64,000 nucleotides of DNA from Fimbriiglobus ruber (GTDB lineage Bacteria > Planctomycetota > Planctomycetia > Gemmatales > Gemmataceae): NCBI RefSeq assembly GCF_002197845.1, contig NZ_NIDE01000004.1, forward strand, positions 558,001 through 622,000, written 5' to 3'. Positions 1-64,000 of this stretch are shown here, piece by piece. Positions within the stretch are counted from its first letter, which is position 1, and every line of letters starts with the position of its first letter. The notes under the pieces were generated by a model. It made no database searches and had not been told where the DNA came from. It worked only from the letters and a program-made list of their open reading frames with translations. A program made the translations under genes and the position numbers.

Positions 1-1
1 T

Positions 2-211
2 GTCGACCTGGGGAAACAGGTTCAGAAGGGCCTTTCGTACAGCGCGTCGGTGCTGTTGGTCAGTGTGACCTGGGTGATCTTCGGCCTCTGCGTCGTGCTA
101 CCGTGGTTCCTGGTCGGGTGGGGCGGCTACCGCATCCTCCGTCGCCTGTTCCGTTCGAGTACGACGGGTCAGTCGGTATCAGCAATCAGTTCCGCTGGGA
201 ATAGTCCGTGA
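2..211 (+). CDS. C-terminal end of a membrane-anchored protein (partial)
   Basis: The frame is open from the window edge to a TGA at 209-211 and encodes about 69 residues. They contain one strong hydrophobic segment (roughly VLLVSVTWVIFGLCVVLPWF) followed by a glycine/arginine-rich stretch and a basic tail. A C-terminal membrane anchor with an LPW motif and basic tail is reminiscent of DUF4349-type proteins, but the diagnostic upstream domain is outside the window, so that name is only a suggestion. A 113-bp gap separates it from the metallopeptidase gene. Confidence 0.5.
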   Translation, partial: VDLGKQVQKGLSYSASVLLVSVTWVIFGLCVVLPWFLVGWGGYRILRRLFRSSTTGQSVSAISSAGNSP

Positions 212-324
212 TTGCCGAGACTTGGCTTGGGCAGCGGGAGCATTCTCGCAATTCTGTCGGAGTTTGGCATATAACGTGCCCGTACCGACGAATTGTTTGA
301 ATCTCCCACTGCCCCGAGAGCCAG

Positions 325-1506
325 ATGAAGACGTTTCACTGCGATCACTGCGACCACCTCGTCTTTTTTGAGAACACCCATTGTGTGAAGTGCAACCACG
401 TCCTCGCTTACCTGCCGGACTTGGGTGTGGTCGGGTCGCTCGATCCCGGGAAGGAGCTGGGCACCTGGACGTCGCCAATCCCCCGCGCCGCCGACCGGAC
501 TTATCGCCTGTGTGCAAATTACACGGAACACAACGTCTGTAACTGGGCGATCCCGGCGGCCGATCGGCACCCGCTTTGCCAGTCGTGTCGGCTGACGCGC
601 GTGATCCCCGACCTGTCCGTCGCGAGTCACAAAGAGAGTTGGTACAAGCTGGAAATCGCGAAGCGGCGGCTCGTTTACACGTTGACCGGTTTGGGTCTTC
701 CCATCCTGAATAAAGTCGACGACCCGGACCGCGGCCTGTCGTTCGAGTTCCTGGCTGACGAGTCCGCCCCCTCGGAACAGGCGGCGGCCGGTGGCGAGCC
801 GACCGAGGTCAAGCGCGTCTTGACGGGCCACGCCGACGGCGTGATCACGCTCAATATCGCCGAGGCGAACGACGCCGAGCGCGAGAAACGGCGGTTGCAA
901 CTTCGCGAACCGTTCCGCACGCTATTGGGCCACTTCCGCCACGAGGTCGGCCACTATTACTGGGACCGGCTCATTAACGACGGGAACCGCCTGGACGCCT
1001 TCCGAGCCGCGTTCGGCGACGAGCGGGCCGACTACGGCGAAGCCCTCAAGAAGCACTACGAAACCGGTGCCCCTGTTGATTGGCAAGCCCATTGCGTGAG
1101 CGAGTACGCCACGGCGCACCCGTGGGAGGACTGGGCCGAGACGTGGGCTCACTACCTGCACATGACGGACACGTTGGAGACAGCCGCCTCGTGCGGCGTC
1201 TCGCTCCGCCCCCGTCGCCGCGACGACCCCAGCGTGAAAGCGATTCCGGACCCGATGGCCGCCTCGCCGACGCCGTTCGACAACCTGATGGATAGCTGGT
1301 TTCCCGTGACCTACATGCTGAACAATCTGAACCGCGGCATGGGCCTGCCGGACGGTTACCCCTTCGTGCTTTCGACCCCGGTCATCGAAAAACTGCGGTT
1401 CATTCACGACACGATCGCATCCGTGGAAATCGTATCCTTGGCACCGGCGTCACCTCCGCCGGTCAAAGCGAAACCCGTCGCGACGCCCGTTCCGGCCAAA
1501 GCGTGA
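325..1506 (+). CDS. Zinc-ribbon putative metallopeptidase (Peptidase_Mx-like)
   Basis: 393-residue predicted cytosolic protein with no signal peptide. The N-terminus is a zinc ribbon (CDHCDH near residue 6, CVKCNH near residue 21), followed by a second cysteine cluster (LCANY, VCNW, LCQSCR). The catalytic motif HEVGHYYWDRL lies near residue 207, an HExxH variant (HEVGH). A downstream EDWAETWAHYLHM segment could supply the third zinc ligand. This order of zinc ribbon then HEVGH is that of the putative zinc-binding metallopeptidase family (zinc-ribbon plus Peptidase_Mx); the substrate is unknown. The C-terminus is a Pro/Ala/Lys-rich tail. The ATG at 325 is the first usable start; its ribosome-binding site is weak. 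Confidence 0.85.
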   Translation: MKTFHCDHCDHLVFFENTHCVKCNHVLAYLPDLGVVGSLDPGKELGTWTSPIPRAADRTYRLCANYTEHNVCNWAIPAADRHPLCQSCRLTRVIPDLSVASHKESWYKLEIAKRRLVYTLTGLGLPILNKVDDPDRGLSFEFLADESAPSEQAAAGGEPTEVKRVLTGHADGVITLNIAEANDAEREKRRLQLREPFRTLLGHFRHEVGHYYWDRLINDGNRLDAFRAAFGDERADYGEALKKHYETGAPVDWQAHCVSEYATAHPWEDWAETWAHYLHMTDTLETAASCGVSLRPRRRDDPSVKAIPDPMAASPTPFDNLMDSWFPVTYMLNNLNRGMGLPDGYPFVLSTPVIEKLRFIHDTIASVEIVSLAPASPPPVKAKPVATPVPAKA

Positions 1507-1600
1507 ATGAAGGGTGGGTGGGTTGGGGATGGATAACAAAAGCCGACGAGTAATGAGCTTTTGCCCACTACTCGCCAGGACATCTTTTTCCAAACGTGTG

Positions 1601-1792
1601 CTACGGCGCTATCGGTGTAGGGCCGTATCCCCATCCCCACGGGATCGTGCCCATCAACAGCAAAACCAACATGACGACAAGAAGCAACGACAAGAGCCCG
1701 GACGGTCGATAACCCCACTGCCGGGAATAGGGGTAGGTCGGCAGGGTGCCGAGTACCAAAATGATTATCACTAACAGAAGTATTGTTCCCAC
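1601..1792 (-). CDS. DUF3309 small membrane protein
   Basis: About 63 residues with two hydrophobic segments around the motif LGTLPTYPYSRQWGYRPSG, which is the hallmark of DUF3309 (typically 50-60 residues, function unknown). I chose a GTG start at 1792 rather than the longer frame from 1882. AGGAG lies 7 bp upstream of that GTG, and the family normally begins right at the first membrane segment. The extra C-terminal tail WGWGYGPTPIAP is slightly longer than usual. It stands alone between the metallopeptidase (convergent) and a repeat element. Confidence 0.75.
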   Translation of the reverse strand: MGTILLLVIIILVLGTLPTYPYSRQWGYRPSGLLSLLLVVMLVLLLMGTIPWGWGYGPTPIAP

Positions 1793-2002
1793 GATCCGAC
1801 TCCTGGGAGAGTTCGAAGACTGGTCAAAGAACCTGAAATAAGCGAAGGCAAAGGAGATACCAACTGCGAAACCATTGATCAATTCGATGGCTTGAGGCGT
1901 GAATCAACGAGCTTGGGAAATGAAGTTGGGAAGTCGGTCATGAGGCGGCAGAGGTGCTTCGGCCCAACCGCAAATCTCCCGTCCCGCGGCGCTCGCCGCC
2001 CG

Positions 2003-2146
2003 CGCTCGGAGCGGGTCTCCGACCCCGTCGCTCTGCCGACCGCAGGTCTCCCGACGCTCGCCCCCTCGGACACCACCGCCTGCCCCAGACTGGCGTGGGA
2101 GACCTGCGGTCCGAAGAACGGCGGGGTCGGAGACCCGCGCCGAGCG
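2003..2146. repeat. Interspersed inverted repeat, family I, copy 1
   Basis: Two roughly 50-bp arms (2003-2051 and 2097-2146) are inverted copies of each other with some mismatches. Each arm carries the core GGTCTCCGACCCC, or its complement, and GACCGCAGGTCTC. The same sequence recurs at 25800-26036 and 31208-31364. This copy lies about 85 bp downstream of the stop codon of the minus-strand propeller gene. Open frames read across it (peptides such as RRGSPTPPF) are by-products of the repeat, not genes. Confidence 0.85.
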
Positions 2147-2230
2147 CCGGTGCGGGGGGTGATTGCGATCGGAGGGTTATGCGGGTTATGCCCTTCCACC
2201 TTTCCAGCTACATGGTCACAAAAACGCCGG

Positions 2231-3412
2231 CTACTTCGCGAATGGCTGCCAGTACGGCCACATCGCACCGTAGCCGGCGTTCATCTCTGTCATTCGTTTT
2301 TCGGTGCGGTCTGATAAGTTCATCACGAAAATATTGCGAACGCCGTCCCGCTTTGAGCCATACGCGAGCCACTTCCCCTCTGGCGACGGCTGCGGGTGGT
2401 AATGCAATGTACCCGGCACCGATTTCGTGAGCTGGGCAGCTTCTCCGTCGAGATTAACCTGGAACAACTCGACGTTGTTGCCGACCTTTGCTGTGAGGTA
2501 GATTAATTTTCCGTCAACGCCCCAGACAGGAATGTCGCTGCTTCCCCCGTGGAAGTCAAACACGTCGAGAAACTCAGTCACGCCACGGTAGCCGCCTCGA
2601 TCGGCCAACTTCTTCAAACCTGTTCCATCGGGCCTGACGATATGCGGGTGGCAGTTGTAGTGTTCGCCGCTGACGAATAATAACCACTTCCCGTCCGGTG
2701 ACCATCTCGGGACGAAGTTGAACGAGTTTCCCGTTTTGATGTGCTTCTTGTTCGAGCCATCCACGTCCGAGACGTAAATTTGGTAGTTCTCGTGGTAGCT
2801 GATGGACTTGCCATCTGGCGAAACACTGTAGCCGTAAGCGAAACCGCTGCCCTTTCCCGACACGTCCTGCTTGTGCCTCCCATCAAGATCCATCATAAAC
2901 GGCTTCGATACTCCCTGCACGAGCGGCGTGAAACCCAACCCTTTTCCTTCAGGACGGAAGAACAGACCGCTGTTATAGTGGCTCACACGCTCGACGCCGG
3001 TCACGTTCACGGCCTTGCCTGAAGCGAGATCGAGTAGGTATGAGTCGAGTTTGTAGCTGCCCTCGACCATACGGAATTGTTTGTTCTCTTCTTCCCATTT
3101 CGCGTTTTCGGCCGATTCCCAGCCAACACCGATGACCGCAGTTTTGCCGTCGGGAGACCAGCCCGCGAATTGCGTTGAGGTATCGGGCTCCTTCGATAGT
3201 TCTCCCGCCAACAACCGCCGTCCAGTGCCGTCGGACTTCACGACCGCGGCGCGCATGGTGCGGACGTTCGCAAACCGACCGCCAGGCAGGTTGGTCCGCA
3301 ATTCCGTGTACCCGATGAGCGGTAATACGTCGGGATCGGACGCCGGCGCGTCGGTACAGCTTGTCGAAAGGAACACAGTGACCAACAAGAGAATCGCGCT
3401 TCGTGGGGTCAC
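2231..3412 (-). CDS. PD40/TolB-like beta-propeller lipoprotein
   Basis: 393 residues. The N-terminus is a hydrophobic signal ending in LSTSC, a plausible lipobox, so the mature protein is probably a lipoprotein. The body contains repeated WD40-like PD40 blades with the typical core: GWSPDGKTAVIG, SVSPDGKSISYH, RWSPDGKWLLFV, VWGVDGKLIYL and QPSPEGKWLAYG. Such blades form TolB-like propellers in the periplasm or on the outer face. No enzymatic domain (for example a peptidase) follows, so it is a stand-alone propeller of unknown ligand. Its 3' end is followed by a family I repeat. Confidence 0.8.
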   Translation of the reverse strand: MTPRSAILLLVTVFLSTSCTDAPASDPDVLPLIGYTELRTNLPGGRFANVRTMRAAVVKSDGTGRRLLAGELSKEPDTSTQFAGWSPDGKTAVIGVGWESAENAKWEEENKQFRMVEGSYKLDSYLLDLASGKAVNVTGVERVSHYNSGLFFRPEGKGLGFTPLVQGVSKPFMMDLDGRHKQDVSGKGSGFAYGYSVSPDGKSISYHENYQIYVSDVDGSNKKHIKTGNSFNFVPRWSPDGKWLLFVSGEHYNCHPHIVRPDGTGLKKLADRGGYRGVTEFLDVFDFHGGSSDIPVWGVDGKLIYLTAKVGNNVELFQVNLDGEAAQLTKSVPGTLHYHPQPSPEGKWLAYGSKRDGVRNIFVMNLSDRTEKRMTEMNAGYGAMWPYWQPFAK

Positions 3413-3725
3413 GTCGGCGTCTCCTCACTGATACTTCCCAGATGAATCCCTCCAGGAATCGAGAGGGAGGCACAGATTACCTCCGCGAATCTTTGCGGGC
3501 AAAGGTTTTCCCAGCTTAATGATCCAAGACACTCCATGAACCAAACACTCTCCAGTCACCGACGAACGTGATCGGTGACGCAAGAAGCCAGCCGGTTTGG
3601 CCATGATTTTTTTAGCAGCTTTTGCTGTACTCATTGGCCACGGTTGTGGCCCGATCTCCGGAAAACGAAAGGGGAGACCATTACGCTGAATGATCTTAAT
3701 CGATGCGATTTTGCAATCTGTCTAT
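3413..3725. other. Intergenic region without a supported gene
   Basis: This separates the propeller gene start from the terminator of the DUF1559 gene. A 69-codon frame on the minus strand here has no family resemblance and overlaps nothing conserved. It presumably holds the promoter of the propeller gene, but I see no convincing -35/-10 pair. Confidence 0.5.
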
Positions 3726-3759
3726 GAAAAAAGCGTGCCCCGGATTTCCGGGGGCACGC
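3726..3759 (-). terminator. Rho-independent terminator of the DUF1559 gene
   Basis: The hairpin GCGTGCCCC...GGGGCACGC (3733-3759) is nearly perfect. On the minus strand it is followed directly by a run of six T (3732-3727). It lies about 30 bp after the stop codon of the DUF1559 gene, the expected position for an intrinsic terminator. Confidence 0.88.
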
Positions 3760-3790
3760 TCGTTAACCGAATCCATCTGCCCTGGACTGG

Positions 3791-4768
3791 TTACCAGTCC
3801 GAACCCAGGACGTTACCGTCGGAAGGGTTCAAAGCATAGTAAAAGGTGCTTGTAACCGTACCGCCACTGATCGATGAAGTGACGGTCCGAACACTTCCGT
3901 CCATGAGCAGGGTGTTACAGACGCCGGTGTGAATCGTTTGCGTACGGTAAGGATCGCACACGTTCAAGCCGGGGGTCGTGGCTTGTGGCGCCGCGGCATA
4001 GCTAGCGACACCGCCCGGTGCCGAGGTGTAGCCAATCATCCCTTGAACCGTCGGGGCCAGAACTCCACCATTTGTATTCGTCCACGAGTGATAATTGCCA
4101 GCCGCGCCGCCGACGGCTGTGTTGTTCGACCCGTTACAACCGGCGAACTGTTCACCGATGGCGATCGTGTTCGAAGTTCCGTCCGGGATATTAGCCACCG
4201 TGTACGCTGGGATGAAAGAGCCGTTCTGTGCCGACGACCCGAACATCTGGTAGTTCGGACCGTAGCTCGTCCCGTTCCACAACGTAGTCGTCGAAGGAAG
4301 CCCGCTTTGTAGCGTGGTGTCCGATGGGCACCCGAGACCAGGAATCACCGTCAGAGCAATGGTCGTTGTTCCAGTCGGTGCCGGGTAAACAACGCCGACA
4401 GGGCTCGCGCTGGGCGCGTACGTAACGCCGATTTGATAAACCGCGTTTTGTTCGATGTAAGGCAGAATGGTGAAGTGCCAGTAGCCGGTGTACTGGAATT
4501 TGGGGGATCCGACGGCGGTGGGGGCTGTGTAAATTGTCAGCAGCGGCGGCAGTTTGTCCTGGTACGTGCTGGCGTAGTTGTGGATGGCGACCCCAAGTTG
4601 CTTGAGGTTGTTACTGCACTTCGCCCGGGCGGCGGCTTCCCGGACCTTTTGGACTGCGGGCAGCAGGAGCCCGATCAGGATCGCGATAATCGCGATGACG
4701 ACCAGTAGCTCGATCAGGGTGAACCCACGGCGTTCGGCGCGCGACGAGTTAAAAGTAGAAACAGACAT
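3791..4768 (-). CDS. DUF1559 prepilin-like protein
   Basis: 325 residues. It starts with a short basic leader ending [19 protein letters not shown], the type IV prepilin cleavage/methylation signature (G before F, E at +5), and a long hydrophobic helix. The conserved [18 protein letters not shown] segment and a C-terminal H-x-G / MDGSVR region identify the DUF1559 family, which is greatly expanded in planctomycetes. It is probably exported and processed by a type II/IV prepilin peptidase and surface exposed; the exact role is unknown. AGAGAG precedes the ATG. It is monocistronic and ends at a strong terminator. Confidence 0.92.
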
Positions 4769-5293
4769 GCAGTCTCTCTAAAGGTCTGCGGGCTGAAAAA
4801 GGAGGGAAATTCGAATCTTGTACAGAGCAAAGAAGATGCCGGCGCCAGGGGTTCGGTTGGAAATGAGCGCAAACTCATGGGTACTAGGCTATTGCTTCGG
4901 CGGTGATTTTTTCGCCAGGCGATGGATCAATCGCCGCCTGTACGAATTCCGACCACAAGCGATTGCAATTTGCGCAACATTTAAAAAGTGGCTTTTGTTA
5001 TGGCACAGATAGTGAGAAAAAACTCATCGATCGATTCCAACTCTTTTTCTTCACATTATCGTTGCAATAAGTTTTTATCTTCATAGTCGATGGTATCAAT
5101 GTCAATCATAGATATCCGTAAATATCGATATTGTTCTTTGGTCATGTCCTTGTGATTATCAGAGGTGGTCATTGGCCGGTAAGATCAAAAGGGTTCGCCA
5201 GGGAGAACCCTTCCGGCAGACGTGTCGGATCCCAATTCATCCGGCAGCAATATCTCTTGCTCCCCTTCTCGATCGTTTGACAGCCGCGGCCGG
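4769..5293. other. AT-rich intergenic region, no gene seen
   Basis: 525 bp between the DUF1559 start and the permease stop (both minus strand). The stretch 4960-5160 is clearly more AT-rich than its surroundings. I see no tRNA, no conserved coding frame and no strong hairpin. It should contain the promoter of the DUF1559 gene. Confidence 0.5.
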
Positions 5294-7138
5294 TTACTCC
5301 TCGTAAGCCGCCGTGGTCCGGCCGAGTGCCACGTCGAACTCGCTGAGGAGCGGGACTAGCATGGCCGAGATCGTGAACCCGAACGCCGCCGCGAGGGCGA
5401 CGAACGGGACCAGGGGGTCGGCGGACTCGTCGGTCCCCGGCTTGGCGATCAGGATGTTCGTCACGCAATAGAACATGGCCAGCGGGCAGAGAACGCTCCC
5501 CAGCGTCAGGGCCGGGGACGGGCGGTCCGCACTCAACACCCACAGCAACCCGCCGATGCCGAGTACCAGGAACGCGACGAAACTCAGCCACTGGTTCGCG
5601 AAACTGCCGCCGTTGATCACGATCAGATAGATACAGATTAACGTCCCGACCGAGAGGAAGAAGACCGTCCCGAGCGTGTTCACGATCGCCAGTCGACTGT
5701 TCGTGAGCCGCAGCGCCACGTGCAGGCCAAGGACCATCACGAAACAGAGCAGGATCACGATCGCGCCGAGGACGGCGACCAGCGGTCCGGCGTTCGCCGT
5801 CAACTTGTCCGCCCACCCCGCACCCGGCGGGGACTTGGTAAATGCCCCCTCGACGGCGTAAAAGCCGGCGAGGAGCAATGGGGGGATCAAATATTCCTTC
5901 GTGTTGTAGATCACACCCAGCAGCTTGCCGAAAACGAACTCGTAGGGGGAGACGTCCGTCACGAGCAACACGTCCAGCGCGCCGCCGTCGCGTTCGCTGG
6001 TAACGGACGTCACGGCCTGCGCGGAGACGAGCAACAAGCTGAGGACGACGACCGGCACCAACCCGTAAGCCGCCGCGTACGCCGGCCGCCCGCCACCCGG
6101 TTGGTGGAGCGAGTCGATGGCGAAATAGAGGATCAGGGCCAGCACCAGCCCGAACGCGAACTTGACCAACAGGGGGCGCCGGCCGTAGGCCAGCGTGCAA
6201 ATCTCCCGCCATAGGACGGGATTTCCCCAGACTTCTCGCACGGTTCCCGGCGCGGCGTGGGCCTTCGACCGAAACTCCTTGAGCTGTTCGGGCGTCATCT
6301 CCGCCTCGGGGTCGGCTTGCGGCCCCTCGCGCTGCATAATCGGTTCGCCGCTCGGGTTCCACTTGCGGAGCTTCCAAATGCCGACGCCATTGACCAGGAC
6401 ACACACACCGACCATGGCCAGGGAAAACCCATAAGCTGGCGGCAGCCCGGGCCAGCCGGAGGCGGGCGGATCGAGGACGGCCCGCATCGCCTGGAACGGG
6501 TCGATCCACATCTGGACGAGACCCCAATCGACCGATTCGGCGATCAGCGGACCGACAGCCGCGACGACCTGGGACAGACTAAGGCAGAGAGCGATCGCCA
6601 ACACCGAGAGGGCGAGCGCCTGGAACGTGCGTTCCCGCCACAGCGCGACGAGCCCGCCGAGCGACCCGGCGGCGCACGCGGTCATGAGCATCACCGCCGT
6701 CCCCTCAATGACCTGCCTCGGGTCCGTCCCGCCGAGCAAAAGGAGCAGGGAGAGCACGGGGACGGTGATGATCAGAAGGGCGGTGATCGGCAGTAGGCTA
6801 CCGAGGAGCTTACCGAGGACGATTTCGTAATCCCGCATGTCGGTGATGAGCAGCAGGATAAACGTCCGGCGGTCCTTTTCCTGCGAAACCGCGGACGCGG
6901 CCGACAGGGCGGCGAAGAAGATCAGGAGCAGGAGCTGGACGTAGACGACGATCTGGAACAGGAGCTGACCGAACCGTGCGGTCTCGCCCAGGGTGGCGTC
7001 CCGGGTGAAGCCGACGGTCGCCTGCCACGCGGTCGCCCCGAGGATGCCGAGCAGCCCGAGCAGTGCCGCGCGGGCGGTGTAGTGAGTGGTCCGCCGGGGA
7101 ACCGTGACCAGCTCCCGCATGAAGATCGGTCCGAACAC
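5294..7138 (-). CDS. ABC-2 type transporter permease (duplicated domains)
   Basis: About 614 residues with two ABC-2 permease-like halves, each with several membrane helices. The family motif is seen twice: SAVSQEKDRRTFILLLITDMRDYEIVLGK in the first half and SVTSERDGGALDVLLVTDVSPYEFVFGK in the second. I chose the GTG at 7138, giving VFGPIFMRELVTVPRR, because GGGGAG lies 5 bp upstream; a longer frame from an upstream ATG exists. The partner ATP-binding protein is not adjacent, so it must be encoded elsewhere. The substrate cannot be told. It is divergent from the sulfatase-like gene. Confidence 0.82.
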   Translation of the reverse strand: MFGPIFMRELVTVPRRTTHYTARAALLGLLGILGATAWQATVGFTRDATLGETARFGQLLFQIVVYVQLLLLIFFAALSAASAVSQEKDRRTFILLLITDMRDYEIVLGKLLGSLLPITALLIITVPVLSLLLLLGGTDPRQVIEGTAVMLMTACAAGSLGGLVALWRERTFQALALSVLAIALCLSLSQVVAAVGPLIAESVDWGLVQMWIDPFQAMRAVLDPPASGWPGLPPAYGFSLAMVGVCVLVNGVGIWKLRKWNPSGEPIMQREGPQADPEAEMTPEQLKEFRSKAHAAPGTVREVWGNPVLWREICTLAYGRRPLLVKFAFGLVLALILYFAIDSLHQPGGGRPAYAAAYGLVPVVVLSLLLVSAQAVTSVTSERDGGALDVLLVTDVSPYEFVFGKLLGVIYNTKEYLIPPLLLAGFYAVEGAFTKSPPGAGWADKLTANAGPLVAVLGAIVILLCFVMVLGLHVALRLTNSRLAIVNTLGTVFFLSVGTLICIYLIVINGGSFANQWLSFVAFLVLGIGGLLWVLSADRPSPALTLGSVLCPLAMFYCVTNILIAKPGTDESADPLVPFVALAAAFGFTISAMLVPLLSEFDVALGRTTAAYEE

Positions 7139-7256
7139 GCATGCTCCCCGGTAGGATTCGTTCCGAACCCGATTGCCCCACACTTATTCAAATTATGAAC
7201 TTGGGGCTCGAAACCCGGGGTTCGGAGTCGAACTTTTTGGCTACAATTCGTCCGGT

Positions 7257-8675
7257 ATGAACATCATCGTCTTCGCGCTCAACGGCTGCCCGCTGGCGGC
7301 CCTCGGTCCGTACGGCAACGAATGGATTGCCACCCCCAACCTCGACCGGCTGGCGGCCGAGGGGGTCGTGTTCGACAACCACTTCTCCGACTGCCCCGAT
7401 CCGGCCGCCGCCCGGAAAGCCTGGCGGACTGGGCGACACCAGTGGCCGACTTCCGAAACCCGCCGCGACAACGCCCCGCCGGACGATCTGATTCTCCTCG
7501 CGAGGGTTCGCGGGGCGCACACTGTTCTCGTGCGCGCGAATCGACCCGCGAACGACGCCCATGCGGAGTTCTACGCCGGGTGGGACGAAATGTTCGACGC
7601 CCGCCCGGACGCCTCAACCCCGGCGGGGGCCGACGCCCTGGCAAAGATTCTGCCCGAGGTTCTCGACCGGCTGACGGCACACCCCGGTTGGCTGCTCTGG
7701 ATCGAACTCGACCAACTTCTCCCCCCCTGGCACATTCCACAGGACGTGTTCGACGCTTACGTCGAGGATCTGTTCGAGGAGGAGGAAGCCGACCCGTCGG
7801 AGGTGAGCGACGCTGCCGAGTCCACAGACGAATCCGAAACTGACGACGAGTCAGAGACCTCGGGTGAAATCGAAGAGCTAGACATCGCGGATGAAGCGGA
7901 TGATGACGAAGAGGCGGAAGAACCCGAAGACGAAGAGGACGAAGAGGAGGACGAGTCGGAGCTCGACTTGCCCGAAAAGGAGCCGATCCGCCCGTGGACC
8001 GAGCCGGTGATCGGTTGGTTCGATCGGGACGACCTCGCGTCGTGGGAATTGTTGCACCGTTCGTTTGCCGCCGCGCTGACAGTGTTCGACGCGGGGCTCG
8101 GCCGGATCTTTGACTTGCTGCGGGCTCGCGGGCTCGAACAATCCGCCGTCTGGGTCGTGACCGCGGACCGCGGGTATCCGCTCGGGGAACACGGGCTGAT
8201 CGGGCCGTTCCGCCCGTGGCTACATGAGGAACTGGTTCACGTCCCGTTGATCGTGCACCTCCCGGCCACGGCGTCGGCCGGCCATCGCGTGGCGGAGTTG
8301 ACCCAACCCGCCGACCTGATGCCGACGCTCGCCGGCTGGCTCGGGATCACCCCCGCAGCGGTCGATGGTCTGAATCTCCTGCCGCTCATTCAAGATGGCG
8401 GCCCCTGGCCCCGTTCGTCGGCCTGTTCCGGGTTGATCGGCGACACCACAGCCGAGTGGGCAGTTCGGACCCGGGAATGGCTCCTCGTGAAGCCCGGCGA
8501 GCAACCGCCGGACGACGACCCGCGCGGGTTGCTCCTCTTCGAGAAGCCGGACGACCGCTGGGAAGTCAACAACCTGCTGTCGCGGCACCCGGAACGGGCG
8601 GAAGAGTTGGAGAAAATTCTTCGCGATACGCTGTCGTCCGATCGCGGCCCGGTTGATGCCACGCCTGAAGGATGA
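7257..8675 (+). CDS. Sulfatase-fold protein lacking catalytic residues, with acidic insert
   Basis: About 472 residues from the ATG at 7257. The frame is open earlier, but the family begins at MNIIVF. Family landmarks are clear: GPYGNEWIATPNLDRLAAEGVVFDNHF at the N-terminus, TADRGYPLGEHGLIGPF later, then VPLIVHLP and LMPTLAGWLGI. The active-site residues are missing, however. The metal-binding Asp pair is replaced by Asn-Gly (ALNG), the CxPxR nucleophile motif reads PAAAR with no Cys/Ser at the nucleophile position, and DHG is DRG. Residues about 174-241 are a very acidic insert (Glu/Asp runs). It is likely a non-catalytic or repurposed alkaline-phosphatase-superfamily protein. No signal peptide is visible. 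Confidence 0.8.
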   Translation: MNIIVFALNGCPLAALGPYGNEWIATPNLDRLAAEGVVFDNHFSDCPDPAAARKAWRTGRHQWPTSETRRDNAPPDDLILLARVRGAHTVLVRANRPANDAHAEFYAGWDEMFDARPDASTPAGADALAKILPEVLDRLTAHPGWLLWIELDQLLPPWHIPQDVFDAYVEDLFEEEEADPSEVSDAAESTDESETDDESETSGEIEELDIADEADDDEEAEEPEDEEDEEEDESELDLPEKEPIRPWTEPVIGWFDRDDLASWELLHRSFAAALTVFDAGLGRIFDLLRARGLEQSAVWVVTADRGYPLGEHGLIGPFRPWLHEELVHVPLIVHLPATASAGHRVAELTQPADLMPTLAGWLGITPAAVDGLNLLPLIQDGGPWPRSSACSGLIGDTTAEWAVRTREWLLVKPGEQPPDDDPRGLLLFEKPDDRWEVNNLLSRHPERAEELEKILRDTLSSDRGPVDATPEG

Positions 8676-8701
8676 AATCTCCAGATGGCTGTGTCCGCCA
8701 T

Positions 8702-9940
8702 TCAAAGCTGTGCGGCACGGTAGTTCGTGACCGCGAACATCAGTTCGCGGGCGTCGCGCGGGCGTGCCACGGGGTCGGGGGCCAGGCACCGCTTGGCGAG
8801 CGCGACCAGTTCGGCGTCGGCCCGACACTCGTCCAGGCGGGCCAAGGCGTCGGTGACATCGCCCTCTCGGTTTCGCTGGAGTATCACGCTCTGGGACGCG
8901 TCGGCGAAGGGCGGCTCGCCGGTCAGGATCACGCAGAGGATGGCCCCGAGGCCGAACACGTCGGCCCGCTCGTCGACCCGCCGCGGCCCCCCCTGGATCT
9001 GTTCCGGGGCCATGAACCCCGGCGTGCCCAGTGCGGTCCCGTGGTGGGTGATGTTTTCCGCGATCGGGGCAATGGGGCTGGTGTCGATGTCCAGCGTGTC
9101 CGAGGGCACCTCGACGGTCGGGGTGTCCGGGTCGGACAGGATCTTGGCCAACCCCCAGTCGAGAACCCGGACCTGGCCGAACGCGGAAACGATCACGTTC
9201 TGCGGTTTAAGGTCCCGGTGGATGACGCCGCGCGAGTGGGCATACGCGACGGTCTGACAGACCTGCTCGAACACCTGAATCCAGTGGTGGATTTCGTGGC
9301 CGACGGCCGGCCGCTCGCCGAGCAGGCGGTCGAGCGTCTTGCCCCGGACCAATTTCATGGCGAGAAACGCCCGCCCGTCGGGAAACCGGCCCAGGTCGTA
9401 CACGGGGATGGTGCCCGGGTGCTGGAGTTGGCCTGTGATCTGGGCTTCCTGAACGAATCGGGCCTCGGTCCGCGCGTCGGTCGAATACAGGATTTTGATG
9501 GCGACGTCCCGGCCGAGAACCGTGTCCCGGGCCCGGAGGACGACGCCCATGCCGCCCCGGGCGATCTCGCCGCGGAGTTCGTAGCGGTCGGCCGCTCCCC
9601 TCTGGTAATTCAACACCTCGACGTTGGCCCGCACGACGAGCGGATCGCCTTTTTCCTCGGACGTGTGAACCGTTCTGTGGTTGGTGCGGGCGGCGGGGAA
9701 GCCTTCCAGGTTTTGAAGGATTTCGTCCGCCATCAAGACTTCCGTCTTGGACGTCGGTCCCTTCGGTTCGGGCGGTGTGGGGGGGCTCGGCACGGGCAGT
9801 CCTTGGACGGGCGACGTTTCGAGCGATAGCACGCTGATAAAATCTAGGCAATCGGAGCTCGGCAATTCACTTGAATCAGACGGAAATTTGGACTTCATGC
9901 CGTGTCGAATTATGGTCTGAGATGATCGTGTTTGTGCCAC
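8702..9940 (-). CDS. Serine/threonine protein kinase
   Basis: Up to 412 residues. The kinase domain spans about residues 119-400. Visible motifs are the glycine-rich loop GEIARGGMGVV, the catalytic Lys in DVAIKIL, HRDLKPQNV in the catalytic loop, DWG in place of DFG (common in planctomycetes), GTPGFMAPEQ and DVFGLGAILCVILTGEPPF. Unlike many planctomycete kinases there is no membrane segment or repeat domain after the kinase; it stops shortly after the last helix. The furthest start is GTG at 9940; ATG codons at 9898 and 9733 are alternatives and all leave the domain intact. It is convergent with the sulfatase-like gene, 26 bp apart. Confidence 0.92.
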   Translation of the reverse strand: MAQTRSSQTIIRHGMKSKFPSDSSELPSSDCLDFISVLSLETSPVQGLPVPSPPTPPEPKGPTSKTEVLMADEILQNLEGFPAARTNHRTVHTSEEKGDPLVVRANVEVLNYQRGAADRYELRGEIARGGMGVVLRARDTVLGRDVAIKILYSTDARTEARFVQEAQITGQLQHPGTIPVYDLGRFPDGRAFLAMKLVRGKTLDRLLGERPAVGHEIHHWIQVFEQVCQTVAYAHSRGVIHRDLKPQNVIVSAFGQVRVLDWGLAKILSDPDTPTVEVPSDTLDIDTSPIAPIAENITHHGTALGTPGFMAPEQIQGGPRRVDERADVFGLGAILCVILTGEPPFADASQSVILQRNREGDVTDALARLDECRADAELVALAKRCLAPDPVARPRDARELMFAVTNYRAAQL

Positions 9941-10404
9941 GTTAATTTGGAGTTGTGACGTCTACGCAACGCCGGGAAGATGGGAGCCCCGCAAAAATTG
10001 GCTCTTCGTTTGTGGGCCGAACGCGATCATCTCGGACAAGCGCACGAATTGATCCGGCCCTCGTCATCGCAAGTCGCGGTGAAATCGACACTTGGCAACG
10101 TGATATGGTCCGATGTACTCGGGCGGAGAGTTAAGATGTTTTGCCTCTGGCATGTTTCCTCTCACCAGTGACAACAGGCTATCACGCCATTTCAACATCG
10201 GCTTTCGCCGGGACAGAAAATGCTTCTAAGTCGCACTACTGGAAAGCATTAGGCCGCGATTGATAGCGACGAAATAAGATTGCCGTCGGCCCTGATTTCT
10301 TCTGCTCAGCACTCTTTTCCCAGCTGAATCGCTATCGGATCTTTGGGTCCGGCAAAATTCTATTGGTGAGAGCCACATGAAACGAAGGCGAGAAAGTCGT
10401 GCTT
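9941..10404. other. Intergenic region, no gene seen
   Basis: 464 bp between the kinase start and the stop codon of the LysR gene. A 63-codon plus-strand frame here has no family resemblance. No tRNA-like fold, terminator with a T-run or repeat copy was recognised. Confidence 0.45.
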
Positions 10405-11346
10405 CTACACCGGAGGACTATTCCCCTCGGCCTTTGGGCCGGTCGTCGGTCCGAGGAACCGCACGAACGCTTCGGCCGCGGAATCGAGTTCGTCTCCCCG
10501 CCGGGTCAGTATGCCGGAGTGGATGAGCCGGATCTGCCCCGTCAACTTCCGCACGCGGACCTTCCGCCCCCGCGTCACCGCCCCGTTCGGCATCAGGGGG
10601 ACGATGGAAACGCCGAGCCCGGCCTCGACCATTTGCACGATCACCGCCGTGGTGGTCGCCTCCATGTCGACGCGGGGTGACAGACTCGCCCCGTGGAATG
10701 CGTCGAGGATATGCTGCCGGCCGGTCGACCCCCGCTCAAAGAGGATCAAAGGCACGTCCGCCAGGTCGGCCAGGGTGACATCCCGCCGGCCGCCGAGTGG
10801 GTGGCCGATGGGAGTTACGAGTCCCCAGTCGAGCGAGAATAGGTGTCGGTAGACGAAATCGCCGCCGGCGTCGTATGGCGCGGCCACGCCGAGCGTGAGG
10901 TCCGGATCTCGGCGGAGCGCGTCTTCGATGTCCCGCTCGGTCCGCGTACTCAACCGGACGCGAATACCTGGGTGGGCCCGGTGGAACGCCCGGACGGCGT
11001 CGATCAGAACGTAAGTGGTCAAGTACTGCGTGGCCGCGACGTGGACGGCACTTTGCTCGCCCGCGGCAGTGAATAGGTCGCAGAGGCGCCGGGCGCGGTC
11101 CAGGAGGGACAGGGCGTGGGGCAGGAACTGCTCCCCCTGACGGGTGAGCGGGGACCGCCGCCGGGGGCCGCGCTCCTTGTGATAAAGTGTGACCCCGAGC
11201 CGGCTCTCCAGCGCGATCAGCCGGTTTCGAACCCCCTGTTCGGTCAGGTGGAGGGTAGCAGCCGCCGACCGCAAACTCCCGTGGCGGGCGAGTTCCACGA
11301 ACGCGGCCACCTGGTCGGTCGACAGCGACGGCACCCGATCGGCCAC
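10405..11346 (-). CDS. LysR-family transcriptional regulator
   Basis: 313 residues. The N-terminal helix-turn-helix is typical: FVELARHGSLRSAAATLHLTEQGVRNRLIALESRLGVTLYHKE. An effector-binding domain follows from about residue 95 (VAATQYLTTYVLIDAVRAFHRAHPGIRVRL, later GLGVSIVPLMP), with the CysB/CbbR-like layout. LysR regulators usually control a divergent neighbour, but here the adjacent upstream gene (phosphatase) runs the same way, so the target is not evident. The 154-bp upstream gap would hold its operator. Confidence 0.9.
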   Translation of the reverse strand: MADRVPSLSTDQVAAFVELARHGSLRSAAATLHLTEQGVRNRLIALESRLGVTLYHKERGPRRRSPLTRQGEQFLPHALSLLDRARRLCDLFTAAGEQSAVHVAATQYLTTYVLIDAVRAFHRAHPGIRVRLSTRTERDIEDALRRDPDLTLGVAAPYDAGGDFVYRHLFSLDWGLVTPIGHPLGGRRDVTLADLADVPLILFERGSTGRQHILDAFHGASLSPRVDMEATTTAVIVQMVEAGLGVSIVPLMPNGAVTRGRKVRVRKLTGQIRLIHSGILTRRGDELDSAAEAFVRFLGPTTGPKAEGNSPPV

Positions 11347-11500
11347 GGCATGGCTCCCTGATCGCCAACAATTCGGTTGATGAAACCGAGTCTATCCACG
11401 GATTGCTTGGTCGGGCAAGGATGATCTGGGCGCATCGAATGCGGTCGGTCAACGCATTCCAGAATCGCTACCGGGAGATCGCGGCTCCCCGCCCTTCAGC

Positions 11501-12007
11501 CTACCGCTTGTTCGCGACCTGTTCCCACTCGGCGAGCCGGTCCAGAAATGCCCGGTTGGGTCGCGCGATCGGGCGCCTGGTGCGCACGAACGCCAGTGCC
11601 TCGTCCCGCGTCCAGTGGCGCTCGAACATGAGATATGCGGTGACGACCGTGACGCTACGGCTCACGCCGTTCAGGCAATGAACATAAACCGCCGCCCCGT
11701 TGGCGCGTTGGTCCGCGATGAAGTCGACTTGCCGCTTGAGCCAGGCGAGATCCGGTGCCGGTGCGGCGTCGCGGATCGGTTCCCAGACGTGGATCGGGCA
11801 CCGGTAAGGATCGTCGACCTCGCACAGATTCAAGACCGCGCGTGTACCCACGGGCGGCTCCGCCACACTGCCCCCGACGTACAACCCGTCTTCAATTTCC
11901 GCGTAATTGTCCTCGCGGTGAGCCCGTTCCCACGCGTACAACCCGACCCACGCCCCGAGCGAAAGGAGGAGCAGGACGAAGAGTACACTGCGGCGGGTCG
12001 GTCGCAC
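11501..12007 (-). CDS. Membrane-anchored dual-specificity protein phosphatase
   Basis: 168 residues. Residues about 7-25 form a single N-terminal membrane helix preceded by RPTRR. The phosphatase core follows, with the signature VHCLNGVSRSVTV containing the catalytic Cys and Arg of the HCx5R loop, and a plausible general acid in the upstream EVDDPYRCP region. The C-terminal RPIARPNRAFLDRLAEWE is typical of DSP proteins. It may reverse Ser/Thr or Tyr phosphorylation, possibly that of kinases like the one at 8.7-9.9 kb, but no direct link is shown. Confidence 0.85.
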   Translation of the reverse strand: MRPTRRSVLFVLLLLSLGAWVGLYAWERAHREDNYAEIEDGLYVGGSVAEPPVGTRAVLNLCEVDDPYRCPIHVWEPIRDAAPAPDLAWLKRQVDFIADQRANGAAVYVHCLNGVSRSVTVVTAYLMFERHWTRDEALAFVRTRRPIARPNRAFLDRLAEWEQVANKR

Positions 12008-12222
12008 GTCTTTGCCCTCGCGAGCCGTGATCCGGCAGTTCCCGTGTCGTGTCCAGAAGCGTCATCCATTCCGGCGTCCGACCGATCGCTACCGTCTCCA
12101 CAGTCTTATGGAAACACCGTTGATATCAGACTAATCCGGCCGCCGTCGCCGTCCTCGGAGCGTTTCAGAATAAAAGAACCAGGGCCCGAGTGCCGGAGGG
12201 GATTTTTGAGTCCCTCGTTGGA

Positions 12223-12410
12223 CGCGACAGGATCGATATTTGGAGTGCGGCGCTTTACCGCCGCTTTTGTTTTGGCATTCGACTCCCCGAGGGCCACAAG
12301 CCGGCCGCCGTTCCCAACATCCGTGCCGTGTCGGTTCGGTCGCGGTTCTCTTACCAGAAGAAACAAAAGCGGCGGTCAAGTGCCGCACTCCAAATGTCGA
12401 TCCTGTCGCG
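12223..12410. repeat. Long inverted repeat (TTTGGAGTGCGGC type)
   Basis: Two roughly 50-bp arms, 12223-12272 and 12361-12410, are inverted copies with only about three mismatches. Each arm runs from CGCGACAGGATCGA through TTTGGAGTGCGGC to CCGCCGCTTTTGTTT. The loop of about 88 bp has no coding signal. It sits between the divergent phosphatase and histidine kinase genes. No transposase is attached; it could be a MITE-like element or a stable RNA hairpin. Confidence 0.85.
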
Positions 12411-12614
12411 TCGGTCGAAACGTGTCGGATTTTTTGCGCTTATTGCGCTGAAATCGCGTGTTTCGAGAAAGAGTACGGACCTGGATGTACATCGAGGATC
12501 AGGATACTCCGGCGAATCCGCCTTGCCCTACAGACCGCCGGCGCCCGCCGCGAGTCGGCAACTCAGGTATCATGGGCCATCTGGGATTCGGACTCGCCCG
12601 GGAGCAAACTCGCC

Positions 12615-14117
12615 ATGACCCTCGGCCTCTTCTTCCTGCGGTTTAGCTGGCCGATGGTCGCCGTCGGCGGGGTTCTGGCCGTCGCGTGTTTGACGAGTAC
12701 GTGGTACATCAACCGCCTACAAGCCGACTTGGCCCGTACGGTCCGGGACGACGCAGCCCGCATGCATTCGGTCGAAGTCCTCCAGATCCATTTGCGCCAG
12801 CTCCGGTTCCACTCCTTGATGTTCGCCGCCGACCCGAGCCCGGCCCGCAAGGCGCTCATCGACGAAGACCGGCAACTCGTCGATGCCGCGCTCGCCGAGA
12901 CCTGGGTCGAGAGTGGTGCCACCGAAGACCTCCGGCTGCTCGATCGCATTGAACGCGGGTTACGCGAGTACAAGGCCGGGCTCGTCATGACCGAAGACGC
13001 GAGCCCCCAGGCGCTCGGCGGCCGCGACCTAATTCGCTGGGCCGACGACCACCCGGTTCGCGACCTCCTCGTCCCGTGCCGCGAACTGGCCGAGCGCCAG
13101 CGCGAGCGGATGACCAGCAGCCTGGAACGGAGCGAGTCGCAGACCGTGTGGGCCGGTCGGGTTCTCCAGGGGCTCGGCTTCGTCGGCGCCCTCGGGGGCC
13201 TCGTCAGCGGGTACGCGACCGCTCGCGGGCTGTCCCGCCGCGTGGCCAAGCTGTACGTCCGCGTCCAGGCCGTGCAGTCGCACCTAGAGCAGGACGTCGG
13301 GGCGATGACGGTGGTCGACCCGCCGCACCTCGCCGACCTGGACGAGCAGCTCGACCGGGTGGTCGACCGCGTGAAGGACGTCTGCCACCGCCTCCAGGAA
13401 CAGGAACGCGACCTCCTGATCGCCGAGCAGTTGGCCGCGGTCGGCCAGTTGGCCGCCGGCGTCGCCCACGAGGTCCGCAACCCGCTGACCGGGATCAAGC
13501 TGTTGGTCGATGCCGCCTTACGGCCCGCCAACCCGTCACCGCTCACGCCCGACGATTTGCACTTAATCCAACAGGAAATAGCCCGGCTGGAGAGGACCGT
13601 CCAGGGGCTTTTGGATTTCGCCCGGACCCCGCGCTCCGTCCGACAGCCGTGCGACATCCGAGGACTGATCGCCGAGGCGGTCGAGATCGCCCGCGGGCGG
13701 GCGGAACTGAAATCGGCCGCGATCCGGACCGAGTCGGCGGCTTACCCGCTCGTGGTCCGCGTCGAACCCGACCAGTTTAAATCGTTGATGACGAACCTGC
13801 TTTTCAACGCGATCGACGCATCCTTGACTGGTGGTACGGTCGACGTCCGGGCCATCGCGGACGCGGAAGATATGATTCGTGTGGAGGTGGCCGACACCGG
13901 CCCGGGGATCGACCCGGCCATGGCGGGCCGTCTGTTCACCCCGTTCGCGACCACCAAGGCGACCGGAACGGGGCTCGGGTTGGCCGTCGCCCGCCGGGTG
14001 GCCCGGGAACACGGCGGCGACCTGACCGCCGCCTCCCGCCCCGGCGGCGGGGCCTGCTTCACCGTCATCCTTCCCGCCGCGGAGACCGCGCATGCCGAAG
14101 TTACTCGTCGTGGATGA
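12615..14117 (+). CDS. Sensor histidine kinase (NtrB/AtoS-like)
   Basis: About 500 residues from the ATG at 12615. A long in-frame extension upstream runs through the inverted repeat and is not credible. The protein has an N-terminal membrane helix (residues about 7-28), an extracytoplasmic region of about 150 residues, a second helix (GLGFVGALGGLVSGYATARGL), a HAMP/coiled linker, the H-box VAHEVRNPLTGIK with the phosphorylated His, the N-box NLLFNAIDA, and the G boxes DTGPGID and GTGLGLAV. The stop overlaps the regulator start by 26 bp, so the pair is translationally coupled. Confidence 0.92.
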   Translation: MTLGLFFLRFSWPMVAVGGVLAVACLTSTWYINRLQADLARTVRDDAARMHSVEVLQIHLRQLRFHSLMFAADPSPARKALIDEDRQLVDAALAETWVESGATEDLRLLDRIERGLREYKAGLVMTEDASPQALGGRDLIRWADDHPVRDLLVPCRELAERQRERMTSSLERSESQTVWAGRVLQGLGFVGALGGLVSGYATARGLSRRVAKLYVRVQAVQSHLEQDVGAMTVVDPPHLADLDEQLDRVVDRVKDVCHRLQEQERDLLIAEQLAAVGQLAAGVAHEVRNPLTGIKLLVDAALRPANPSPLTPDDLHLIQQEIARLERTVQGLLDFARTPRSVRQPCDIRGLIAEAVEIARGRAELKSAAIRTESAAYPLVVRVEPDQFKSLMTNLLFNAIDASLTGGTVDVRAIADAEDMIRVEVADTGPGIDPAMAGRLFTPFATTKATGTGLGLAVARRVAREHGGDLTAASRPGGGACFTVILPAAETAHAEVTRRG

Positions 14118-15540
14118 CGAAGCCATCATCTGCCACTCGTTCCGCAAGGTGTTCGCCTCGGCCGACGTCGAGGTGATCACCGCCGGGACCGTCGCCGAGG
14201 GCCGCCACCGGGTCGCGGCCGACCGCCCGGACGTGGTCGTCCTCGACCTCCAGCTCCCGGACGGGGCCGGGACCGAGTTGTTCAGTTACATCCGGGAGAC
14301 CGACCCCAAACGGCCGGTCATCTTTATCACCGCCCACGGGACAACCGACACCGCGATCGAGGCGATGAAGCGGGGTGCCTTCGACTACCTGAACAAGCCG
14401 CTCGACCTGGAGGGGATGAGCCAGCTTCTCGGGCGGGCGTTCGAAGCGGCCCGGGTGATGCGCGACCCGGCCGCCCTCCCGGACGACCCGACCACCGACC
14501 GCATTCTCGGCCGCACCCCCGCCATTCAGGACATGTGCAAGCAGATCGGGCGGGTGGCCGGGCAGGACGTCAACGTGCTGATTCTGGGCGAGAGCGGGAC
14601 CGGGAAGGAACTGGTCGCCCGGGCCATCTACACGCACAGCCGGCGGGCCGACCGCCCGTTCCTGGCGATCAACTGCGCGGCCATCCCGGAAGGATTGGTC
14701 GAGAGCGAGTTGTTCGGGCACGAACCGGGGGCGTTCACCGGGGCCGACCGCCAGCGGGTCGGCAAATTCGAGCAGTGTGGGGACGGGACCCTGCTGTTGG
14801 ACGAGATCGGGGACATGCCGACCGCCGCCCAGGCGAAGATGCTGCGGTTGCTGCAGGAGCAGCGGTTCGAGCGGGTCGGGGGGAGCCAGCCGATCGCCAC
14901 CCGGGTGCGGGTGCTGGCCTCCACCAACCAGGATCTGGACCGGCTGATCGCGGCCGGCAAGTTCCGCAACGACCTGTACTACCGGCTCAAGGTGGTGACG
15001 ATCCGGGTGCCCCCGTTGCGGGAGCGGAAGGACGACATCCCCGAACTCGCCCACCACTTCCTGTTCCGGTACGCCCGCGAGGCGGGGAAGGACGTCCGCG
15101 GGTTCGCCCCGGAGGTGTTGGACCTATTCCAGAACTATTCGTGGCCGGGGAACGTCCGCCAGTTGGAAAACTGCGTCCAGGCGGCCGTCTACCAGATTTC
15201 CGGGCGGACGATCCACCCGACCGACGTGTTGAGCCTGATCGACCCGGATACGCCGCAGGCGCAGCCTCCGGCGGCCGACGGACCGCCGGCGTTCGATCTG
15301 GTCCGGACGATCGAGCGGATGTTGCGGGACGGGGAGCGGGACGTTCACGCGCGGGTAGTGGCCCTGGTCGAGCGGGAACTGATCGCCCGCACCCTCGGGC
15401 AAACGAACGGGCACCAGGCCCAGGCGAGCGACATCCTCGGGATCAACCGGACGACGCTCCGCCGGAAACTCCGCGAACTGAACATCACCCTGGACAAGGT
15501 CGTCACCGATCGGGCCGAGACCGACGATGTGGTGTCTTGA
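14092..15540 (+). CDS. NtrC-family sigma-54-dependent response regulator
   Basis: 482 residues. An N-terminal receiver (VVDDE; phospho-acceptor Asp in VVVLDLQLPDG; Lys in NKPLD) is followed by an AAA+ domain with Walker A GESGTGKE, the sigma-54-contacting GAFTGA loop, Walker B LLLDEIGDMP and NVRQLENCVQ. A Fis-type helix-turn-helix at the C-terminus (QASDILGINRTTLRRKLREL) completes the protein. It activates sigma-54 RNA polymerase when phosphorylated, presumably by the overlapping histidine kinase. A candidate sigma-54 promoter precedes the RND adaptor gene downstream, which suggests the target. Confidence 0.95.
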   Translation: MPKLLVVDDEAIICHSFRKVFASADVEVITAGTVAEGRHRVAADRPDVVVLDLQLPDGAGTELFSYIRETDPKRPVIFITAHGTTDTAIEAMKRGAFDYLNKPLDLEGMSQLLGRAFEAARVMRDPAALPDDPTTDRILGRTPAIQDMCKQIGRVAGQDVNVLILGESGTGKELVARAIYTHSRRADRPFLAINCAAIPEGLVESELFGHEPGAFTGADRQRVGKFEQCGDGTLLLDEIGDMPTAAQAKMLRLLQEQRFERVGGSQPIATRVRVLASTNQDLDRLIAAGKFRNDLYYRLKVVTIRVPPLRERKDDIPELAHHFLFRYAREAGKDVRGFAPEVLDLFQNYSWPGNVRQLENCVQAAVYQISGRTIHPTDVLSLIDPDTPQAQPPAADGPPAFDLVRTIERMLRDGERDVHARVVALVERELIARTLGQTNGHQAQASDILGINRTTLRRKLRELNITLDKVVTDRAETDDVVS

Positions 15541-15725
15541 ACTCTTCAACGAGCCACGTTGAATTCTTCCAAACGGCTTCCCTTCGGCCCCGCGGTGATT
15601 TTTCTCTCAGGTTGACCATCCGCTCGCCGACGGATCTACGGAACGCCCGTGAATGATCATCGGCTTTATCAGCGCAAAGCATTCTATTTTTTAACGTTAC
15701 AGCATTCTTCGCAGAAAATCTTGTG

Positions 15726-15742
15726 CCGGTACTAAACGTGCT
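15726..15742 (+). promoter_or_regulatory. Candidate sigma-54 promoter for the RND operon
   Basis: The sequence CCGGTACTAAACGTGCT has the invariant GG (15728-15729) and GC (15740-15741) exactly 10 bp apart. It matches about 9 of the 13 specified positions of the -24/-12 consensus. It lies about 75 bp upstream of the adaptor start and directly downstream of a gene for a sigma-54 activator. The -12 element reads GTGC rather than TTGC, so this is a candidate, not a firm call. Confidence 0.4.
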
Positions 15743-15814
15743 ATCCCATCGTCCCAGCCATGAATCTTGATGGCAAAATCTTCGCGACTTTTCCCTGTTT
15801 GGGGTGAAAAGGTT

Positions 15815-17227
15815 ATGACAGGACAACGATCGGGCGCTCCGAAATGGGCCCTGTGGATAGTTGGCGCACTGATGATCGTCGGCGTCGTGGGCGGCAGTCT
15901 TTATGCGTTCAGCCGGGGTCGGGCAATTGCTTCTTCCGACGACGGCAAGGGCGAAGGAGCGAAGGCCCAAAACAAGGTGGGCGTCGAGGTGGTTCACCCG
16001 AAGGCGGGGGGCATTCAACGGACCTCGACCCAGCCCGGGACGGTCGAACCGTTCGAGGGGGCCGACCTGTACGCCAAGGCGTCCGGGTTCCTGGCCGAGC
16101 AGTCCGTCGACATCGGCAGCAAGGTGACGAAGGGTGACGTCCTCGCCCGCATCTCGGTCCCCGAGTACGAAAAGCAGGTCGCCCGCGACCAGGCCAAGGT
16201 GCGGGACGCCGACGCCCGGGTCAAGCAGATGGAAGCTCATCTACTCGCCGCCAGGGCCGAGGCCCGGGCGGCCGACGCGTCCGTCACGTTAGCCAGGGTG
16301 ATGGTCCGGGCCAAGACCGCGTACCAGCAATTCCGGGTCAAGCAGCTCAACCGCATCAAGGAACTGGTGTCGGCCAAGGCTCTGGACGCCCGGTTGGAAG
16401 ACGAACAAGAAGATTTCTACCTGTCGGCCCTGGAGGCCGAGAACGCAGCCAAGGAAGGGGTCAACACGGCCCAGGAAAAGGCAGCCGCGTCGCACGCCCA
16501 GATCACCCAGGCCGAGGCCGACGTGGACGCGGCCAAAGCCGATGTCGGGGTGGCCACGGCCGAGTTGGAGAAATCGAAGGTGCTACTCGACTACACGGTC
16601 ATCAAATCGCCGTACACGGGCGTCGTCACCAAGCGGACCTTCCACCCCGGCGACTTTATCAAGTCGGCCGACCAGGGCGGGATCGTACCCATGCTGGCGG
16701 TCGAGCGGACGGACGTGATGCGGATAGTGGTTCAGGTGCCCGACCGGGACGTGCCGTACGTCCACCAGGGGAGTCCGGCCGTCATCGAGATCGACGCCCT
16801 GCCGGGGACGGTGTTCGAGACCAAGGGGGCCGACAAGGTGGTGGTATCCCGGTGGGCGGACGCCGAAGACCCGGCCACCCGAACGATGCGGACCGAGGTC
16901 GACGTGAAGAACCCGAACGACGTCCTCCGGCACGGGATGTACGGGCGGGCCACGCTGATCCTGAGCGCGGGTACCCCGAACGCCATGCGGGTGCCGTCGG
17001 CGGCCCTGGTCGATAAAGCCGAGGGCGGGCGGGGGTCGGTCCGCGTCGTCCGGGACGACAAGGTTCACATCGCCCCGGTCCGGTTCGCGACCGACAACGG
17101 GCTCGAAGTCGAGATCGTGAGCGGCCTCAATCCGACCGACCGGGTGATCGTGCGGACGACCGGGTCGGTCGAAGAGGGCACGCCGGTGACGGCGAACGAA
17201 CAATCCAAGTCCGAGGGCGGGCACTAA
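15815..17227 (+). CDS. RND efflux periplasmic adaptor (membrane fusion protein)
   Basis: About 470 residues from the ATG at 15815, 48 bp inside a longer frame from 15767 that would put a poorly fitting leader before the membrane helix. The layout is an N-terminal membrane anchor (ALWIVGALMIVGVVGGSLYAF), a split lipoyl domain (ADLYAKASGFLAEQSVDIGSKVTKGDVLARI and YTVIKSPYTGVVTKRTFHPGDFI), a long alpha-helical hairpin rich in Ala/Glu/Lys between them, then beta-barrel and proximal domains. It links the inner-membrane pump encoded next to an outer-membrane TolC-type channel; two such channels are encoded convergently at 21.8-25.5 kb. Confidence 0.92.
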   Translation: MTGQRSGAPKWALWIVGALMIVGVVGGSLYAFSRGRAIASSDDGKGEGAKAQNKVGVEVVHPKAGGIQRTSTQPGTVEPFEGADLYAKASGFLAEQSVDIGSKVTKGDVLARISVPEYEKQVARDQAKVRDADARVKQMEAHLLAARAEARAADASVTLARVMVRAKTAYQQFRVKQLNRIKELVSAKALDARLEDEQEDFYLSALEAENAAKEGVNTAQEKAAASHAQITQAEADVDAAKADVGVATAELEKSKVLLDYTVIKSPYTGVVTKRTFHPGDFIKSADQGGIVPMLAVERTDVMRIVVQVPDRDVPYVHQGSPAVIEIDALPGTVFETKGADKVVVSRWADAEDPATRTMRTEVDVKNPNDVLRHGMYGRATLILSAGTPNAMRVPSAALVDKAEGGRGSVRVVRDDKVHIAPVRFATDNGLEVEIVSGLNPTDRVIVRTTGSVEEGTPVTANEQSKSEGGH

Positions 17228-17316
17228 CCGGAACGTGATTCCGCGGGCGATGGGCAGGCCGGTCGCCCCGCACTCGATCTGTCCGCCCATGTGGGCCACT
17301 ACCGAGACAACTATTC

Positions 17317-20300
17317 ATGAACGGACTGATCCGGTTCTCGCTCGCGAACCCGCGGGCCGTGACCGTCCTGATGCTGACGATCGTATTCGCCGGGGTGGCC
17401 GTCGTTGGCATCCCGTTCGGGATATACGACGGGCTCATCCCGCGGGACATTCTCCCGGTCTACCGGAGCCCGGCCGTCCAGGTTCTGACGTTCTACAACG
17501 GGATGCCGGCTTCAAGTGTCGAGGCCGACATCACCAGCCGGATGGAACGATGGGTCGGACAGGCGGCCGGCACCCGCCGGCAAGAGTCTCGGTCGATCAT
17601 CGGGGCCAGTATCATCCGGAACTACTATTCGGACGACACCGACCCCAGCGCGGCCCTGACGCAGGTGAACTCACTGGCGACGGCCGCCATCCCCAACCTT
17701 CCGCCCGGCACCCTTCCGCCGGTCATCCTCCCGTTCGACCCGACGTCGGCCACCCCCGTCTGTCTGGTGGCCTTGAACAGCCGGACCCAGGACGAGTCGA
17801 CCCTGTACGACACCGGCCGGTATCAGGTCCGGAACATGATCATGGCCAGCCCGGGGTCGAACGCGCCGGTCGTCTACGGCGGCCGCCTGCGGACGGTCCT
17901 GGCCTTCCTCGATCGGGAAAAGATGCAGGCCCGGAACCTGTCCCCGGTCGACGTGATGAACGCGCTGGACCATTACAACATTTTCCTCCCCGCCGGGGAC
18001 GCCAAGCTCGGGTGGACGGACTACGCCCTCGATTCAAACTCGATGTACGAACTGGTCGACCGCATGGGGGACATCCCGGTCAAGTCCGACCCGTCCGGCA
18101 AGATGATTTTCCTCCGCGACGTGGCGATCCCGAAGGACTCCAGCCTGGTCCAGACGAACATCGTCCGGGTGGACGGCCGGCGGCAGGTGTACATTCCGGT
18201 CTACCGGCAGCAGGGGGCGAGTACCCTGACCGTGGTCGGGAACCTGCGAAAGGGGCTGCCGGACATGACGGCCCGCCTGACGACGCCGGACGTCAACCTG
18301 AAACTGGTCATGGACCAGTCCGTCTACGTCAGCAACGCGATCGAGAGTCTGACGGAGGAAGGCATTCTCGGCGCCTTCCTCTGTTCGATGGTCATCTTGC
18401 TATTCCTGGGCGAGTGGCGGATGACCATGATCGCCGTCATGACCATTCCGGTGGCCGTGCTGGGGGCACTCGCCTGCCTCTTCGGAATCGGGCAGTCGGT
18501 GAACGTCATGACCCTGGCCGGGTTGGCCCTGGCGATCGGCCCGCTGGTGGACAGCGCGATCATCTGTCTGGAGAACACGCACCGCCACCTGGGTTTGGGG
18601 GCCAAGCCCAGGGAAGCCGCGTTCTTGGGCGCGAGCGAGGTGGCCATGCCCGAGCTGATCGCCAGCCTCTGCACCCTCCTCGTTCTCTTGCCGCTGGCTA
18701 TGATGCCGGGCTTGGGAGCCTTTCTCTTCCGGCCGATGTTCTTCGCCGTGGCGTTCGCCATGACCATCGCGTACATCCTGTCCCGGACGTTCGTCCCGGC
18801 CCGGTGCGCCGCCTGGCTCAGCAGCCACGCACACCCCCCGGTCGAATCTCACACCTACGACTGGGAGCACCGGAGCCCGCACGAACCCCGGAAGTGGTGG
18901 ATCACCCGCGCGTTTGAAAAGTGGGAGGGGTTGATCGAAATTGGGATCGCGGCGTACACCCGGGCGCTGGCCGTCGCGATGCGGTTCCGCGGGTGGGTGA
19001 TCGGCGGGGCGTTCGCCACCCTCGCCCTCGTGGTCGTCGTGTTCGGGCTCAACCTTCGCCGGGAGTTCTTCCCCGAGGTGGACGCGGGGGCATTTGAAGT
19101 CTACGTCCGGACCACGTCGGGCACCCGTATCGAGGTCACGGAAGCCTACGTCGAGGCGGTCGAGGCGTACATCAAAAAGAAGCTGGGGTCCGACCTCGAA
19201 ATCGTCATCAGCGAAATCGGCCTGACGGCCGACTGGTCGGCCGCGTTCACCCAGAACGCCGGGCCGATGGACGCGGTCCTCAAAGTCCAACTCATCCCCG
19301 AACGAAGTCGGTCGGCCCAGGAATGCGTCGCCATGCTCCGCAAGGGATTTGCCGAAGACAACGAGTTCGAGCAGATTCTCCAGGAAGTGTACACCCGGCG
19401 CATGACGTCCTCCACCAAGCAAGACGAGAAGTTGACGCCGGACACGCCGCCGTTCACCCGCGCGAACCTGGAATTCGCGTTCGACGCCGGCGGGATGATC
19501 CGGTCGGCGATGAACGAGGGCCGGTCGACCCCGATCAACGTCCGCATCACCACGAAAAATTTGCCCAAGGCCCGCCGGGTGGCCGACGGAATTTTGTCGG
19601 AGGTCCGGCAAATCGACGGGGTCGTGGACGCCCGTATCATTCAGCGGCTCGACTACCCGGAGTACGTCATCGACGTCGACCAGTCCAAGGCGGCGGCCCT
19701 CGGCCTGACCCAGACGGACGTCATGCGGAACATCGTGGCCGCGTTCAACAGCAGCGTGCAGTTCAACAAACACAACTTCTGGATCGACCCCAAGAGCCAC
19801 AACCAGTACTACGTGGGTGTCCAATACCCCGAAGGGGACATCAAGTCCCTGGAGACGCTGCTCAACATCCCGATTACCGGGGGCGACCAGCGCCGGTCGA
19901 TCCCCCTGCGGAACATGGTCACCATCCGAAAGGCGGCCGTCCCGTCAGAGGTGGTCCACACCAACCTCCAGCCGACGATCGACCTGACGATGGGCGTCCA
20001 GGGGCGGGACCTTGGGCACGTGGCGGCGGACGTCGCCGTGGTCGTGGCGAAGTACGGGAAGGTCCGACCCGACGGCGGGTGGGCGCCGTTCGACCCGGAC
20101 TCGAAAGACCAAAAGCCGATGGAAGGGTCGAAGCTGACGATGACCGGCGAGTACCAGAAAATGCAGGACACCTTCCAGTTCCAGGCGCTCGGGATGATCG
20201 GGGCGATCGTGTTGATTTACTTCCTGATGGTCGCCCTTTTTAAATCGTACCTCACGCCCCTGGTGGTTCTCTCGGCCGTCCCGGTCGGGGTGACCGGCGT

Positions 20301-20775
20301 GATCCTGATGCTGTTCGCGACCGGCACGGCACTCAACGTCCAGTCGTTGCTCGGCGTGATCTTCATGGTCGGGATCGTCGTCTCGAACACGGTCCTCCTG
20401 ACCGACTTCGCCGAAAACTTGCGGAAGGCGGACCGAATCCCCCCGACCGAGGCGATCCGGCGGGCGGCGGCGATCCGCGTCCGGCCGGTGGTGATGACCG
20501 CCCTGGCGACGTTCTTCGCCCTCATCCCGATGTCCCTCGGGCTCGCGCGCGGGAGCGAGGCGAACGTCCCGCTCGGCCGGGCGGTTCTCGGCGGCCTGTT
20601 GGCCGGTCTAGCAACGACGCTGTTCGTGGTCCCGTGCGTCTACTCGCTCATCGTCCCGAACAAGTTCGAGGAGGAGGAAGAGCCTCTTCCGGGCGAGCCC
20701 GGGCACGATCCCAAGCCCGCGACCCACCACGCGACCCCGGAGGAACTCGCCTCGGCCGACACCCACCCGGCGTAA
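17317..20775 (+). CDS. RND efflux pump, HAE1-type inner-membrane subunit
   Basis: 1152 residues, the normal length for AcrB-like pumps, with 12 predicted membrane helices in the usual 1+5 / 1+5 arrangement and two large periplasmic loops. The N-terminus IRFSLANPRAVTVLMLTIVFAG is typical. The proton-relay positions differ from AcrB. The Asp pair in helix 4 is reduced to Asp412-Ser413 (GPLVDSAIICLEN), and the helix-10 Lys position is Ser1023 (VVSNTVLLTDFAENL). Several RND subfamilies lack the Lys, so the pump may still be active, but coupling residues would differ. The C-terminal tail is acidic then Pro/His-rich. Substrate unknown. It lies 89 bp after the adaptor gene. Confidence 0.92.
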   Translation: MNGLIRFSLANPRAVTVLMLTIVFAGVAVVGIPFGIYDGLIPRDILPVYRSPAVQVLTFYNGMPASSVEADITSRMERWVGQAAGTRRQESRSIIGASIIRNYYSDDTDPSAALTQVNSLATAAIPNLPPGTLPPVILPFDPTSATPVCLVALNSRTQDESTLYDTGRYQVRNMIMASPGSNAPVVYGGRLRTVLAFLDREKMQARNLSPVDVMNALDHYNIFLPAGDAKLGWTDYALDSNSMYELVDRMGDIPVKSDPSGKMIFLRDVAIPKDSSLVQTNIVRVDGRRQVYIPVYRQQGASTLTVVGNLRKGLPDMTARLTTPDVNLKLVMDQSVYVSNAIESLTEEGILGAFLCSMVILLFLGEWRMTMIAVMTIPVAVLGALACLFGIGQSVNVMTLAGLALAIGPLVDSAIICLENTHRHLGLGAKPREAAFLGASEVAMPELIASLCTLLVLLPLAMMPGLGAFLFRPMFFAVAFAMTIAYILSRTFVPARCAAWLSSHAHPPVESHTYDWEHRSPHEPRKWWITRAFEKWEGLIEIGIAAYTRALAVAMRFRGWVIGGAFATLALVVVVFGLNLRREFFPEVDAGAFEVYVRTTSGTRIEVTEAYVEAVEAYIKKKLGSDLEIVISEIGLTADWSAAFTQNAGPMDAVLKVQLIPERSRSAQECVAMLRKGFAEDNEFEQILQEVYTRRMTSSTKQDEKLTPDTPPFTRANLEFAFDAGGMIRSAMNEGRSTPINVRITTKNLPKARRVADGILSEVRQIDGVVDARIIQRLDYPEYVIDVDQSKAAALGLTQTDVMRNIVAAFNSSVQFNKHNFWIDPKSHNQYYVGVQYPEGDIKSLETLLNIPITGGDQRRSIPLRNMVTIRKAAVPSEVVHTNLQPTIDLTMGVQGRDLGHVAADVAVVVAKYGKVRPDGGWAPFDPDSKDQKPMEGSKLTMTGEYQKMQDTFQFQALGMIGAIVLIYFLMVALFKSYLTPLVVLSAVPVGVTGVILMLFATGTALNVQSLLGVIFMVGIVVSNTVLLTDFAENLRKADRIPPTEAIRRAAAIRVRPVVMTALATFFALIPMSLGLARGSEANVPLGRAVLGGLLAGLATTLFVVPCVYSLIVPNKFEEEEEPLPGEPGHDPKPATHHATPEELASADTHPA

Positions 20776-20871
20776 GGGCGTAACCGTTCGCCCGTGCCGG
20801 CTCCGCCGTTTTCGTCCGGCGTTCCGTAAGTCGAAGGGCTCGACTGATACCTGATAGTTGAGGATTGTCCG

Positions 20872-21345
20872 ATGCCGGGGCGAATCCTGATCGCGAGTCC
20901 GGACACCGACTGGGCGGCCGAATACGCCGCGGCTCTTGCCCGCGACGGCCACCGGGTCGAGGTGGTGTCGTCGTGGATGGAATGTCTGTGCCTGGCCAAG
21001 TCGTGGCGCCCGGACCTGCTGGTGTTGCACGCGCTGATGTCGTGGGGTTCGGCGATCGGGGCGCTGGCCGTCATGCACGACGCCGACACCACGCCGATCC
21101 CGACGCTCGTCGTCAGCGACGGCCTGGACGAGACGCGGGCGGAACTGCGGTCGACGCGGCGGTGCCGGGTCGTGTCCGCCGTGCTCGCGGCCGACGAACT
21201 CCGACAACTCCTGTGCGAGGGCACGGAGGACGCCGGCTCCGACGCAATGACACCGCGGCAGACCCGGGGCGGCGAATTCTCGCCCCCCGCCCGAATACTT
21301 TCTGCTCGTTGGGGTATTGCGTTCAAGCGGCAGCAGGATCGCTAA
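20872..21345 (+). CDS. Degenerate receiver-domain protein A
   Basis: 157 residues. The N-terminal 110 resemble a CheY-like receiver: GRILIASPDTDWAAEYAAALARDGHRVEVV and RPDLLVLHALMSWGSAIGAL. The position of the phospho-acceptor Asp is His (LVLHALM), and the acidic pair after the first strand is replaced by SPDTD. It therefore cannot be phosphorylated in the usual way. The C-terminal 45 residues are low-complexity. It lies 96 bp after the RND pump gene and may be co-transcribed with it. Confidence 0.65.
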   Translation: MPGRILIASPDTDWAAEYAAALARDGHRVEVVSSWMECLCLAKSWRPDLLVLHALMSWGSAIGALAVMHDADTTPIPTLVVSDGLDETRAELRSTRRCRVVSAVLAADELRQLLCEGTEDAGSDAMTPRQTRGGEFSPPARILSARWGIAFKRQQDR

Positions 21346-21388
21346 TCGTCGCTTTGACCGGAGACCGTCGGCGCGAGAGGGAACGACG

Positions 21389-21799
21389 ATGTCTGGTGCC
21401 ACCGGCCTGCGAATTCTAGTCGTGAACGACGACGGGTATCGGGCGAAACGGCTGCAAGAAGTCCTTTGGACGAACGGCTACGAGACGCTCGCGGCCGAAC
21501 GCCGACTGGCTCTTTCGGTCGCCCGCGACGAGCGCCCGGACGTGATCGTCCTCGCGCTCGGTCCCGGGGACGCCGGCGGTCGAGCCCTGGCGGGAAGAAT
21601 CTTTGAGCGGTTGGCGGACTACCGCCCGCTCGTGGTCGCCCTGGTCGACCCGGGCGATCCCGACGCCGGCAACCACGCCTTCGGTGTCGGAGCCCATCTG
21701 GTTTTGACGAACCCCGTCGATCTGACCATTTTGACCGGCATACTCCGCCGCTTTTCGGAAGTGTTGGACGGAGTACGCCGACCACAGACGGTCGGCTAA
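21389..21799 (+). CDS. Degenerate receiver-domain protein B
   Basis: About 136 residues from the ATG at 21389, which has GAGAGGG upstream; a longer frame from 21317 overlaps the preceding gene. The receiver fold is recognisable (RILVVNDDGYRAKRLQEVLWTNGYETLAA, RPDVIVLALGPGDAGGRALAGRI). The acidic pair NDD is kept, but the phospho-acceptor position is Ala (VLALGPG). It resembles its upstream neighbour in design, so this is a tandem pair of inactive receivers, possibly binding partners rather than phospho-switches. Confidence 0.65.
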   Translation: MSGATGLRILVVNDDGYRAKRLQEVLWTNGYETLAAERRLALSVARDERPDVIVLALGPGDAGGRALAGRIFERLADYRPLVVALVDPGDPDAGNHAFGVGAHLVLTNPVDLTILTGILRRFSEVLDGVRRPQTVG

Positions 21800-21853
21800 C
21801 GACTCGCGCCCCGGGCGTTTCCAACTGCCCATTTCGTCGCTCTCCGATTGCGA

Positions 21854-23827
21854 TCACGGTCCCATCGGACCCAAGGGCCCCTGTGGGGCTCCCGGCCCCA
21901 TCAGGCCGCCCGGCCCCATCAGGCCGCCTGGTCCCGTGAGCCCTCCGGGGCCGATCGGGCCTAGTGGTCCCAGTGGGGCGCCCTGGCGCATCAATCCTCC
22001 TCGGGCGCCCGGTACGAAGCCGGGAACGGACGAGGCGGTCGGCTCGAAGCCGGAGGCGACGGGGACACTGAGAGGATCGCTCCCCACCGCGACGTACAGC
22101 CGGAACTGGGTGACGTCGAACGCGACCAACGACCGCGTCAATTCCAGGCGCGTCTCTGTCAACTGGCGGAAACTGTCCAGGATTTCGATCGGGCGCCCCT
22201 GCAGTTCCTTGATCCGCTGCGATTCGAGTCGGAACCCGTCCTCGGCCGTGAGGGCGGCGGCCCTCGCGATTTGCACCTGGCGGGCCGCCGCCCGGACATC
22301 GGCCTGGGCCTCGGTCACTTGCCGGCGGATCAGATTGATGGTCGTGTCGTACTCGGCCACCGCCTGGCCCACGAGCGAACTCGCCCGCCGGGTCCGGGCA
22401 CGGTTTCCAAAGCCCATGTTTTGGAACGTCCAGACGGCGGTCACGTCGAAGTCGGAGCGGCCGCTGAGCGACCCGAACGCGGGTGAGACAAGGTTGCTCC
22501 CCCCGCCGAACAGGCCGCCGCTGTACCCGACGGAAAGGAGGGGCAGCCACGGGCGGACCTGCTCCTGCCTGACCCGCGTTTGGGCTTCCACGACTTCGGC
22601 CGACCGCGTGAAGACCTCCGGCCGGATGCGCGTCGCGCCGGTCACGAGGTGTTCGGTGTCGGCATCCTCGGAGATCAGCCGGACTTCTTCGATCGTCCCG
22701 CCGGGCGTCCGGAGGCGGACCGACGGGTCGAGGTTGAGTACGCGGCACAACTGGGCGATCGCGACCGCGACTTCTTCCTCCCCCCGGAGGACGTCCCGGT
22801 GGAGTAAGTCCGCGTAGCCTTGTGCCCGACGGGCGTCGCCTTCCCGCCCCTGACCCTTCTGGGCGTACACGTTCGTCAGGCGGCTCACCTCGATGATGTC
22901 CGCCTCGGCCCGCCGGAGTACGTCGAGCCGGGATTCGGCGCCGACCAGTTCGAGATACGCCGTCGCCACTTCGAGCAGAATCTGGTTCTGGACCGCGCGG
23001 GCGTCCGACGTCCGGGCGGCCACCACCTGACGGGCGGCCAGCGGTTCGTACACCGCGTCCCCCAGGTGGGCGAACAGCCGCACGCCGGGGATCCCGACCG
23101 TTCCGGCTCCCATCGTCTGGGCCCCGAACCCGAGGTACAGGCTCTGTGCGGTCGGCGCCCGGAGCCCCCCGGATGATGCCTCCAGGGGTCCGTTGTGGTA
23201 GTGGTAGGTCCCGCCGATGTTAATGCTCGGCAGCAGCAGCGAGCGGGCCCCGAGTTGGTCCGCGCGGGCTTCCTGAATTCGTTCCCTGGCCAATGCGATC
23301 GTGGGGTTGTCCACCCCGGCGAGCCGTAACGCGATCCCGAGATCGATGAGGTTCTCGAACTGCCCGGCCGCAGATGTGGAAACCCCAAGTGTTCCCGTTG
23401 GAGGCGGTGGTGTTCCCGGGACCACGGTACTGACCGTACCGACCGGCTCGCCGGCCGCGCTGGCCGGAATCACTTCGGCCGTTCGGGTAGCCGACGCCGG
23501 CGTCGGCCCGGCCGCCAGCGTCGGCTTGGGCGGCACGGTCCCTTTCGCCGGCCAGTATTCGACGGTGACGACGGCCGGTCCGCCGGTGCTTTCGCCAGTA
23601 GAGCCGTATGAAGTGTTCTGGTGCGTGGTGTCGAACGCCGCCGCCGAATGGTACTCGACCGTAACGCCGGTCGTCCCGGCGGCGGTCAACGGACGTACAG
23701 CCGGATCGCCTGCGCCCGTCGAATCGGCCGAGTGGCACCCAAATCCCGTCGTCACCACCGTGCCGATGCCGACCCCGAGAGCCGTCCAGCGGCGGGCGGA
23801 TCGGACCCAGCTTCGTGTGCGAATCAT
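21854..23827 (-). CDS. TolC-family outer-membrane lipoprotein with Gly-Pro-rich tail
   Basis: 657 residues. The signal peptide ends TTGFGC (lipobox). A variable Pro/Thr/Ala-rich stretch of about 150 residues precedes the TolC-like OEP region, recognisable from NLIDLGIALRLAGVDNPTIALARERIQEARADQ onward with paired long amphipathic helices. The last 60 residues are unusual: a glycine/proline-rich tail with repeating GGLMGP and GPLGPMGP units. It probably forms the outer-membrane channel for the RND pump encoded convergently. It lies 49 bp downstream of its paralogue at 23.9-25.5 kb, so the two form one operon. Confidence 0.85.
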   Translation of the reverse strand: MIRTRSWVRSARRWTALGVGIGTVVTTGFGCHSADSTGAGDPAVRPLTAAGTTGVTVEYHSAAAFDTTHQNTSYGSTGESTGGPAVVTVEYWPAKGTVPPKPTLAAGPTPASATRTAEVIPASAAGEPVGTVSTVVPGTPPPPTGTLGVSTSAAGQFENLIDLGIALRLAGVDNPTIALARERIQEARADQLGARSLLLPSINIGGTYHYHNGPLEASSGGLRAPTAQSLYLGFGAQTMGAGTVGIPGVRLFAHLGDAVYEPLAARQVVAARTSDARAVQNQILLEVATAYLELVGAESRLDVLRRAEADIIEVSRLTNVYAQKGQGREGDARRAQGYADLLHRDVLRGEEEVAVAIAQLCRVLNLDPSVRLRTPGGTIEEVRLISEDADTEHLVTGATRIRPEVFTRSAEVVEAQTRVRQEQVRPWLPLLSVGYSGGLFGGGSNLVSPAFGSLSGRSDFDVTAVWTFQNMGFGNRARTRRASSLVGQAVAEYDTTINLIRRQVTEAQADVRAAARQVQIARAAALTAEDGFRLESQRIKELQGRPIEILDSFRQLTETRLELTRSLVAFDVTQFRLYVAVGSDPLSVPVASGFEPTASSVPGFVPGARGGLMRQGAPLGPLGPIGPGGLTGPGGLMGPGGLMGPGAPQGPLGPMGP

Positions 23828-23876
23828 GCTCGGCCTCTCGCTGCGTGGACTCCGTGCCGGGTCTCGTCGTCCCGCG

Positions 23877-25523
23877 TCATGGCTTGACCGGGAGGGTGGT
23901 GGGAATGCCGGGGATGACGGTCAACACACGGGAATCGGGTACGCGGGGACCGGATGGGGGTGGGACCAGGTCGGCTGGCACGGGCCGGGCCAGGGCGTCC
24001 GCGGGCGGGCGGCCGAGGGACACCCAGAGTTGGACCTGGGCCCGGTTGTAGTCGATGATCGTGTCCAGGTACTCGTACCGCGCCCGGGCGAGCAGCCGAA
24101 AGCTGTCCAACAGTTCGAGTGGCAAGCCCTGACCGCCTTTGATCCGGATCAGGTCTTCGTCGTAGGCGTCCTTACCCGCCCGAGCAGCTTTCTCGGCCGA
24201 GTCGATCTGGAGGAATCGGGCCGCGACGCGGGCGTGGGCCTCCGCCACCTCGGCCCGGACCACATTGAGCGTTTCGATTTCCCGCAACTTGATCTGTTTG
24301 ACCCGGCTGTCGGCCGACCGGATAAGGGCGAGGTTCCCCACGCCCATGTTCCGGAACGTCCAGAACACGACCACGTCGATGTCGACCCGACCGTCGAAGT
24401 TGCCGAACCGCGGGCCGGTCGTCAGTTGACCACTCCCGTTGACGAAACCCGGTGGGTTACTGACGAGGTTGCTCCCACCCCCGAAGTCACCGCTGCTGAA
24501 CCCCGCGATCACGTTGGGCGAGAACGGCAACACCCTGGCGAGGGACAGTTCGTAGAGGGCGGTTCGCACCTCCGACCGGCGGGCGGCCAGTTCCGGTCGC
24601 TGCATCATGGCGATGGCCAGAAGTTCCGTCAGCGGGATCGGGTCCGGCACGATCGGGGCCGGAACCACCCACCCGTCGATCGGCTTGAGCCGGGTCGACG
24701 GGTCGAGGTTCAGGAGCTGACAGAGGTGGGCGGACGCCGTCAGGGTGTCGGCTTCGGCCTGGATGAGTTCGATGTCCCGCTGCCGCAGTTCGACGGAGGC
24801 CCGGTCGGCGTCGGCTTTCCGGCCCTGGCCGGCCTCGGCGTAGTTCTTCGTCAGGCGGGCGACCTCGGCCGCCTCGGCGCGGTTCTTGGCCGCGATCGCC
24901 CGGTGCCCGTCGAACCGGAGGAGTTCGGTGTACGCGAGACTCACCCGGAGGAGGACGTCGTTCTGGACGGCCGCGGCCGTGGCGTCCGCGGTCCGCACTC
25001 GCTGGCGGGCGGTCAAGAACCCGTACCACGTTTCGCCGACGTTCATGTTGTAAGCCAGGCCCGGGATGTTCACCGTCCCGGACCCCACCGCGTTCGCCCC
25101 CAGGCCGAAGTACAGGGCGTCCCGGTTGACGTTCAGGATGTTCCCGGTCGACTGCTGGACGGCCCCCGTGTGCATGTCGATGTTGGTCCCGAGGTTCAAG
25201 TTCGGGAGGAGTTGGGCGACGGCCAGTTGCCGTTCGGCGGTGACTTGCGAGATGCGCTGCCGGGCTAATAGCAGTTCCGGGTTTTCGACCCCGGCCAGGC
25301 GGAGGGCGGTCCCGAGATCAATCGGGTTTTCACCGGGTTGCAGGATGGTGCCGGGGGGCGCTTCCGGGACGCTCGATTTGGCGGCTACCTTCTCGACCGG
25401 CTTGGCAGAGCTTAGCGCGGGCGGTTGGGGCGGTTGGGGCGGTTGCGCGAAGGCCACGAGAGTGGAGGTGGTTCCGAGTAAGCCGGTTCCGAGCCAGCAG
25501 GCTAAGCGGCGCGCGGCGGCCAT
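23877..25523 (-). CDS. TolC-family outer-membrane efflux protein
   Basis: About 548 residues from the ATG at 25523. AAGGAGGG lies about 5 bp upstream of that ATG, which excludes the longer open frame. A cleavable signal peptide (WLGTGLLGTTSTLVAFAQ) and a Pro-rich linker precede two OEP repeats with family landmarks PIDLGTALRLAGVENPELLLARQRI and AQLLPNLNLGTNIDMHTG. It is closely related in layout to the next gene downstream, but lacks that protein's Gly-Pro tail and lipobox. It likely forms the outer-membrane exit duct of the efflux system. It is first gene of a two-gene minus-strand operon. Confidence 0.88.
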   Translation of the reverse strand: MAAARRLACWLGTGLLGTTSTLVAFAQPPQPPQPPALSSAKPVEKVAAKSSVPEAPPGTILQPGENPIDLGTALRLAGVENPELLLARQRISQVTAERQLAVAQLLPNLNLGTNIDMHTGAVQQSTGNILNVNRDALYFGLGANAVGSGTVNIPGLAYNMNVGETWYGFLTARQRVRTADATAAAVQNDVLLRVSLAYTELLRFDGHRAIAAKNRAEAAEVARLTKNYAEAGQGRKADADRASVELRQRDIELIQAEADTLTASAHLCQLLNLDPSTRLKPIDGWVVPAPIVPDPIPLTELLAIAMMQRPELAARRSEVRTALYELSLARVLPFSPNVIAGFSSGDFGGGSNLVSNPPGFVNGSGQLTTGPRFGNFDGRVDIDVVVFWTFRNMGVGNLALIRSADSRVKQIKLREIETLNVVRAEVAEAHARVAARFLQIDSAEKAARAGKDAYDEDLIRIKGGQGLPLELLDSFRLLARARYEYLDTIIDYNRAQVQLWVSLGRPPADALARPVPADLVPPPSGPRVPDSRVLTVIPGIPTTLPVKP

Positions 25524-25799
25524 ACACACCCTCCTTCTTGACAAATTCTCCACACCGTCCGCAAATCGGACGATTCCGGCTCCGTAAACGTAATCGGCCC
25601 GGTTTAATGAGAAAAACGAGAGGAATCCGCACAATCCGCACAATAATCGGATCGCTGACCAGTATGAGATCAGTTTTTCCCCGAATTCGGGTGCATCGCT
25701 CACCGCGGGGGTGGGTCAATCACCGAATTGGATGTGACACGAGAGCAAAATTCTTTGCCAATTTGAATAAAAATCCTCATGTCGACAATGGGACCATCG
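25524..25799. other. Upstream region of the TolC operon
   Basis: About 275 bp before the first family I repeat arm. It contains the strong ribosome-binding site of the TolC gene next to 25524-25535. A 129-codon frame across it is not conserved-looking. I found no convincing promoter pair. Confidence 0.4.
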
Positions 25800-26036
25800 C
25801 GCGTTCGGCGCGGGTCTCCGACCCCGCCGTTCGGCCCGACCGCAGGTCTTCCGTTCCCCGGCGCATGCCCATCCGGTCGGTGTCTCGTATGGCGGGCCTC
25901 GGAAGAGGAGACCTGCGGTCGGGCCGAACGGCGGGGTCGGAGACCCACGCCGAGCGCGGGTGTCTCGTGCGGCGAGCCTCGGAAGAGGAGACCTGCGGTC
26001 GGCCGAACGGCGGGGTCGGAGACCCGCGCCGAGCGC
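25800..26036. repeat. Interspersed inverted repeat, family I, copy 2 (three arms)
   Basis: A left arm (25800-25851, core GGGTCTCCGACCCC) is followed by two right arms in the opposite orientation (about 25907-25957 and 25987-26036). The segment 25881-25960 is repeated almost exactly at 25961-26040, an 80-bp tandem direct repeat. The second right arm therefore arose by local duplication. The array begins 20 bp downstream of the stop codon of the minus-strand nucleotidyltransferase/HD gene. Confidence 0.85.
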
Positions 26037-26055
26037 GTTGCGCCACTCCGGCCGC

Positions 26056-27219
26056 TCACGAGTTATTTTGCCGCTCCAGTTCCTTCAGATACGCCAGGGC
26101 TTCGTCCACCGTCCCGACGATCGCGCCGCTCACCCGGCCTTGAGTGTCGCAGTCGCGGAGCAGCATCAGGTCGTCGAAGTCGTCGGACTCTTCCAGCTTG
26201 AGCCGCTGGCGGTGTCCGAGGGTGCCCGCCTTGTACTCCAGCGCGAGCATGTGGTGTTCGATCAGCCAGGCGGTCCGCGGGGTGATCAGGCCGTCGAGTA
26301 CCTGGAGGGCCGCACCGACGTGGTCGAACGGGTCGATCCCCTTGCCGACGTCGTGGAGCAGGGCGGCGAGCAGGAACTCCTCGTCGTAAGGCTGGGCGTC
26401 GCGGGCTAACTCGAAGACCTGGAGCGAGTGGTAGAGGACGTCGCCCTCGGGGTGGTATTTCGGGTTCTGCTTCACCTGTTCGAGCGGGAGCAAGAGCAGG
26501 CGGAACATCTGGTGCGGGTCGACGGCTTCCTCTTGCTCCGCGATCGCCTCGTCGACGTCCAGGTCCGGGTATTCGGCGTGGAGGAACTGTTCGAGTTCGG
26601 CGATCGACGCCCGCTCGATCGCCTTGCCGGTGATCGACGACTTGAAGACGTAGTGGGCCTTGTCTTCCGGGTAAATCGTCAGCTCGAAGTTGAACGAGTC
26701 GTAGACGTGGACGTGCGTGAACACGCGGGCCTCGCCGTGCTTTTCGACCTGCTTCCGCTCGACGTCGAATTGCAGGCCCATCTCTTCGAGTATGTTTGTG
26801 ATCGGTTCGACGTGGTCGCTGAACAGGTGCAGGTCGATGTCCGAGCCCTTGCGGACGTGCCCGGTCATGACGCTGCCGATGAGCCGCGGGCGGTACCGGC
26901 AGAGCTGCCGCATCACCCGCAGCGCGTGGACGCGCATCTTTTGCAGGTTGGCGGTCCGCGTGTCCCCTTCGTGGAGACGGGCGAAAACCTGGATCTGGTC
27001 GCGGATTTCGGCGTTGGACGGCAGGTCGCTCGGCTTGACGGACCCGCGGCAGAGTCGCTTGGCGGCCTTCTGCTTGGCGGTGAAGTATTCCGTCTCGACG
27101 CGATCGTACATCAGTCGAGCGGCTTCGAACGCGATGGCGTGGCGGAGTTTTGCATCGGACATCCTTTCATTGCGCCGGATTTGTTTGACGAGCCTATCCA
27201 GTGCCGGCGCGAGGCTCAA
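26056..27219 (-). CDS. Nucleotidyltransferase plus HD-domain protein
   Basis: 387 residues if counted from the TTG at 27219; the first ATG is at 27162 (MSDAKLRH) and may be the true start. The middle contains a polymerase-beta-like nucleotidyltransferase motif (GSVMTGHVRKGSDIDLHLFSD). The C-terminal half contains an HD motif (LLAALLHDVGKGIDPFDHVGAAL) with a preceding His in YHSLQVFELA and a later EHHMLALEYKAG. The combination recalls tRNA nucleotidyltransferase/HD enzymes, but the conserved CCA-adding core is absent, so the substrate is unknown. Its stop is followed directly by repeat copy 2. Confidence 0.75.
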   Translation of the reverse strand: MSLAPALDRLVKQIRRNERMSDAKLRHAIAFEAARLMYDRVETEYFTAKQKAAKRLCRGSVKPSDLPSNAEIRDQIQVFARLHEGDTRTANLQKMRVHALRVMRQLCRYRPRLIGSVMTGHVRKGSDIDLHLFSDHVEPITNILEEMGLQFDVERKQVEKHGEARVFTHVHVYDSFNFELTIYPEDKAHYVFKSSITGKAIERASIAELEQFLHAEYPDLDVDEAIAEQEEAVDPHQMFRLLLLPLEQVKQNPKYHPEGDVLYHSLQVFELARDAQPYDEEFLLAALLHDVGKGIDPFDHVGAALQVLDGLITPRTAWLIEHHMLALEYKAGTLGHRQRLKLEESDDFDDLMLLRDCDTQGRVSGAIVGTVDEALAYLKELERQNNS

Positions 27220-27377
27220 AGGAGATGATACTCGAAATAAGCCCGGGGTTCAGCTACCCGGTTACTTTCGCCCCGTGAGCAGGGTGGGCAGCTCAAAAGG
27301 GGGCGGATTTTTTGATACTCTAATGGTGGCATTTTGGTGAGGTTAAAAATCCCCGTCCGAACCCCCCGAGCCCCGTC

Positions 27378-27620
27378 ATGGACACACTCACTCTGACCCC
27401 GGAACAAGAGCAACGGGCCGACGAACTCTACCAGCGGTTCCAGGATCTGTTCTGCGAGGAAGCCAAGCGGGTCGCCCGCCTGTTGGCCAGTAAGTCCGAC
27501 GATCAACTCCTCGGGAAGACCGAGTTCGAACTCCGGGATCGGGTCCACGAACTGGCCGCCCGGAGTCTTCAGACCGCTCTCGACGAGCGGAAAAAAGGGG
27601 GTACCAGGGGTCGACCATGA
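27378..27620 (+). CDS. Small accessory ORF of the ISKra4-type element
   Basis: 80 residues, helical and charged, beginning MDTLTLTPEQEQRADELYQRF and ending in a basic RKKGGTRGRP tail. Its TGA overlaps the transposase ATG (27617-27620), so translation is coupled. Two-gene ISKra4 elements commonly carry such a short upstream frame; its function is not established. Confidence 0.75.
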   Translation: MDTLTLTPEQEQRADELYQRFQDLFCEEAKRVARLLASKSDDQLLGKTEFELRDRVHELAARSLQTALDERKKGGTRGRP

Positions 27621-28774
27621 CGTGCCCGCACTGCCGGGAATCGGCCCGGTGCAAGGGATTCAAGTCCCGTCAATTGGTCAGCCTGTTCGGTCCGCTCGAG
27701 TACTCCCGGCACTACTACTTGTGCCGGCACTGCCACCACGGGATATCGCCCCTGGACGGGGTGCTCGGGTTACGGGCTCACGACCTGACCCCGGCCGCCG
27801 ACGAGGTCGTCTGCCTGTCCGGGTTGGAGGATAGTTTCGCCACGGCCGCCGACACGGTGTTGCCGCGGTTGGCCGGTCTGCGAGTGAGTGAGTCGACGGT
27901 CCAGCGGGCGACCGAGGCCGCCGGCGAGCGGTTGGCCGAAGCCCAACATGCGGGCCAGACGTTCGGCCCGTCGACCCCGTGGGCGTGGCACAAGGATGCC
28001 GACGGGAAAACGGTCGGTTACGTGTCGGTCGACGCCACCGGCGTCGGGCAACAAGGTTCCCGCGGTGCCAAGGCCGAGGGGCGGATGGCGTACATCGGGA
28101 TGATTGACAACCCGGTCCCCGAGGAACGCCCACGGTGGGCGAATCCGACGGCGGCCAAGCGACCGGAGTGGAAGGCCCGGTACGTGTCCCAGGTGCGGTC
28201 GCTCGCGGAGTTGGCCGAGCCGTTGCGGCGACAAGCCTCCCAGGTGAATCTGGGCGGTGCCGATCGATGGGTCGCGTTGTCCGACGGGGGCATTGGGTTG
28301 GAGGACTTCCTGCGGGCGAATTTCCCCCGTGTGGAAGCCGTCATCTTGGACTTCTACCACGTGGCCGAATACGTCGCCAAACTGTCCCGCGTCCTGCATC
28401 CGGGGGACGCGGACGCGGACCGGCGATGGCGGGAGACGACGTGCGAGGAACTCAAGACCTCCGGCGGATCCGCCGTGCTAGAGAAGGTCCGGTCGTTGGA
28501 TCTCGCCGACCGGGCCGGGGCGGCGAGTGTTCGTGCGGAGGTCGTGACGTACTTCACGAATCAGACCCATCGGATGGATTACCCGCACTACTTGGCCCAG
28601 GGCTGGCAGATCGGCAGTGGTCCGGTGGAGAGTGCCTGCAAGACGGTCATCGGGGAACGCATGAAGGGCGGGGGAATGCGTTGGGGCGAGGACGGCGCCG
28701 ATGCGATGAGCCACTTGCGCGCGCTGTTTTGTAGCTCGGATAACCAGTGGGCGGCGTTTTGGTCTAAGAATTAG
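27617..28774 (+). CDS. ISKra4-family transposase
   Basis: 385 residues, intact. An N-terminal zinc-binding region has CPHC and CRHCHHG motifs. The DDE catalytic core can be read as the Asp in YVSVDATGVG, the Asp in WVALSDGGIG with the neighbouring LDFYHVAEY, and the Glu in GSGPVESACKTVIGERMKGGGMRW, which is highly characteristic of this family. The stop is about 30 bp inside the right end of the element. Confidence 0.9.
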   Translation: MTCPHCRESARCKGFKSRQLVSLFGPLEYSRHYYLCRHCHHGISPLDGVLGLRAHDLTPAADEVVCLSGLEDSFATAADTVLPRLAGLRVSESTVQRATEAAGERLAEAQHAGQTFGPSTPWAWHKDADGKTVGYVSVDATGVGQQGSRGAKAEGRMAYIGMIDNPVPEERPRWANPTAAKRPEWKARYVSQVRSLAELAEPLRRQASQVNLGGADRWVALSDGGIGLEDFLRANFPRVEAVILDFYHVAEYVAKLSRVLHPGDADADRRWRETTCEELKTSGGSAVLEKVRSLDLADRAGAASVRAEVVTYFTNQTHRMDYPHYLAQGWQIGSGPVESACKTVIGERMKGGGMRWGEDGADAMSHLRALFCSSDNQWAAFWSKN

Positions 28775-28826
28775 ACCAGCTTCTGCCCCCTTACGTGACG
28801 CTCACCCCCGTGAGCAAGTCCACCAC

Positions 28827-29534
28827 TCAGCAACCCCGGACGTGCGGCCCTTCGCCCCGGCAGTGGCTCAGGATGTTCTCGTTGTCGCAGCCAGCGTCTT
28901 GAAGAGCGTCGGCAAGGATAGGCAGGCGGTCAAAAGCTTTTTCGGCGTAAATGCCTTCGGCGAGGGAAACGACCGTTGAGGTTGACCATTCAGGCTCAAT
29001 GGCGACAGGGCGGAAAGGGTTGCAGAATATGTCTCGGAGGAGTCGGCACTGTCGCTCCTTTTCAATGGCAATTCCCTTCTGAAGAACCGCCTTATCAAAA
29101 GTAGCATCGATCCCAAAGTTATTTTTGGCATGACCAGATAGATAAGATATACCGTCGGTCAGGCGAAATACGTCGATTGGGTCAATGTCTACCTCGCCAT
29201 CTCTGAACAGTAAAGACGGACGGGCCAGTTGTACAGCAAAGTAGGCGGCGTCCACTGCGTAATGGTAGGTATCGCTAGCGGGTGCCGGAACGTTGTCCAA
29301 GACATCGGTGGCGTAGAGATGCGCGCTGATCAGTGCGTAAAGTTCGACCATGCCATCAGCATACTCCTCCGAAGTCCGGAGAGCGTTCTGGCTCCGCACG
29401 TCTGTGCAGAGGTGGGAAAAAGGACGAAAGCAGGCAACAGCGAACAACCGCAACTTGCGATAGCTCACCGTGCCCCGAAGAAAGTCCTCGAACTGGTTTG
29501 AGTCGGCATTCGTTAGCCATTCCGTTTCGGTCAT
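28827..29534 (-). CDS. Gemmataceae HVRGC-family protein, 3' end altered
   Basis: 235 residues. The start MTETEWLT, the YRKLRLFAVACFR segment and the C-terminal AFDRLPILADALQDAGCDNENILSHCRGEGPHVRGC are typical of a protein family abundant in Gemmataceae, whose function is unknown. Relatives usually continue after HVRGC with Trp-Val-Val-Asp. Here the Trp codon position is TGA, and the bases after it still encode VVDLLTG up to the ISKra4 junction. Joining across the IS gives VVDLLTGRK and a stop. The protein therefore lost about ten C-terminal residues, through a nonsense change and then or before the IS insertion. Confidence 0.75.
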   Translation of the reverse strand: MTETEWLTNADSNQFEDFLRGTVSYRKLRLFAVACFRPFSHLCTDVRSQNALRTSEEYADGMVELYALISAHLYATDVLDNVPAPASDTYHYAVDAAYFAVQLARPSLLFRDGEVDIDPIDVFRLTDGISYLSGHAKNNFGIDATFDKAVLQKGIAIEKERQCRLLRDIFCNPFRPVAIEPEWSTSTVVSLAEGIYAEKAFDRLPILADALQDAGCDNENILSHCRGEGPHVRGC

Positions 29535-29564
29535 TGATCCCCCTCGGCGACCAAGTTCAACGGG

Positions 29565-30320
29565 TTACCACCTCCACGGCAGTGACTCGCCTCCGCGAGC
29601 GGTGATCGCGGCTTTCAGCACCTGTGGGTCGACTGATTTTTTGACCTCCCGGACGCTCCCGTCGGCCATGCCGACCAGGATCACGTCGCGGAACGATCCG
29701 CCGAGCGGGGGAAGTGAGGCGGCCGGGTCGAACGGGAGTTCGTTGTACTGGGCCCACGGCACCGTCTCGCCGGCCTCAATGGTCATAATCGTATTCGAGA
29801 GGCCATCAGTGACGTCCGCCAGAGCTATCGGCTGATTTTCGTCGAACAGCGCCCCGCCGCCCACGAACACGCGGTATGGGGTCTGGTCGCCCGACGGGTC
29901 CGAACGGACCCCGTCACTGTAAACAGAAACCCGTGTCCGCCCGAGCGGCCCGTTGATTGGGCCGTCCCACGCTTCGTCCAATTTGAACTGTTTGTAGAGG
30001 TTTCCTTGATCAATAAATGGCAACAGGCTGACGCGCCAACTCAGGCGTTTGGTCGGGTCCGCCAGTAGTGGTGTGCCGTCGGGTAGTTGGGCATATGGTG
30101 TGGGCAATCTGGAAAAAACTTCGTTCCAGTTATGGAACCCGAGCCCGATCTGTTTCAAATTATTTTTCGACCTGCCGCGCATGCCTGTATCGCGATTCTG
30201 GCTAAAGCCGCCGACAAACCAGTAGGCGAATACCAACACCACGACCACGCCGGCGATGGTCAAAACGCGCTCCCAGGTGGGTCTTCGGGGAGGCGGCGCG
30301 TCGAGATTTGCGTCGGCCAT
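29565..30320 (-). CDS. DUF1559-like protein without prepilin leader (A)
   Basis: 251 residues. A short cytoplasmic N-terminus (ending RRPTWERVL) precedes one membrane helix (TIAGVVVVLVFAYWFVGGF) in place of the GFTLIE prepilin signature. The rest matches DUF1559: SKNNLKQIGLGFHNW, WRVSLLPFIDQGNLYKQFKLDEAWDGP, TPYRVFVGGGALFDE, TDGLSNTIMTIEAG and a MADGSVR motif. It should be a signal-anchored membrane protein not processed by prepilin peptidase. It lies 3 bp downstream of its paralogue (30324-31136), so both are in one operon from a local duplication. Confidence 0.82.
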   Translation of the reverse strand: MADANLDAPPPRRPTWERVLTIAGVVVVLVFAYWFVGGFSQNRDTGMRGRSKNNLKQIGLGFHNWNEVFSRLPTPYAQLPDGTPLLADPTKRLSWRVSLLPFIDQGNLYKQFKLDEAWDGPINGPLGRTRVSVYSDGVRSDPSGDQTPYRVFVGGGALFDENQPIALADVTDGLSNTIMTIEAGETVPWAQYNELPFDPAASLPPLGGSFRDVILVGMADGSVREVKKSVDPQVLKAAITARGGESLPWRW

Positions 30321-30323
30321 CGC

Positions 30324-31136
30324 TCATTTACCAGTGGTGTAGGGATCGCGCTTCCATGGCCAGTACCAATCCTCCGGCAACGATTCCCCGCCGTTCGCGG
30401 TGATCGCGGCTTTCAACACTTGCGGGTCTATGGATTTATTTGCCATCCGCACCGACCCGTCGACCATCCCGACCGGGATCCAGTCACGCCGAGGAACACC
30501 GAGCGGGGGAAGCGGGGCGTTCGGGGCGAACGGAAGTTCGTTGTATTGGGCCCACGGAACTGTTTGCGTGGCCCCGATCAGCATGATGGTGTTCGACGTG
30601 CCGTCGCCGACATCGCTGAATGTCATCTTTTTTCGCTCGTCAAATATCGCTCCGCCGCCGACGAACACGCGGTAAGGCGTTTGGTTGTTTGGATCGGTGG
30701 ACGGCCATGCGCGATCGTTGAACTCGGGGAGGGTTATTCGCGCGACCGGTCCGTTGGTCGGGCCGTCCCACGCTTCGTCGAGTTTGAACTGCTTGTAACG
30801 CTTATTTTGCTCGATGTATGGGAGTAAGGCGACGCGCCAACTCAAGCGCGAAGATGGTTCGATAGGAGGTGGATGGCCGCCGGGCGGCGCAAGGAAGGGC
30901 ATGGGGAGCTGAGACGACGAGTCGTGATATCCGTGGAGACCCGGGAGGATAATCTTGATTTTGTCCGACGAGTGTGCCCGCTTCGACGGTTCGTAAACTT
31001 CGACTTGCGCGGATCTGAGAAAAAGTACGAGGACGACAGCCACCACAATGAAAAAAGATGCGAAGCCAATGGCGTCTGAGGTGTTGAACTCATGCCGCCG
31101 CGACCGCGAGGGGCCGTAGTTCACGTCTCCACGCAT
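30324..31136 (-). CDS. DUF1559-like protein without prepilin leader (B)
   Basis: 270 residues, paralogue of the next gene downstream. It shares SSRLSWRVALLPYIEQNKRYKQFKLDEAWDGPTNGP, NQTPYRVFVGGGAIFDE, DGTSNTIMLIGATQTVPWAQYNELPF and SIDPQVLKAAITANGGESLP. It has one N-terminal membrane helix (AIGFASFFIVVAVVLVLFL) and no prepilin cleavage motif. The SNNLKQL segment of ordinary DUF1559 proteins is eroded here to SDKIKIILPGLHGYHD. First gene of the pair. Confidence 0.82.
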   Translation of the reverse strand: MRGDVNYGPSRSRRHEFNTSDAIGFASFFIVVAVVLVLFLRSAQVEVYEPSKRAHSSDKIKIILPGLHGYHDSSSQLPMPFLAPPGGHPPPIEPSSRLSWRVALLPYIEQNKRYKQFKLDEAWDGPTNGPVARITLPEFNDRAWPSTDPNNQTPYRVFVGGGAIFDERKKMTFSDVGDGTSNTIMLIGATQTVPWAQYNELPFAPNAPLPPLGVPRRDWIPVGMVDGSVRMANKSIDPQVLKAAITANGGESLPEDWYWPWKRDPYTTGK

Positions 31137-31207
31137 CCGTCCCTCCGCTCCGGGACTAAAGGCATTACCACAATACTACCACGCTGGAAGTACTCGCACA
31201 CACTCTC

Positions 31208-31364
31208 GCGCTCGGCGCGGGTCTCCGACCCCCCCGTTCGGTCCGACCGCAGGTCTCCTCTTCCGAGGCTCGCCGCACGAGACACCGACCGGATGGGTAT
31301 GCGCCGTGAGACGGGAGACCTGCGGTCGGGCCGAACGGCGGGGTCGGAGACCCGCGCCGAGCGC
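31208..31364. repeat. Interspersed inverted repeat, family I, copy 3
   Basis: A left arm (31208-31260, core GGGTCTCCGACCCC) and a right arm (31313-31364) form an inverted pair. The spacer is the complement of the spacer of copy 2, showing that whole elements, not only arms, are related. It lies between the operon of two DUF1559-like genes and the 3' remnant of the ISH3-split gene, downstream of that gene's stop codon. The surrounding stretch 31137-31584 has no supported gene. Confidence 0.85.
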
Positions 31365-31584
31365 CGGTGCGGAGGGCTATTGCGACGGGATGTTTACTTA
31401 CCGCCATACTACCACGCTGGTGGCACCCGCGCAGCCTGATTCGCTGTGACCTTACCCTCGAAGACTTGTGGTCGTCGGTACGTTGGTGAGACGGGCTGAC
31501 GCTTCGGCTCCCCGCGGCGCGTGCAAACGCTTCAAACGAGATGTGAAACGAACTCCCAAAAAGCACACCTCGATCAGCAATCCT

Positions 31585-31826
31585 TTATCCAGCAATTCCA
31601 CGTTGTTTTCGTCTGCGAACCACCACCACGAGGATAAACAAAACATAAGCCACCAGTACGCCAACGGACGTGACGGCGATTTCAAACGCGTTGCGAACGT
31701 CCCAGGGTTGCGGACAGACGCGCGGCATATCGGCCATCGGGTCGAGTTCGCGCACGCCTCCGCTTTCGAGCGTTACGTACATCTTGTCCGTGTTCATGTC
31801 GTAGATCCGTCGTTGAGGAGGGAATT
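31585..31826 (-). pseudogene. 3' remnant of the secreted protein gene split by ISH3-type element
   Basis: Reading from the left target duplication (31822-31826) on the minus strand gives FPPQRRIYDMNTDKMYVTLESGG..., ending with a membrane helix (AFEIAVTSVGVLVAYVLFILVVVV) and a basic RRRKQRG tail. It is exactly in frame with the gene fragment 33102-33956 once the element and one 5-bp duplication are removed. The ATG at 31797 could allow a 70-residue peptide to be made, but the segment is best read as the detached C-terminal membrane anchor. Confidence 0.85.
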
Positions 31827-33107
31827 CAGTAGTTCAAAATTGGAGGTGGTCTTGAAAAAAAACGCATGTTTCGGCTCCATAGTGGGTTAGCACGACCTAG
31901 CCATGGAGTGGCGAAACATGCGTTCTGCCAAGAAGCCTAAACTGTGTTCCCGGCAAATTCAAGATCGGGCTGCGGAACTGATCTCTCCGATCTTCAGACC
32001 ATCGAGTTCGCGCAAATGTTCTGCGCCGGTTCTGCTCCAGGTCGTGTTGACGGCTGCGGCCAACATCATCTCGTTGTTCGGGGCCTGCCTTCGTCTGGGT
32101 ACGATCTCCGATCAGACGGCGCGCAGCGAATTGAAGTCGCGTCTGCCCAAACAGCGCAAGCCGCTCGAAGCCAAGCTGAACCACGCCTTGCGCGAACCGC
32201 TGCCGCCGAACACGCGCCGCCGGTCTCGGGATCTGGCGATCGATTACCACGAAATTCCGTATCACGGACACGGTCCCAAGAATCACGTCCGGGGCAACAA
32301 GCCACGCTCGGGGACGACCACGTTTTTTACCTACGCCACCGCCTGTCTGATTCATCATGGGCACAGGTATACCCTGGCGTACACGTGGGTCCGGGCGGAA
32401 GACTCGACGGTCGAGGTTCTGCAACGACTCCTGACCGAGGTCGGGAACAGCGGCGTGAGGATTCGCAAACTGCTTCTGGATCGGGGGTTTTTCAGCGTCG
32501 CCGTGATGCAGTTTCTCCAGGAGCGCAACTGTCCCTTCCTGATGCCCGTGGTGATGCGCGGGCGGAAGCCGCGTCGCGGGAAGAAGTCCACGGGATGGCG
32601 GATGTTCCGGCGCAAGCCCGCCGGCTGGTATCGTCACACGCACCGTCACAAGGGTGAGGAGGTGACCGTGAGGGTCTGTGTGAGTTACAAGAGCTACCGC
32701 CACCACCGGACGAACAAGCGGCGGGCCAAGACGTTGGTATTCGCCAGCTGGCGTGTGTCGGGTGCACCGAGGGACGTGCGTGACGCGTATCGCACACGGT
32801 TCGGGATCGAAAGCAGCTATCGGCAACTCGGTCAGGCGCGAATCCGGACCAGTACCCGGAACCCGATCCTGCGATCGTTCTTCGTGGGTCTGGCCCTGTT
32901 GCTGCGAAACCTTTGGGTGTGGTTTCAGGCGCTCTGGTTCGGGGAGGACAGGCACCCGCGAGTGCAAGCGGCATCGAAACGATTCCAGTTCAGGTGGATG
33001 TTGGCCGTACTTGCTCAAGGAAATAACGACAACGAAACGCTTTCTGATACGCGAACATAACTGTTTAAAGAATAAAGGGTTTCACTCACGGGGATTTTGA
33101 ACTACTG
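31827..33107 (+). mobile_element. ISH3-type insertion sequence
   Basis: 1281 bp bounded by a perfect 14-bp terminal inverted repeat (CAGTAGTTCAAAAT at 31827-31840; complement ending at 33107). It is flanked by a 5-bp target duplication GAATT (31822-31826 and 33108-33112). It encodes one intact transposase. It is inserted near the 3' end of a minus-strand gene, splitting it into 33102-33956 and 31585-31826. Confidence 0.88.
31903..33060 (+). CDS. ISH3-family transposase (DDE)
   Basis: 385 residues. Catalytic positions can be read as the Asp in LAIDYHEIPYHG, the Asp in RKLLLDRGFFS and the Glu in RFGIESSYRQLGQARIRTSTRNP. The segments RSGTTTFFTYATACLIHHGHRYTLA and SYRQLGQ are typical of ISH3-like transposases. 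The reading frame is intact and fills most of the element, so the element may be active. The start could also be the ATG at 31918. Confidence 0.85.
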   Translation: MEWRNMRSAKKPKLCSRQIQDRAAELISPIFRPSSSRKCSAPVLLQVVLTAAANIISLFGACLRLGTISDQTARSELKSRLPKQRKPLEAKLNHALREPLPPNTRRRSRDLAIDYHEIPYHGHGPKNHVRGNKPRSGTTTFFTYATACLIHHGHRYTLAYTWVRAEDSTVEVLQRLLTEVGNSGVRIRKLLLDRGFFSVAVMQFLQERNCPFLMPVVMRGRKPRRGKKSTGWRMFRRKPAGWYRHTHRHKGEEVTVRVCVSYKSYRHHRTNKRRAKTLVFASWRVSGAPRDVRDAYRTRFGIESSYRQLGQARIRTSTRNPILRSFFVGLALLLRNLWVWFQALWFGEDRHPRVQAASKRFQFRWMLAVLAQGNNDNETLSDTRT

Positions 33108-33956
33108 GAATTGAATTTCGAAGTCGCTGTCGGGAATCGGGGCGTTAATTTTCACGCGCTCGACAGTGGCCTTGACCGAAATGAGAATCTTGCCAGATGA
33201 ACTGAGCCGCGTGCGGTTCCAGGTCGTGGGAATCCAGCCGACGACATCGTGAGGCGAATACTGGATGTCGAGGCGGTCGAATGAACCATCTCGGTGGGTA
33301 ATCTGAATGCGCCGGGGTAAGTAGTCCACCTTCGGGTCCAACCAGAATTCCGTTTGTCCGTGGTTGCCTTGCGTAAACTTGTATTCCGCGCACGCCGTTC
33401 CTTCGAGGGCTTGTGTCCGCCCTGTCGGTGCGAGCTGGGACAGGATTTCATAAGTGGTGTCGGGCGACATCCCGCGGACCGTCATTGTTAACGGTGCCAG
33501 GTCAATCTGCCGGACGAAGGGGATTTTTTTGTCTTGTTTGATGAATCCATCTGGCCCCACGCTCGCGCCTTCGGGGAAATGGTATCTGCTCAATCGCCCG
33601 TCTGATGCGAAGACCATTTTTCTCGCGATCAATTTCCCCGTGTTGCCGGCGACCAGCGGGCGGTTGTCATCGAATCGCACCTTGCCCGCCCCGAAGGCGA
33701 GGGTATCCAGCCATTCCTCCGTCTTGTCGTTCGGCGGCATCGGACGCGGTAGACGACCACTCGGAAGGGGTTTGTGTCCTTCAGTTTCTGATCCAGCCGC
33801 GCGAAATTCCGTGAATTTGACCGTGAACGAGGCCGTTTGGACGGCGGACTCTCTACGGGCCGCTGCGTCGGCAGCGGGGTCGGCCGCGTTGGCATGGGGG
33901 GCGCAAACGATCGAACCGGCGAACAGAGCGGCCACGCTCAGGGTGACGCGAGTCAT
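33102..33956 (-). CDS. Secreted LolA-like protein, truncated by IS insertion
   Basis: 284 residues. A clear signal peptide (LSVAALFAGSIVCAPHANA) is followed by a beta-rich domain (QTASFTVKFTEFRAAG, KVRFDDNRPLVAGNTGKLIARKMVFASDGR, EFWLDPKVDYLPRRIQITHRDGSFDRLDIQY) that resembles LolA/LolB-type outer-membrane lipoprotein-sorting folds of planctomycetes. The last Gln and the TAG stop are supplied by the ISH3-type terminal repeat. The original protein continued FPPQRRIYD and ended in a membrane anchor encoded at 31585-31821. The current product would be secreted but unanchored. Confidence 0.82.
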   Translation of the reverse strand: MTRVTLSVAALFAGSIVCAPHANAADPAADAAARRESAVQTASFTVKFTEFRAAGSETEGHKPLPSGRLPRPMPPNDKTEEWLDTLAFGAGKVRFDDNRPLVAGNTGKLIARKMVFASDGRLSRYHFPEGASVGPDGFIKQDKKIPFVRQIDLAPLTMTVRGMSPDTTYEILSQLAPTGRTQALEGTACAEYKFTQGNHGQTEFWLDPKVDYLPRRIQITHRDGSFDRLDIQYSPHDVVGWIPTTWNRTRLSSSGKILISVKATVERVKINAPIPDSDFEIQFQ

Positions 33957-34198
33957 CGTCGCCTCCGGTTACGGTCGGGGCTCCCTGTGGGTTCGATCGC
34001 GGAAAACCGGCCGGGAGTAAGCCGCCAGACGTCCGCAGTCCGGTTGCGAGGAGCCGCGAACGTTGGTTCGGCTGACAGTATACAGCCGGACCTCTGACAA
34101 AACTCTTAGAGCCCGCTGAAAAGAACGTGATAGCGCGGGGCTCGATTACGAGTGCGTTCCGGCGGAACGCGCTCGACGTACGATCCGACGTGTCAAGC

Positions 34199-35557
34199 TC
34201 ACGCCAACCCTTCCGCGGTCATCATCTCGATCGCCGCCTTCATCGCGCTCACCGTCCGGGCCACGTCGGCGCTGGTGTGTTCGCAACTCGTCATCGCACC
34301 CAGCCCCCACCAGTCGACGCCGTTCAGTAGCATGCCCTGCCGCATAGCAGCTACCTGGGCGGTGGTCTTGGGGCCGTCGAGAGCGTTGAGGTCGCCGCCG
34401 CACGGGATGAAGCCGTCGTAGTCGCCCGCGGCCGGCTTGGGGCGGTCGCCGCGGTAGCCGGGCAGGACGCGGATCATGGAAAAGTCGCCGTAAGCCACCC
34501 ACGGCCAGTCGTTCGCCGCGAACATGGCGTTGAGGGCATTGCGTAACTCGCGGGCGACGGCGTTGGCCTTCCGGGACGGCTCGCCCGTGGCTACGCGGGT
34601 CAGCGTCGCGACTCCGGCGGATGCCGAGAGCGGGTTCGCGTTGTACGTGCCGGGGTGCTTCATCTTGGGCTTGCCGGGCCGCGGCTCCAGGTACGCCAGG
34701 ATGTCCGCCCGCCCAGCCACGCACCCGCCCGGGAGGCCGCCCGCGAGAATCTTCGCCAGCGTCGTCAGGTCCGGGGTGACGCCGAACGCTTCCTGGGCAC
34801 CGCCGGGTGCGACGCGGAAGCCGGTAATGACCTCGTCGAAAATCAGCACGCGGTTGAGCCGCGTGCAAATCTCACGCAAGCCAGCCAGGAACGCACCACG
34901 GATCGGTACGCCGCCCCAGTGCCCGCCCGTGGGCTCCAGGATCACGGAGCCGATTTTGTCGTCGGACCGGAGCGCGTCTTCGACCCGGTTCAAGTCATTT
35001 GGCAATACGGCCACGCAGTTGGCGACCACCGCGTCAATCACACCGGGGACTGCATTCGTGTCGTAGGGCGGGTCGCTCGCGATGGTCACGGCGTCGTGCC
35101 AGCCGTGGAAGTGGCCCTGGAACTTGAGGAACTTCGGCTGGCCAGTATAGAGCCGGGCCAGCCGTAGGGCCATCATCGTTGCCTCGGTGCCGCTCCCGGT
35201 GAACCGGATGCGCTCGGCCGACGGGACGATCTTCTTGACGAGGTCCGCCCATTCGAGTTCGAGGTCGTGGCAGGCGCCCGGGTGCGTACACCTGGCCATC
35301 TGATCCTGCACGGCTTTCACCACGTCGGCCGGCGTGTGGCCGAGGATGTGCGAGCCGTGGCCGACGATGTAATCGATCAGTTCGTGCCCGTCCACGTCCC
35401 ACTTCTTCGAGCCTTTGGCGTGGGTGACGTAAACGGGGAACGGGTCCATCATCCGCGTGTCGTGCGTGACGCCGCACGGGAACAGCGTTCGGGCGCGCTC
35501 GAACCGCTCGCGAGACCCGGGAAACGTATCGGCGTACCGCTCAGCAAGTGTTGGCAT
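34199..35557 (-). CDS. Class III aminotransferase, glutamate-1-semialdehyde aminomutase-like
   Basis: 452 residues, PLP fold type I. Landmarks are the RFTGSGTEATMMALRLAR phosphate-binding segment, GHFHGWHD, an Asp in LIFDEVITGFR that contacts the PLP nitrogen, and the PLP lysine in PDLTTLAKILAGGLPGG. The C-terminal ANPLSASAG and GAMTSCEHTSADV regions complete the fold. It is closest to the HemL-like subgroup, but differs enough (long insert PKPAAGDYDGFIPCGGDL, no clear haem genes nearby) that I do not assign hemL. Cytosolic, substrate uncertain. Confidence 0.85.
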   Translation of the reverse strand: MPTLAERYADTFPGSRERFERARTLFPCGVTHDTRMMDPFPVYVTHAKGSKKWDVDGHELIDYIVGHGSHILGHTPADVVKAVQDQMARCTHPGACHDLELEWADLVKKIVPSAERIRFTGSGTEATMMALRLARLYTGQPKFLKFQGHFHGWHDAVTIASDPPYDTNAVPGVIDAVVANCVAVLPNDLNRVEDALRSDDKIGSVILEPTGGHWGGVPIRGAFLAGLREICTRLNRVLIFDEVITGFRVAPGGAQEAFGVTPDLTTLAKILAGGLPGGCVAGRADILAYLEPRPGKPKMKHPGTYNANPLSASAGVATLTRVATGEPSRKANAVARELRNALNAMFAANDWPWVAYGDFSMIRVLPGYRGDRPKPAAGDYDGFIPCGGDLNALDGPKTTAQVAAMRQGMLLNGVDWWGLGAMTSCEHTSADVARTVSAMKAAIEMMTAEGLA

Positions 35558-35640
35558 CGGAAACCTCGGGATTCGCGGCGGCCGTCTGCGATCGGCCCGC
35601 CTGCGCAGGATATCTTACGAGAGGAGAACGAAATGAAGAA

Positions 35641-35736
35641 TGGTCACAAAAAGGCACGAAAACGCACAAAAAATGACGAATCCACACGGCATTCGCTTTT
35701 TAACTTTTTGTGCGTTTTCGTGCCTTTTTGTGGCCA
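35641..35736. repeat. Inverted repeat downstream of rsmB
   Basis: Two 32-bp arms (35641-35672 and 35705-35736) differ at only one position. Each contains CACAAAAAGGCACG and AACGCACAAAAA. The right arm ends 22 bp beyond the rsmB stop codon on the minus strand, so the hairpin would form in the 3' end of that transcript. It is a candidate terminator or REP-like element. Confidence 0.85.
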
Positions 35737-35758
35737 CTGGTTTTGGCCAACGGCGCTC

Positions 35759-37198
35759 TCACCCCGGCTTCCGCAGCCGCGCCCAGTACCCGCCGTCGGC
35801 CGGCTTACCGGGGATGGCGTACCCCTCGGCTTCGACCTTCAGGCCCTTGATCCCGCGGCGGACGCCCTTCACCACGTTTTCGTTCTCGTCCGGTTCGATG
35901 CTGCACGTCGAGTACACGACCACACCGCCCGGCTTCACCCGGTCGAGCGCGGCGAAGAGAAGCTTGGTCTGGAGCCGGATCAGGTACTCGAACTCGCCCG
36001 GCTGGACGCGCCAGCGAACCTCGGGCCGACGACCGAGTACGCCGGTGTTGCTGCACGGTGCGTCGACCAAGGCGGCGTCGAACGGTCCGGCCGGGGCGTC
36101 CGTGCCGTCCTTCACCAGTACGGGCTCCACGTTTGAAACACCGAGCCGGCGGCACAGGGTTGCGACTGTGTCCAACCGTTTCGCCTCAATGTCGCAGGCG
36201 ACGATCCGGCCGCGGTTGTGCATGAGTTCGGCGAGGTGCGTGGTCTTTCCGCCCGGCGCGGCGCACAGGTCGAGGACGCGCCAGCCGGGGGCCGGGTTGA
36301 GGGCCGTCGCCACGGCCATCGCCGACGGGTCTTGCACGGCGAACTCGCCGTCGGCGTACCCCGGCAGGTCGCGGACCGAGTGACCTTCGAGCAGGCGGAG
36401 GGACTGCGGGTGCGGGCCGGTGTCGGCGTCGATGTTCCGGGCGGCGAGTTGGACGCGGTAGTCTTCCCGCTCGCCCTTGAGCTTGTTTACGCGGAGCCAG
36501 AGTGAGGGCGGGGCGTTGAACCAGAACCCGAGCCGCGTGGCCTCGTCCCGTCCGAAACGCGCGAGCCAACGGTCAGCAAGCCATCGCGGCCACGAGAAGC
36601 CCGCAGCCAGGTAGCCCGCGAAGTCTTCCTCCAGGTTCGGGAGGACGGGCCGCGCGAGCTTGCGATAGCGGCCGACGACGGCCGGCCTTTCCGTAATCTC
36701 CCCGGCCGGAGTGCTGAAATCCGAGTGGGCCGCGCTCCCCACTGTCACCGACGATGGCACCGCTTCGAATGGCAGGGCATCCGCCCCTGGCGCGTCGGTG
36801 TACTCGTCCGTCACGGTCTCGGCCACGCGGCGGAGGACGCCGTTGAGGAACCCCTTCGCCTGACCGCGGCCGATGTGATTGGCCAGTTCGACGGTCTCGT
36901 GGACGGCCGCGTGCTTGGGTACGTGTGTCAGGAACGCGATCTGAAACGCGCCGAGCCGCAGCGCGTCCATTAGCGCTGGCTCGACGTTGTTCAGCGGGCG
37001 CTGGATGAACGGCTTGAGCAGTGCGTCGAGCGTTCCACGGCGGCGGATGACGCCGAACACGAGCTGCGTGACGAACCGGCGGTCCTGGGCGGAGAGCCCG
37101 GTGCGGGTCAGGTTTTCGTCCAACAGCTCGGCGACAAACCCTTCGCGGGAATGGGACCGGGCGAGGATATCGAGGGCGGCGGCGCGGGCGGTCGTCAT
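35759..37198 (-). CDS. rsmB: 16S rRNA (cytosine-C5)-methyltransferase RsmB
   Basis: 479 residues. The N-terminal 140 residues are a NusB-like RNA-binding domain (AALDILARSHSREGFVAELL, RRFVTQLVFGVIRRRGTLDALL). The methyltransferase domain has the SAM motif VLDLCAAPGGKTTHLAE, the acidic VACDIEAKRLDT, the VDAPCSNTGVLGRRPEVRW motif and YSTCSIEPDENENVV, containing the two cysteines used in m5C chemistry. A linker of about 50 residues between domains is unusually long. It overlaps fmt by 4 bp (ATGA), so it is translationally coupled. Confidence 0.93.
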   Translation of the reverse strand: MTTARAAALDILARSHSREGFVAELLDENLTRTGLSAQDRRFVTQLVFGVIRRRGTLDALLKPFIQRPLNNVEPALMDALRLGAFQIAFLTHVPKHAAVHETVELANHIGRGQAKGFLNGVLRRVAETVTDEYTDAPGADALPFEAVPSSVTVGSAAHSDFSTPAGEITERPAVVGRYRKLARPVLPNLEEDFAGYLAAGFSWPRWLADRWLARFGRDEATRLGFWFNAPPSLWLRVNKLKGEREDYRVQLAARNIDADTGPHPQSLRLLEGHSVRDLPGYADGEFAVQDPSAMAVATALNPAPGWRVLDLCAAPGGKTTHLAELMHNRGRIVACDIEAKRLDTVATLCRRLGVSNVEPVLVKDGTDAPAGPFDAALVDAPCSNTGVLGRRPEVRWRVQPGEFEYLIRLQTKLLFAALDRVKPGGVVVYSTCSIEPDENENVVKGVRRGIKGLKVEAEGYAIPGKPADGGYWARLRKPG

Positions 37199-38172
37199 GC
37201 GAGCACTTCCGGCCCGAAGCGGTAGCCGGCCTGGATCGGGTAGCCCCGCAAGAACTCCTCGGCCGTCATCCGCTTTTTCCCCGCGGGTTGGAGTTCGAGG
37301 ACTTCGAGAGACGCATCACCACACTTCACGCCCATCGACTTGGCATCCCCAAAGATTGAACCTACCGGCGCGCCGGAATCGAGCGTCGGACGGGAGGCGG
37401 AAGGATCAACCCGATTGATGATGACCCGAATCGGCTCCTTACCCGGCCGATGAAAGAACGTGTACGCCGTCGGCCACGGCTGCATCGCGCGAACGTGATC
37501 GCTGATCGCGGCGGCCGGTTTCGTCCAGTCGATCAGGCCGTGTTCTTTCTTCAGCTTCGGTGCCTTGGTCACTTGAGCGGGGTCTTGTTTCTCGCCCGAG
37601 ACCGGCCCGGCTTTCATCCGGTTCAGCACATCCACACACAACCCGGCCCCGAGCGGGGCGAGCCGGGTTTCGAGTTCGCCGGTCGTCTCGGTCGGCAGGA
37701 TGTCTACCGCCCCTTGCGCGAGCATGTCGCCCGCGTCCAGGCCCAGAGTGATTCGGATGATGGTCACGCCCGTGCGCGTCTCGCCGTTCAGGATGGCGTG
37801 CGCGATCGGCGACGCCCCGCGATACTTGGGCAGCAGCGACGCGTGGACGTTGATCGCCCCCATCGGAGGCGTGGCGATGACATCCTTCGAGAGAATCTGA
37901 CCATACGCGGCGACGACTAGCAGGTCCGGGGCGAACGCCTTCAACTGCGCCAGCCCCTCGGGCGTGTTAATGCTCTCAGGCTGAGCGACGGGGACGCCCG
38001 CCGACTGGGCGATGGTCGCCATGCCCTTTCCGGTCTGTCGCGTCGACCCGCGGCGGTTGCCGGCGTCCCGGTCCGGTTGCGTAACCAGCCCGACCACGTT
38101 CTCCCGCGCCGCGAGCAGCGCCTCGAACGTCGGCTCCGCGAACGTCCCGGTGCCCATCATGACAATACGCAT
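37195..38172 (-). CDS. fmt: Methionyl-tRNA formyltransferase
   Basis: About 325 residues from the ATG at 38172 (MRIVMMGTGTFAEPTFEALL). AAAGGA precedes it; the in-frame GTG five codons earlier lies in the adjoining inverted repeat and is unlikely. Motifs are QPDRDAG, the catalytic INVHASLLPKYRGASPI (Asn, His) and GVTIIRITLGLDAGDML with the catalytic Asp, then a C-terminal OB-like tRNA-binding domain. It formylates initiator Met-tRNA using 10-formyl-THF and pairs with peptide deformylase, encoded just upstream. Confidence 0.95.
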   Translation of the reverse strand: MRIVMMGTGTFAEPTFEALLAARENVVGLVTQPDRDAGNRRGSTRQTGKGMATIAQSAGVPVAQPESINTPEGLAQLKAFAPDLLVVAAYGQILSKDVIATPPMGAINVHASLLPKYRGASPIAHAILNGETRTGVTIIRITLGLDAGDMLAQGAVDILPTETTGELETRLAPLGAGLCVDVLNRMKAGPVSGEKQDPAQVTKAPKLKKEHGLIDWTKPAAAISDHVRAMQPWPTAYTFFHRPGKEPIRVIINRVDPSASRPTLDSGAPVGSIFGDAKSMGVKCGDASLEVLELQPAGKKRMTAEEFLRGYPIQAGYRFGPEVLA

Positions 38173-38182
38173 AAATCCTTTT

Positions 38183-38274
38183 GCCACGGATGAACACGGA
38201 TAAACACGGATCAGAAAAAGCAGCTAAGATTCGACTCTTTCTCTGATCCGTGTTTATCCGTGTTCATCCGTGGC
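38183..38274. repeat. Perfect 32-bp inverted repeat between def and fmt
   Basis: Arms 38183-38214 and 38243-38274 are perfect inverted copies (GCCACGGATGAACACGG... ending ...CACGGATCAG). The hairpin begins 10 bp after the def stop codon on the minus strand and ends 11 bp before the fmt start. It is related in sequence to the repeat at 41398-41514 (shared GGATGAAC and CGGATCAGAAA). It may separate def and fmt transcripts or adjust their ratio. Confidence 0.9.
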
Positions 38275-38283
38275 CACTCCTTC

Positions 38284-38835
38284 TTAAAGCTTCATTTCGG
38301 TGCCGGGGGGAATGGTGCCCTTCTGCACGCCTTCCTCGAATTCGGCGATGAACTCTTCGAGCATTTTCTTGCTCCCCATCCGGGCGAGCGGGCCCATCTT
38401 GTCGATGAACAGGACGCCGTTCAGGTGGTCGATTTCGTGCTGCCAAATCCGTGCCGCGAGGTCGCTGCAGACCATCTCGAACGGCTCGCCGCGCAGGTTA
38501 TACGCTTGCACGCGGACCGTTTTCGCCCGCCGGATGTCCTGGTAGAGCCCCGGAAAGCTGAGACAGCCTTCCCGGTCCTTGAACACGCTTTTCTGCTCCA
38601 GGATGACCGGGTTGATCGCGACGACTTCTTTGTCCTGCTGCTCCGGGTCGCCGGCGAAGTTGATAACGATCATCTGGAAGTCGAGCGCGACCTGTTGCGC
38701 GGCCAGGCCGAGGCCCTCGTGGCGGTACATGAGTTCGAGCATTCCGCCGGCCGCGAGTTGGACCTCTTTATCAATGGTGGTGACCGGGCGGGCCTTCACT
38801 CGCAGGGCGGGGTGCGGGTAATTAACGATCTTCAT
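38284..38835 (-). CDS. def: Peptide deformylase
   Basis: 183 residues with the three deformylase motifs: GLGLAAQQV (motif 1), EGCLSFPG with the metal-ligand Cys (motif 2) and QHEIDHLNG with the two His ligands and catalytic Glu (motif 3). It begins MKIVNYPHPALR, as usual. It removes the formyl group from nascent chains. Order def-fmt-rsmB on one strand is a common bacterial arrangement, although a perfect inverted repeat intervenes between def and fmt here. Confidence 0.96.
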   Translation of the reverse strand: MKIVNYPHPALRVKARPVTTIDKEVQLAAGGMLELMYRHEGLGLAAQQVALDFQMIVINFAGDPEQQDKEVVAINPVILEQKSVFKDREGCLSFPGLYQDIRRAKTVRVQAYNLRGEPFEMVCSDLAARIWQHEIDHLNGVLFIDKMGPLARMGSKKMLEEFIAEFEEGVQKGTIPPGTEMKL

Positions 38836-38990
38836 CGGTAGCTCGGAACGGACGCTCGGCGGGGCGGCGTTACCCCGATCCGTGAATTATAGTGGCGCGG
38901 CGAAAAATCGTGGCATTCCCGCGCCGGGCAGTGTACCACTGGGCGAAGAAACCCTCCTCACGCCCCATTCCCTTTCTCCCCACCTCGCTC

Positions 38991-41396
38991 ATGCGCACCA
39001 CCTTCGTACTTGCTTCACTCGTTGCCATCATCGCCTTATCCGTCGCCAGGGCCGCCGACCCGCCGCCGGTTTTGGCCGACGTGGACGGCCAACCGCTCGC
39101 GGCCAACGCGGACCGACTCGCCAAGGCGCTCCAACTCCTCGGCACGCCGTTGCCCGAAGCAGCCGCGAAGGAATTGCAAGCGGCCGTCGACGCGAAGGAC
39201 GCCCAGAAAGTGCAGAAGGTTCTCGACCCGCGGGTCTTGTTCGTGGTGAACATCAACCCCGAGTCGCGGGTCAAAGTCACGCGGGGGCCGGCGGATGCAG
39301 CCCTTCAGCAAGCGGGGTTCGTGCCCGTGCTGGTCAAAGTGGTGAACGAAAGCACGGTCAAGAAGCCGCTCAAGATCGTCAGTCCTCAGGCGGGGCCGCG
39401 ATACAGCGGTCCCGGGCGGCAGGCTCGTGATCCGAAGGCCGACCCGCGGGACAAAGATCGGTTCCTGCAAGCCGAGATGTACACCGCGCCGCCGATGACG
39501 GGGGAATTGAGCGGGCTCAAAGTCGAGTACGCGATCGCGCTGCTCTACAGCACGGAGGCCGGTAAGCGGGAGGCGACGATCGGGTTTGATGTCGGCCAGG
39601 GGAACCAGGATCTCGGCTTCCGCGGCGAAGTGCCGGTGCTGTTCGACGTGAAGCCCGGCATCCCGGTCAAGGTGCGAGTCGCCGATTTCGACGGCAAGCC
39701 GACTACCGCGCGGTTCATCATCAAGGACGCCACCGGCCGCGTCTACCCGCCCCAGGCGAAACGGCTCGCGCCCGACCTATTCTTCCAGCAGCAAGTCTAC
39801 CGGCACGACGGCGGGACCATCATCTTGCCGCCCGGCGAGTTCGACGTGGAATTTGGCCGGGGGCCGGAATACCACCTCGTCGCGACGCGCGTGCGCGTCG
39901 GTCAAGGCAAGCCGGCCGACCCGGAGCCCGGCATCGCCGTCAAGCTGGTTCGTTGGATCAATCCCGCCGACCACGGCTGGTACAGCGGCGACCACCACAT
40001 CCACTCCGCCGGCTGCGCGCACTACACGAACCCGACCGAAGGGGTGAACCCCGAAGACATGTTCCTGCACGTCAAGGGCGAAGGGCTGAACGTCGGCTGC
40101 TGCCTGACCTGGGGGCCGTGTTACGACTTCCAGCGGCAGTTTTTCGAGGCCGCCCCGAACAAGTTGAGTGAACCGTTCACGATCATCAAATACGACGTGG
40201 AAGTCAGCGGCTTCGGGTCGCAGGCGCTCGGGCACGTTTGCCTGCTAAACCTTCGCGACCAGACCTACCCCGGCTCCGCGGGGACGAAGGTGAAGGGCTG
40301 GCCGACGTGGACCACGCCGCTCATGCGGTGGGCCAAGGACCAGGGGGCCGTGACCGGGTACGCCCACTCCGCGAACGGCCTCGGCATCGACCGCCCGAAG
40401 TCGACCCACCGCCTGTTCACCGAACTCGACGCAGGAGCGAAAGGACACGTAACTAATGCGGACGCCGCGGCCGGGAAACTGCCGCTGCCGGAACCGTTCG
40501 ACACGATCGACGCGGACAAGGACGGCAAGCTCACGGAAGCGGAACTGAAGCAAAGCACCGACCGCGTGGCGGACCGCCTGCCGAACCTCGTGATTCCGGA
40601 AATGAACGGCATCGGCGCGCAAGAAATCTGCGTCACGTCGGCGATGGGCGTCTGCGACTTCATCAGCGCGATGGACACCCAGCGGGTGCCCGAGTGGAAC
40701 ATCTGGTACCACATCATGAACTGCGGCTTCCCGCTCAAGGTGTCGGGCGAAACCGACTTCCCCTGCATCAGCGGCGGCCGGGTCGGCCAGGGCCGCGTTT
40801 ACGTCCAACTCGGCAAGCCGGACATGGTCGACTTCGCCGCGTGGTGCGACGGCGTCCGCAAGGGCAAGTCTTACGTGTCAGACGGGTACGCCCACCCACT
40901 CAAATTCGCCGTCAACGGCACCGCCCCCGGATTCGGCGACGTGAAACTCGACGCGGCGGGGCCGGTCGCGGTGACGGCGACCGTCGCGTTCGCCAAACAC
41001 CCGCTGCTCGGCACGGCGGTCGGCGCCCGACTGACGGAGGGGGCCACGCGCAAGGTCGAGCTGATCGTGAACGGCCGCGTCGCGGCGACCAAGGACGTGC
41101 CGGCCGACGACCAGCCACATGATCTGACGTTCTCGGTCCCTGTGGAACGAAGCAGTTGGGTGGCGCTTCGGCATTACCCGCAGATGCACACGAACCCGGT
41201 CAACGTAATCGTCGGCGGCAAGCCGATCCGGGCCTCGCGGCAGTCCGCCCAGTGGTGCGTCGGGGTGATCGAGCAACTCTGGCGCGTTCGCGCGAAAGAC
41301 ATCATCCCAGCCGAACGCGACGAGGCCGAGAAGACGTTTCAGAAGGCCCTCGATATGTACAAGCAAATCGCGACGGAGTCGCCGGAAGACAAGTAA
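38991..41396 (+). CDS. CehA/McbA-like metallohydrolase with EF-hand loop
   Basis: About 801 residues from the ATG at 38991; the open frame extends 33 codons upstream without a credible leader. A signal peptide (TTFVLASLVAIIALSVARA) marks export. The C-terminal half has a PHP-type metal site: WYSGDHHIHSAGC supplies H-x-H, with later YAHSANGLG and ETDFPCISGG. A canonical EF-hand calcium loop (DADKDGKLTEAE) sits in the middle of this domain. The N-terminal half resembles beta-sandwich domains. CehA/McbA relatives hydrolyse esters or carbamates, but planctomycete members are uncharacterised. It ends 1 bp before an inverted repeat. Confidence 0.75.
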   Translation: MRTTFVLASLVAIIALSVARAADPPPVLADVDGQPLAANADRLAKALQLLGTPLPEAAAKELQAAVDAKDAQKVQKVLDPRVLFVVNINPESRVKVTRGPADAALQQAGFVPVLVKVVNESTVKKPLKIVSPQAGPRYSGPGRQARDPKADPRDKDRFLQAEMYTAPPMTGELSGLKVEYAIALLYSTEAGKREATIGFDVGQGNQDLGFRGEVPVLFDVKPGIPVKVRVADFDGKPTTARFIIKDATGRVYPPQAKRLAPDLFFQQQVYRHDGGTIILPPGEFDVEFGRGPEYHLVATRVRVGQGKPADPEPGIAVKLVRWINPADHGWYSGDHHIHSAGCAHYTNPTEGVNPEDMFLHVKGEGLNVGCCLTWGPCYDFQRQFFEAAPNKLSEPFTIIKYDVEVSGFGSQALGHVCLLNLRDQTYPGSAGTKVKGWPTWTTPLMRWAKDQGAVTGYAHSANGLGIDRPKSTHRLFTELDAGAKGHVTNADAAAGKLPLPEPFDTIDADKDGKLTEAELKQSTDRVADRLPNLVIPEMNGIGAQEICVTSAMGVCDFISAMDTQRVPEWNIWYHIMNCGFPLKVSGETDFPCISGGRVGQGRVYVQLGKPDMVDFAAWCDGVRKGKSYVSDGYAHPLKFAVNGTAPGFGDVKLDAAGPVAVTATVAFAKHPLLGTAVGARLTEGATRKVELIVNGRVAATKDVPADDQPHDLTFSVPVERSSWVALRHYPQMHTNPVNVIVGGKPIRASRQSAQWCVGVIEQLWRVRAKDIIPAERDEAEKTFQKALDMYKQIATESPEDK

Positions 41397-41397
41397 G

Positions 41398-41514
41398 AAT
41401 TTTCGCCGCAGATACACGCGGATGAACGCGGATCAGAAAAGAGATTAGACAAGAATTTGTTCTTCTGATCTCTTTCTGATCTGCGTCCATCCGCGTGTAT
41501 CTGCGGCGAAAATT
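41398..41514. repeat. Inverted repeat after the metallohydrolase gene
   Basis: Arms 41398-41445 and 41467-41514 (48 bp, about four mismatches) start with AATTTTCGCCGCAGATACAC. The element begins 1 bp after the stop codon of the upstream gene. It shares the GGATGAAC...CGGATCAGAAA core with the repeat between def and fmt, so both belong to one family. It could terminate transcription in either direction or stabilise the mRNA. Confidence 0.88.
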
Positions 41515-41654
41515 GCTTGGTGTTGCCGAATCCGACGACCACGCTAGGCTAGCCACGCGATCGCGTTCCCGGGCGGGACATTCTTCGTCACCTCGCTCGC
41601 CTCGGTCGCGGACGATCGCATTTTTACACAACCAGTCAGGTCGAGGAGTGCGAC

Positions 41655-42284
41655 ATGATTTCACGCAGGGCCGCCCTGGGGGCACTGGCCGCGGCGACAG
41701 GTAGCACGCTGACGGCCAAGGGGGACACGAAGGAAAAAGCGGCCGACAAGCCGGCAGAGGCCAAGGGGGGAACGAAGGAGAAGGCAGCCGAGACGGCTCC
41801 GAGTTTCAAGTTCCGCCTGCAACGGGCCAAGCCGCGCGTTTACGAGGGTGGTTCGATCCGCGAACACCGGGCGGCCGACTTCCCCGCCTCGCACAACATC
41901 TCGGCCGGCGTCGTCCGCATCGAAGCGGGAGCCTTCCGCGAGCCGCACTGGCACCCGAACTCGGACGAGTGGGCCTACATGGTCGAGGGCAGGGTTCGGC
42001 TCACCGTCGTCGGCCCGCACGGCCAGACGACGGTCGAGGATTTCGAGGTCGGCGACGCCTGGTTCGTGCCGATCGGCTTCGGCCACTCCGTCCTGAACAT
42101 CGGCGAGGGCGAAGCCGAAGTTCTCCTGGTCCACAACCACGGCGACTTCACCACCATCGAGCTGTCGGAGTGGGCCGCCGGCGGACCGAAGGACGTATTC
42201 GCTTCGACGCTTGCGGTGCCCGAAAAAGCACTCGACAATGTGCCGAAAAAGAAACTCTTCGTCGGGCGCAAGCGCAAAAGTTGA
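41655..42284 (+). CDS. Exported cupin-domain protein
   Basis: 209 residues. GAGGAG precedes the ATG. The N-terminus MISRRAALGALAAATG resembles a Tat-type leader (twin Arg, small hydrophobic core), followed by a Lys/Glu/Ala-rich linker. The cupin core spans about residues 75-170: GAFREPHWHPNSDEWAYMVEGRVRLTVVG (HxHx5E... metal ligands) and VGDAWFVPIGFGHSVLNIG (third His). The layout is that of half of a bicupin oxalate decarboxylase, but being single-domain its activity cannot be assigned. Confidence 0.82.
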   Translation: MISRRAALGALAAATGSTLTAKGDTKEKAADKPAEAKGGTKEKAAETAPSFKFRLQRAKPRVYEGGSIREHRAADFPASHNISAGVVRIEAGAFREPHWHPNSDEWAYMVEGRVRLTVVGPHGQTTVEDFEVGDAWFVPIGFGHSVLNIGEGEAEVLLVHNHGDFTTIELSEWAAGGPKDVFASTLAVPEKALDNVPKKKLFVGRKRKS

Positions 42285-42472
42285 TCGCGCGGCTGCCGGT
42301 CGGCTAGCTCGTGGAGCCGACCTCGGGGGGTAGCCTGTGCGTTCGGGAGTCGCAGCAAATTGATCATTTCAATCGGAAATCATTGCCCCTTCACATCCCG
42401 GTGCTTGTAACACCGGCGCGCGTATCACCCGACCGGCTTCGCGGAACCAGCGCCTCGTCGTAAATCAACCTC

Positions 42473-43831
42473 ATGACCCAGACGATCACCGAAGTAGCCT
42501 GTACCGTGTGCGGTTGCGTGTGCGACGACCTGACCGTGACCGTCGAGGGCGGTCGCGTCATCCGGGCAGCCGGCGCGTGCAAGCTCGCCGAGCCGTGGTT
42601 CCTCGCGCACAACACGGCTACCCCGCCGGCCGCCAAGGTCGCCGGCCAACCCGCGGCGTTCGCCGATGCGGTTGCTCGCGCCGCCGACCTGCTCCGCCAC
42701 GCGCGGGCGCCGCTCATCTACGGCCTCTCCCGCAGCACGACGGAGGGCCAGCGGGCGGCCGTCGCGCTGGCGGACCGGATCGGGGCCACGATCGACACGA
42801 CGGCCAGCACCGGCCACGCCCCGTCGATCGTCGCCCTCCAGCAAGTCGGCGAATCGACATGTACGCTCGGCGAGGTGAAAGCCCGTGCGGACCTCGTCGT
42901 CTTCTGGGGCACTGACCCCGTCGAGACACACCCGCGGCACTTCGAACGGTATTCGGTCGATCCAGTCGGCCTGTTCCTACCCGAAGGGCGTAAAGACCGG
43001 TTCGTGGTCGTGGTCGACGACCACGAGACGAAATCCGCCCGCCACGCGGACCTGTTCATTTCCGTCCCCCACAACCGAGATTGGGAGGCGCTGTGGGGAC
43101 TGCGGCTGCTGGTAAAGGGCAAAAAATGGGCCGGCATCCTGAACCCTCCGACGCCTGATTCTGAAAAAGGTGGGGGAGACAAACCAGACGCCGGCGCTCA
43201 TTCGCTACCCCAAGCGGAAGAGAAACTTCGCGACCTCGCGGCGCGGATGAAGGCGTGCAAGTTCGGCATCGTCTTCTTCGGCGCCGGCCTGACGCGGAGG
43301 CCGCTCGCGCACCGGACGATCGAAGCCCTACTCCAACTCGTCACCGACCTGAACGCCCATACGCGGTTCTACGCCCGGCGGATGCGCCGCTACGGCGACG
43401 TGGCCGGGGCGGACTCGGTCCTCGCGTGGCAGACCGGATACCCGTTCGGGGTGAACCTGGCTCGCGGGTATCCGCGGTACAACCCCGGCGAATTCACCGG
43501 CCCCGACCTGCTCGCGCGGAAGGAAGTCGACGCCTGCGTGATCGTCGGCAGCGACACGGTCGCCGACTTTCCGCCCTCGGCACTCGCGCACTTGCGCACG
43601 ATCCCGGTGGTCCTACTCGATTCCCCCGGCAACCAGTCGCCCGTCGCCGCGGACGTGAAGTTCACCACGGCCGTGTACGGCATCCACCGCCCCGGCACCG
43701 CCTACCGAATGGACGAGGTGCCAATCCCCCTGCGCGTCCTGCTCCCGACCGATTACCCGAGCGACGGGGAGGTGTTGGAGGAGATGCTGAAGAGGGTGAA
43801 GCCAGCCGGGACAGAGGACATACCGGGGTAG
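42473..43831 (+). CDS. fhcB: Formyltransferase/hydrolase complex subunit B (FwdB/FhcB-like)
   Basis: 452 residues. It starts with the iron-sulfur-type motif ACTVCGCVCDDLTVTVEGG shared with formylmethanofuran dehydrogenase subunit B, followed by molybdopterin-oxidoreductase-like blocks (LIYGLSRSTTEGQRAAVALADRIGA, VFWGTDPVETHPRH, GADSVLAWQTGYPFGVNLARGYPRYNPGEF). In planctomycetes the Fhc complex belongs to the tetrahydromethanopterin-linked C1 pathway and converts formyl-H4MPT to formate. The usual partners fhcA, fhcC and fhcD are not in this window. A low-complexity insert (PTPDSEKGGGDKPDAGAHS) is present near residues 225-243. Confidence 0.85.
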   Translation: MTQTITEVACTVCGCVCDDLTVTVEGGRVIRAAGACKLAEPWFLAHNTATPPAAKVAGQPAAFADAVARAADLLRHARAPLIYGLSRSTTEGQRAAVALADRIGATIDTTASTGHAPSIVALQQVGESTCTLGEVKARADLVVFWGTDPVETHPRHFERYSVDPVGLFLPEGRKDRFVVVVDDHETKSARHADLFISVPHNRDWEALWGLRLLVKGKKWAGILNPPTPDSEKGGGDKPDAGAHSLPQAEEKLRDLAARMKACKFGIVFFGAGLTRRPLAHRTIEALLQLVTDLNAHTRFYARRMRRYGDVAGADSVLAWQTGYPFGVNLARGYPRYNPGEFTGPDLLARKEVDACVIVGSDTVADFPPSALAHLRTIPVVLLDSPGNQSPVAADVKFTTAVYGIHRPGTAYRMDEVPIPLRVLLPTDYPSDGEVLEEMLKRVKPAGTEDIPG

Positions 43832-43941
43832 CAGTGAACACTTTGCTAGAAGGGCCGGTGTGTCAGGAGATCACGAGGCTCGTTTTCAGCGGGTCGCCAA
43901 GTCACTTCACGCATCCGTCATCCGTTGCTCTCAGCCCCCAG

Positions 43942-44214
43942 CTATGGGGTTGCGTCCTCTGACTCATCGGGCCAAGCTTCCATCACCTTTGTGAGCCACC
44001 AATCGGCGATTATCAACGTCACGAATGGCCCCAAAAGAGTCAGTCCGGGGAGCCCCCAGACGCGAAAGAATTTCCACGCGGCTCCGAAGCCGACACTCTC
44101 AACCGATTTGGGACCGAGGCCGTCTCGCTGTATCCACACCAGTGGGCTGATGATTATCCACAACACCAGTGCGGCCAACAACATCGCCCACACGATTCTG
44201 ATGCCGGTCCGCAC
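43942..44214 (-). CDS. Small two-helix membrane protein
   Basis: 90 residues from a GTG at 44214. There are two hydrophobic segments (IVWAMLLAALVLWIIISPLVWI and LPGLTLLGPFVTLIIADWWL) and an acidic C-terminus. The frame stays open about 40 codons further upstream (WRGKRTPTKLIGL) without an ATG, so the N-terminus is uncertain. I do not recognise the family. It is convergent with fhcB and divergent from the receiver gene. Confidence 0.55.
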   Translation of the reverse strand: MRTGIRIVWAMLLAALVLWIIISPLVWIQRDGLGPKSVESVGFGAAWKFFRVWGLPGLTLLGPFVTLIIADWWLTKVMEAWPDESEDATP

Positions 44215-44426
44215 CAGGCCGATCAGTTTCGTCGGCGTCCGTTTTCCCCGCCAGTCGGTTGTTTCAAGGCCATCGATTGCCGCGATTGCTTCGGCCGCGC
44301 GGCCGCGAACTTTTCTTCGACGCGGCGCCGGACTTATAATTTAGCAAGGGGGGAAACAGCAACTCGAGCGGAGCGCACACCTCCGCTCGCCGCAGAGCCC
44401 ACGGACGAGTTGCAACGTCACAGGGT

Positions 44427-44846
44427 ATGCGTATGGAACCGATGCACGGGGCACCGCGGTTGTCGGTCCTGGCAGTCGACGACCACCTTGATACGGTCGA
44501 AAGTCTGGTCGAACTCCTCACCCTCCTGGGGTATCACTCCCGGGCCGCCACCACCGGCGAGGATGCCCTGGCGATGGCCGCCGAATCGCCTCCCGACGTG
44601 GTCCTCCTGGACATGCACATGCCCGGCATGGACGGGTGGGAACTCGGCCGCCGGCTCGCGTGCGGGCCGAAGCCGCCGATTCTGGTCGCAGTTACTGGCT
44701 GTGATCGGGAAGAGGACCGCCGCCGGTCGGCCGACGCGGGCATTCACCTCCACCTGCTCAAGCCTGTCGAACCCGGCGTGCTGGCGGGGATGTTGAAGCG
44801 CTTTGAACGAACGCTCGCGCCCGCCGAGCCGGAGCCGGTCTTATAG
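44427..44846 (+). CDS. Single-domain response regulator
   Basis: 139 residues: one receiver domain with the acidic pair in LAVDDHLDTVESL, phospho-acceptor Asp in VVLLDMHMPGMDGWELGRRL, Thr in VAVTGCDRE and Lys in LHLLKPVEPG. There is no output domain, so it acts as a phosphorylation-dependent binding partner. Unlike the two receivers at 20.9-21.8 kb, all key residues are present. No histidine kinase gene is adjacent. Confidence 0.85.
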   Translation: MRMEPMHGAPRLSVLAVDDHLDTVESLVELLTLLGYHSRAATTGEDALAMAAESPPDVVLLDMHMPGMDGWELGRRLACGPKPPILVAVTGCDREEDRRRSADAGIHLHLLKPVEPGVLAGMLKRFERTLAPAEPEPVL

Positions 44847-44931
44847 CCCGCCTTTTGTTTCCTGATCACCGATCCCGAGTGCTGTTTCAACAGTCCGGGA
44901 CGCCTCATTTTTAGCGATTAAGCGGCCAGAA

Positions 44932-47172
44932 TCAGATTTGCACCCGCCGGTTGTAGATCCACCACTCCAGCACCAACACGAGCAGCCCGCACAATACCGG
45001 CCACTTCCAGAGGTCGCGGGGCTGCTTGCGGGGCGCATCGGCAGTGACGGTCGCGCTGCCCACCTTGACCGCGTCGGCCGGCGCGATGTCGCTTTCGAGC
45101 GGGTCGAACAGGTTGACCGCGAACCGCCGGTACTGGGTGCCCTTGCCGCCCGGGTCGTCCCACCGGACGGTGTAGACCCCGAGCTGATCCGTGCCGGTCA
45201 CGGCGAACTCGGCCCGCGAGCCCCGCTCCAGTTTGGTCGAGGACTTGTCCGGGGCGACCACCCGAATCTCGGCCGCCCCACCGAGGCGAAGGTGCTTGAC
45301 CTGGCCCGGCTTGATCGGCTCCTCGGTCCCGGCGTCCCGCACGTTGCCGAGCGTCAGCACGACGTTCCGCATGAATAAGGGAAAGCTCACCTTGAGCGGC
45401 CAGTTCGTGTTCCACCGGCCGTCGCCCGTGACAAGCGGGAAAGCCAGCGCGAGATCGGTGTAGGACTGCCGCGGGATGGCCGCGAGGAGGACGAGGTTTT
45501 CACTCCCCTCAATGAGCCGCTGCGTCCGCGGAGGAAGCTGGTCCGGGAAACGGAACGCCTCGGCCACGTCTACTTCGTCCAGCGCCTGGAGATTTCGCAT
45601 AACCGGGTGTCGGCCCTGCCAGCCGCGGACGCTCGGTCCCGTCACCGGCTGGACCGCGTTCGCGTCACCCGGCTTGGCCTTGTCCGCCGGGACGAATGGT
45701 GGCGGCGGGTACCCGACAAAGAACGTGTTCGCCGATGGCATCGCGTCGACCGACGCCGGTCCGCAACGGTCGAAGATCACGAGGTCGTACTTGCCCTCAC
45801 GGGCGGGCGTCAGGTATTCCTTCGGGTCGCCGGTTAGGACGTCGGGCGGGAGGAAGGCGACTTCCGCGATCTTCTTTGTGCTGACCGAGTCGAGGAAGTC
45901 GCGGAGCCGCCGGTTCTCGGGGCCGACCACCAGCACCCGCGCCTTGCGGACGACGCCCAACACGACCCACGCCTCGTCGTCCGCCGGAAATGCGTCCTTC
46001 GCCCCGTCGAGTTTCAAGTGAAGAACGTAGTCCGTGTTTTCGGGCACGTCGCTGATGGTGAACGCGAGGTCCGGCCGTTCGGACTTGGCCGGGATCGGCC
46101 GGCGTTTCAAGTCGCGGCGGGTCTCGTCGTCGTCGTAAGTGGCGATGAGCCGGTCGCCGCCTTCGAGGACTTCGAGCCGGGCGCGGATGTCCGTGTCGGT
46201 CCCGCGGTAGTTGCGGACGGTGGCCCGGGCGATCACCTTGGTCGGGTCGTCCGGATCGCGCTCGGCGTCGAGGCGCAAAATGCCGACATTGTCGGCCGTG
46301 CTTCCCGAGACGGGTGGGACGTGAAAGGTCAGGTTCAGGTTAGCGAGCGCAAACTCGGGCACCGGCGGGAACTTGCCGTCTGAATACAAGTGAACGTCGG
46401 CCTGCATGCCCTCGACGCCGACGTAAGTGCGTTCCTTGCCCGGTTCGGGGTTGGCGGGGGCGGCGGCCTCGTTTTCCGTCGACCGGGCGGGGTTCGCGAG
46501 ACTGGCGGCGAGGCCGAGCGCCTCGTCGAGCCGGGTCGGCCGCAGGGTCGGGGTGATCCCCTCGACCGCCCGCTTGAGGGCGGCCCGGTTGTTGGTGTAC
46601 GACTGGCGGATCTCGGCCACGTCGCTGAACGCGATCACCATCCCGGTGTCCGAGTCGGTGCAGGCGTCAATTTCCTTGATCGCTTCCGTCTTGGCCCATG
46701 CGAGGCGGTCCGGCGCCACGTCGGTCGCGCTCATGCTGGCGGAGTTGTCGATCACGAGGATGTAGTGCTTGCCGCCCACGATCGCCCCGTGTAGTCGCGG
46801 CCCGAGGACGCCGTAAATCATCACCAGCGCGGCTAGTACCTGAAGGAGCAACAGGACGTTCCGCCGCAGCCACTGCATGAGCCGGTTCACGTGCAGGTCT
46901 TCGATGCTCTTTTTCCACAGGAACGTGGACGGCACCGGCAGCGCCTTCCGCTTCAGCCGCAAGAAGTAAAGCAAAATAATCGCGGGCGGCACGCAGAACA
47001 GCACGACCGCGGCCGGCAGCGTGAGCGCGACCCGGTGGCTCACGCCGGCCCGCGACTCCAGCCACGCGTTCACGTCCTGGCCGTAGCCCAGCAGGTCGGC
47101 GGTGAACACCGCGACCCCCGGCAGGGCGAACAGGACGAGCAGCACGACGGCGATCGGGAAGAGGCTGCGCAT
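44932..47172 (-). CDS. BatA-like VWA-domain membrane protein
   Basis: About 746 residues from the ATG at 47172. The longer frame from 47220 begins inside the IS5-type end. The N-terminus has membrane helices with the BatA-type motif LRRNVLLLLQVLAALVMIYGVLGPRL, then a VWA domain with the MIDAS sequence VIDNSASMSATD, a long glutamine-amidotransferase-like/periplasmic region (ARVLVVGPENRRLRDFLDSV) and a C-terminal membrane helix (WPVLCGLLVLVLEWWIYNRR). Such proteins usually sit in MoxR-DUF58-VWA operons; these partners are not seen here. An IS5-type element lies about 40 bp upstream of the start. Confidence 0.85.
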   Translation of the reverse strand: MRSLFPIAVVLLVLFALPGVAVFTADLLGYGQDVNAWLESRAGVSHRVALTLPAAVVLFCVPPAIILLYFLRLKRKALPVPSTFLWKKSIEDLHVNRLMQWLRRNVLLLLQVLAALVMIYGVLGPRLHGAIVGGKHYILVIDNSASMSATDVAPDRLAWAKTEAIKEIDACTDSDTGMVIAFSDVAEIRQSYTNNRAALKRAVEGITPTLRPTRLDEALGLAASLANPARSTENEAAAPANPEPGKERTYVGVEGMQADVHLYSDGKFPPVPEFALANLNLTFHVPPVSGSTADNVGILRLDAERDPDDPTKVIARATVRNYRGTDTDIRARLEVLEGGDRLIATYDDDETRRDLKRRPIPAKSERPDLAFTISDVPENTDYVLHLKLDGAKDAFPADDEAWVVLGVVRKARVLVVGPENRRLRDFLDSVSTKKIAEVAFLPPDVLTGDPKEYLTPAREGKYDLVIFDRCGPASVDAMPSANTFFVGYPPPPFVPADKAKPGDANAVQPVTGPSVRGWQGRHPVMRNLQALDEVDVAEAFRFPDQLPPRTQRLIEGSENLVLLAAIPRQSYTDLALAFPLVTGDGRWNTNWPLKVSFPLFMRNVVLTLGNVRDAGTEEPIKPGQVKHLRLGGAAEIRVVAPDKSSTKLERGSRAEFAVTGTDQLGVYTVRWDDPGGKGTQYRRFAVNLFDPLESDIAPADAVKVGSATVTADAPRKQPRDLWKWPVLCGLLVLVLEWWIYNRRVQI

Positions 47173-47332
47173 AGGGTCGCGACGGTAAGTGACGGGGGAC
47201 GACTCGTACTTAGAAACCATCTCAGAAAGTATAATGTACCAGGGCAGGAGGTTACGGGAAATCGCGGAGCGAGTGTATGACGGCGGACAGAGAATCGATC
47301 CTTCCGACGATCTGGGAGGTATCCGATGATTT

Positions 47333-47770
47333 ATGGGCGAGGATCGAACCGATCCTTGCGGCGGCCTGGCCTCGGCGAGACCCCGTGGTCGGCATCACGC
47401 GGATTGGCGTAGGTGCCTGAACGGGATCATCTACCAGATGCGGACCGGGTGCCAATGGAATGCGTTGCCCAAGGTGCTGGGTGACGACAGCACGGTTCAC
47501 CGTTGGTATCAACGCTGGTGTCGCTTGGGTGTGATGGAAAAGATCTGGGCGGATCTGGTCCAGACATGTGATGATCTGGGGCAAGTCCATTGGGACTGGC
47601 AGAGCGCTGACGGGTGCATGGGGAAGGCCCGTCACGGCGGCGACCACATCGGCAAAAACCCAACGGATCGAGGGAAAAACGGGACGAAGCGGAGCATCGT
47701 GGTGGACGAACAGGGTGGACCACTGGGGTGGTCATTGACGGGGCGAATCGACACGATGCGAAGTTATTGA
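47333..47770 (+). CDS. IS5-family transposase, N-terminal/middle part
   Basis: This frame carries HADWRRCLNGIIYQMRTGCQWNALPK and VHRWYQRWCRLGVMEKIW, the IS5 N-terminal region, then DWQSADGCMGKARHGGDHIGKNPTDRGKNGTKRSIVVDEQGGPLG. The first part of the protein (MTADRESILPTIWEVSDDLWARIEPIL) is in another frame starting at 47277; a one-base shift near a CCCC run at about 47380 would join them. The frame then has to shift -1 at a GGGG run near 47727 to reach the C-terminal part. Two shifts suggest decay; the second alone could be programmed. Confidence 0.75.
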   Translation: MGEDRTDPCGGLASARPRGRHHADWRRCLNGIIYQMRTGCQWNALPKVLGDDSTVHRWYQRWCRLGVMEKIWADLVQTCDDLGQVHWDWQSADGCMGKARHGGDHIGKNPTDRGKNGTKRSIVVDEQGGPLGWSLTGRIDTMRSY

Positions 47771-48120
47771 AGGCGACGATCGAGGCGATCGTCATCGAGC
47801 GGCCGGATCCCAAAGAACACGAGCAACATCTGTGTTTGGATAAAGCGTACGATAATCCGTCCGGCCAGTCTGCGGCGAGTGAGGCCCAATACACCCCTCA
47901 CATCCGCCGAATCGGCGAGGAGAAGACAACGGTCACGGCCAAGCACCCGGATGGCAAGCCGCGTCGTTGGGTGGTTGAGCGTACCCTGAGTTGGCTGAAT
48001 CGTTGCCGAGCCATCTTGGTCCGTTATGCAAAAAACGGAAAGAATTATTTGGGCTTAGTCCAGTTAGCGTGTTCCTTGATCTGGTATCGTAGACTCTTCC
48101 GCCTCAATGGGTTAGGTTGA
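47614..48120 (+). CDS. IS5-family transposase, C-terminal part
   Basis: The relevant coding begins at GVVIDGANRHDAKLL (about 47728), continuing from the upstream frame by a -1 shift at GGGG. It contains LDKAYDNPSG with a catalytic Asp and RRWVVERTLSWLNRCRAILVRYAKN, the characteristic IS5 C-terminal block with the catalytic Glu. The codons before 47728 in this frame are not transposase-like. The stop lies about 20 bp inside the right end of the element. Confidence 0.75.
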   Translation: MHGEGPSRRRPHRQKPNGSREKRDEAEHRGGRTGWTTGVVIDGANRHDAKLLKATIEAIVIERPDPKEHEQHLCLDKAYDNPSGQSAASEAQYTPHIRRIGEEKTTVTAKHPDGKPRRWVVERTLSWLNRCRAILVRYAKNGKNYLGLVQLACSLIWYRRLFRLNGLG

Positions 48121-48467
48121 CGCCTATTTTGAGATGGTTTCTTAGAATAACCACCGGCACAGACTGGGGACAGCGGCAAGCCGAACACTGTTCAGGCGAT
48201 GTTACGGCGTCGTTGGCTCTCGCCCGCAGCTCTCGTCGCCGTCGATTCCCGAACCGCTACATTTGACGCCGCTGTCGCCCCGGCATTTCGGGGCCCGGAG
48301 TTTTTTCCCTTTTTTCCCCCACCTCGACGTTTGAGTCTCCACACCGCAGACAATGAAGAACGAAAGCAGATATGTGTACTTTTGGAAAAACACCGCTGTT
48401 TGGCACGACCCGAACAATTTCCCAGCCCAACGCTTTTACTTTTCATCGACGGTGACAATTCTATTTG

Positions 48468-48496
48468 TTGACAAAGTAAATTCACATGGATACCAT
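48468..48496 (+). promoter_or_regulatory. Candidate sigma-70 promoter for the XRE/PIN pair
   Basis: TTGACA (48468-48473) and TACCAT (48491-48496) are separated by 17 bp. This is a perfect -35 box and a four-of-six -10 box, about 65 bp upstream of the XRE-family start. The rest of the 48145-48561 gap has no supported gene. Confidence 0.5.
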
Positions 48497-48561
48497 TTAT
48501 TTGTTGGTCGACCGACTTTGGGCATTTCAGCATCTTTGACCTCGTATCGAGGAGCCACCCC

Positions 48562-49779
48562 ATGATGACCAACACCGTTTCGCCGCGGGTCGTCGGCCAG
48601 CGGTTGGCTGAAGCGAGAAAAACCCGCGGAATCACGCAGGAAGTGGCCGCCGAACACCTCGGGATAAGCCGTCCGACCTTTATTGCGATCGAGAAGGGAG
48701 AGCGAGCGGCCAAATCTACCGAGATCATCAAGTTGGCCGAACTTTATGGCCAACCAGTCAACTATTTCGTTCGCGTTGCCGAGCCGGTGACGGATTTCCA
48801 GCCCCATTTCCGGGCCGCTATGGAGAAAGTCAAGCCGGCCGAGGCGGATCAACTGCGTCAGGCGATTAACGACTTTAAAATGTTCGTCGAGAATTACCTG
48901 CTACTCGAACGGCGGATGAAAGCGCCGATGCGACTCAACTACCCACAACAGGTCGAGTTGAACTCGCGCGTGAAAGTTGTCGAGTTGGCCGAAGATGTGG
49001 CAAACCGCGAACGCCAGCGGCTGGGTCTCGGCGACCAGCCCATTCCGAACATCCGCAACCTTTTGGAAGCGGAAGTCGGGGCTCGCATATTCTTCGGCCG
49101 ACTGCCGCGAATGTTCGCGGGCATGTTTATCTTCGTTGACGGCCTCGGTGGTTGCATGCTCATCAACAGTGTTCACCCGCCTGAAAAGCAGCGAGCCTCG
49201 ATCGCACACGAGTACGCCCACCTGATCGTGGACCGGCACACTGCCGGGATCGACTATTTGACGATTGCGGGTCGCAAACCGCCCAACGAGCGATTTGCCG
49301 AATCGTTCGCCATGAATTTTCTGATGCCTTCTTCCTCGGTCCGATTCCGATTCAACGAAATTGTCAACGCCACGGGTAATTTTCAAATTGCCGATCTGGT
49401 TCGGCTCAAGCACTTCTACTCCGTGTCGATGGAAGCGATGGCCCTCCGGCTCGAAAGCCTGGGTTTGCTCCAGGTCGGCACCTGGGACGTGATACAGTCC
49501 AAGGGGCTATCGGTGCGAGAGGCCGAAAAGCAGCTCGGATTGTTTTCACAAGTCAGTCCCGAACCGGCCTATCCGGAGCGATACAAATTTCTGGCCGTCC
49601 ACGCTTATGAGCGAGGCGAGTTGAGCGAGAAAGAACTGGCCAACTTCTTGCGCTGCGATGTCTGGGACGCCCGCCAGGTGATCCGGGAGGCGATGCTAAC
49701 CGTCGAAGTCGACGCCGAGGGCCACTCGCGTTCGATGCACGCCGACTTTGAAACGTCCTTGTTGGCCGACCCCTCCTGA
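48562..49779 (+). CDS. XRE HTH plus ImmA/IrrE metallopeptidase-domain protein
   Basis: 405 residues; GAGGAG lies about 9 bp upstream of the ATG. The N-terminal Cro/CI helix-turn-helix (VGQRLAEARKTRGITQEVAAEHLGISRPTFIAIEKGER) is followed by an ImmA/IrrE (COG2856) domain with the HExxH site RASIAHEYAHLIVDRH and downstream ERFAESFAMNFLMP carrying the third ligand. Such proteins repress their own operon and can be relieved by proteolysis. Here the next gene, 22 bp downstream, encodes a PIN-like protein, so this is probably the antitoxin/regulator of a two-gene module. Confidence 0.88.
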   Translation: MMTNTVSPRVVGQRLAEARKTRGITQEVAAEHLGISRPTFIAIEKGERAAKSTEIIKLAELYGQPVNYFVRVAEPVTDFQPHFRAAMEKVKPAEADQLRQAINDFKMFVENYLLLERRMKAPMRLNYPQQVELNSRVKVVELAEDVANRERQRLGLGDQPIPNIRNLLEAEVGARIFFGRLPRMFAGMFIFVDGLGGCMLINSVHPPEKQRASIAHEYAHLIVDRHTAGIDYLTIAGRKPPNERFAESFAMNFLMPSSSVRFRFNEIVNATGNFQIADLVRLKHFYSVSMEAMALRLESLGLLQVGTWDVIQSKGLSVREAEKQLGLFSQVSPEPAYPERYKFLAVHAYERGELSEKELANFLRCDVWDARQVIREAMLTVEVDAEGHSRSMHADFETSLLADPS

Positions 49780-49801
49780 CTCGCGGACCGGAGCCTCCGT
49801 C

Positions 49802-50359
49802 ATGCCGGCCGTCGTCCTGGATGCGTGCGGAACGCTGACCCTCTACGCCAGCGGGCGGTTTGTGCCGATCCTGACCGCCCTCCAGCAGGACTGGTATCTC
49901 CCCGTCGCGGTCGAGCGGGAATCCCAAACGTACCGCCAACCCGATCCCGGCGACCCCGACAAATTGGTTAGCGTGCCAATTGACCTCTCGGCAGCTTTCG
50001 CGAGCGGCGTACTGAAACGTTGCGACTGCACCGGCGACGCGGAAGCCGAACTTTACGTCCAGCTGACCGCACAGATCGGCGACGACGGTGAATCGATGGG
50101 CCTGGCGATTGCCAAATGTCGCGGGTGGTCGGTGTTGACGGACGACAAGAAAGCCCGCCGGATCGCAACAGGACTTGGTATCCCCGTACTGGGGACGCCG
50201 GAGGTCATGAAACAGTGGGCTCTGACCACCGGACCGAGTGTGGCCGAGGTGTCTCACATCCTCGAAGCCATCGAACGCTTTGCGAACTATCGCCCGGGGC
50301 GAAACGCGGTCAAATACGAATGGTGGGTTAGGTCAATCCGGCCGAATGAGGCTGATTAA
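49802..50359 (+). CDS. PIN-like domain protein, putative toxin
   Basis: 185 residues from the ATG at 49802 (GGAG about 7 bp upstream). A PIN-type layout is seen: AVVLDACGTLTLYASGRFVPIL with the first acidic residue, a central acidic DGESMGLAIAKCRGWSVLTDDKKARRIATGLGI with Glu and Asp-Asp, as in DUF3368-type PIN proteins. The insert between them is longer than in VapC. It lies 22 bp after the XRE/ImmA-IrrE gene. Pairing of COG2856 regulators with PIN proteins has been proposed as a toxin-antitoxin type; RNase activity here is inferred only. Confidence 0.7.
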   Translation: MPAVVLDACGTLTLYASGRFVPILTALQQDWYLPVAVERESQTYRQPDPGDPDKLVSVPIDLSAAFASGVLKRCDCTGDAEAELYVQLTAQIGDDGESMGLAIAKCRGWSVLTDDKKARRIATGLGIPVLGTPEVMKQWALTTGPSVAEVSHILEAIERFANYRPGRNAVKYEWWVRSIRPNEAD

Positions 50360-50571
50360 GGTTCTGTCGACCACCGCGAGGAAGGGGCGTTGCGTTGAAC
50401 GGACCGCAGCGGCGATGCGACAGTACACTTCCGGGCCGCCTCCTTACTGCCGAATTCCCATAGCTATTGGTCGTTGATCGCGAGGCGGGTTCGTGTTGAG
50501 ATGTCTCTCGGCTTCCGGGCCGGAAACCGTGTGCCCCTCCCCCTATCGGACTCGCTGCCCCAGGTGCCCGT

Positions 50572-52473
50572 ATGTTTAAAGCCGGTGCGGTTGCGCTCGG
50601 CGCAATTTTGCTGCTGACGTTGGCTACGGCTGCCTTCGTTCCCGCCCTCGCACAGCCCGGGCCGACGGAAGCCCCCGCGCCTCGCCCGCTCTTGACGCGT
50701 CAGATGGAAAAGCTCGGCCGCGGCGTCGTCGCGATTCACCAGGGTGGCGGAAAGGTGTTCGTCAGCTGGCGACTGCTCGGCACCGACCCGGACAATGTGG
50801 CGTTCAACGTCTACCGCCGGTCCGGTGACGAGAAGCCGGTGAAACTGAACGCCGAACCACTCACAAAGGCGACCTGCTACCAGGACACCGCCGACCTCAC
50901 GAAGTCGACCGCGTACTTCGTTCGCCCCGTGCTGGACGGCACCGAAGGAGTGGCGAGCGCGCCGTTCTCATTCCCCACTGACCCGCCCGCCCGGGCCTAC
51001 CTCGCGATCCCCATCCAAACGCTGCCCGGCCACACGCCGAACGACGCGGCAGTGGGCGACCTCGATGGCGACGGCGAGTACGAAATTGTGCTGAAGCAGG
51101 AGCAGCGGCCGCGGGACAACTCGCAGAAGGGTACGACCGGCGAAACCAAACTGGAAGCGTACAAGCTCGACGGAACACTCCTCTGGCGGATCAACCTGGG
51201 CAAGAACATCCGGGAGGGCGCCCACTACACCCAGTTCCTCGTCTACGACTTCGACGGCGACGGCAAAGCCGAAGTGATCTGCAAAACCGCGGACGGGACG
51301 GTGGACGGCACCGGCACCGTGATCGGCGTCCCGAAAGCCGACCACCGAAACGCCGACGGCTACGTCCTCACCGGCCCCGAATTCCTGACGGTCTTCGACG
51401 GCCAGACGGGCAAGGCTCTCGCCACCGTCGATTACGTTCCGCCGCGCGGCAAGGTGGCCGACTGGGGGGACGCTTACGGCAACCGCGTCGACCGCTTCCT
51501 GGCAGGCGTCGCCTACCTGGATGGCGAGCGGCCGAGTGCCGTCTTTTGCCGCGGGTATTACACCCGCACGGTCCTGGCCGCGTGGGACTGGCGGGGCGGC
51601 AAACTAACCCAACGGTGGACGTTCGACAGCGACGACGGCACCACCGGCAACCGCGCGTACCGCGGCCAGGGCGACCACAGCCTCTCCGTGGCCGACGTGG
51701 ACGGTGACGGCAAGGACGACATCATTTACGGCGCCTGCTGCGTCGGGTCCAACGGCAAGGGCCTCTATTCGACCGGCCTCGGCCACGGCGACGCCCTCCA
51801 CGTCTCCGACCTCGACCCGGACCACCCCGGCCTCGAAGTGTTCAACATCCACGAGAAAACGCGAAAAAACGTCGGCGTTTCGTTCCGCGACGCGGCTACG
51901 GGCAAGGTTCTCTGGGAGAAGCCGAGCGCGGACGTCGGCCGCGGGGTGGCGATGGACATCGACCCGCGGCACAAGGGGTATGAATCGTGGGCGAGCGGGC
52001 CAGGGTTGAGTGGGGTGTGGAACGTCAAGGGCGAGCAAGTCTCGCGGCGGAAGCCCCGGTCGTGCAACTTCGGCGTCTGGTGGGATGGCGACCTACTCCG
52101 CGAAATCCTCGACCGCACCACCATCACCAAATGGAACTGGGAGCCGGAGACGGAAACGACACTCCTTTCCGCCACCGGCTGCGCCTCGAACAACGGCACC
52201 AAGGCGACGCCCTGCCTCTGCGCCGACATCCTCGGCGACTGGCGCGAAGAAGTCATCTGGCGGAGCGCCGACAACAAGGAACTCCGGATCTACACCACGA
52301 CAATCCCGACCGACCACCGGCTGTACACCCTCATGCACGACCCGCAATACCGCCTAAGCGCAGCGTGGCAGAACGTCGGGTACAACCAGCCGACCCAGTC
52401 GGGTTTCTACCTGGGCGAAGGGATGAAGCCGCCGCCGCGGCCGCGGATTACCACCACGCCGGTCAGCCGCTGA
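50572..52473 (+). CDS. Rhamnogalacturonan lyase, PL11 family
   Basis: 633 residues, signal peptide (LGAILLLTLATAAFVPALA). The sequence follows PL11 throughout: RQMEKLGRGVVAIHQGGGKVFVSWRLLGTDP, AVGDLDGDGEYEIVLKQ, LYDFDGDGKAEVICKTADGT, RGYYTRTVLAAWDWRGGKL, GQGDHSLSVADVDGDGKDDIIYG, LHVSDLDPDHPGLEVF, and ADILGDWREEVIWRSADN near the end. The DxDGDGxxE loops are the calcium-binding blades of the beta-propeller. The enzyme cleaves the rhamnogalacturonan I backbone of pectin by beta-elimination. No other pectin gene is adjacent. Confidence 0.93.
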   Translation: MFKAGAVALGAILLLTLATAAFVPALAQPGPTEAPAPRPLLTRQMEKLGRGVVAIHQGGGKVFVSWRLLGTDPDNVAFNVYRRSGDEKPVKLNAEPLTKATCYQDTADLTKSTAYFVRPVLDGTEGVASAPFSFPTDPPARAYLAIPIQTLPGHTPNDAAVGDLDGDGEYEIVLKQEQRPRDNSQKGTTGETKLEAYKLDGTLLWRINLGKNIREGAHYTQFLVYDFDGDGKAEVICKTADGTVDGTGTVIGVPKADHRNADGYVLTGPEFLTVFDGQTGKALATVDYVPPRGKVADWGDAYGNRVDRFLAGVAYLDGERPSAVFCRGYYTRTVLAAWDWRGGKLTQRWTFDSDDGTTGNRAYRGQGDHSLSVADVDGDGKDDIIYGACCVGSNGKGLYSTGLGHGDALHVSDLDPDHPGLEVFNIHEKTRKNVGVSFRDAATGKVLWEKPSADVGRGVAMDIDPRHKGYESWASGPGLSGVWNVKGEQVSRRKPRSCNFGVWWDGDLLREILDRTTITKWNWEPETETTLLSATGCASNNGTKATPCLCADILGDWREEVIWRSADNKELRIYTTTIPTDHRLYTLMHDPQYRLSAAWQNVGYNQPTQSGFYLGEGMKPPPRPRITTTPVSR

Positions 52474-53286
52474 CGTGTTTGTCGTGTCCGGGGCGGTTTT
52501 CGGAGAGGCGGGTGAACGGCACTTCGCCCCGACCGGCTCGCATTGGTTCGAGCTGCGACGAGGAATGGCTGGCTGTGTTCGAGCAGTGGGGAGCCGCCGG
52601 TTCTTCGCTCAAGAACTCGGGATTGCGAATACGGCGGATTTGCCTACAGTCAAATTATTGATGCGGGCGTCGAATTCAATCGCAAGGCGTGAGCCAACGT
52701 CGGCTCGCCCAAAGAGGGTACTCCGGGCGTGCAGCTACTGGCGACACCGGTACCCCTTCGAGGAACGGTTGGGAAGTGAGATACGCCTCTTTCGGTGCGC
52801 ATCTGTCTTCACAAGTGCCGCCCGTCCGGACGAGCTGAAGCAAGTGTGCCTCCACCGTCTCGCGGCCACTCGTCTGCCCTTGCCAATGGGCCGAGAGTTC
52901 CATCAGCAACGGACGAACTTACGAATTCGATCGAAAGGCTTAACCAAATCAGACACGAAGAGTCCCAAACCACTTGATGCTCGGCGCAAAATCTCCGCAG
53001 ATAGCTGGACAAATCGTATGGCAAATGAGAAAATATGGCCAAACTGCGTGTTACTTAGTCACAATATTCTGTTGTGCTACACAGCCAATCGGTGCCCGAT
53101 TAACAATTCTGTCGCCAGTGAAATGAGTATCCCTCTCCGCATTCATGTGGTACGTAAATAATAACGACATCATGTTAATAATATAATTGATTGTATAATT
53201 ATTTGTAATTTTACTTATTTTTATGTTTTCGGTTTAGAGCGGTTCCACAAAACCGCCGGATACCGAATCGCCCAGGAATCACTGAC
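52474..53286. other. Intergenic region upstream of the giant surface-protein gene
   Basis: 813 bp. A 228-codon plus-strand frame here (52475-53161) has no family resemblance, mixed composition and no ribosome-binding site, so I do not call it. The stretch 53150-53232 is strikingly AT-rich and contains a TATAAT box (53194-53199), without a good -35 partner; it is the likely promoter/leader of the giant gene. Confidence 0.5.
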
Positions 53287-56200
53287 ATGCTTCGTAGCGA
53301 ATGGCGCCGGCTGGTTTCTCGGATGGTTCGCTGCCGTAAGCCCCTGAGTGCTACCCTCGCCCGGCCGCTCGGCCTTCTCCAACTCGAAGACCGGACGACG
53401 CCGGCGAACTTCGCACTCGGTATCGGAGGCACCGGCAGCGATCAGGCTAATGCCATCGCGACCGACGCGGCGGGGGACAGCTACGTCGTCGGCACGTACC
53501 AACAAGCCGTTAACTTCGGCGGCAGTACGTTGACCGCGACCGCCGCCACGGACGGTTTCGTGGCGAAATACAGCCCGTCTGGTGTACTCCAGTGGGCAAA
53601 AGACCTCGGCGGCACGACTGCGACCGCCGTCGCGGTCGACGGTTCGGGTGCCGCGTATGTGGCGGGTTTTTTCACGGGGTCTGTAACCGTCGGGACTGTG
53701 AACCTGACGGCTGGCGGCAACACGCATACGTTCGTGACTAAGCTCAATTCGGTGGGGGCGTTTGTCTACTCCGCGCAAGTCGTGGGCACCAGTACTGATT
53801 TCGAGCACGGCATCGCGGTTGACGGCTCGGGCGACGCGTACGTCACGGGATACTACGACGGCACTCCAGTTTTTGGCGCGAACAGTCTTTCGAATAGTTC
53901 GGTCGATGAAATGTACGTCGCCGAACTCAACCCGGCGGGGGTCTTTACGCGCGCGATGCAGGCCACCGGCGCCGGCACCAGTCGCGGCATCGGCGTCGGC
54001 GTCGACGTCGTCGGCAACACGTACGTAACGGGGTATTTTTCCGGTTCGCAAACGTTCGGATCCACGACGCTTTCGGGCGGAGCACCAGCCGAGATGTTCG
54101 TGGCGAAACTCAATTCGGCGTGGACGTTCACTTACGCCACACAGACCATCGGGAACAACGCAGTCGTCCAGAATATTGCGGTCGACCCGGCGGGGGACGC
54201 GTACGTCACGGGAGCCTTCATCGGAACAGTGACGTTCGGCACCGCGGCCCTCTCGGCCGGTACTTCCTCCAACGTGTTCGTCGCCAAGTTGAATCCGACG
54301 GGTACGTTCGTTTACGCGACACAGGCCAGTGGCACCAGCAATTACGGCCAGGACATCGCTATCGACACCGCTGGCGACGCCTACCTGACGGGTTACTTCG
54401 CGGGGACCGGAACGTTCGGGGCCACGAGCCTGTCGGCCGGAACATTTGACGCCTTCGTGGCTGAACTGAGCCCGTCCGGGAACTTCGTATCGGCTGTGCA
54501 AGCGACCGGCACGGACAATTTAGGCACCGGCATCGCGCTCGACAGCTCGGGCGACGCGTACGTCACGGGCTATTTTTACGGGACCATGACGGTCGGGGGT
54601 GTGGGGCTGACGAGTGTGGACAATGTAGACACCCGCGACATCTTCCTGGCCGAACTCGTCGCCCCTCCGCCTGTAATCCCACCCGCGCTTTCCGCCTCGT
54701 TCGATGGGTCGGGGGATCTCGTCATCGCGGACACGGTCGGCGTCAACGACAACATGACTGCCGTCGCTGTCGGTACCAATCTTGTCGTCACTGACGCGAA
54801 CGCCCAGTTCATCGCGGCCCCGGCCGGGAGTACGCTTTCGAACCAAAATCAGACGCTGACCATCCCGTTCGCCTCGATTGGCGGCCCGCAGATCATCATC
54901 GATTTGGGTGCCGGCAACGACACCCTGACCGTCGACGAGACCGGCGGCCCCATTCCGGAAACGGTCCTGTACGACGGTGGCACGGGAACGAAAAACGGAC
55001 TTGTGGTCAAGGGGACGACCGGCCAGACCGCCACGTATCTGCCGGACGCCGCGGCCAAAGGCAAGGGGACCGTCACCACGTCAGCAGGCACGGTCAGTTT
55101 CCAGAACCTGACGCCGGTGGACATTACCGGCTTCTCGACCGCCTCGATGACGTTCCCGAACGCCGTAAACGCCGTCACCGTGGCGAACGGGTTCGATTAC
55201 ATGAGTGGCGACGTCCACCCGGCTCTCGACATAACCGGGACGAGTGGCGGCATCGGATTCGAGAGTGTCGCGTTCTGGAACGACACGAGCGTGGTGATCG
55301 ATACCACAAGCGTCCCGGGTACCGACTCGGTCAACATTTCCGGCGCGAACTACGCAAACGGGATCACTAATTTCACGGTCCAAGAACCGACCACCCAGAG
55401 CGGGACGGTCACAGTCAACGGGGTAATATCGTTTCCCGGAGCCGTAACCCTGACGGCAGGTCAAAGTATCGCCGTGAACGCCAACATCACGGGCGGGGCC
55501 GGCGGCGGCACGACACTGTACGCGGGCGGGCACGCGGCTCTGAACACCACCGGCGTGTCCGTTACGGGTGCGGCCGTCACCGCGACGGGTTCGAATCCGG
55601 TAAGCGTCACGGGAATCGGCGGGTCGGGGGCAGGGGTAGCCAACAGAGGGGTATACCTTTCTAAAGGGGGCGTCATCACGTCGGGGGGCGGCGGCACGGT
55701 TACGGTCCTGGGCATGGGCGGTGCCGGAACCGGTAGGTTCGACGACGGGATCGAGGTCGATGCGACAAGCGGGGCGAGCGAGATCACTTCGGGCGGCGGA
55801 AACGTGTCGGTGACCGGATACGGTGGGGGGGCCGGCACATCGGGTAACAACCGCGGGATACTCCTTAATGGGCCTGCCACGATCTCGTCGGGCGGGGGCC
55901 CGGTCACTCTTCAAGGGTACGGGGGGACGGGAACGGGAGGCGCCAATATCGGGATATTAGATCAGGCTGGGGGCCAGATCACATCGGGCGGAGGAACGGT
56001 AACGGTTACCGGAATCGGAGGGAATGATGCCAACGGAGGTGATCACGGTATCGCTTTAATAAATGCGTCAGATGTGGTCACATCGGGTGGTGGAAATGTG
56101 ATTGTAAGCGGGTACGGCGGTGGAACGGGCGCATCAGCATCTAGCTATGGTATCGATATCACGGCCGGACAGATCGCCGCAACGGGGAACGGCACGGTAA

Positions 56201-59200
56201 CCGTTTTAGGAGTTGGTGGGGCGGGGACTGGTGGTAACAACCTCGGACTCGAAACGGACGCAGGTTCGATCGTCTCGCCAGACACAACCTTGAACCTGAC
56301 GGGTAATGCGGGTGAGAATTCGTCCATCGGTATGATCATCGATTCGACCGCTGGCACCGCGATCTCAGCCGGGAGCGGCAACATCTTACTCACGTCGAAT
56401 GCGACAATCCTTGAGTCTGCGACAGCGGGCGTGAGTTCGACCGGTACGCTAACGGTCATAACGGGAAACGGGGCCAATCTGGCAGGGGCGAATACGATTA
56501 GTTCGTTTGACGTTACCAACACGGGCAGTATAAACGTCAGTTTGTCCAACACGGCGGCCACGTTGACCGTGACTGGCATCTCTCAGCCGTCCGTCGCAAC
56601 GATAACGATTCACAATACGGGGGCATTAGTATTTCCGAACGCCTTGGACGGAAATTACAATCTCGTTGATACCAGTACCGGCCCAACAACGTTTGCTGCG
56701 GTAGGAAGTTCGACGGCTCTGGCAAATCTTTCAGTTTCAGGCATGTCGGTGTTTAATGGTGGCAGCATTTCCACTACCGGTAACCAAACGTTTTCAGGGC
56801 CGGTCACGTTCGGCACGGCTACGGTATTGACGTCCACTGGCGGCGGGTCGATTATTTTTGGTGGAACAGTAGACGGCGGTTACGATCTGACTACTGTTAC
56901 GACAGGATTTACGAGGTTTGTGGGCGCGGTTGGCGGAACGACCGCGCCCACAAACCTCAATATCACGACCGCAACACTGCTCGCGACAGCGATCACGACT
57001 TTCGTCTCTCTTTCCGTTACGAACAGCGGCGCGGCGAGTATTTCAGGTCCGATTACCGGTCCGACGGCCGCGCTCGTCAAGGGCGGAGCCGGGACATTAA
57101 CCATTTCCGGGACCAACACCTTTGGCGGCACGACCACGGTTAACGCTGGTACCCTGCTTGTAAACGGGGTCGACGCCAGTTCGCCCGTGTTGGTTGCCAG
57201 CGGGATACTCGAGGGGTCCGGCACCGTCGGGCCCGTGACCGTCGCGGCTGCCACAGTCGCCCCCGGGACCACTACCACCGGGATCTTGAATACCGGCAGC
57301 CTCACCTTCAGTAACAGCTCTTCTCTACTCAACGCTCGAATTAACTCTGCCACGCCCGGCACCGGATACGACCAGATCAATGCCACCGGCACGGTCAACC
57401 TCGCCGGTGTCACATTGACCACATCTGGTACCATCGTAAGTCACCCCGGTCAATCCATCGATCTGATCGCCACTGACGGAACCGACCCCGTTACCGGCAC
57501 GTTTGCCGGTTTGGCCGAAGGCTCAACCGTGACGGTCAACGGCGTGAACTTCGTCATTTCCTACCAAAGTGGGTCCGGCGGGAACGACGTCACACTGATT
57601 CAACCCGGCCCGTGGGCCATCACTCGGTTCATCACCGTGCTCGGTGGGTCCAACGTCACACTGAGGCGGAACGGGAACTACCTACAAGAAATCCAGGGCA
57701 ACACGGTCCTCGATTCTCGCCCGCTGGCGACCGTCACCGGGATCACGTATACCGACACCGCGGGCGACGTTAACACTCTGACCGTCGACTACTCCGGGGG
57801 GTTTTTCACCCCGGGGGTGACGTACATCGGGAACGGGGCCGGGAATGGGATCGTCGGGGAAAACCTGGTCGTGACCGGCGGAACGTTCAACACCGTCACC
57901 GACACATTCACGACGACCGGCCCGGGTGAGACCGGGACCCTCCTCTATGACCCGACCGGCACGGGCACGACCACCGACCTGATCACATACAGCGGGCTCA
58001 GCGGGCTGACCCCGGTCGACCAGACCGGATCCGCCATCGGCAACCTGGTCTTCAACCTTCCGACCACGTCCAACACTGCCTTCCTGGAGGACGACGGGAC
58101 GCCCAACAACGGATACTCCCGGATCCGCAGCGGAAACAGCAAATTCGAGACGACGACGTTCGCCAACCCGGCGACCTCGTTCACCGTCAACGCAGGCACG
58201 GCAACCGACACCCTGACCGTCAACGCCACCCCGGACCTCACGAGTTCCGTCGCTCTCGGCACGGCGTCAAACCCGTTCGCATCCCTGACCGTCGCCGGTG
58301 CGGTGGCGCTTGCCTCCGGTAGCAATTTTACCTCCTTCGGAACCACGACGACGATCAACGCGGCCCTATCGACGGCCGGGGCCGGGGCGGTGAGCCTGAC
58401 AGCCGGCCAAAACATTGTGGTCAAGGCGAATGTGACGGGCGGATCTGGCGGGACGACCCTCCTCGCTACTGGGTCGGCGGCACTGAACACGGTCGGGGTG
58501 ACTGTCCAGAATGCGGCCGTGGTGTCGGCGATGGGCACCGGGGCGGTCAGCGTCAACGGCACCGGCGGCACCGGTACGGGGATCCACGACTACGGTGTAT
58601 TTTTGGACGGCACGAACGGGGCGAGTGCGATTTCGTCGGGGGGCGGTAATGTGTCGGTCATCGGGCAAGGTGGAGGTTCCGGCGCATCGGGCGGTGACTA
58701 CGGCGTATATGTCTACAAGTCCGGATCGATTACGTCGGGCGGCAGTGGTACGGTTACGGTCCAGGGCACCGGAGGCAACGGATCGAGTACCAGTAACATC
58801 GGCGTGCAGATCGATTCCGGTGGCCGAATCACATCGGGCGGCAGCGGGGCGGTAACGGTAACCGGTATCGGGGGCTCGGGTTCGGGAGTGAGTAACTCTG
58901 GTTTGGTAATCAATACTGCAACGTCCCAAATCACGTCCGGGGGCGGAAACGTGTCGGTCACGGGAACCGGCGGCAGCTCGAGTACCTCCACCGGCGTGCT
59001 GGTAGTGGGCGGTCAGATCACGGCGGCGGGAAACGGCACAGTAACGGTGGTGGGGACCGGAGGCGGAGGGGCCGGAGGCATCGGTGTCACAACGCAAGGC
59101 GGTTCGATCATCTCGCCCAATTCGGCGCTGAGTGTGACCGGAAATTCTGGGGCAAACTACCTAATAGGCATCGACCTCATAGGGTCCGGAGTCGTACTCT

Positions 59201-61743
59201 CGGGAGGAACCGCGGGTATCAATCTGACATCGTCGAACGGACAGATCGACGATGGCGGATCGGCGATCGTTAGCACGAGCGGAACCCTGACCACCACTTC
59301 GAATGAAGGCACGATCCTATCTGGTCCGAACACGGTCGCCGCATTCAACGGTACCGACACCGGCAACAACCTCATTAGCCTGACAAATGTGGCGACCGTC
59401 TTGACGGTGACTGGGCTCAGTCCCGGGACCGGGCAGGTAACGATCAATAACACGGGCTCCGTCGTGTTCCCCGGCCCCGTGGACGGGAGCTACAGCCTCA
59501 CCGTGACCAGCACCGGACAGACCACATTCGCCGCGGCAGTCGGCGGCGTGACCCCGCTCACGACTGTCTCTGTGTCTGGTGCCGTGGCAATCAACGGCGG
59601 CAGCGTGACCACCACCCTCGGTCAGACGTACAACGACGCGGCCACCCTCGGCACAAACACCACCCTGACCAACACCGGGACCGGGCTCATCCAATTCGGG
59701 GCGACACTCGACGGCGGCTACGATCTGACCGCGCAGACCGGCGGACAAGCCGCGTTTGCCGGAGCGATCGGGGGCACGACCCCGATCGCCGCTCTTACTG
59801 TCACGACTGCGACCTTGACCGCGGCCGGTATCGCGACTACCGACGGGATTACCATCACTAACAGCGGTGCGGGAATAATTTCGGGTCCGATTTCCGGCGC
59901 GCCGGCGCCGTTCGTCAAAAACGGGGGTGGGTCCCTGACATTATCGGGGATCAACACCTTCGGCGGGCAGACCACCATCTCTGGTGGTTACCTCATCGTC
60001 AATGGCACCGACCTTAGCTCCCCAGTGTCGGTCATCAACGGGGCGCTCGGTGGGTCCGGAACTGTCGCCAATGTGACGGTCACAAACACCGGCGGGATCG
60101 ACCCCGGAGCCCTCTTCCTTCAATCAATTATCGGCACATTAAATACTGGCTCAGTCACTTTCGGAAACGACGACACGGGGTTCGGTGCGTTGATCAACGG
60201 CACCGTGCCCGGCAGTAGCTTCGACCAGCTAAATGTGACGGGCACGGTTAATCTCGGGCAGGCCTCATTCGGTATCAGCGGTGCGATTACGAGCAACCCC
60301 GGCCAGGTCATCGACCTGATCGCCAACGACGGGACCGACGCCGTTAACGGGACGTTCAATGGCCTGGCGGAAGGCGGGACTGTCACGGTCAACGGCGTCA
60401 ACTTCGTCCTCTCCTATCAAGGCGGCCCGGGCGGCAACGACGTCACCCTGACCCAGCCCGGCATATGGGCCATCGCCGCCCCGGGCGGTGGCGCCAACGT
60501 CACGCTGAGGCTGAGCGGCGCCTACCTACAGGAACTCCTGGGCGGGACGGTCCTCGACTCGCGGTTGCTGGCGACGGTCACCGGGGTCACGTACACCGAC
60601 ACTACGACTACCGCCGATACTCTGACGGTCGATTACAGTGGGGGTTTCTTCACCCAGGGTGTGACGTACGCCGGGAACGGTGTCGCCGGGGAAAAGCTGG
60701 TCGTGACTGGTGGTACGTTCAATACCGTCACCGACACGTTCACGACGACAGGCCCGGGCAAGAGCGGGACCATCCTGAACGACCCGACGGGGACCGGCAC
60801 AACCACCGACCTGATCACGTACAGCGGGCTGACCCCGGTCAACCAGACCGGCACCACGGTCGGGAACCTGATCCTGAACCTGCCGACTACCACCACGGCC
60901 ACCCTGGAAGCGGCGGGGGCCGGGACCGACGACATTCGCAACACCGGCGGCACACCGTTTGAAACAACGACGTTCTCCAACCCGACCACCACGCTGACCG
61001 TTAACGCGGCCGGGAGCAATACCCTTCGGCTCGCTGCGATGGACGTCGGTTTCGCCCCGGTGACCGTGACGTTGACCGGCTCGGCCACGGACACCTTCCA
61101 GTTCGCGAATGCCGGCGCCGTGGCCGCCTCGACCAGCCTGACTCTGACGACGGCGAACCTCGACCTGAACGGGACGAGCCCGACAGTCAATGGTTTAAGC
61201 GGGACGGGGACCATCCTGAACAGCGGAGTTGCGGGCACGCTGACGACGACCGGAGGCGGCTCTTTCGGCGGGGACATCATCGCGGCCACCACGGGTCTGA
61301 CCGTCGCCGGGACTTCCCGCATTTTGACCCTGACGGGGACCAACAATTACGGCGGGTCGACCACGATCGATAGTGGGAACACACTCCAGGCCGGGGCCAC
61401 CGGCGCGACGTCGTCCGCCTCGCCCCTGGTCGACAACGGCACTCTGGACCTCGGCGGATTTGACAGCTCTGTCGGCACCCTGACGGGAACTGGAACCGTT
61501 TTGAATAGCGGGGCATTAGCCACTTTGACGGTGACAGGCGGGGGGACGTTCGGCGGAACCATCACCGGTGCCGCCACGGCGCTCGCGGTCGACGGGAACG
61601 GCCAGACGCTATACTTTACGCGTCCAGGAGTGACACATTGTCCCACGTCTGGAATTTGTGGGTCATCAGGGTCGCCAGTTTCTCTCGGTGTTTCGTCGGC
61701 AGATCCGCCAAGCAATGGTCGATGGCCTCCTGGAACTTCTTGA
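53287..61743 (+). CDS. Giant extracellular repeat protein, N-terminal part, truncated by IS630-type insertion
   Basis: 2818 codons. Residues 33-40 are LEDRTTPA, an N-terminal signature of large exported planctomycete proteins. Residues about 50-455 hold seven SBBP repeats of about 58 residues (core VDGSGDAYVTGYFxGT...VAKLNPxG), enough for one seven-bladed propeller. The rest is Thr/Gly/Val-rich beta-helix-like sequence with ITSGGGxVTVTGxGG units and autotransporter-associated strand repeats (TISGTNTFGGTTTVNAGTLLVNG). A module beginning at residue 722 is repeated from residue 1704. Native sequence ends at residue 2775 (61611); the last 43 residues are read from the insertion element. Probably a surface or adhesion protein. 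Confidence 0.85.
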   Translation: MLRSEWRRLVSRMVRCRKPLSATLARPLGLLQLEDRTTPANFALGIGGTGSDQANAIATDAAGDSYVVGTYQQAVNFGGSTLTATAATDGFVAKYSPSGVLQWAKDLGGTTATAVAVDGSGAAYVAGFFTGSVTVGTVNLTAGGNTHTFVTKLNSVGAFVYSAQVVGTSTDFEHGIAVDGSGDAYVTGYYDGTPVFGANSLSNSSVDEMYVAELNPAGVFTRAMQATGAGTSRGIGVGVDVVGNTYVTGYFSGSQTFGSTTLSGGAPAEMFVAKLNSAWTFTYATQTIGNNAVVQNIAVDPAGDAYVTGAFIGTVTFGTAALSAGTSSNVFVAKLNPTGTFVYATQASGTSNYGQDIAIDTAGDAYLTGYFAGTGTFGATSLSAGTFDAFVAELSPSGNFVSAVQATGTDNLGTGIALDSSGDAYVTGYFYGTMTVGGVGLTSVDNVDTRDIFLAELVAPPPVIPPALSASFDGSGDLVIADTVGVNDNMTAVAVGTNLVVTDANAQFIAAPAGSTLSNQNQTLTIPFASIGGPQIIIDLGAGNDTLTVDETGGPIPETVLYDGGTGTKNGLVVKGTTGQTATYLPDAAAKGKGTVTTSAGTVSFQNLTPVDITGFSTASMTFPNAVNAVTVANGFDYMSGDVHPALDITGTSGGIGFESVAFWNDTSVVIDTTSVPGTDSVNISGANYANGITNFTVQEPTTQSGTVTVNGVISFPGAVTLTAGQSIAVNANITGGAGGGTTLYAGGHAALNTTGVSVTGAAVTATGSNPVSVTGIGGSGAGVANRGVYLSKGGVITSGGGGTVTVLGMGGAGTGRFDDGIEVDATSGASEITSGGGNVSVTGYGGGAGTSGNNRGILLNGPATISSGGGPVTLQGYGGTGTGGANIGILDQAGGQITSGGGTVTVTGIGGNDANGGDHGIALINASDVVTSGGGNVIVSGYGGGTGASASSYGIDITAGQIAATGNGTVTVLGVGGAGTGGNNLGLETDAGSIVSPDTTLNLTGNAGENSSIGMIIDSTAGTAISAGSGNILLTSNATILESATAGVSSTGTLTVITGNGANLAGANTISSFDVTNTGSINVSLSNTAATLTVTGISQPSVATITIHNTGALVFPNALDGNYNLVDTSTGPTTFAAVGSSTALANLSVSGMSVFNGGSISTTGNQTFSGPVTFGTATVLTSTGGGSIIFGGTVDGGYDLTTVTTGFTRFVGAVGGTTAPTNLNITTATLLATAITTFVSLSVTNSGAASISGPITGPTAALVKGGAGTLTISGTNTFGGTTTVNAGTLLVNGVDASSPVLVASGILEGSGTVGPVTVAAATVAPGTTTTGILNTGSLTFSNSSSLLNARINSATPGTGYDQINATGTVNLAGVTLTTSGTIVSHPGQSIDLIATDGTDPVTGTFAGLAEGSTVTVNGVNFVISYQSGSGGNDVTLIQPGPWAITRFITVLGGSNVTLRRNGNYLQEIQGNTVLDSRPLATVTGITYTDTAGDVNTLTVDYSGGFFTPGVTYIGNGAGNGIVGENLVVTGGTFNTVTDTFTTTGPGETGTLLYDPTGTGTTTDLITYSGLSGLTPVDQTGSAIGNLVFNLPTTSNTAFLEDDGTPNNGYSRIRSGNSKFETTTFANPATSFTVNAGTATDTLTVNATPDLTSSVALGTASNPFASLTVAGAVALASGSNFTSFGTTTTINAALSTAGAGAVSLTAGQNIVVKANVTGGSGGTTLLATGSAALNTVGVTVQNAAVVSAMGTGAVSVNGTGGTGTGIHDYGVFLDGTNGASAISSGGGNVSVIGQGGGSGASGGDYGVYVYKSGSITSGGSGTVTVQGTGGNGSSTSNIGVQIDSGGRITSGGSGAVTVTGIGGSGSGVSNSGLVINTATSQITSGGGNVSVTGTGGSSSTSTGVLVVGGQITAAGNGTVTVVGTGGGGAGGIGVTTQGGSIISPNSALSVTGNSGANYLIGIDLIGSGVVLSGGTAGINLTSSNGQIDDGGSAIVSTSGTLTTTSNEGTILSGPNTVAAFNGTDTGNNLISLTNVATVLTVTGLSPGTGQVTINNTGSVVFPGPVDGSYSLTVTSTGQTTFAAAVGGVTPLTTVSVSGAVAINGGSVTTTLGQTYNDAATLGTNTTLTNTGTGLIQFGATLDGGYDLTAQTGGQAAFAGAIGGTTPIAALTVTTATLTAAGIATTDGITITNSGAGIISGPISGAPAPFVKNGGGSLTLSGINTFGGQTTISGGYLIVNGTDLSSPVSVINGALGGSGTVANVTVTNTGGIDPGALFLQSIIGTLNTGSVTFGNDDTGFGALINGTVPGSSFDQLNVTGTVNLGQASFGISGAITSNPGQVIDLIANDGTDAVNGTFNGLAEGGTVTVNGVNFVLSYQGGPGGNDVTLTQPGIWAIAAPGGGANVTLRLSGAYLQELLGGTVLDSRLLATVTGVTYTDTTTTADTLTVDYSGGFFTQGVTYAGNGVAGEKLVVTGGTFNTVTDTFTTTGPGKSGTILNDPTGTGTTTDLITYSGLTPVNQTGTTVGNLILNLPTTTTATLEAAGAGTDDIRNTGGTPFETTTFSNPTTTLTVNAAGSNTLRLAAMDVGFAPVTVTLTGSATDTFQFANAGAVAASTSLTLTTANLDLNGTSPTVNGLSGTGTILNSGVAGTLTTTGGGSFGGDIIAATTGLTVAGTSRILTLTGTNNYGGSTTIDSGNTLQAGATGATSSASPLVDNGTLDLGGFDSSVGTLTGTGTVLNSGALATLTVTGGGTFGGTITGAATALAVDGNGQTLYFTRPGVTHCPTSGICGSSGSPVSLGVSSADPPSNGRWPPGTS
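55450..60990 (+). repeat. Tandem duplication of a roughly 2.9-kb module inside the giant gene
   Basis: Module A (about 55450-58170) and module B (about 58396-60990) encode corresponding segments in the same order. Examples are LTAGQSIAVNANITGG / LTAGQNIVVKANVTGG, NGVNFVISYQSGSGGNDVTL / NGVNFVLSYQGGPGGNDVTL, and DYSGGFFTPGVTYIGNG / DYSGGFFTQGVTYAGNG. Spacing between equivalent points is 2946 bp at the start and about 2850 bp near the end. The beginning has lost or gained Gly-rich units, while the end is more similar. Confidence 0.8.
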
Positions 61744-62182
61744 AGTCCTGATGGTGGCGGCTGTTCAACGCCTCCTTCTTCACGAACTTCCAGAGTCGCT
61801 CGATCAAGTTCAGGTTCGGCGAATACGACGGCAGGAACAACAACTCGATCCCGAGTGCCTTGGCCGTGTGCTCCACCAGCGCGCACCGCTGGTAGCGGGC
61901 GTTGTCGAGTACCAGCGTGATCGGCAATGACCCACCGAGGGCCGCGATCTTGCGGAGCAACGCACACACCGAGGTGGCCGTGATGTACGTCGTGTTGATT
62001 TCTGTCACCAGCTCGTGCGTGACCGCGTTCAGCGCACCCAGCACGTTGTACCTCTGCCGTCCCGACGCGGCCCGGACATGTAACCGGACGAAGCACCACA
62101 CCCACCCCAGGAACGACGCCAAGACGAAGTGCGACGCGTCCACGAAGTACACCGTCCGCTTACCGTCGCGGGCTTCCGCCAA
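61616..62182 (-). CDS. IS630-family transposase, DDE catalytic part
   Basis: 188 residues from an internal ATG. The catalytic acids are in TVYFVDASHFVLASF, ITLVLDNARYQRC and LPSYSPNLNLIERLWKFVKKEAL. In the same frame the coding extends upstream of the ATG (ELEPKLAEARDGK) towards the T6A4 run, so the true product is probably a fusion with the upstream frame via a shift. The stop lies 4 bp inside the element's end. Confidence 0.82.
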   Translation of the reverse strand: MAEARDGKRTVYFVDASHFVLASFLGWVWCFVRLHVRAASGRQRYNVLGALNAVTHELVTEINTTYITATSVCALLRKIAALGGSLPITLVLDNARYQRCALVEHTAKALGIELLFLPSYSPNLNLIERLWKFVKKEALNSRHHQDFKKFQEAIDHCLADLPTKHREKLATLMTHKFQTWDNVSLLDA

Positions 62183-62684
62183 CTTCGGTTCCAGTTCCGT
62201 CTTTTAAAAAATCCGCCTGCGTGCGGGCGTGTTCGTCGACCGTTTTCTTGGGCGGCACCGGGATGGGTGCCACCTTCAGGCATTTCATCCCCAGATCCTC
62301 TTTCAAGAACTGGCGCACCCGCGACGCCTTGCGTCGGACGCCCGTCAGGTCCTCGATCCGCCGCGCCGCCTCGTGGGCCGTGTGCGGCGGGTGCCGGCGA
62401 AACGCGTCTTCGATCGTCCCGTGATGCGGTGTCAGCGCACTGGGTTGGCCCTTCCAGCCGAACGATCGGACCCCATCCAGACCCTTCGCCGCATAGATCC
62501 GCAGGGTCCGCTGCACCGTGGAGCGCGACACGTTGGCCAACTCCGCGATCCGACTGTGCGTCACGTTCCGGGTCTTGAGCCAGAGAATCTCCATCCGCTC
62601 TTGGACACGCGGGTCCGGGTGCCGATAGCGCGCGTCCGCGATCGCTTGGACCACGGGTTCGGGAAACGAATATTGGGGACGCAT
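62160..62684 (-). CDS. IS630-family transposase, helix-turn-helix part
   Basis: 174 residues from the ATG at 62684. The DNA-binding region VTHSRIAELANVSRSTVQRTLRIYAAKGLDGVR and a linker (RRKASRVRQFLKEDLGMKCLKVAPIPVPPKKTVDEHARTQADFLK) match the N-terminal half of IS630 transposases. After ADFLK the frame diverges into GTGTEVGG and stops; a one-base shift at the slippery T6A4 run (62202-62211) would continue into the catalytic frame. Confidence 0.82.
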   Translation of the reverse strand: MRPQYSFPEPVVQAIADARYRHPDPRVQERMEILWLKTRNVTHSRIAELANVSRSTVQRTLRIYAAKGLDGVRSFGWKGQPSALTPHHGTIEDAFRRHPPHTAHEAARRIEDLTGVRRKASRVRQFLKEDLGMKCLKVAPIPVPPKKTVDEHARTQADFLKDGTGTEVGGSPRR

Positions 62685-62785
62685 CCTTGCCCTCCCGCAG
62701 ACGGATCGGTGAAGGATCTATCCTCCGCTATCCAGGCCTGGTTGCTCAAGGCCGACTTGTGTCACTTCAGGCGAGTCCGAGAATA

Positions 62786-64000
62786 ACTCTGTCCGAGACC
62801 AACACGTACGGCGGGGCGACCACCCTTTCGGCCGGCACCCTCCTGGTGAACGGAAATGACGCGGCCGCCGGTGGCGCCGTCGCGGTCAACGGCGGGATGC
62901 TGGGTGGGAGTGGATCGGTCGGCGGAACCGTCGCGGTCAATGCCGGTGGCACGGTCACCGGGGGAACCCTCGGCGGTGTCGGAACCCTGACCGTCGGCGG
63001 ACTGACGTTCGACGGCGGGACGTTCGCGGTCGACTTCAACGGGAATACCTCGGACACCGTCGCGACAGCCGGAGCGATCAACCTGAACGCCGGGACGGCC
63101 GGGGTCTTCGCCACTAACAGTCAGTCCGGCACCGCGTCGTTCAACAACGTCTTTACGCTGATCGACAACACCGGCGTGAGTGGTATCGCCAACTCGCCGC
63201 TCATCGGGGCGAGCGAGGGTGGTACCGCGATCCTCGATGCCGTCCACGGGCATTACACCTACATCGGTGGGAACGGGCAGAGCTTCACCTTCGACGTGAC
63301 CCCCTTCGTAACGGCGAGTACCGCGAGCCTACCCGCGAATGCCACAACTATTACCATTCACGGGACCGGATTCGATCCCACGGCCGCCGACAATTCCATT
63401 GTGTTCGACGATGGCGCGGTCGGTAGCGTGACGGCGGCGACCCCCACGTCCCTCACCGTCACCTTCTCCGCACCCCCGACCGTGGCCGGGAGCCTGACCG
63501 CCGTCGTGATCACGGATGGCGTGGCGAGCTGCAGTCCCGTCCAGGTGGCTACCGTCACCCCCGTCGTGACGGCCGACACCGCAGGCCTGGCGGCCGACGG
63601 CACGTCGCTTACGATCACCGGGTTCGGATTCGATCCTACGGTCGCTAACGACGCCGTTACCTTCAATGACGGGGTGGTCGGCAGCGTGTCGGCGGCGACC
63701 CCGACATCTCTGACCGTTACCTTCTCGACGCCCCCGACGACGGCCGGCAGTCTGACCGCCGTCGTCACCACCGACGGCGTGGCGAGCGGTTCCCCCGTCC
63801 GGGTGGCCACGGTCATCCCCGTCGTGACGACTAGCGCCGCAGACCTGGCGGCCAATGCCGCTACTCTGATGATTTCCGGGTTCGGGTTCGATCCTACGGT
63901 CGCTAACGACTCCGTCGCGTTCGACGACGGGGCGAGCGGCACGGTCACGGCGGCGACCCCGACGTCCCTCACCGTCACTTTCTCAACACTTCCGACGACC
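62786..64000 (+). pseudogene. Detached C-terminal part of the giant extracellular protein (continues past the window)
   Basis: 405 codons, open to the window edge. Directly after the right TA, the frame reads TLSETNTYGGATTLSAGTLLVNG, the second half of an autotransporter-associated strand repeat whose first half ends the fragment before the element. It continues through Gly-rich strands (GGSGSVGGTVAVNAGGTVTGG) to a set of IPT/TIG-like repeats. It has no start of its own, so it is presumably not expressed. With the N-terminal part, the original protein exceeded 3180 residues. Confidence 0.82.
63308..64000 (+). repeat. 258-bp tandem repeats encoding 86-residue IPT-like domains
   Basis: Three consecutive copies (from 63308, 63566 and 63824, the last cut by the window edge) share ITGFGFDPTVANDxVxFxDG, AATPTSLTVTFS and GSLTAVVxTDGVAS. 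The period is exactly 258 bp. The composition suggests an immunoglobulin-like IPT/TIG fold common in surface stalks. Confidence 0.82.

Follow-up and report, generated by a model that had tools for sequence, protein, structure and literature searches.

The window, which is the whole stretch of 64,000 nucleotides of Fimbriiglobus ruber DNA that was analysed, contains a gene for a degenerate relative of the sulfatases that is read divergently from a gene for an ABC-2 family permease. The coordinates given for the former in the initial annotation, 7257-8675, are exact and translate to 472 amino acids and then a stop codon. The features of the locus on which the analysis draws are as follows.

5294-7138, reverse strand: divergent ABC-2 family permease (PF12698/PF12679), 614 amino acids from the GTG at 7138 or 629 from the GTG at 7183.
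7139-7256, no strand: intergenic region between the divergent genes, provided that translation of the permease begins with the GTG at 7138.
7257-8675, forward strand: gene for the putative sulfatase-fold pseudoenzyme, 472 amino acids plus stop, with residue 2 already within the first beta strand.
7281-7286, forward strand: N9-G10 in place of the metal Asp pair (profile alignment and control).
7401-7403, forward strand: P49 at the nucleophile position, which is Cys in 21/21 of the genome's own sulfatases and Thr in the nearest complete relative.
7413-7415, forward strand: R53, the Arg of CxPxR, which is kept (profile alignment).
7719-7730, forward strand: L155-P-P-W158 instead of PHxP, with W158 near-invariant across the family.
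7776-7979, forward strand: acidic block, residues 174-241, of low model confidence (block means 52-72) and variable length in orthologues.
8166-8171, forward strand: D304-R305 (DxG), with the Asp kept and the metal-binding Asn/His replaced by Arg (profile alignment).
8544-8570, forward strand: KPDDRWEVN, residues 430-438, the characteristic family motif (conservation in family versus outgroup).

A scan of positions 7100-7300 returned no sites for a sigma-70-type promoter, and no ATPase gene was recognised beside the permease among the window open reading frames searched. A role of the pair in defence was discarded, as neither gene has a PADLOC match. Elsewhere in the window are a putative zinc metallopeptidase (Peptidase_Mx; 325-1506, forward strand), a DUF1559 protein with a pilin-like N terminus (3791-4768, reverse strand) and a Ser/Thr kinase that is convergent with the pseudoenzyme gene (8702-9940, reverse strand).

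Planctomycetes are known for their many sulfatases, and the source genome has 26 matches to PF00884 (Sulfatase), among which the 472-residue protein ranks 24th at 47.5 bits. In the Pfam search of the open reading frame the match scores 66.6 bits, where the cut-off is 25. An AlphaFold2 model built from 77 sequences has a pLDDT of 89.1 and a pTM of 0.86, and in comparison with solved structures (Foldseek list) it matches sulfatases and phosphonate monoester hydrolases over residues 1-464. The best match is to 6hr5 (Z 36.8, 342 residues, rmsd 2.9), with Z between 30.4 and 36.8 among the 50 matches listed. The sulfatase fold proposed in the initial annotation is thus borne out by the family match, the model confidence and the structural match, and the structure prediction and superposition on active sulfatases suggested there recovered the complete fold. 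Sequence and model together place the protein in the alkaline phosphatase superfamily, with a predicted sulfatase fold of N- and C-terminal subdomains. The whole fold, including the C-terminal subdomain, is shared with the S1 formylglycine sulfatases (6hr5, S1_25; 7stv; 6hhm, S1_7), from which the protein differs in having no nucleophile, metal Asp pair, pocket His or Lys.

The protein is probably located in the cytoplasm, to judge from its N-terminal hydropathy and early first strand. Strand 1 of the model comprises residues 2-8, and the N-terminal hydropathy of 1.31 is lower, and so less signal-like, than in 19/23 of the genome's own sulfatases, though not all of them; the highest 19-residue value anywhere in the protein is 1.39. 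Orthologous frames open at M1 in 39/60 cases, with Met at alignment column 1 in 55/60. In three orthologues (L093, L094, L095) the frame is open for a further 216-320 residues 5' of the conserved start, and the extension in L093 is probably a chance open frame because it overlaps a divergent GTP cyclohydrolase gene.

Catalytic positions were compared by aligning a profile of 38 orthologues with one of the genome's own sulfatases, and this alignment covers nearly the whole of the 472-residue protein. Seven core sites were considered, namely D1 (residue 9), D2 (10), the nucleophile (49), the His of PHxP (155), D3 (304), the Asn/His (305) and the distal Lys (319), and their numbering was set on the own sulfatases as a control, which keep 7/7 sites in 21/21 rows. 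At these sites the protein has N, G, P, L, D, R and R. There is no Cys or Ser of CxPxR, the formylglycine precursor, at P49, and the Asp-Asp plus Asp-Asn/His metal site of the S1 sulfatases is reduced to D304, with N9, G10 and R305 at the other positions. The GK Lys of sulfatases is replaced by R93 and the distal Lys by R319. The earlier statement that all recognisable catalytic residues have been lost therefore holds for the most part, the exceptions being D304, which is one of the seven core sites, and R53. A formylglycine sulfatase whose residues are merely shifted in the alignment is ruled out by the control rows.

The losses are common to orthologues, which rules out decay limited to one strain and answers the survey that had been proposed to see whether they are conserved. 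Among 61 Gemmataceae rows, 16 keep none of the seven core sites, 41 keep one and four keep two, D304 being present in 38/61; among 81 rows from named genomes the corresponding numbers are 14, 59 and seven, with one row (L167) keeping four. In 40 class-wide rows none, one, two, three or four sites are kept in two, 30, one, six and one, respectively. E311 and H312 are near-invariant in the family. Pseudoenzyme status, first suggested from the single protein, is well supported at the level of the family by these shared losses, by purifying selection in close pairs and by descent within a single clade, all of which are sequence evidence.

With regard to distribution, a profile of the 38 orthologues matches 93/102 genomes of the order at 1e-30, a count that is better taken as about 90 because three of the matches (G068, G069 and G071; 111-119 bits) lie at the level of ordinary sulfatases. 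At class level 225/397 genomes match at 1e-36, where genomes of 90% completeness were requested, the four best candidates were scored per genome and the matches were read in part. Each listed genome has one match, which is weak evidence for a single copy because it rests on four scored candidates. With a broader profile, G110 and G145, both genomes of the class, each have two matches, of which the second scores 144-157 bits and is thus at the level of ordinary enzymes; the matches of this profile outside the class give no distribution count, and the ten that were inspected all keep the Asp, the Thr or Cys, the His and DHG. The search profile leans towards Gemmataceae, and distant members may therefore be missed. 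The 152 confirmed relatives, of which 80 were kept, include records from Limnoglobus roseus PX52, Gemmata sp. IIL30 and Planctomycetales bacterium 10988. A contig labelled Candidatus Nealsonbacteria (L157) carries a Pirellulales-like member, nearest to L171, and is probably mis-binned.

In phylogenetic trees the family forms one clade. In the first tree, built from every second alignment row and 21/23 own sulfatases (fragments L018 and L023 being excluded), 53 family rows separate from 21 own sulfatases with an SH-aLRT support of 100; in the second, built from every fourth row and 11 own sulfatases, 41 family rows including the 472-residue protein separate from 21 others with a support of 100/100. 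Three of the rows are partial (L071, L106, L190). The nearest named neighbours of the 472-residue protein are Gemmataceae, and its own family (f1 in the searches) is therefore given that name here. The sister row of the family, L282, comes from another family of the phylum and is of a complete Thr type (TLPTRR, DPHEPW, DHG). Such Thr-type sulfatase-like proteins of other Planctomycetota, which are uncharacterised, are the nearest complete relatives, sharing W23, G306, H312 and P330 with the family and keeping the Asp, Thr, His and DHG. In all ten outgroup rows D1, the pocket His and DHG are intact, and the nucleophile is Thr in seven of them and Cys in three.

Different remnants of the active site are found along the branches of the family. 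The first branch, f3 (L226, L227, L228, L229, L237 and L241), keeps T49, R53, H155, D304 and Q305, with Asn at D1, and its members, which may still be enzymes, are well suited for comparison. Pirellulales-like rows keep D1 and have lost the Thr, the His and usually D304, and in the branch of the 472-residue protein D304 alone is kept. Loss of different residues in different lineages is as expected had catalysis ceased to matter. The ancestor was most likely an alkaline-phosphatase-superfamily hydrolase with a Thr nucleophile, as the sequences would indicate. Loss of a formylglycine residue, as had been assumed, is probably the wrong history, because Thr is present both in the nearest complete relative and in the basal branch.

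The family is under purifying selection in related pairs. The ratio dN/dS is 0.05-0.23 in 12/13 of them and 0.50 in one, the values being rough in the several pairs where dS exceeds 1; the relatives of the 472-residue gene itself are all too distant for such a comparison. One of 60 orthologues (L069/L142, in G027) is split over two overlapping frames, by a frameshift or a sequencing error.

When the family is compared with the outgroup (130 rows), nearly all of the strongly conserved positions belong to the ancestral scaffold, from which T405, K430, R434 and W435 stand out. The last three lie in a C-terminal motif, KPxDRW[ED]xN, present at residues 430-438 of the 472-residue protein, which is the clearest conserved novelty of the family and which the initial annotation did not mention. 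P431 is present in 109/109 family rows, K430 in 95/109, W435 in 92/109 and R434 in 85/109. All of K430, P431, D433 and W435 occur together in 85/110 family rows, 0/10 outgroup rows and 0/21 own sulfatases; these counts leave out the 80 loci that were fetched with KPxDRW as the pattern, though those loci are among the 130 rows of the conservation comparison, and the counted rows include 40 retrieved by a profile that contains the motif columns and 10 chosen from 20 loci. Single letters are found occasionally in the outgroup (W in 1/10, L296; K in 1/9; P in 3/10; R in 2/10) and hardly in the own sulfatases (W and K in 0/21, R in 1/21), and none of the Thr-type proteins has K, P, D and W together. 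The motif was already present by the basal branch, because 6/6 f3 rows carry K, P, R and W. Its presence there, together with the graded remnants of the active site, makes the order of events testable.

The reading preferred here, with moderate confidence, is that the 472-residue protein is a pseudoenzyme, probably cytoplasmic, which derives from a hydrolase with a likely Thr nucleophile and has been kept as a binding or scaffold protein, as both the sequences and the predicted structure suggest. Such a protein would be retained for its shape and would work by binding rather than cutting, with the former pocket serving at most as a ligand-sensing site and the face that bears KPxDRW[ED]xN as a docking surface. 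More tentatively, it may have a role in cell-envelope biogenesis, with the divergent ABC-2 permease here and with exopolysaccharide assembly genes in other orders. At the level of sequence the family is a real and conserved pseudoenzyme family of the Planctomycetia, and the copy in the window carries a long acidic loop. A published description of this degenerate sulfatase-fold family was not found in the open-licence papers searched, where those that turned up for an inactive sulfatase concern, to judge from their titles, sulfatase deficiency, SUMF1 or inhibitors. The SulfAtlas paper describes nine sequences from Lentisphaerae and Planctomycetes as possibly inactive, a positively charged residue having been lost (PMC5066984), and the word 'sulfatase' is absent from the main text of an essentiality paper on Planctopirus limnophila (PMC10632474).

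By analogy, the family may work most like the enterobacterial YejM/LapC/PbgA, whose sulfatase-fold domain likewise lacks the sulfatase nucleophile and which is described as acting by protein binding in envelope regulation, as a LapB antiadaptor (PMC12444477). YejM is reported to be an inner-membrane protein with a five-transmembrane domain and a periplasmic domain (PMC4973235, PMC7576196). No five transmembrane helices of this kind are present in the 472-residue protein, in which peak 19-residue hydropathy is as given above and the fold begins from residue 2, and it scores 24.8 bits with the YejM family model NF038282, for which the cut-off is 825. On these features it is not a member of YejM/LapC/PbgA.

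YejM also provides the precedent for the main alternative, namely that catalysis persists in the protein at a rewired active site. D304, R305, E311/H312 or further residues of the pocket would then serve, for instance, a weak metal-dependent phosphatase or phosphotransferase activity. YejM was judged inactive from its structure and was then reported to be a Mg-dependent phosphatase, and it is reported to have an Arg near the ligand site (PMC4973235, PMC7576196); a missing sulfatase residue does not, on this precedent, exclude another activity. Some family members may be enzymes, because the six basal rows keep T49, R53, H155, D304 and Q305 and because D304, R53 and E311-H312 survive, E311 and H312 being near-invariant and D304 retained in the majority of Gemmataceae rows noted above. 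Against such chemistry, the nucleophile position varies (Pro, Leu, Ala, Thr or another residue), and many relatives have Ala, Pro, Ser, Arg or Thr in place of D304. E311 and H312 are ancestral and not new. Sites that are kept in one lineage and lost in another are unlike a conserved alternative chemistry, and a rewired enzyme is considered unlikely.

The initial annotation placed the function of the protein, perhaps calcium or protein interaction, in the acidic block. The block itself is confirmed: 41 of the 68 residues at 174-241 are D/E (48 D/E/S), and the densest 68-residue window has 42 D/E, a count that never exceeds 29 when the protein is shuffled 5000 times. Low model confidence, with block means of only 52-72 between about residues 171 and 240, suggests that this segment is disordered. 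Loop length, taken as residues aligned to 160-262, is not conserved, because it ranges from 10 to 175 amino acids in 60 Gemmataceae rows (partial row L106 being excluded) and is about 36 in most of 37 non-Gemmatales rows; it is at least 60 in 26/61 Gemmataceae rows. The longest loop, that of L103 (G040), has 175 residues of which 25% are Asp/Glu, and is thus long without strong acidity. The D/E fraction is at least 0.3 in 38/61 Gemmataceae rows, 0.38-0.40 in five of the six f3 rows and mostly 0.22-0.38 in the 37 non-Gemmatales rows, compared with 0.08-0.28 in ten outgroup rows, so that slight acidity of the loop may be a general feature of the family. On this basis the loop could be the functional element, binding calcium, a basic protein or RNA, with the sulfatase fold only presenting it, and the strong enrichment in the 472-residue protein is in favour. 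However, it is the fold and the C-terminal motif that are conserved, not the length of the loop, the segment is predicted to be disordered and no calcium-binding domain was found in the protein by Pfam. The proposal is accordingly regarded as rather improbable; the loop may tune binding and is probably not the core function. A decaying pseudogene or assembly artefact, to which the loss of nearly all catalytic residues and the split orthologue L069 might point, is rejected as highly improbable on dN/dS values below 1, open frames in nearly all orthologues fetched, near-invariant scaffold residues and the presence of one clade across the class.

For the preferred reading of a binding protein, the neighbouring genes offer some indication of context. 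The ABC-2 permease is a core gene of Gemmataceae, present in 66/66 near-complete genomes of that family and in 89/95 of all (as two pieces in three genomes). It lies head-to-head with the pseudoenzyme gene in 32/60 Gemmataceae loci, no other arrangement being seen, and is not seen in the other 28/60; three of the 60 loci have less than 1200 bp upstream. An AAT acyltransferase (PF03417) accompanies the permease type of locus in 17/60 and was not found at the window locus. GTP cyclohydrolase I occupies the divergent position in 2/60 Gemmataceae loci and in 7/40 class-wide loci, the latter of the same order.

Besides the Gemmataceae loci, neighbours were examined in two further sets, which comprise 67 distinct loci after removal of three doubles and include some distant Gemmatales. 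A GHL10 protein of about 1300 residues lies directly downstream of the gene in 21/67 (e.g. L171:7871-11794, for which no NCBIfam model matched), and WecG lies directly upstream in 9/67. At L233:1681-10693 the gene is the last of a compact exopolysaccharide locus with Wzx, a deacetylase, GNAT, Wzz, Wzy_C and WecG. A GHL10 partner in the source genome (G000) was discarded, as no match was found in a search that lacked a positive control. Envelope or exopolysaccharide work is a suggestive common thread of these neighbourhoods, against which stands the fact that they differ between orders.

A more specific form of the binding hypothesis is that the protein is a cytoplasmic regulator, in which the dead pocket would read a sugar- or phosphate-bearing envelope precursor and KPxDRW[ED]xN would signal to the export or assembly machine of the lineage. 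That machine would be the ABC-2 permease in Gemmataceae and the exopolysaccharide loci with Wzy, WecG or GHL10 in other orders. This proposal is speculative and is held to be doubtful; if true, it would make the protein an equivalent of YejM in the cytoplasm that arose from a different ancestor.

The family also matters for the reading of planctomycete genomes, since a match to PF00884 is readily counted as a sulfatase and a widespread family of the Planctomycetia would be miscounted in this way. It offers a natural series from enzyme to non-enzyme, in which much of the active site is still present in basal members and differing remnants of it in other orders. The motif points to a surface to mutate in bacteria with little-known envelope regulation. 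A partnership with FtsH as a rule was rejected, given that FtsH adjoins the gene in 3/60 loci, all of one genus. In these three (L090, L094 and L097) the gene is followed immediately downstream by one for an FtsH-type protease (AAA + M41), a neighbour worth noting since YejM exerts its effect through LapB/FtsH.
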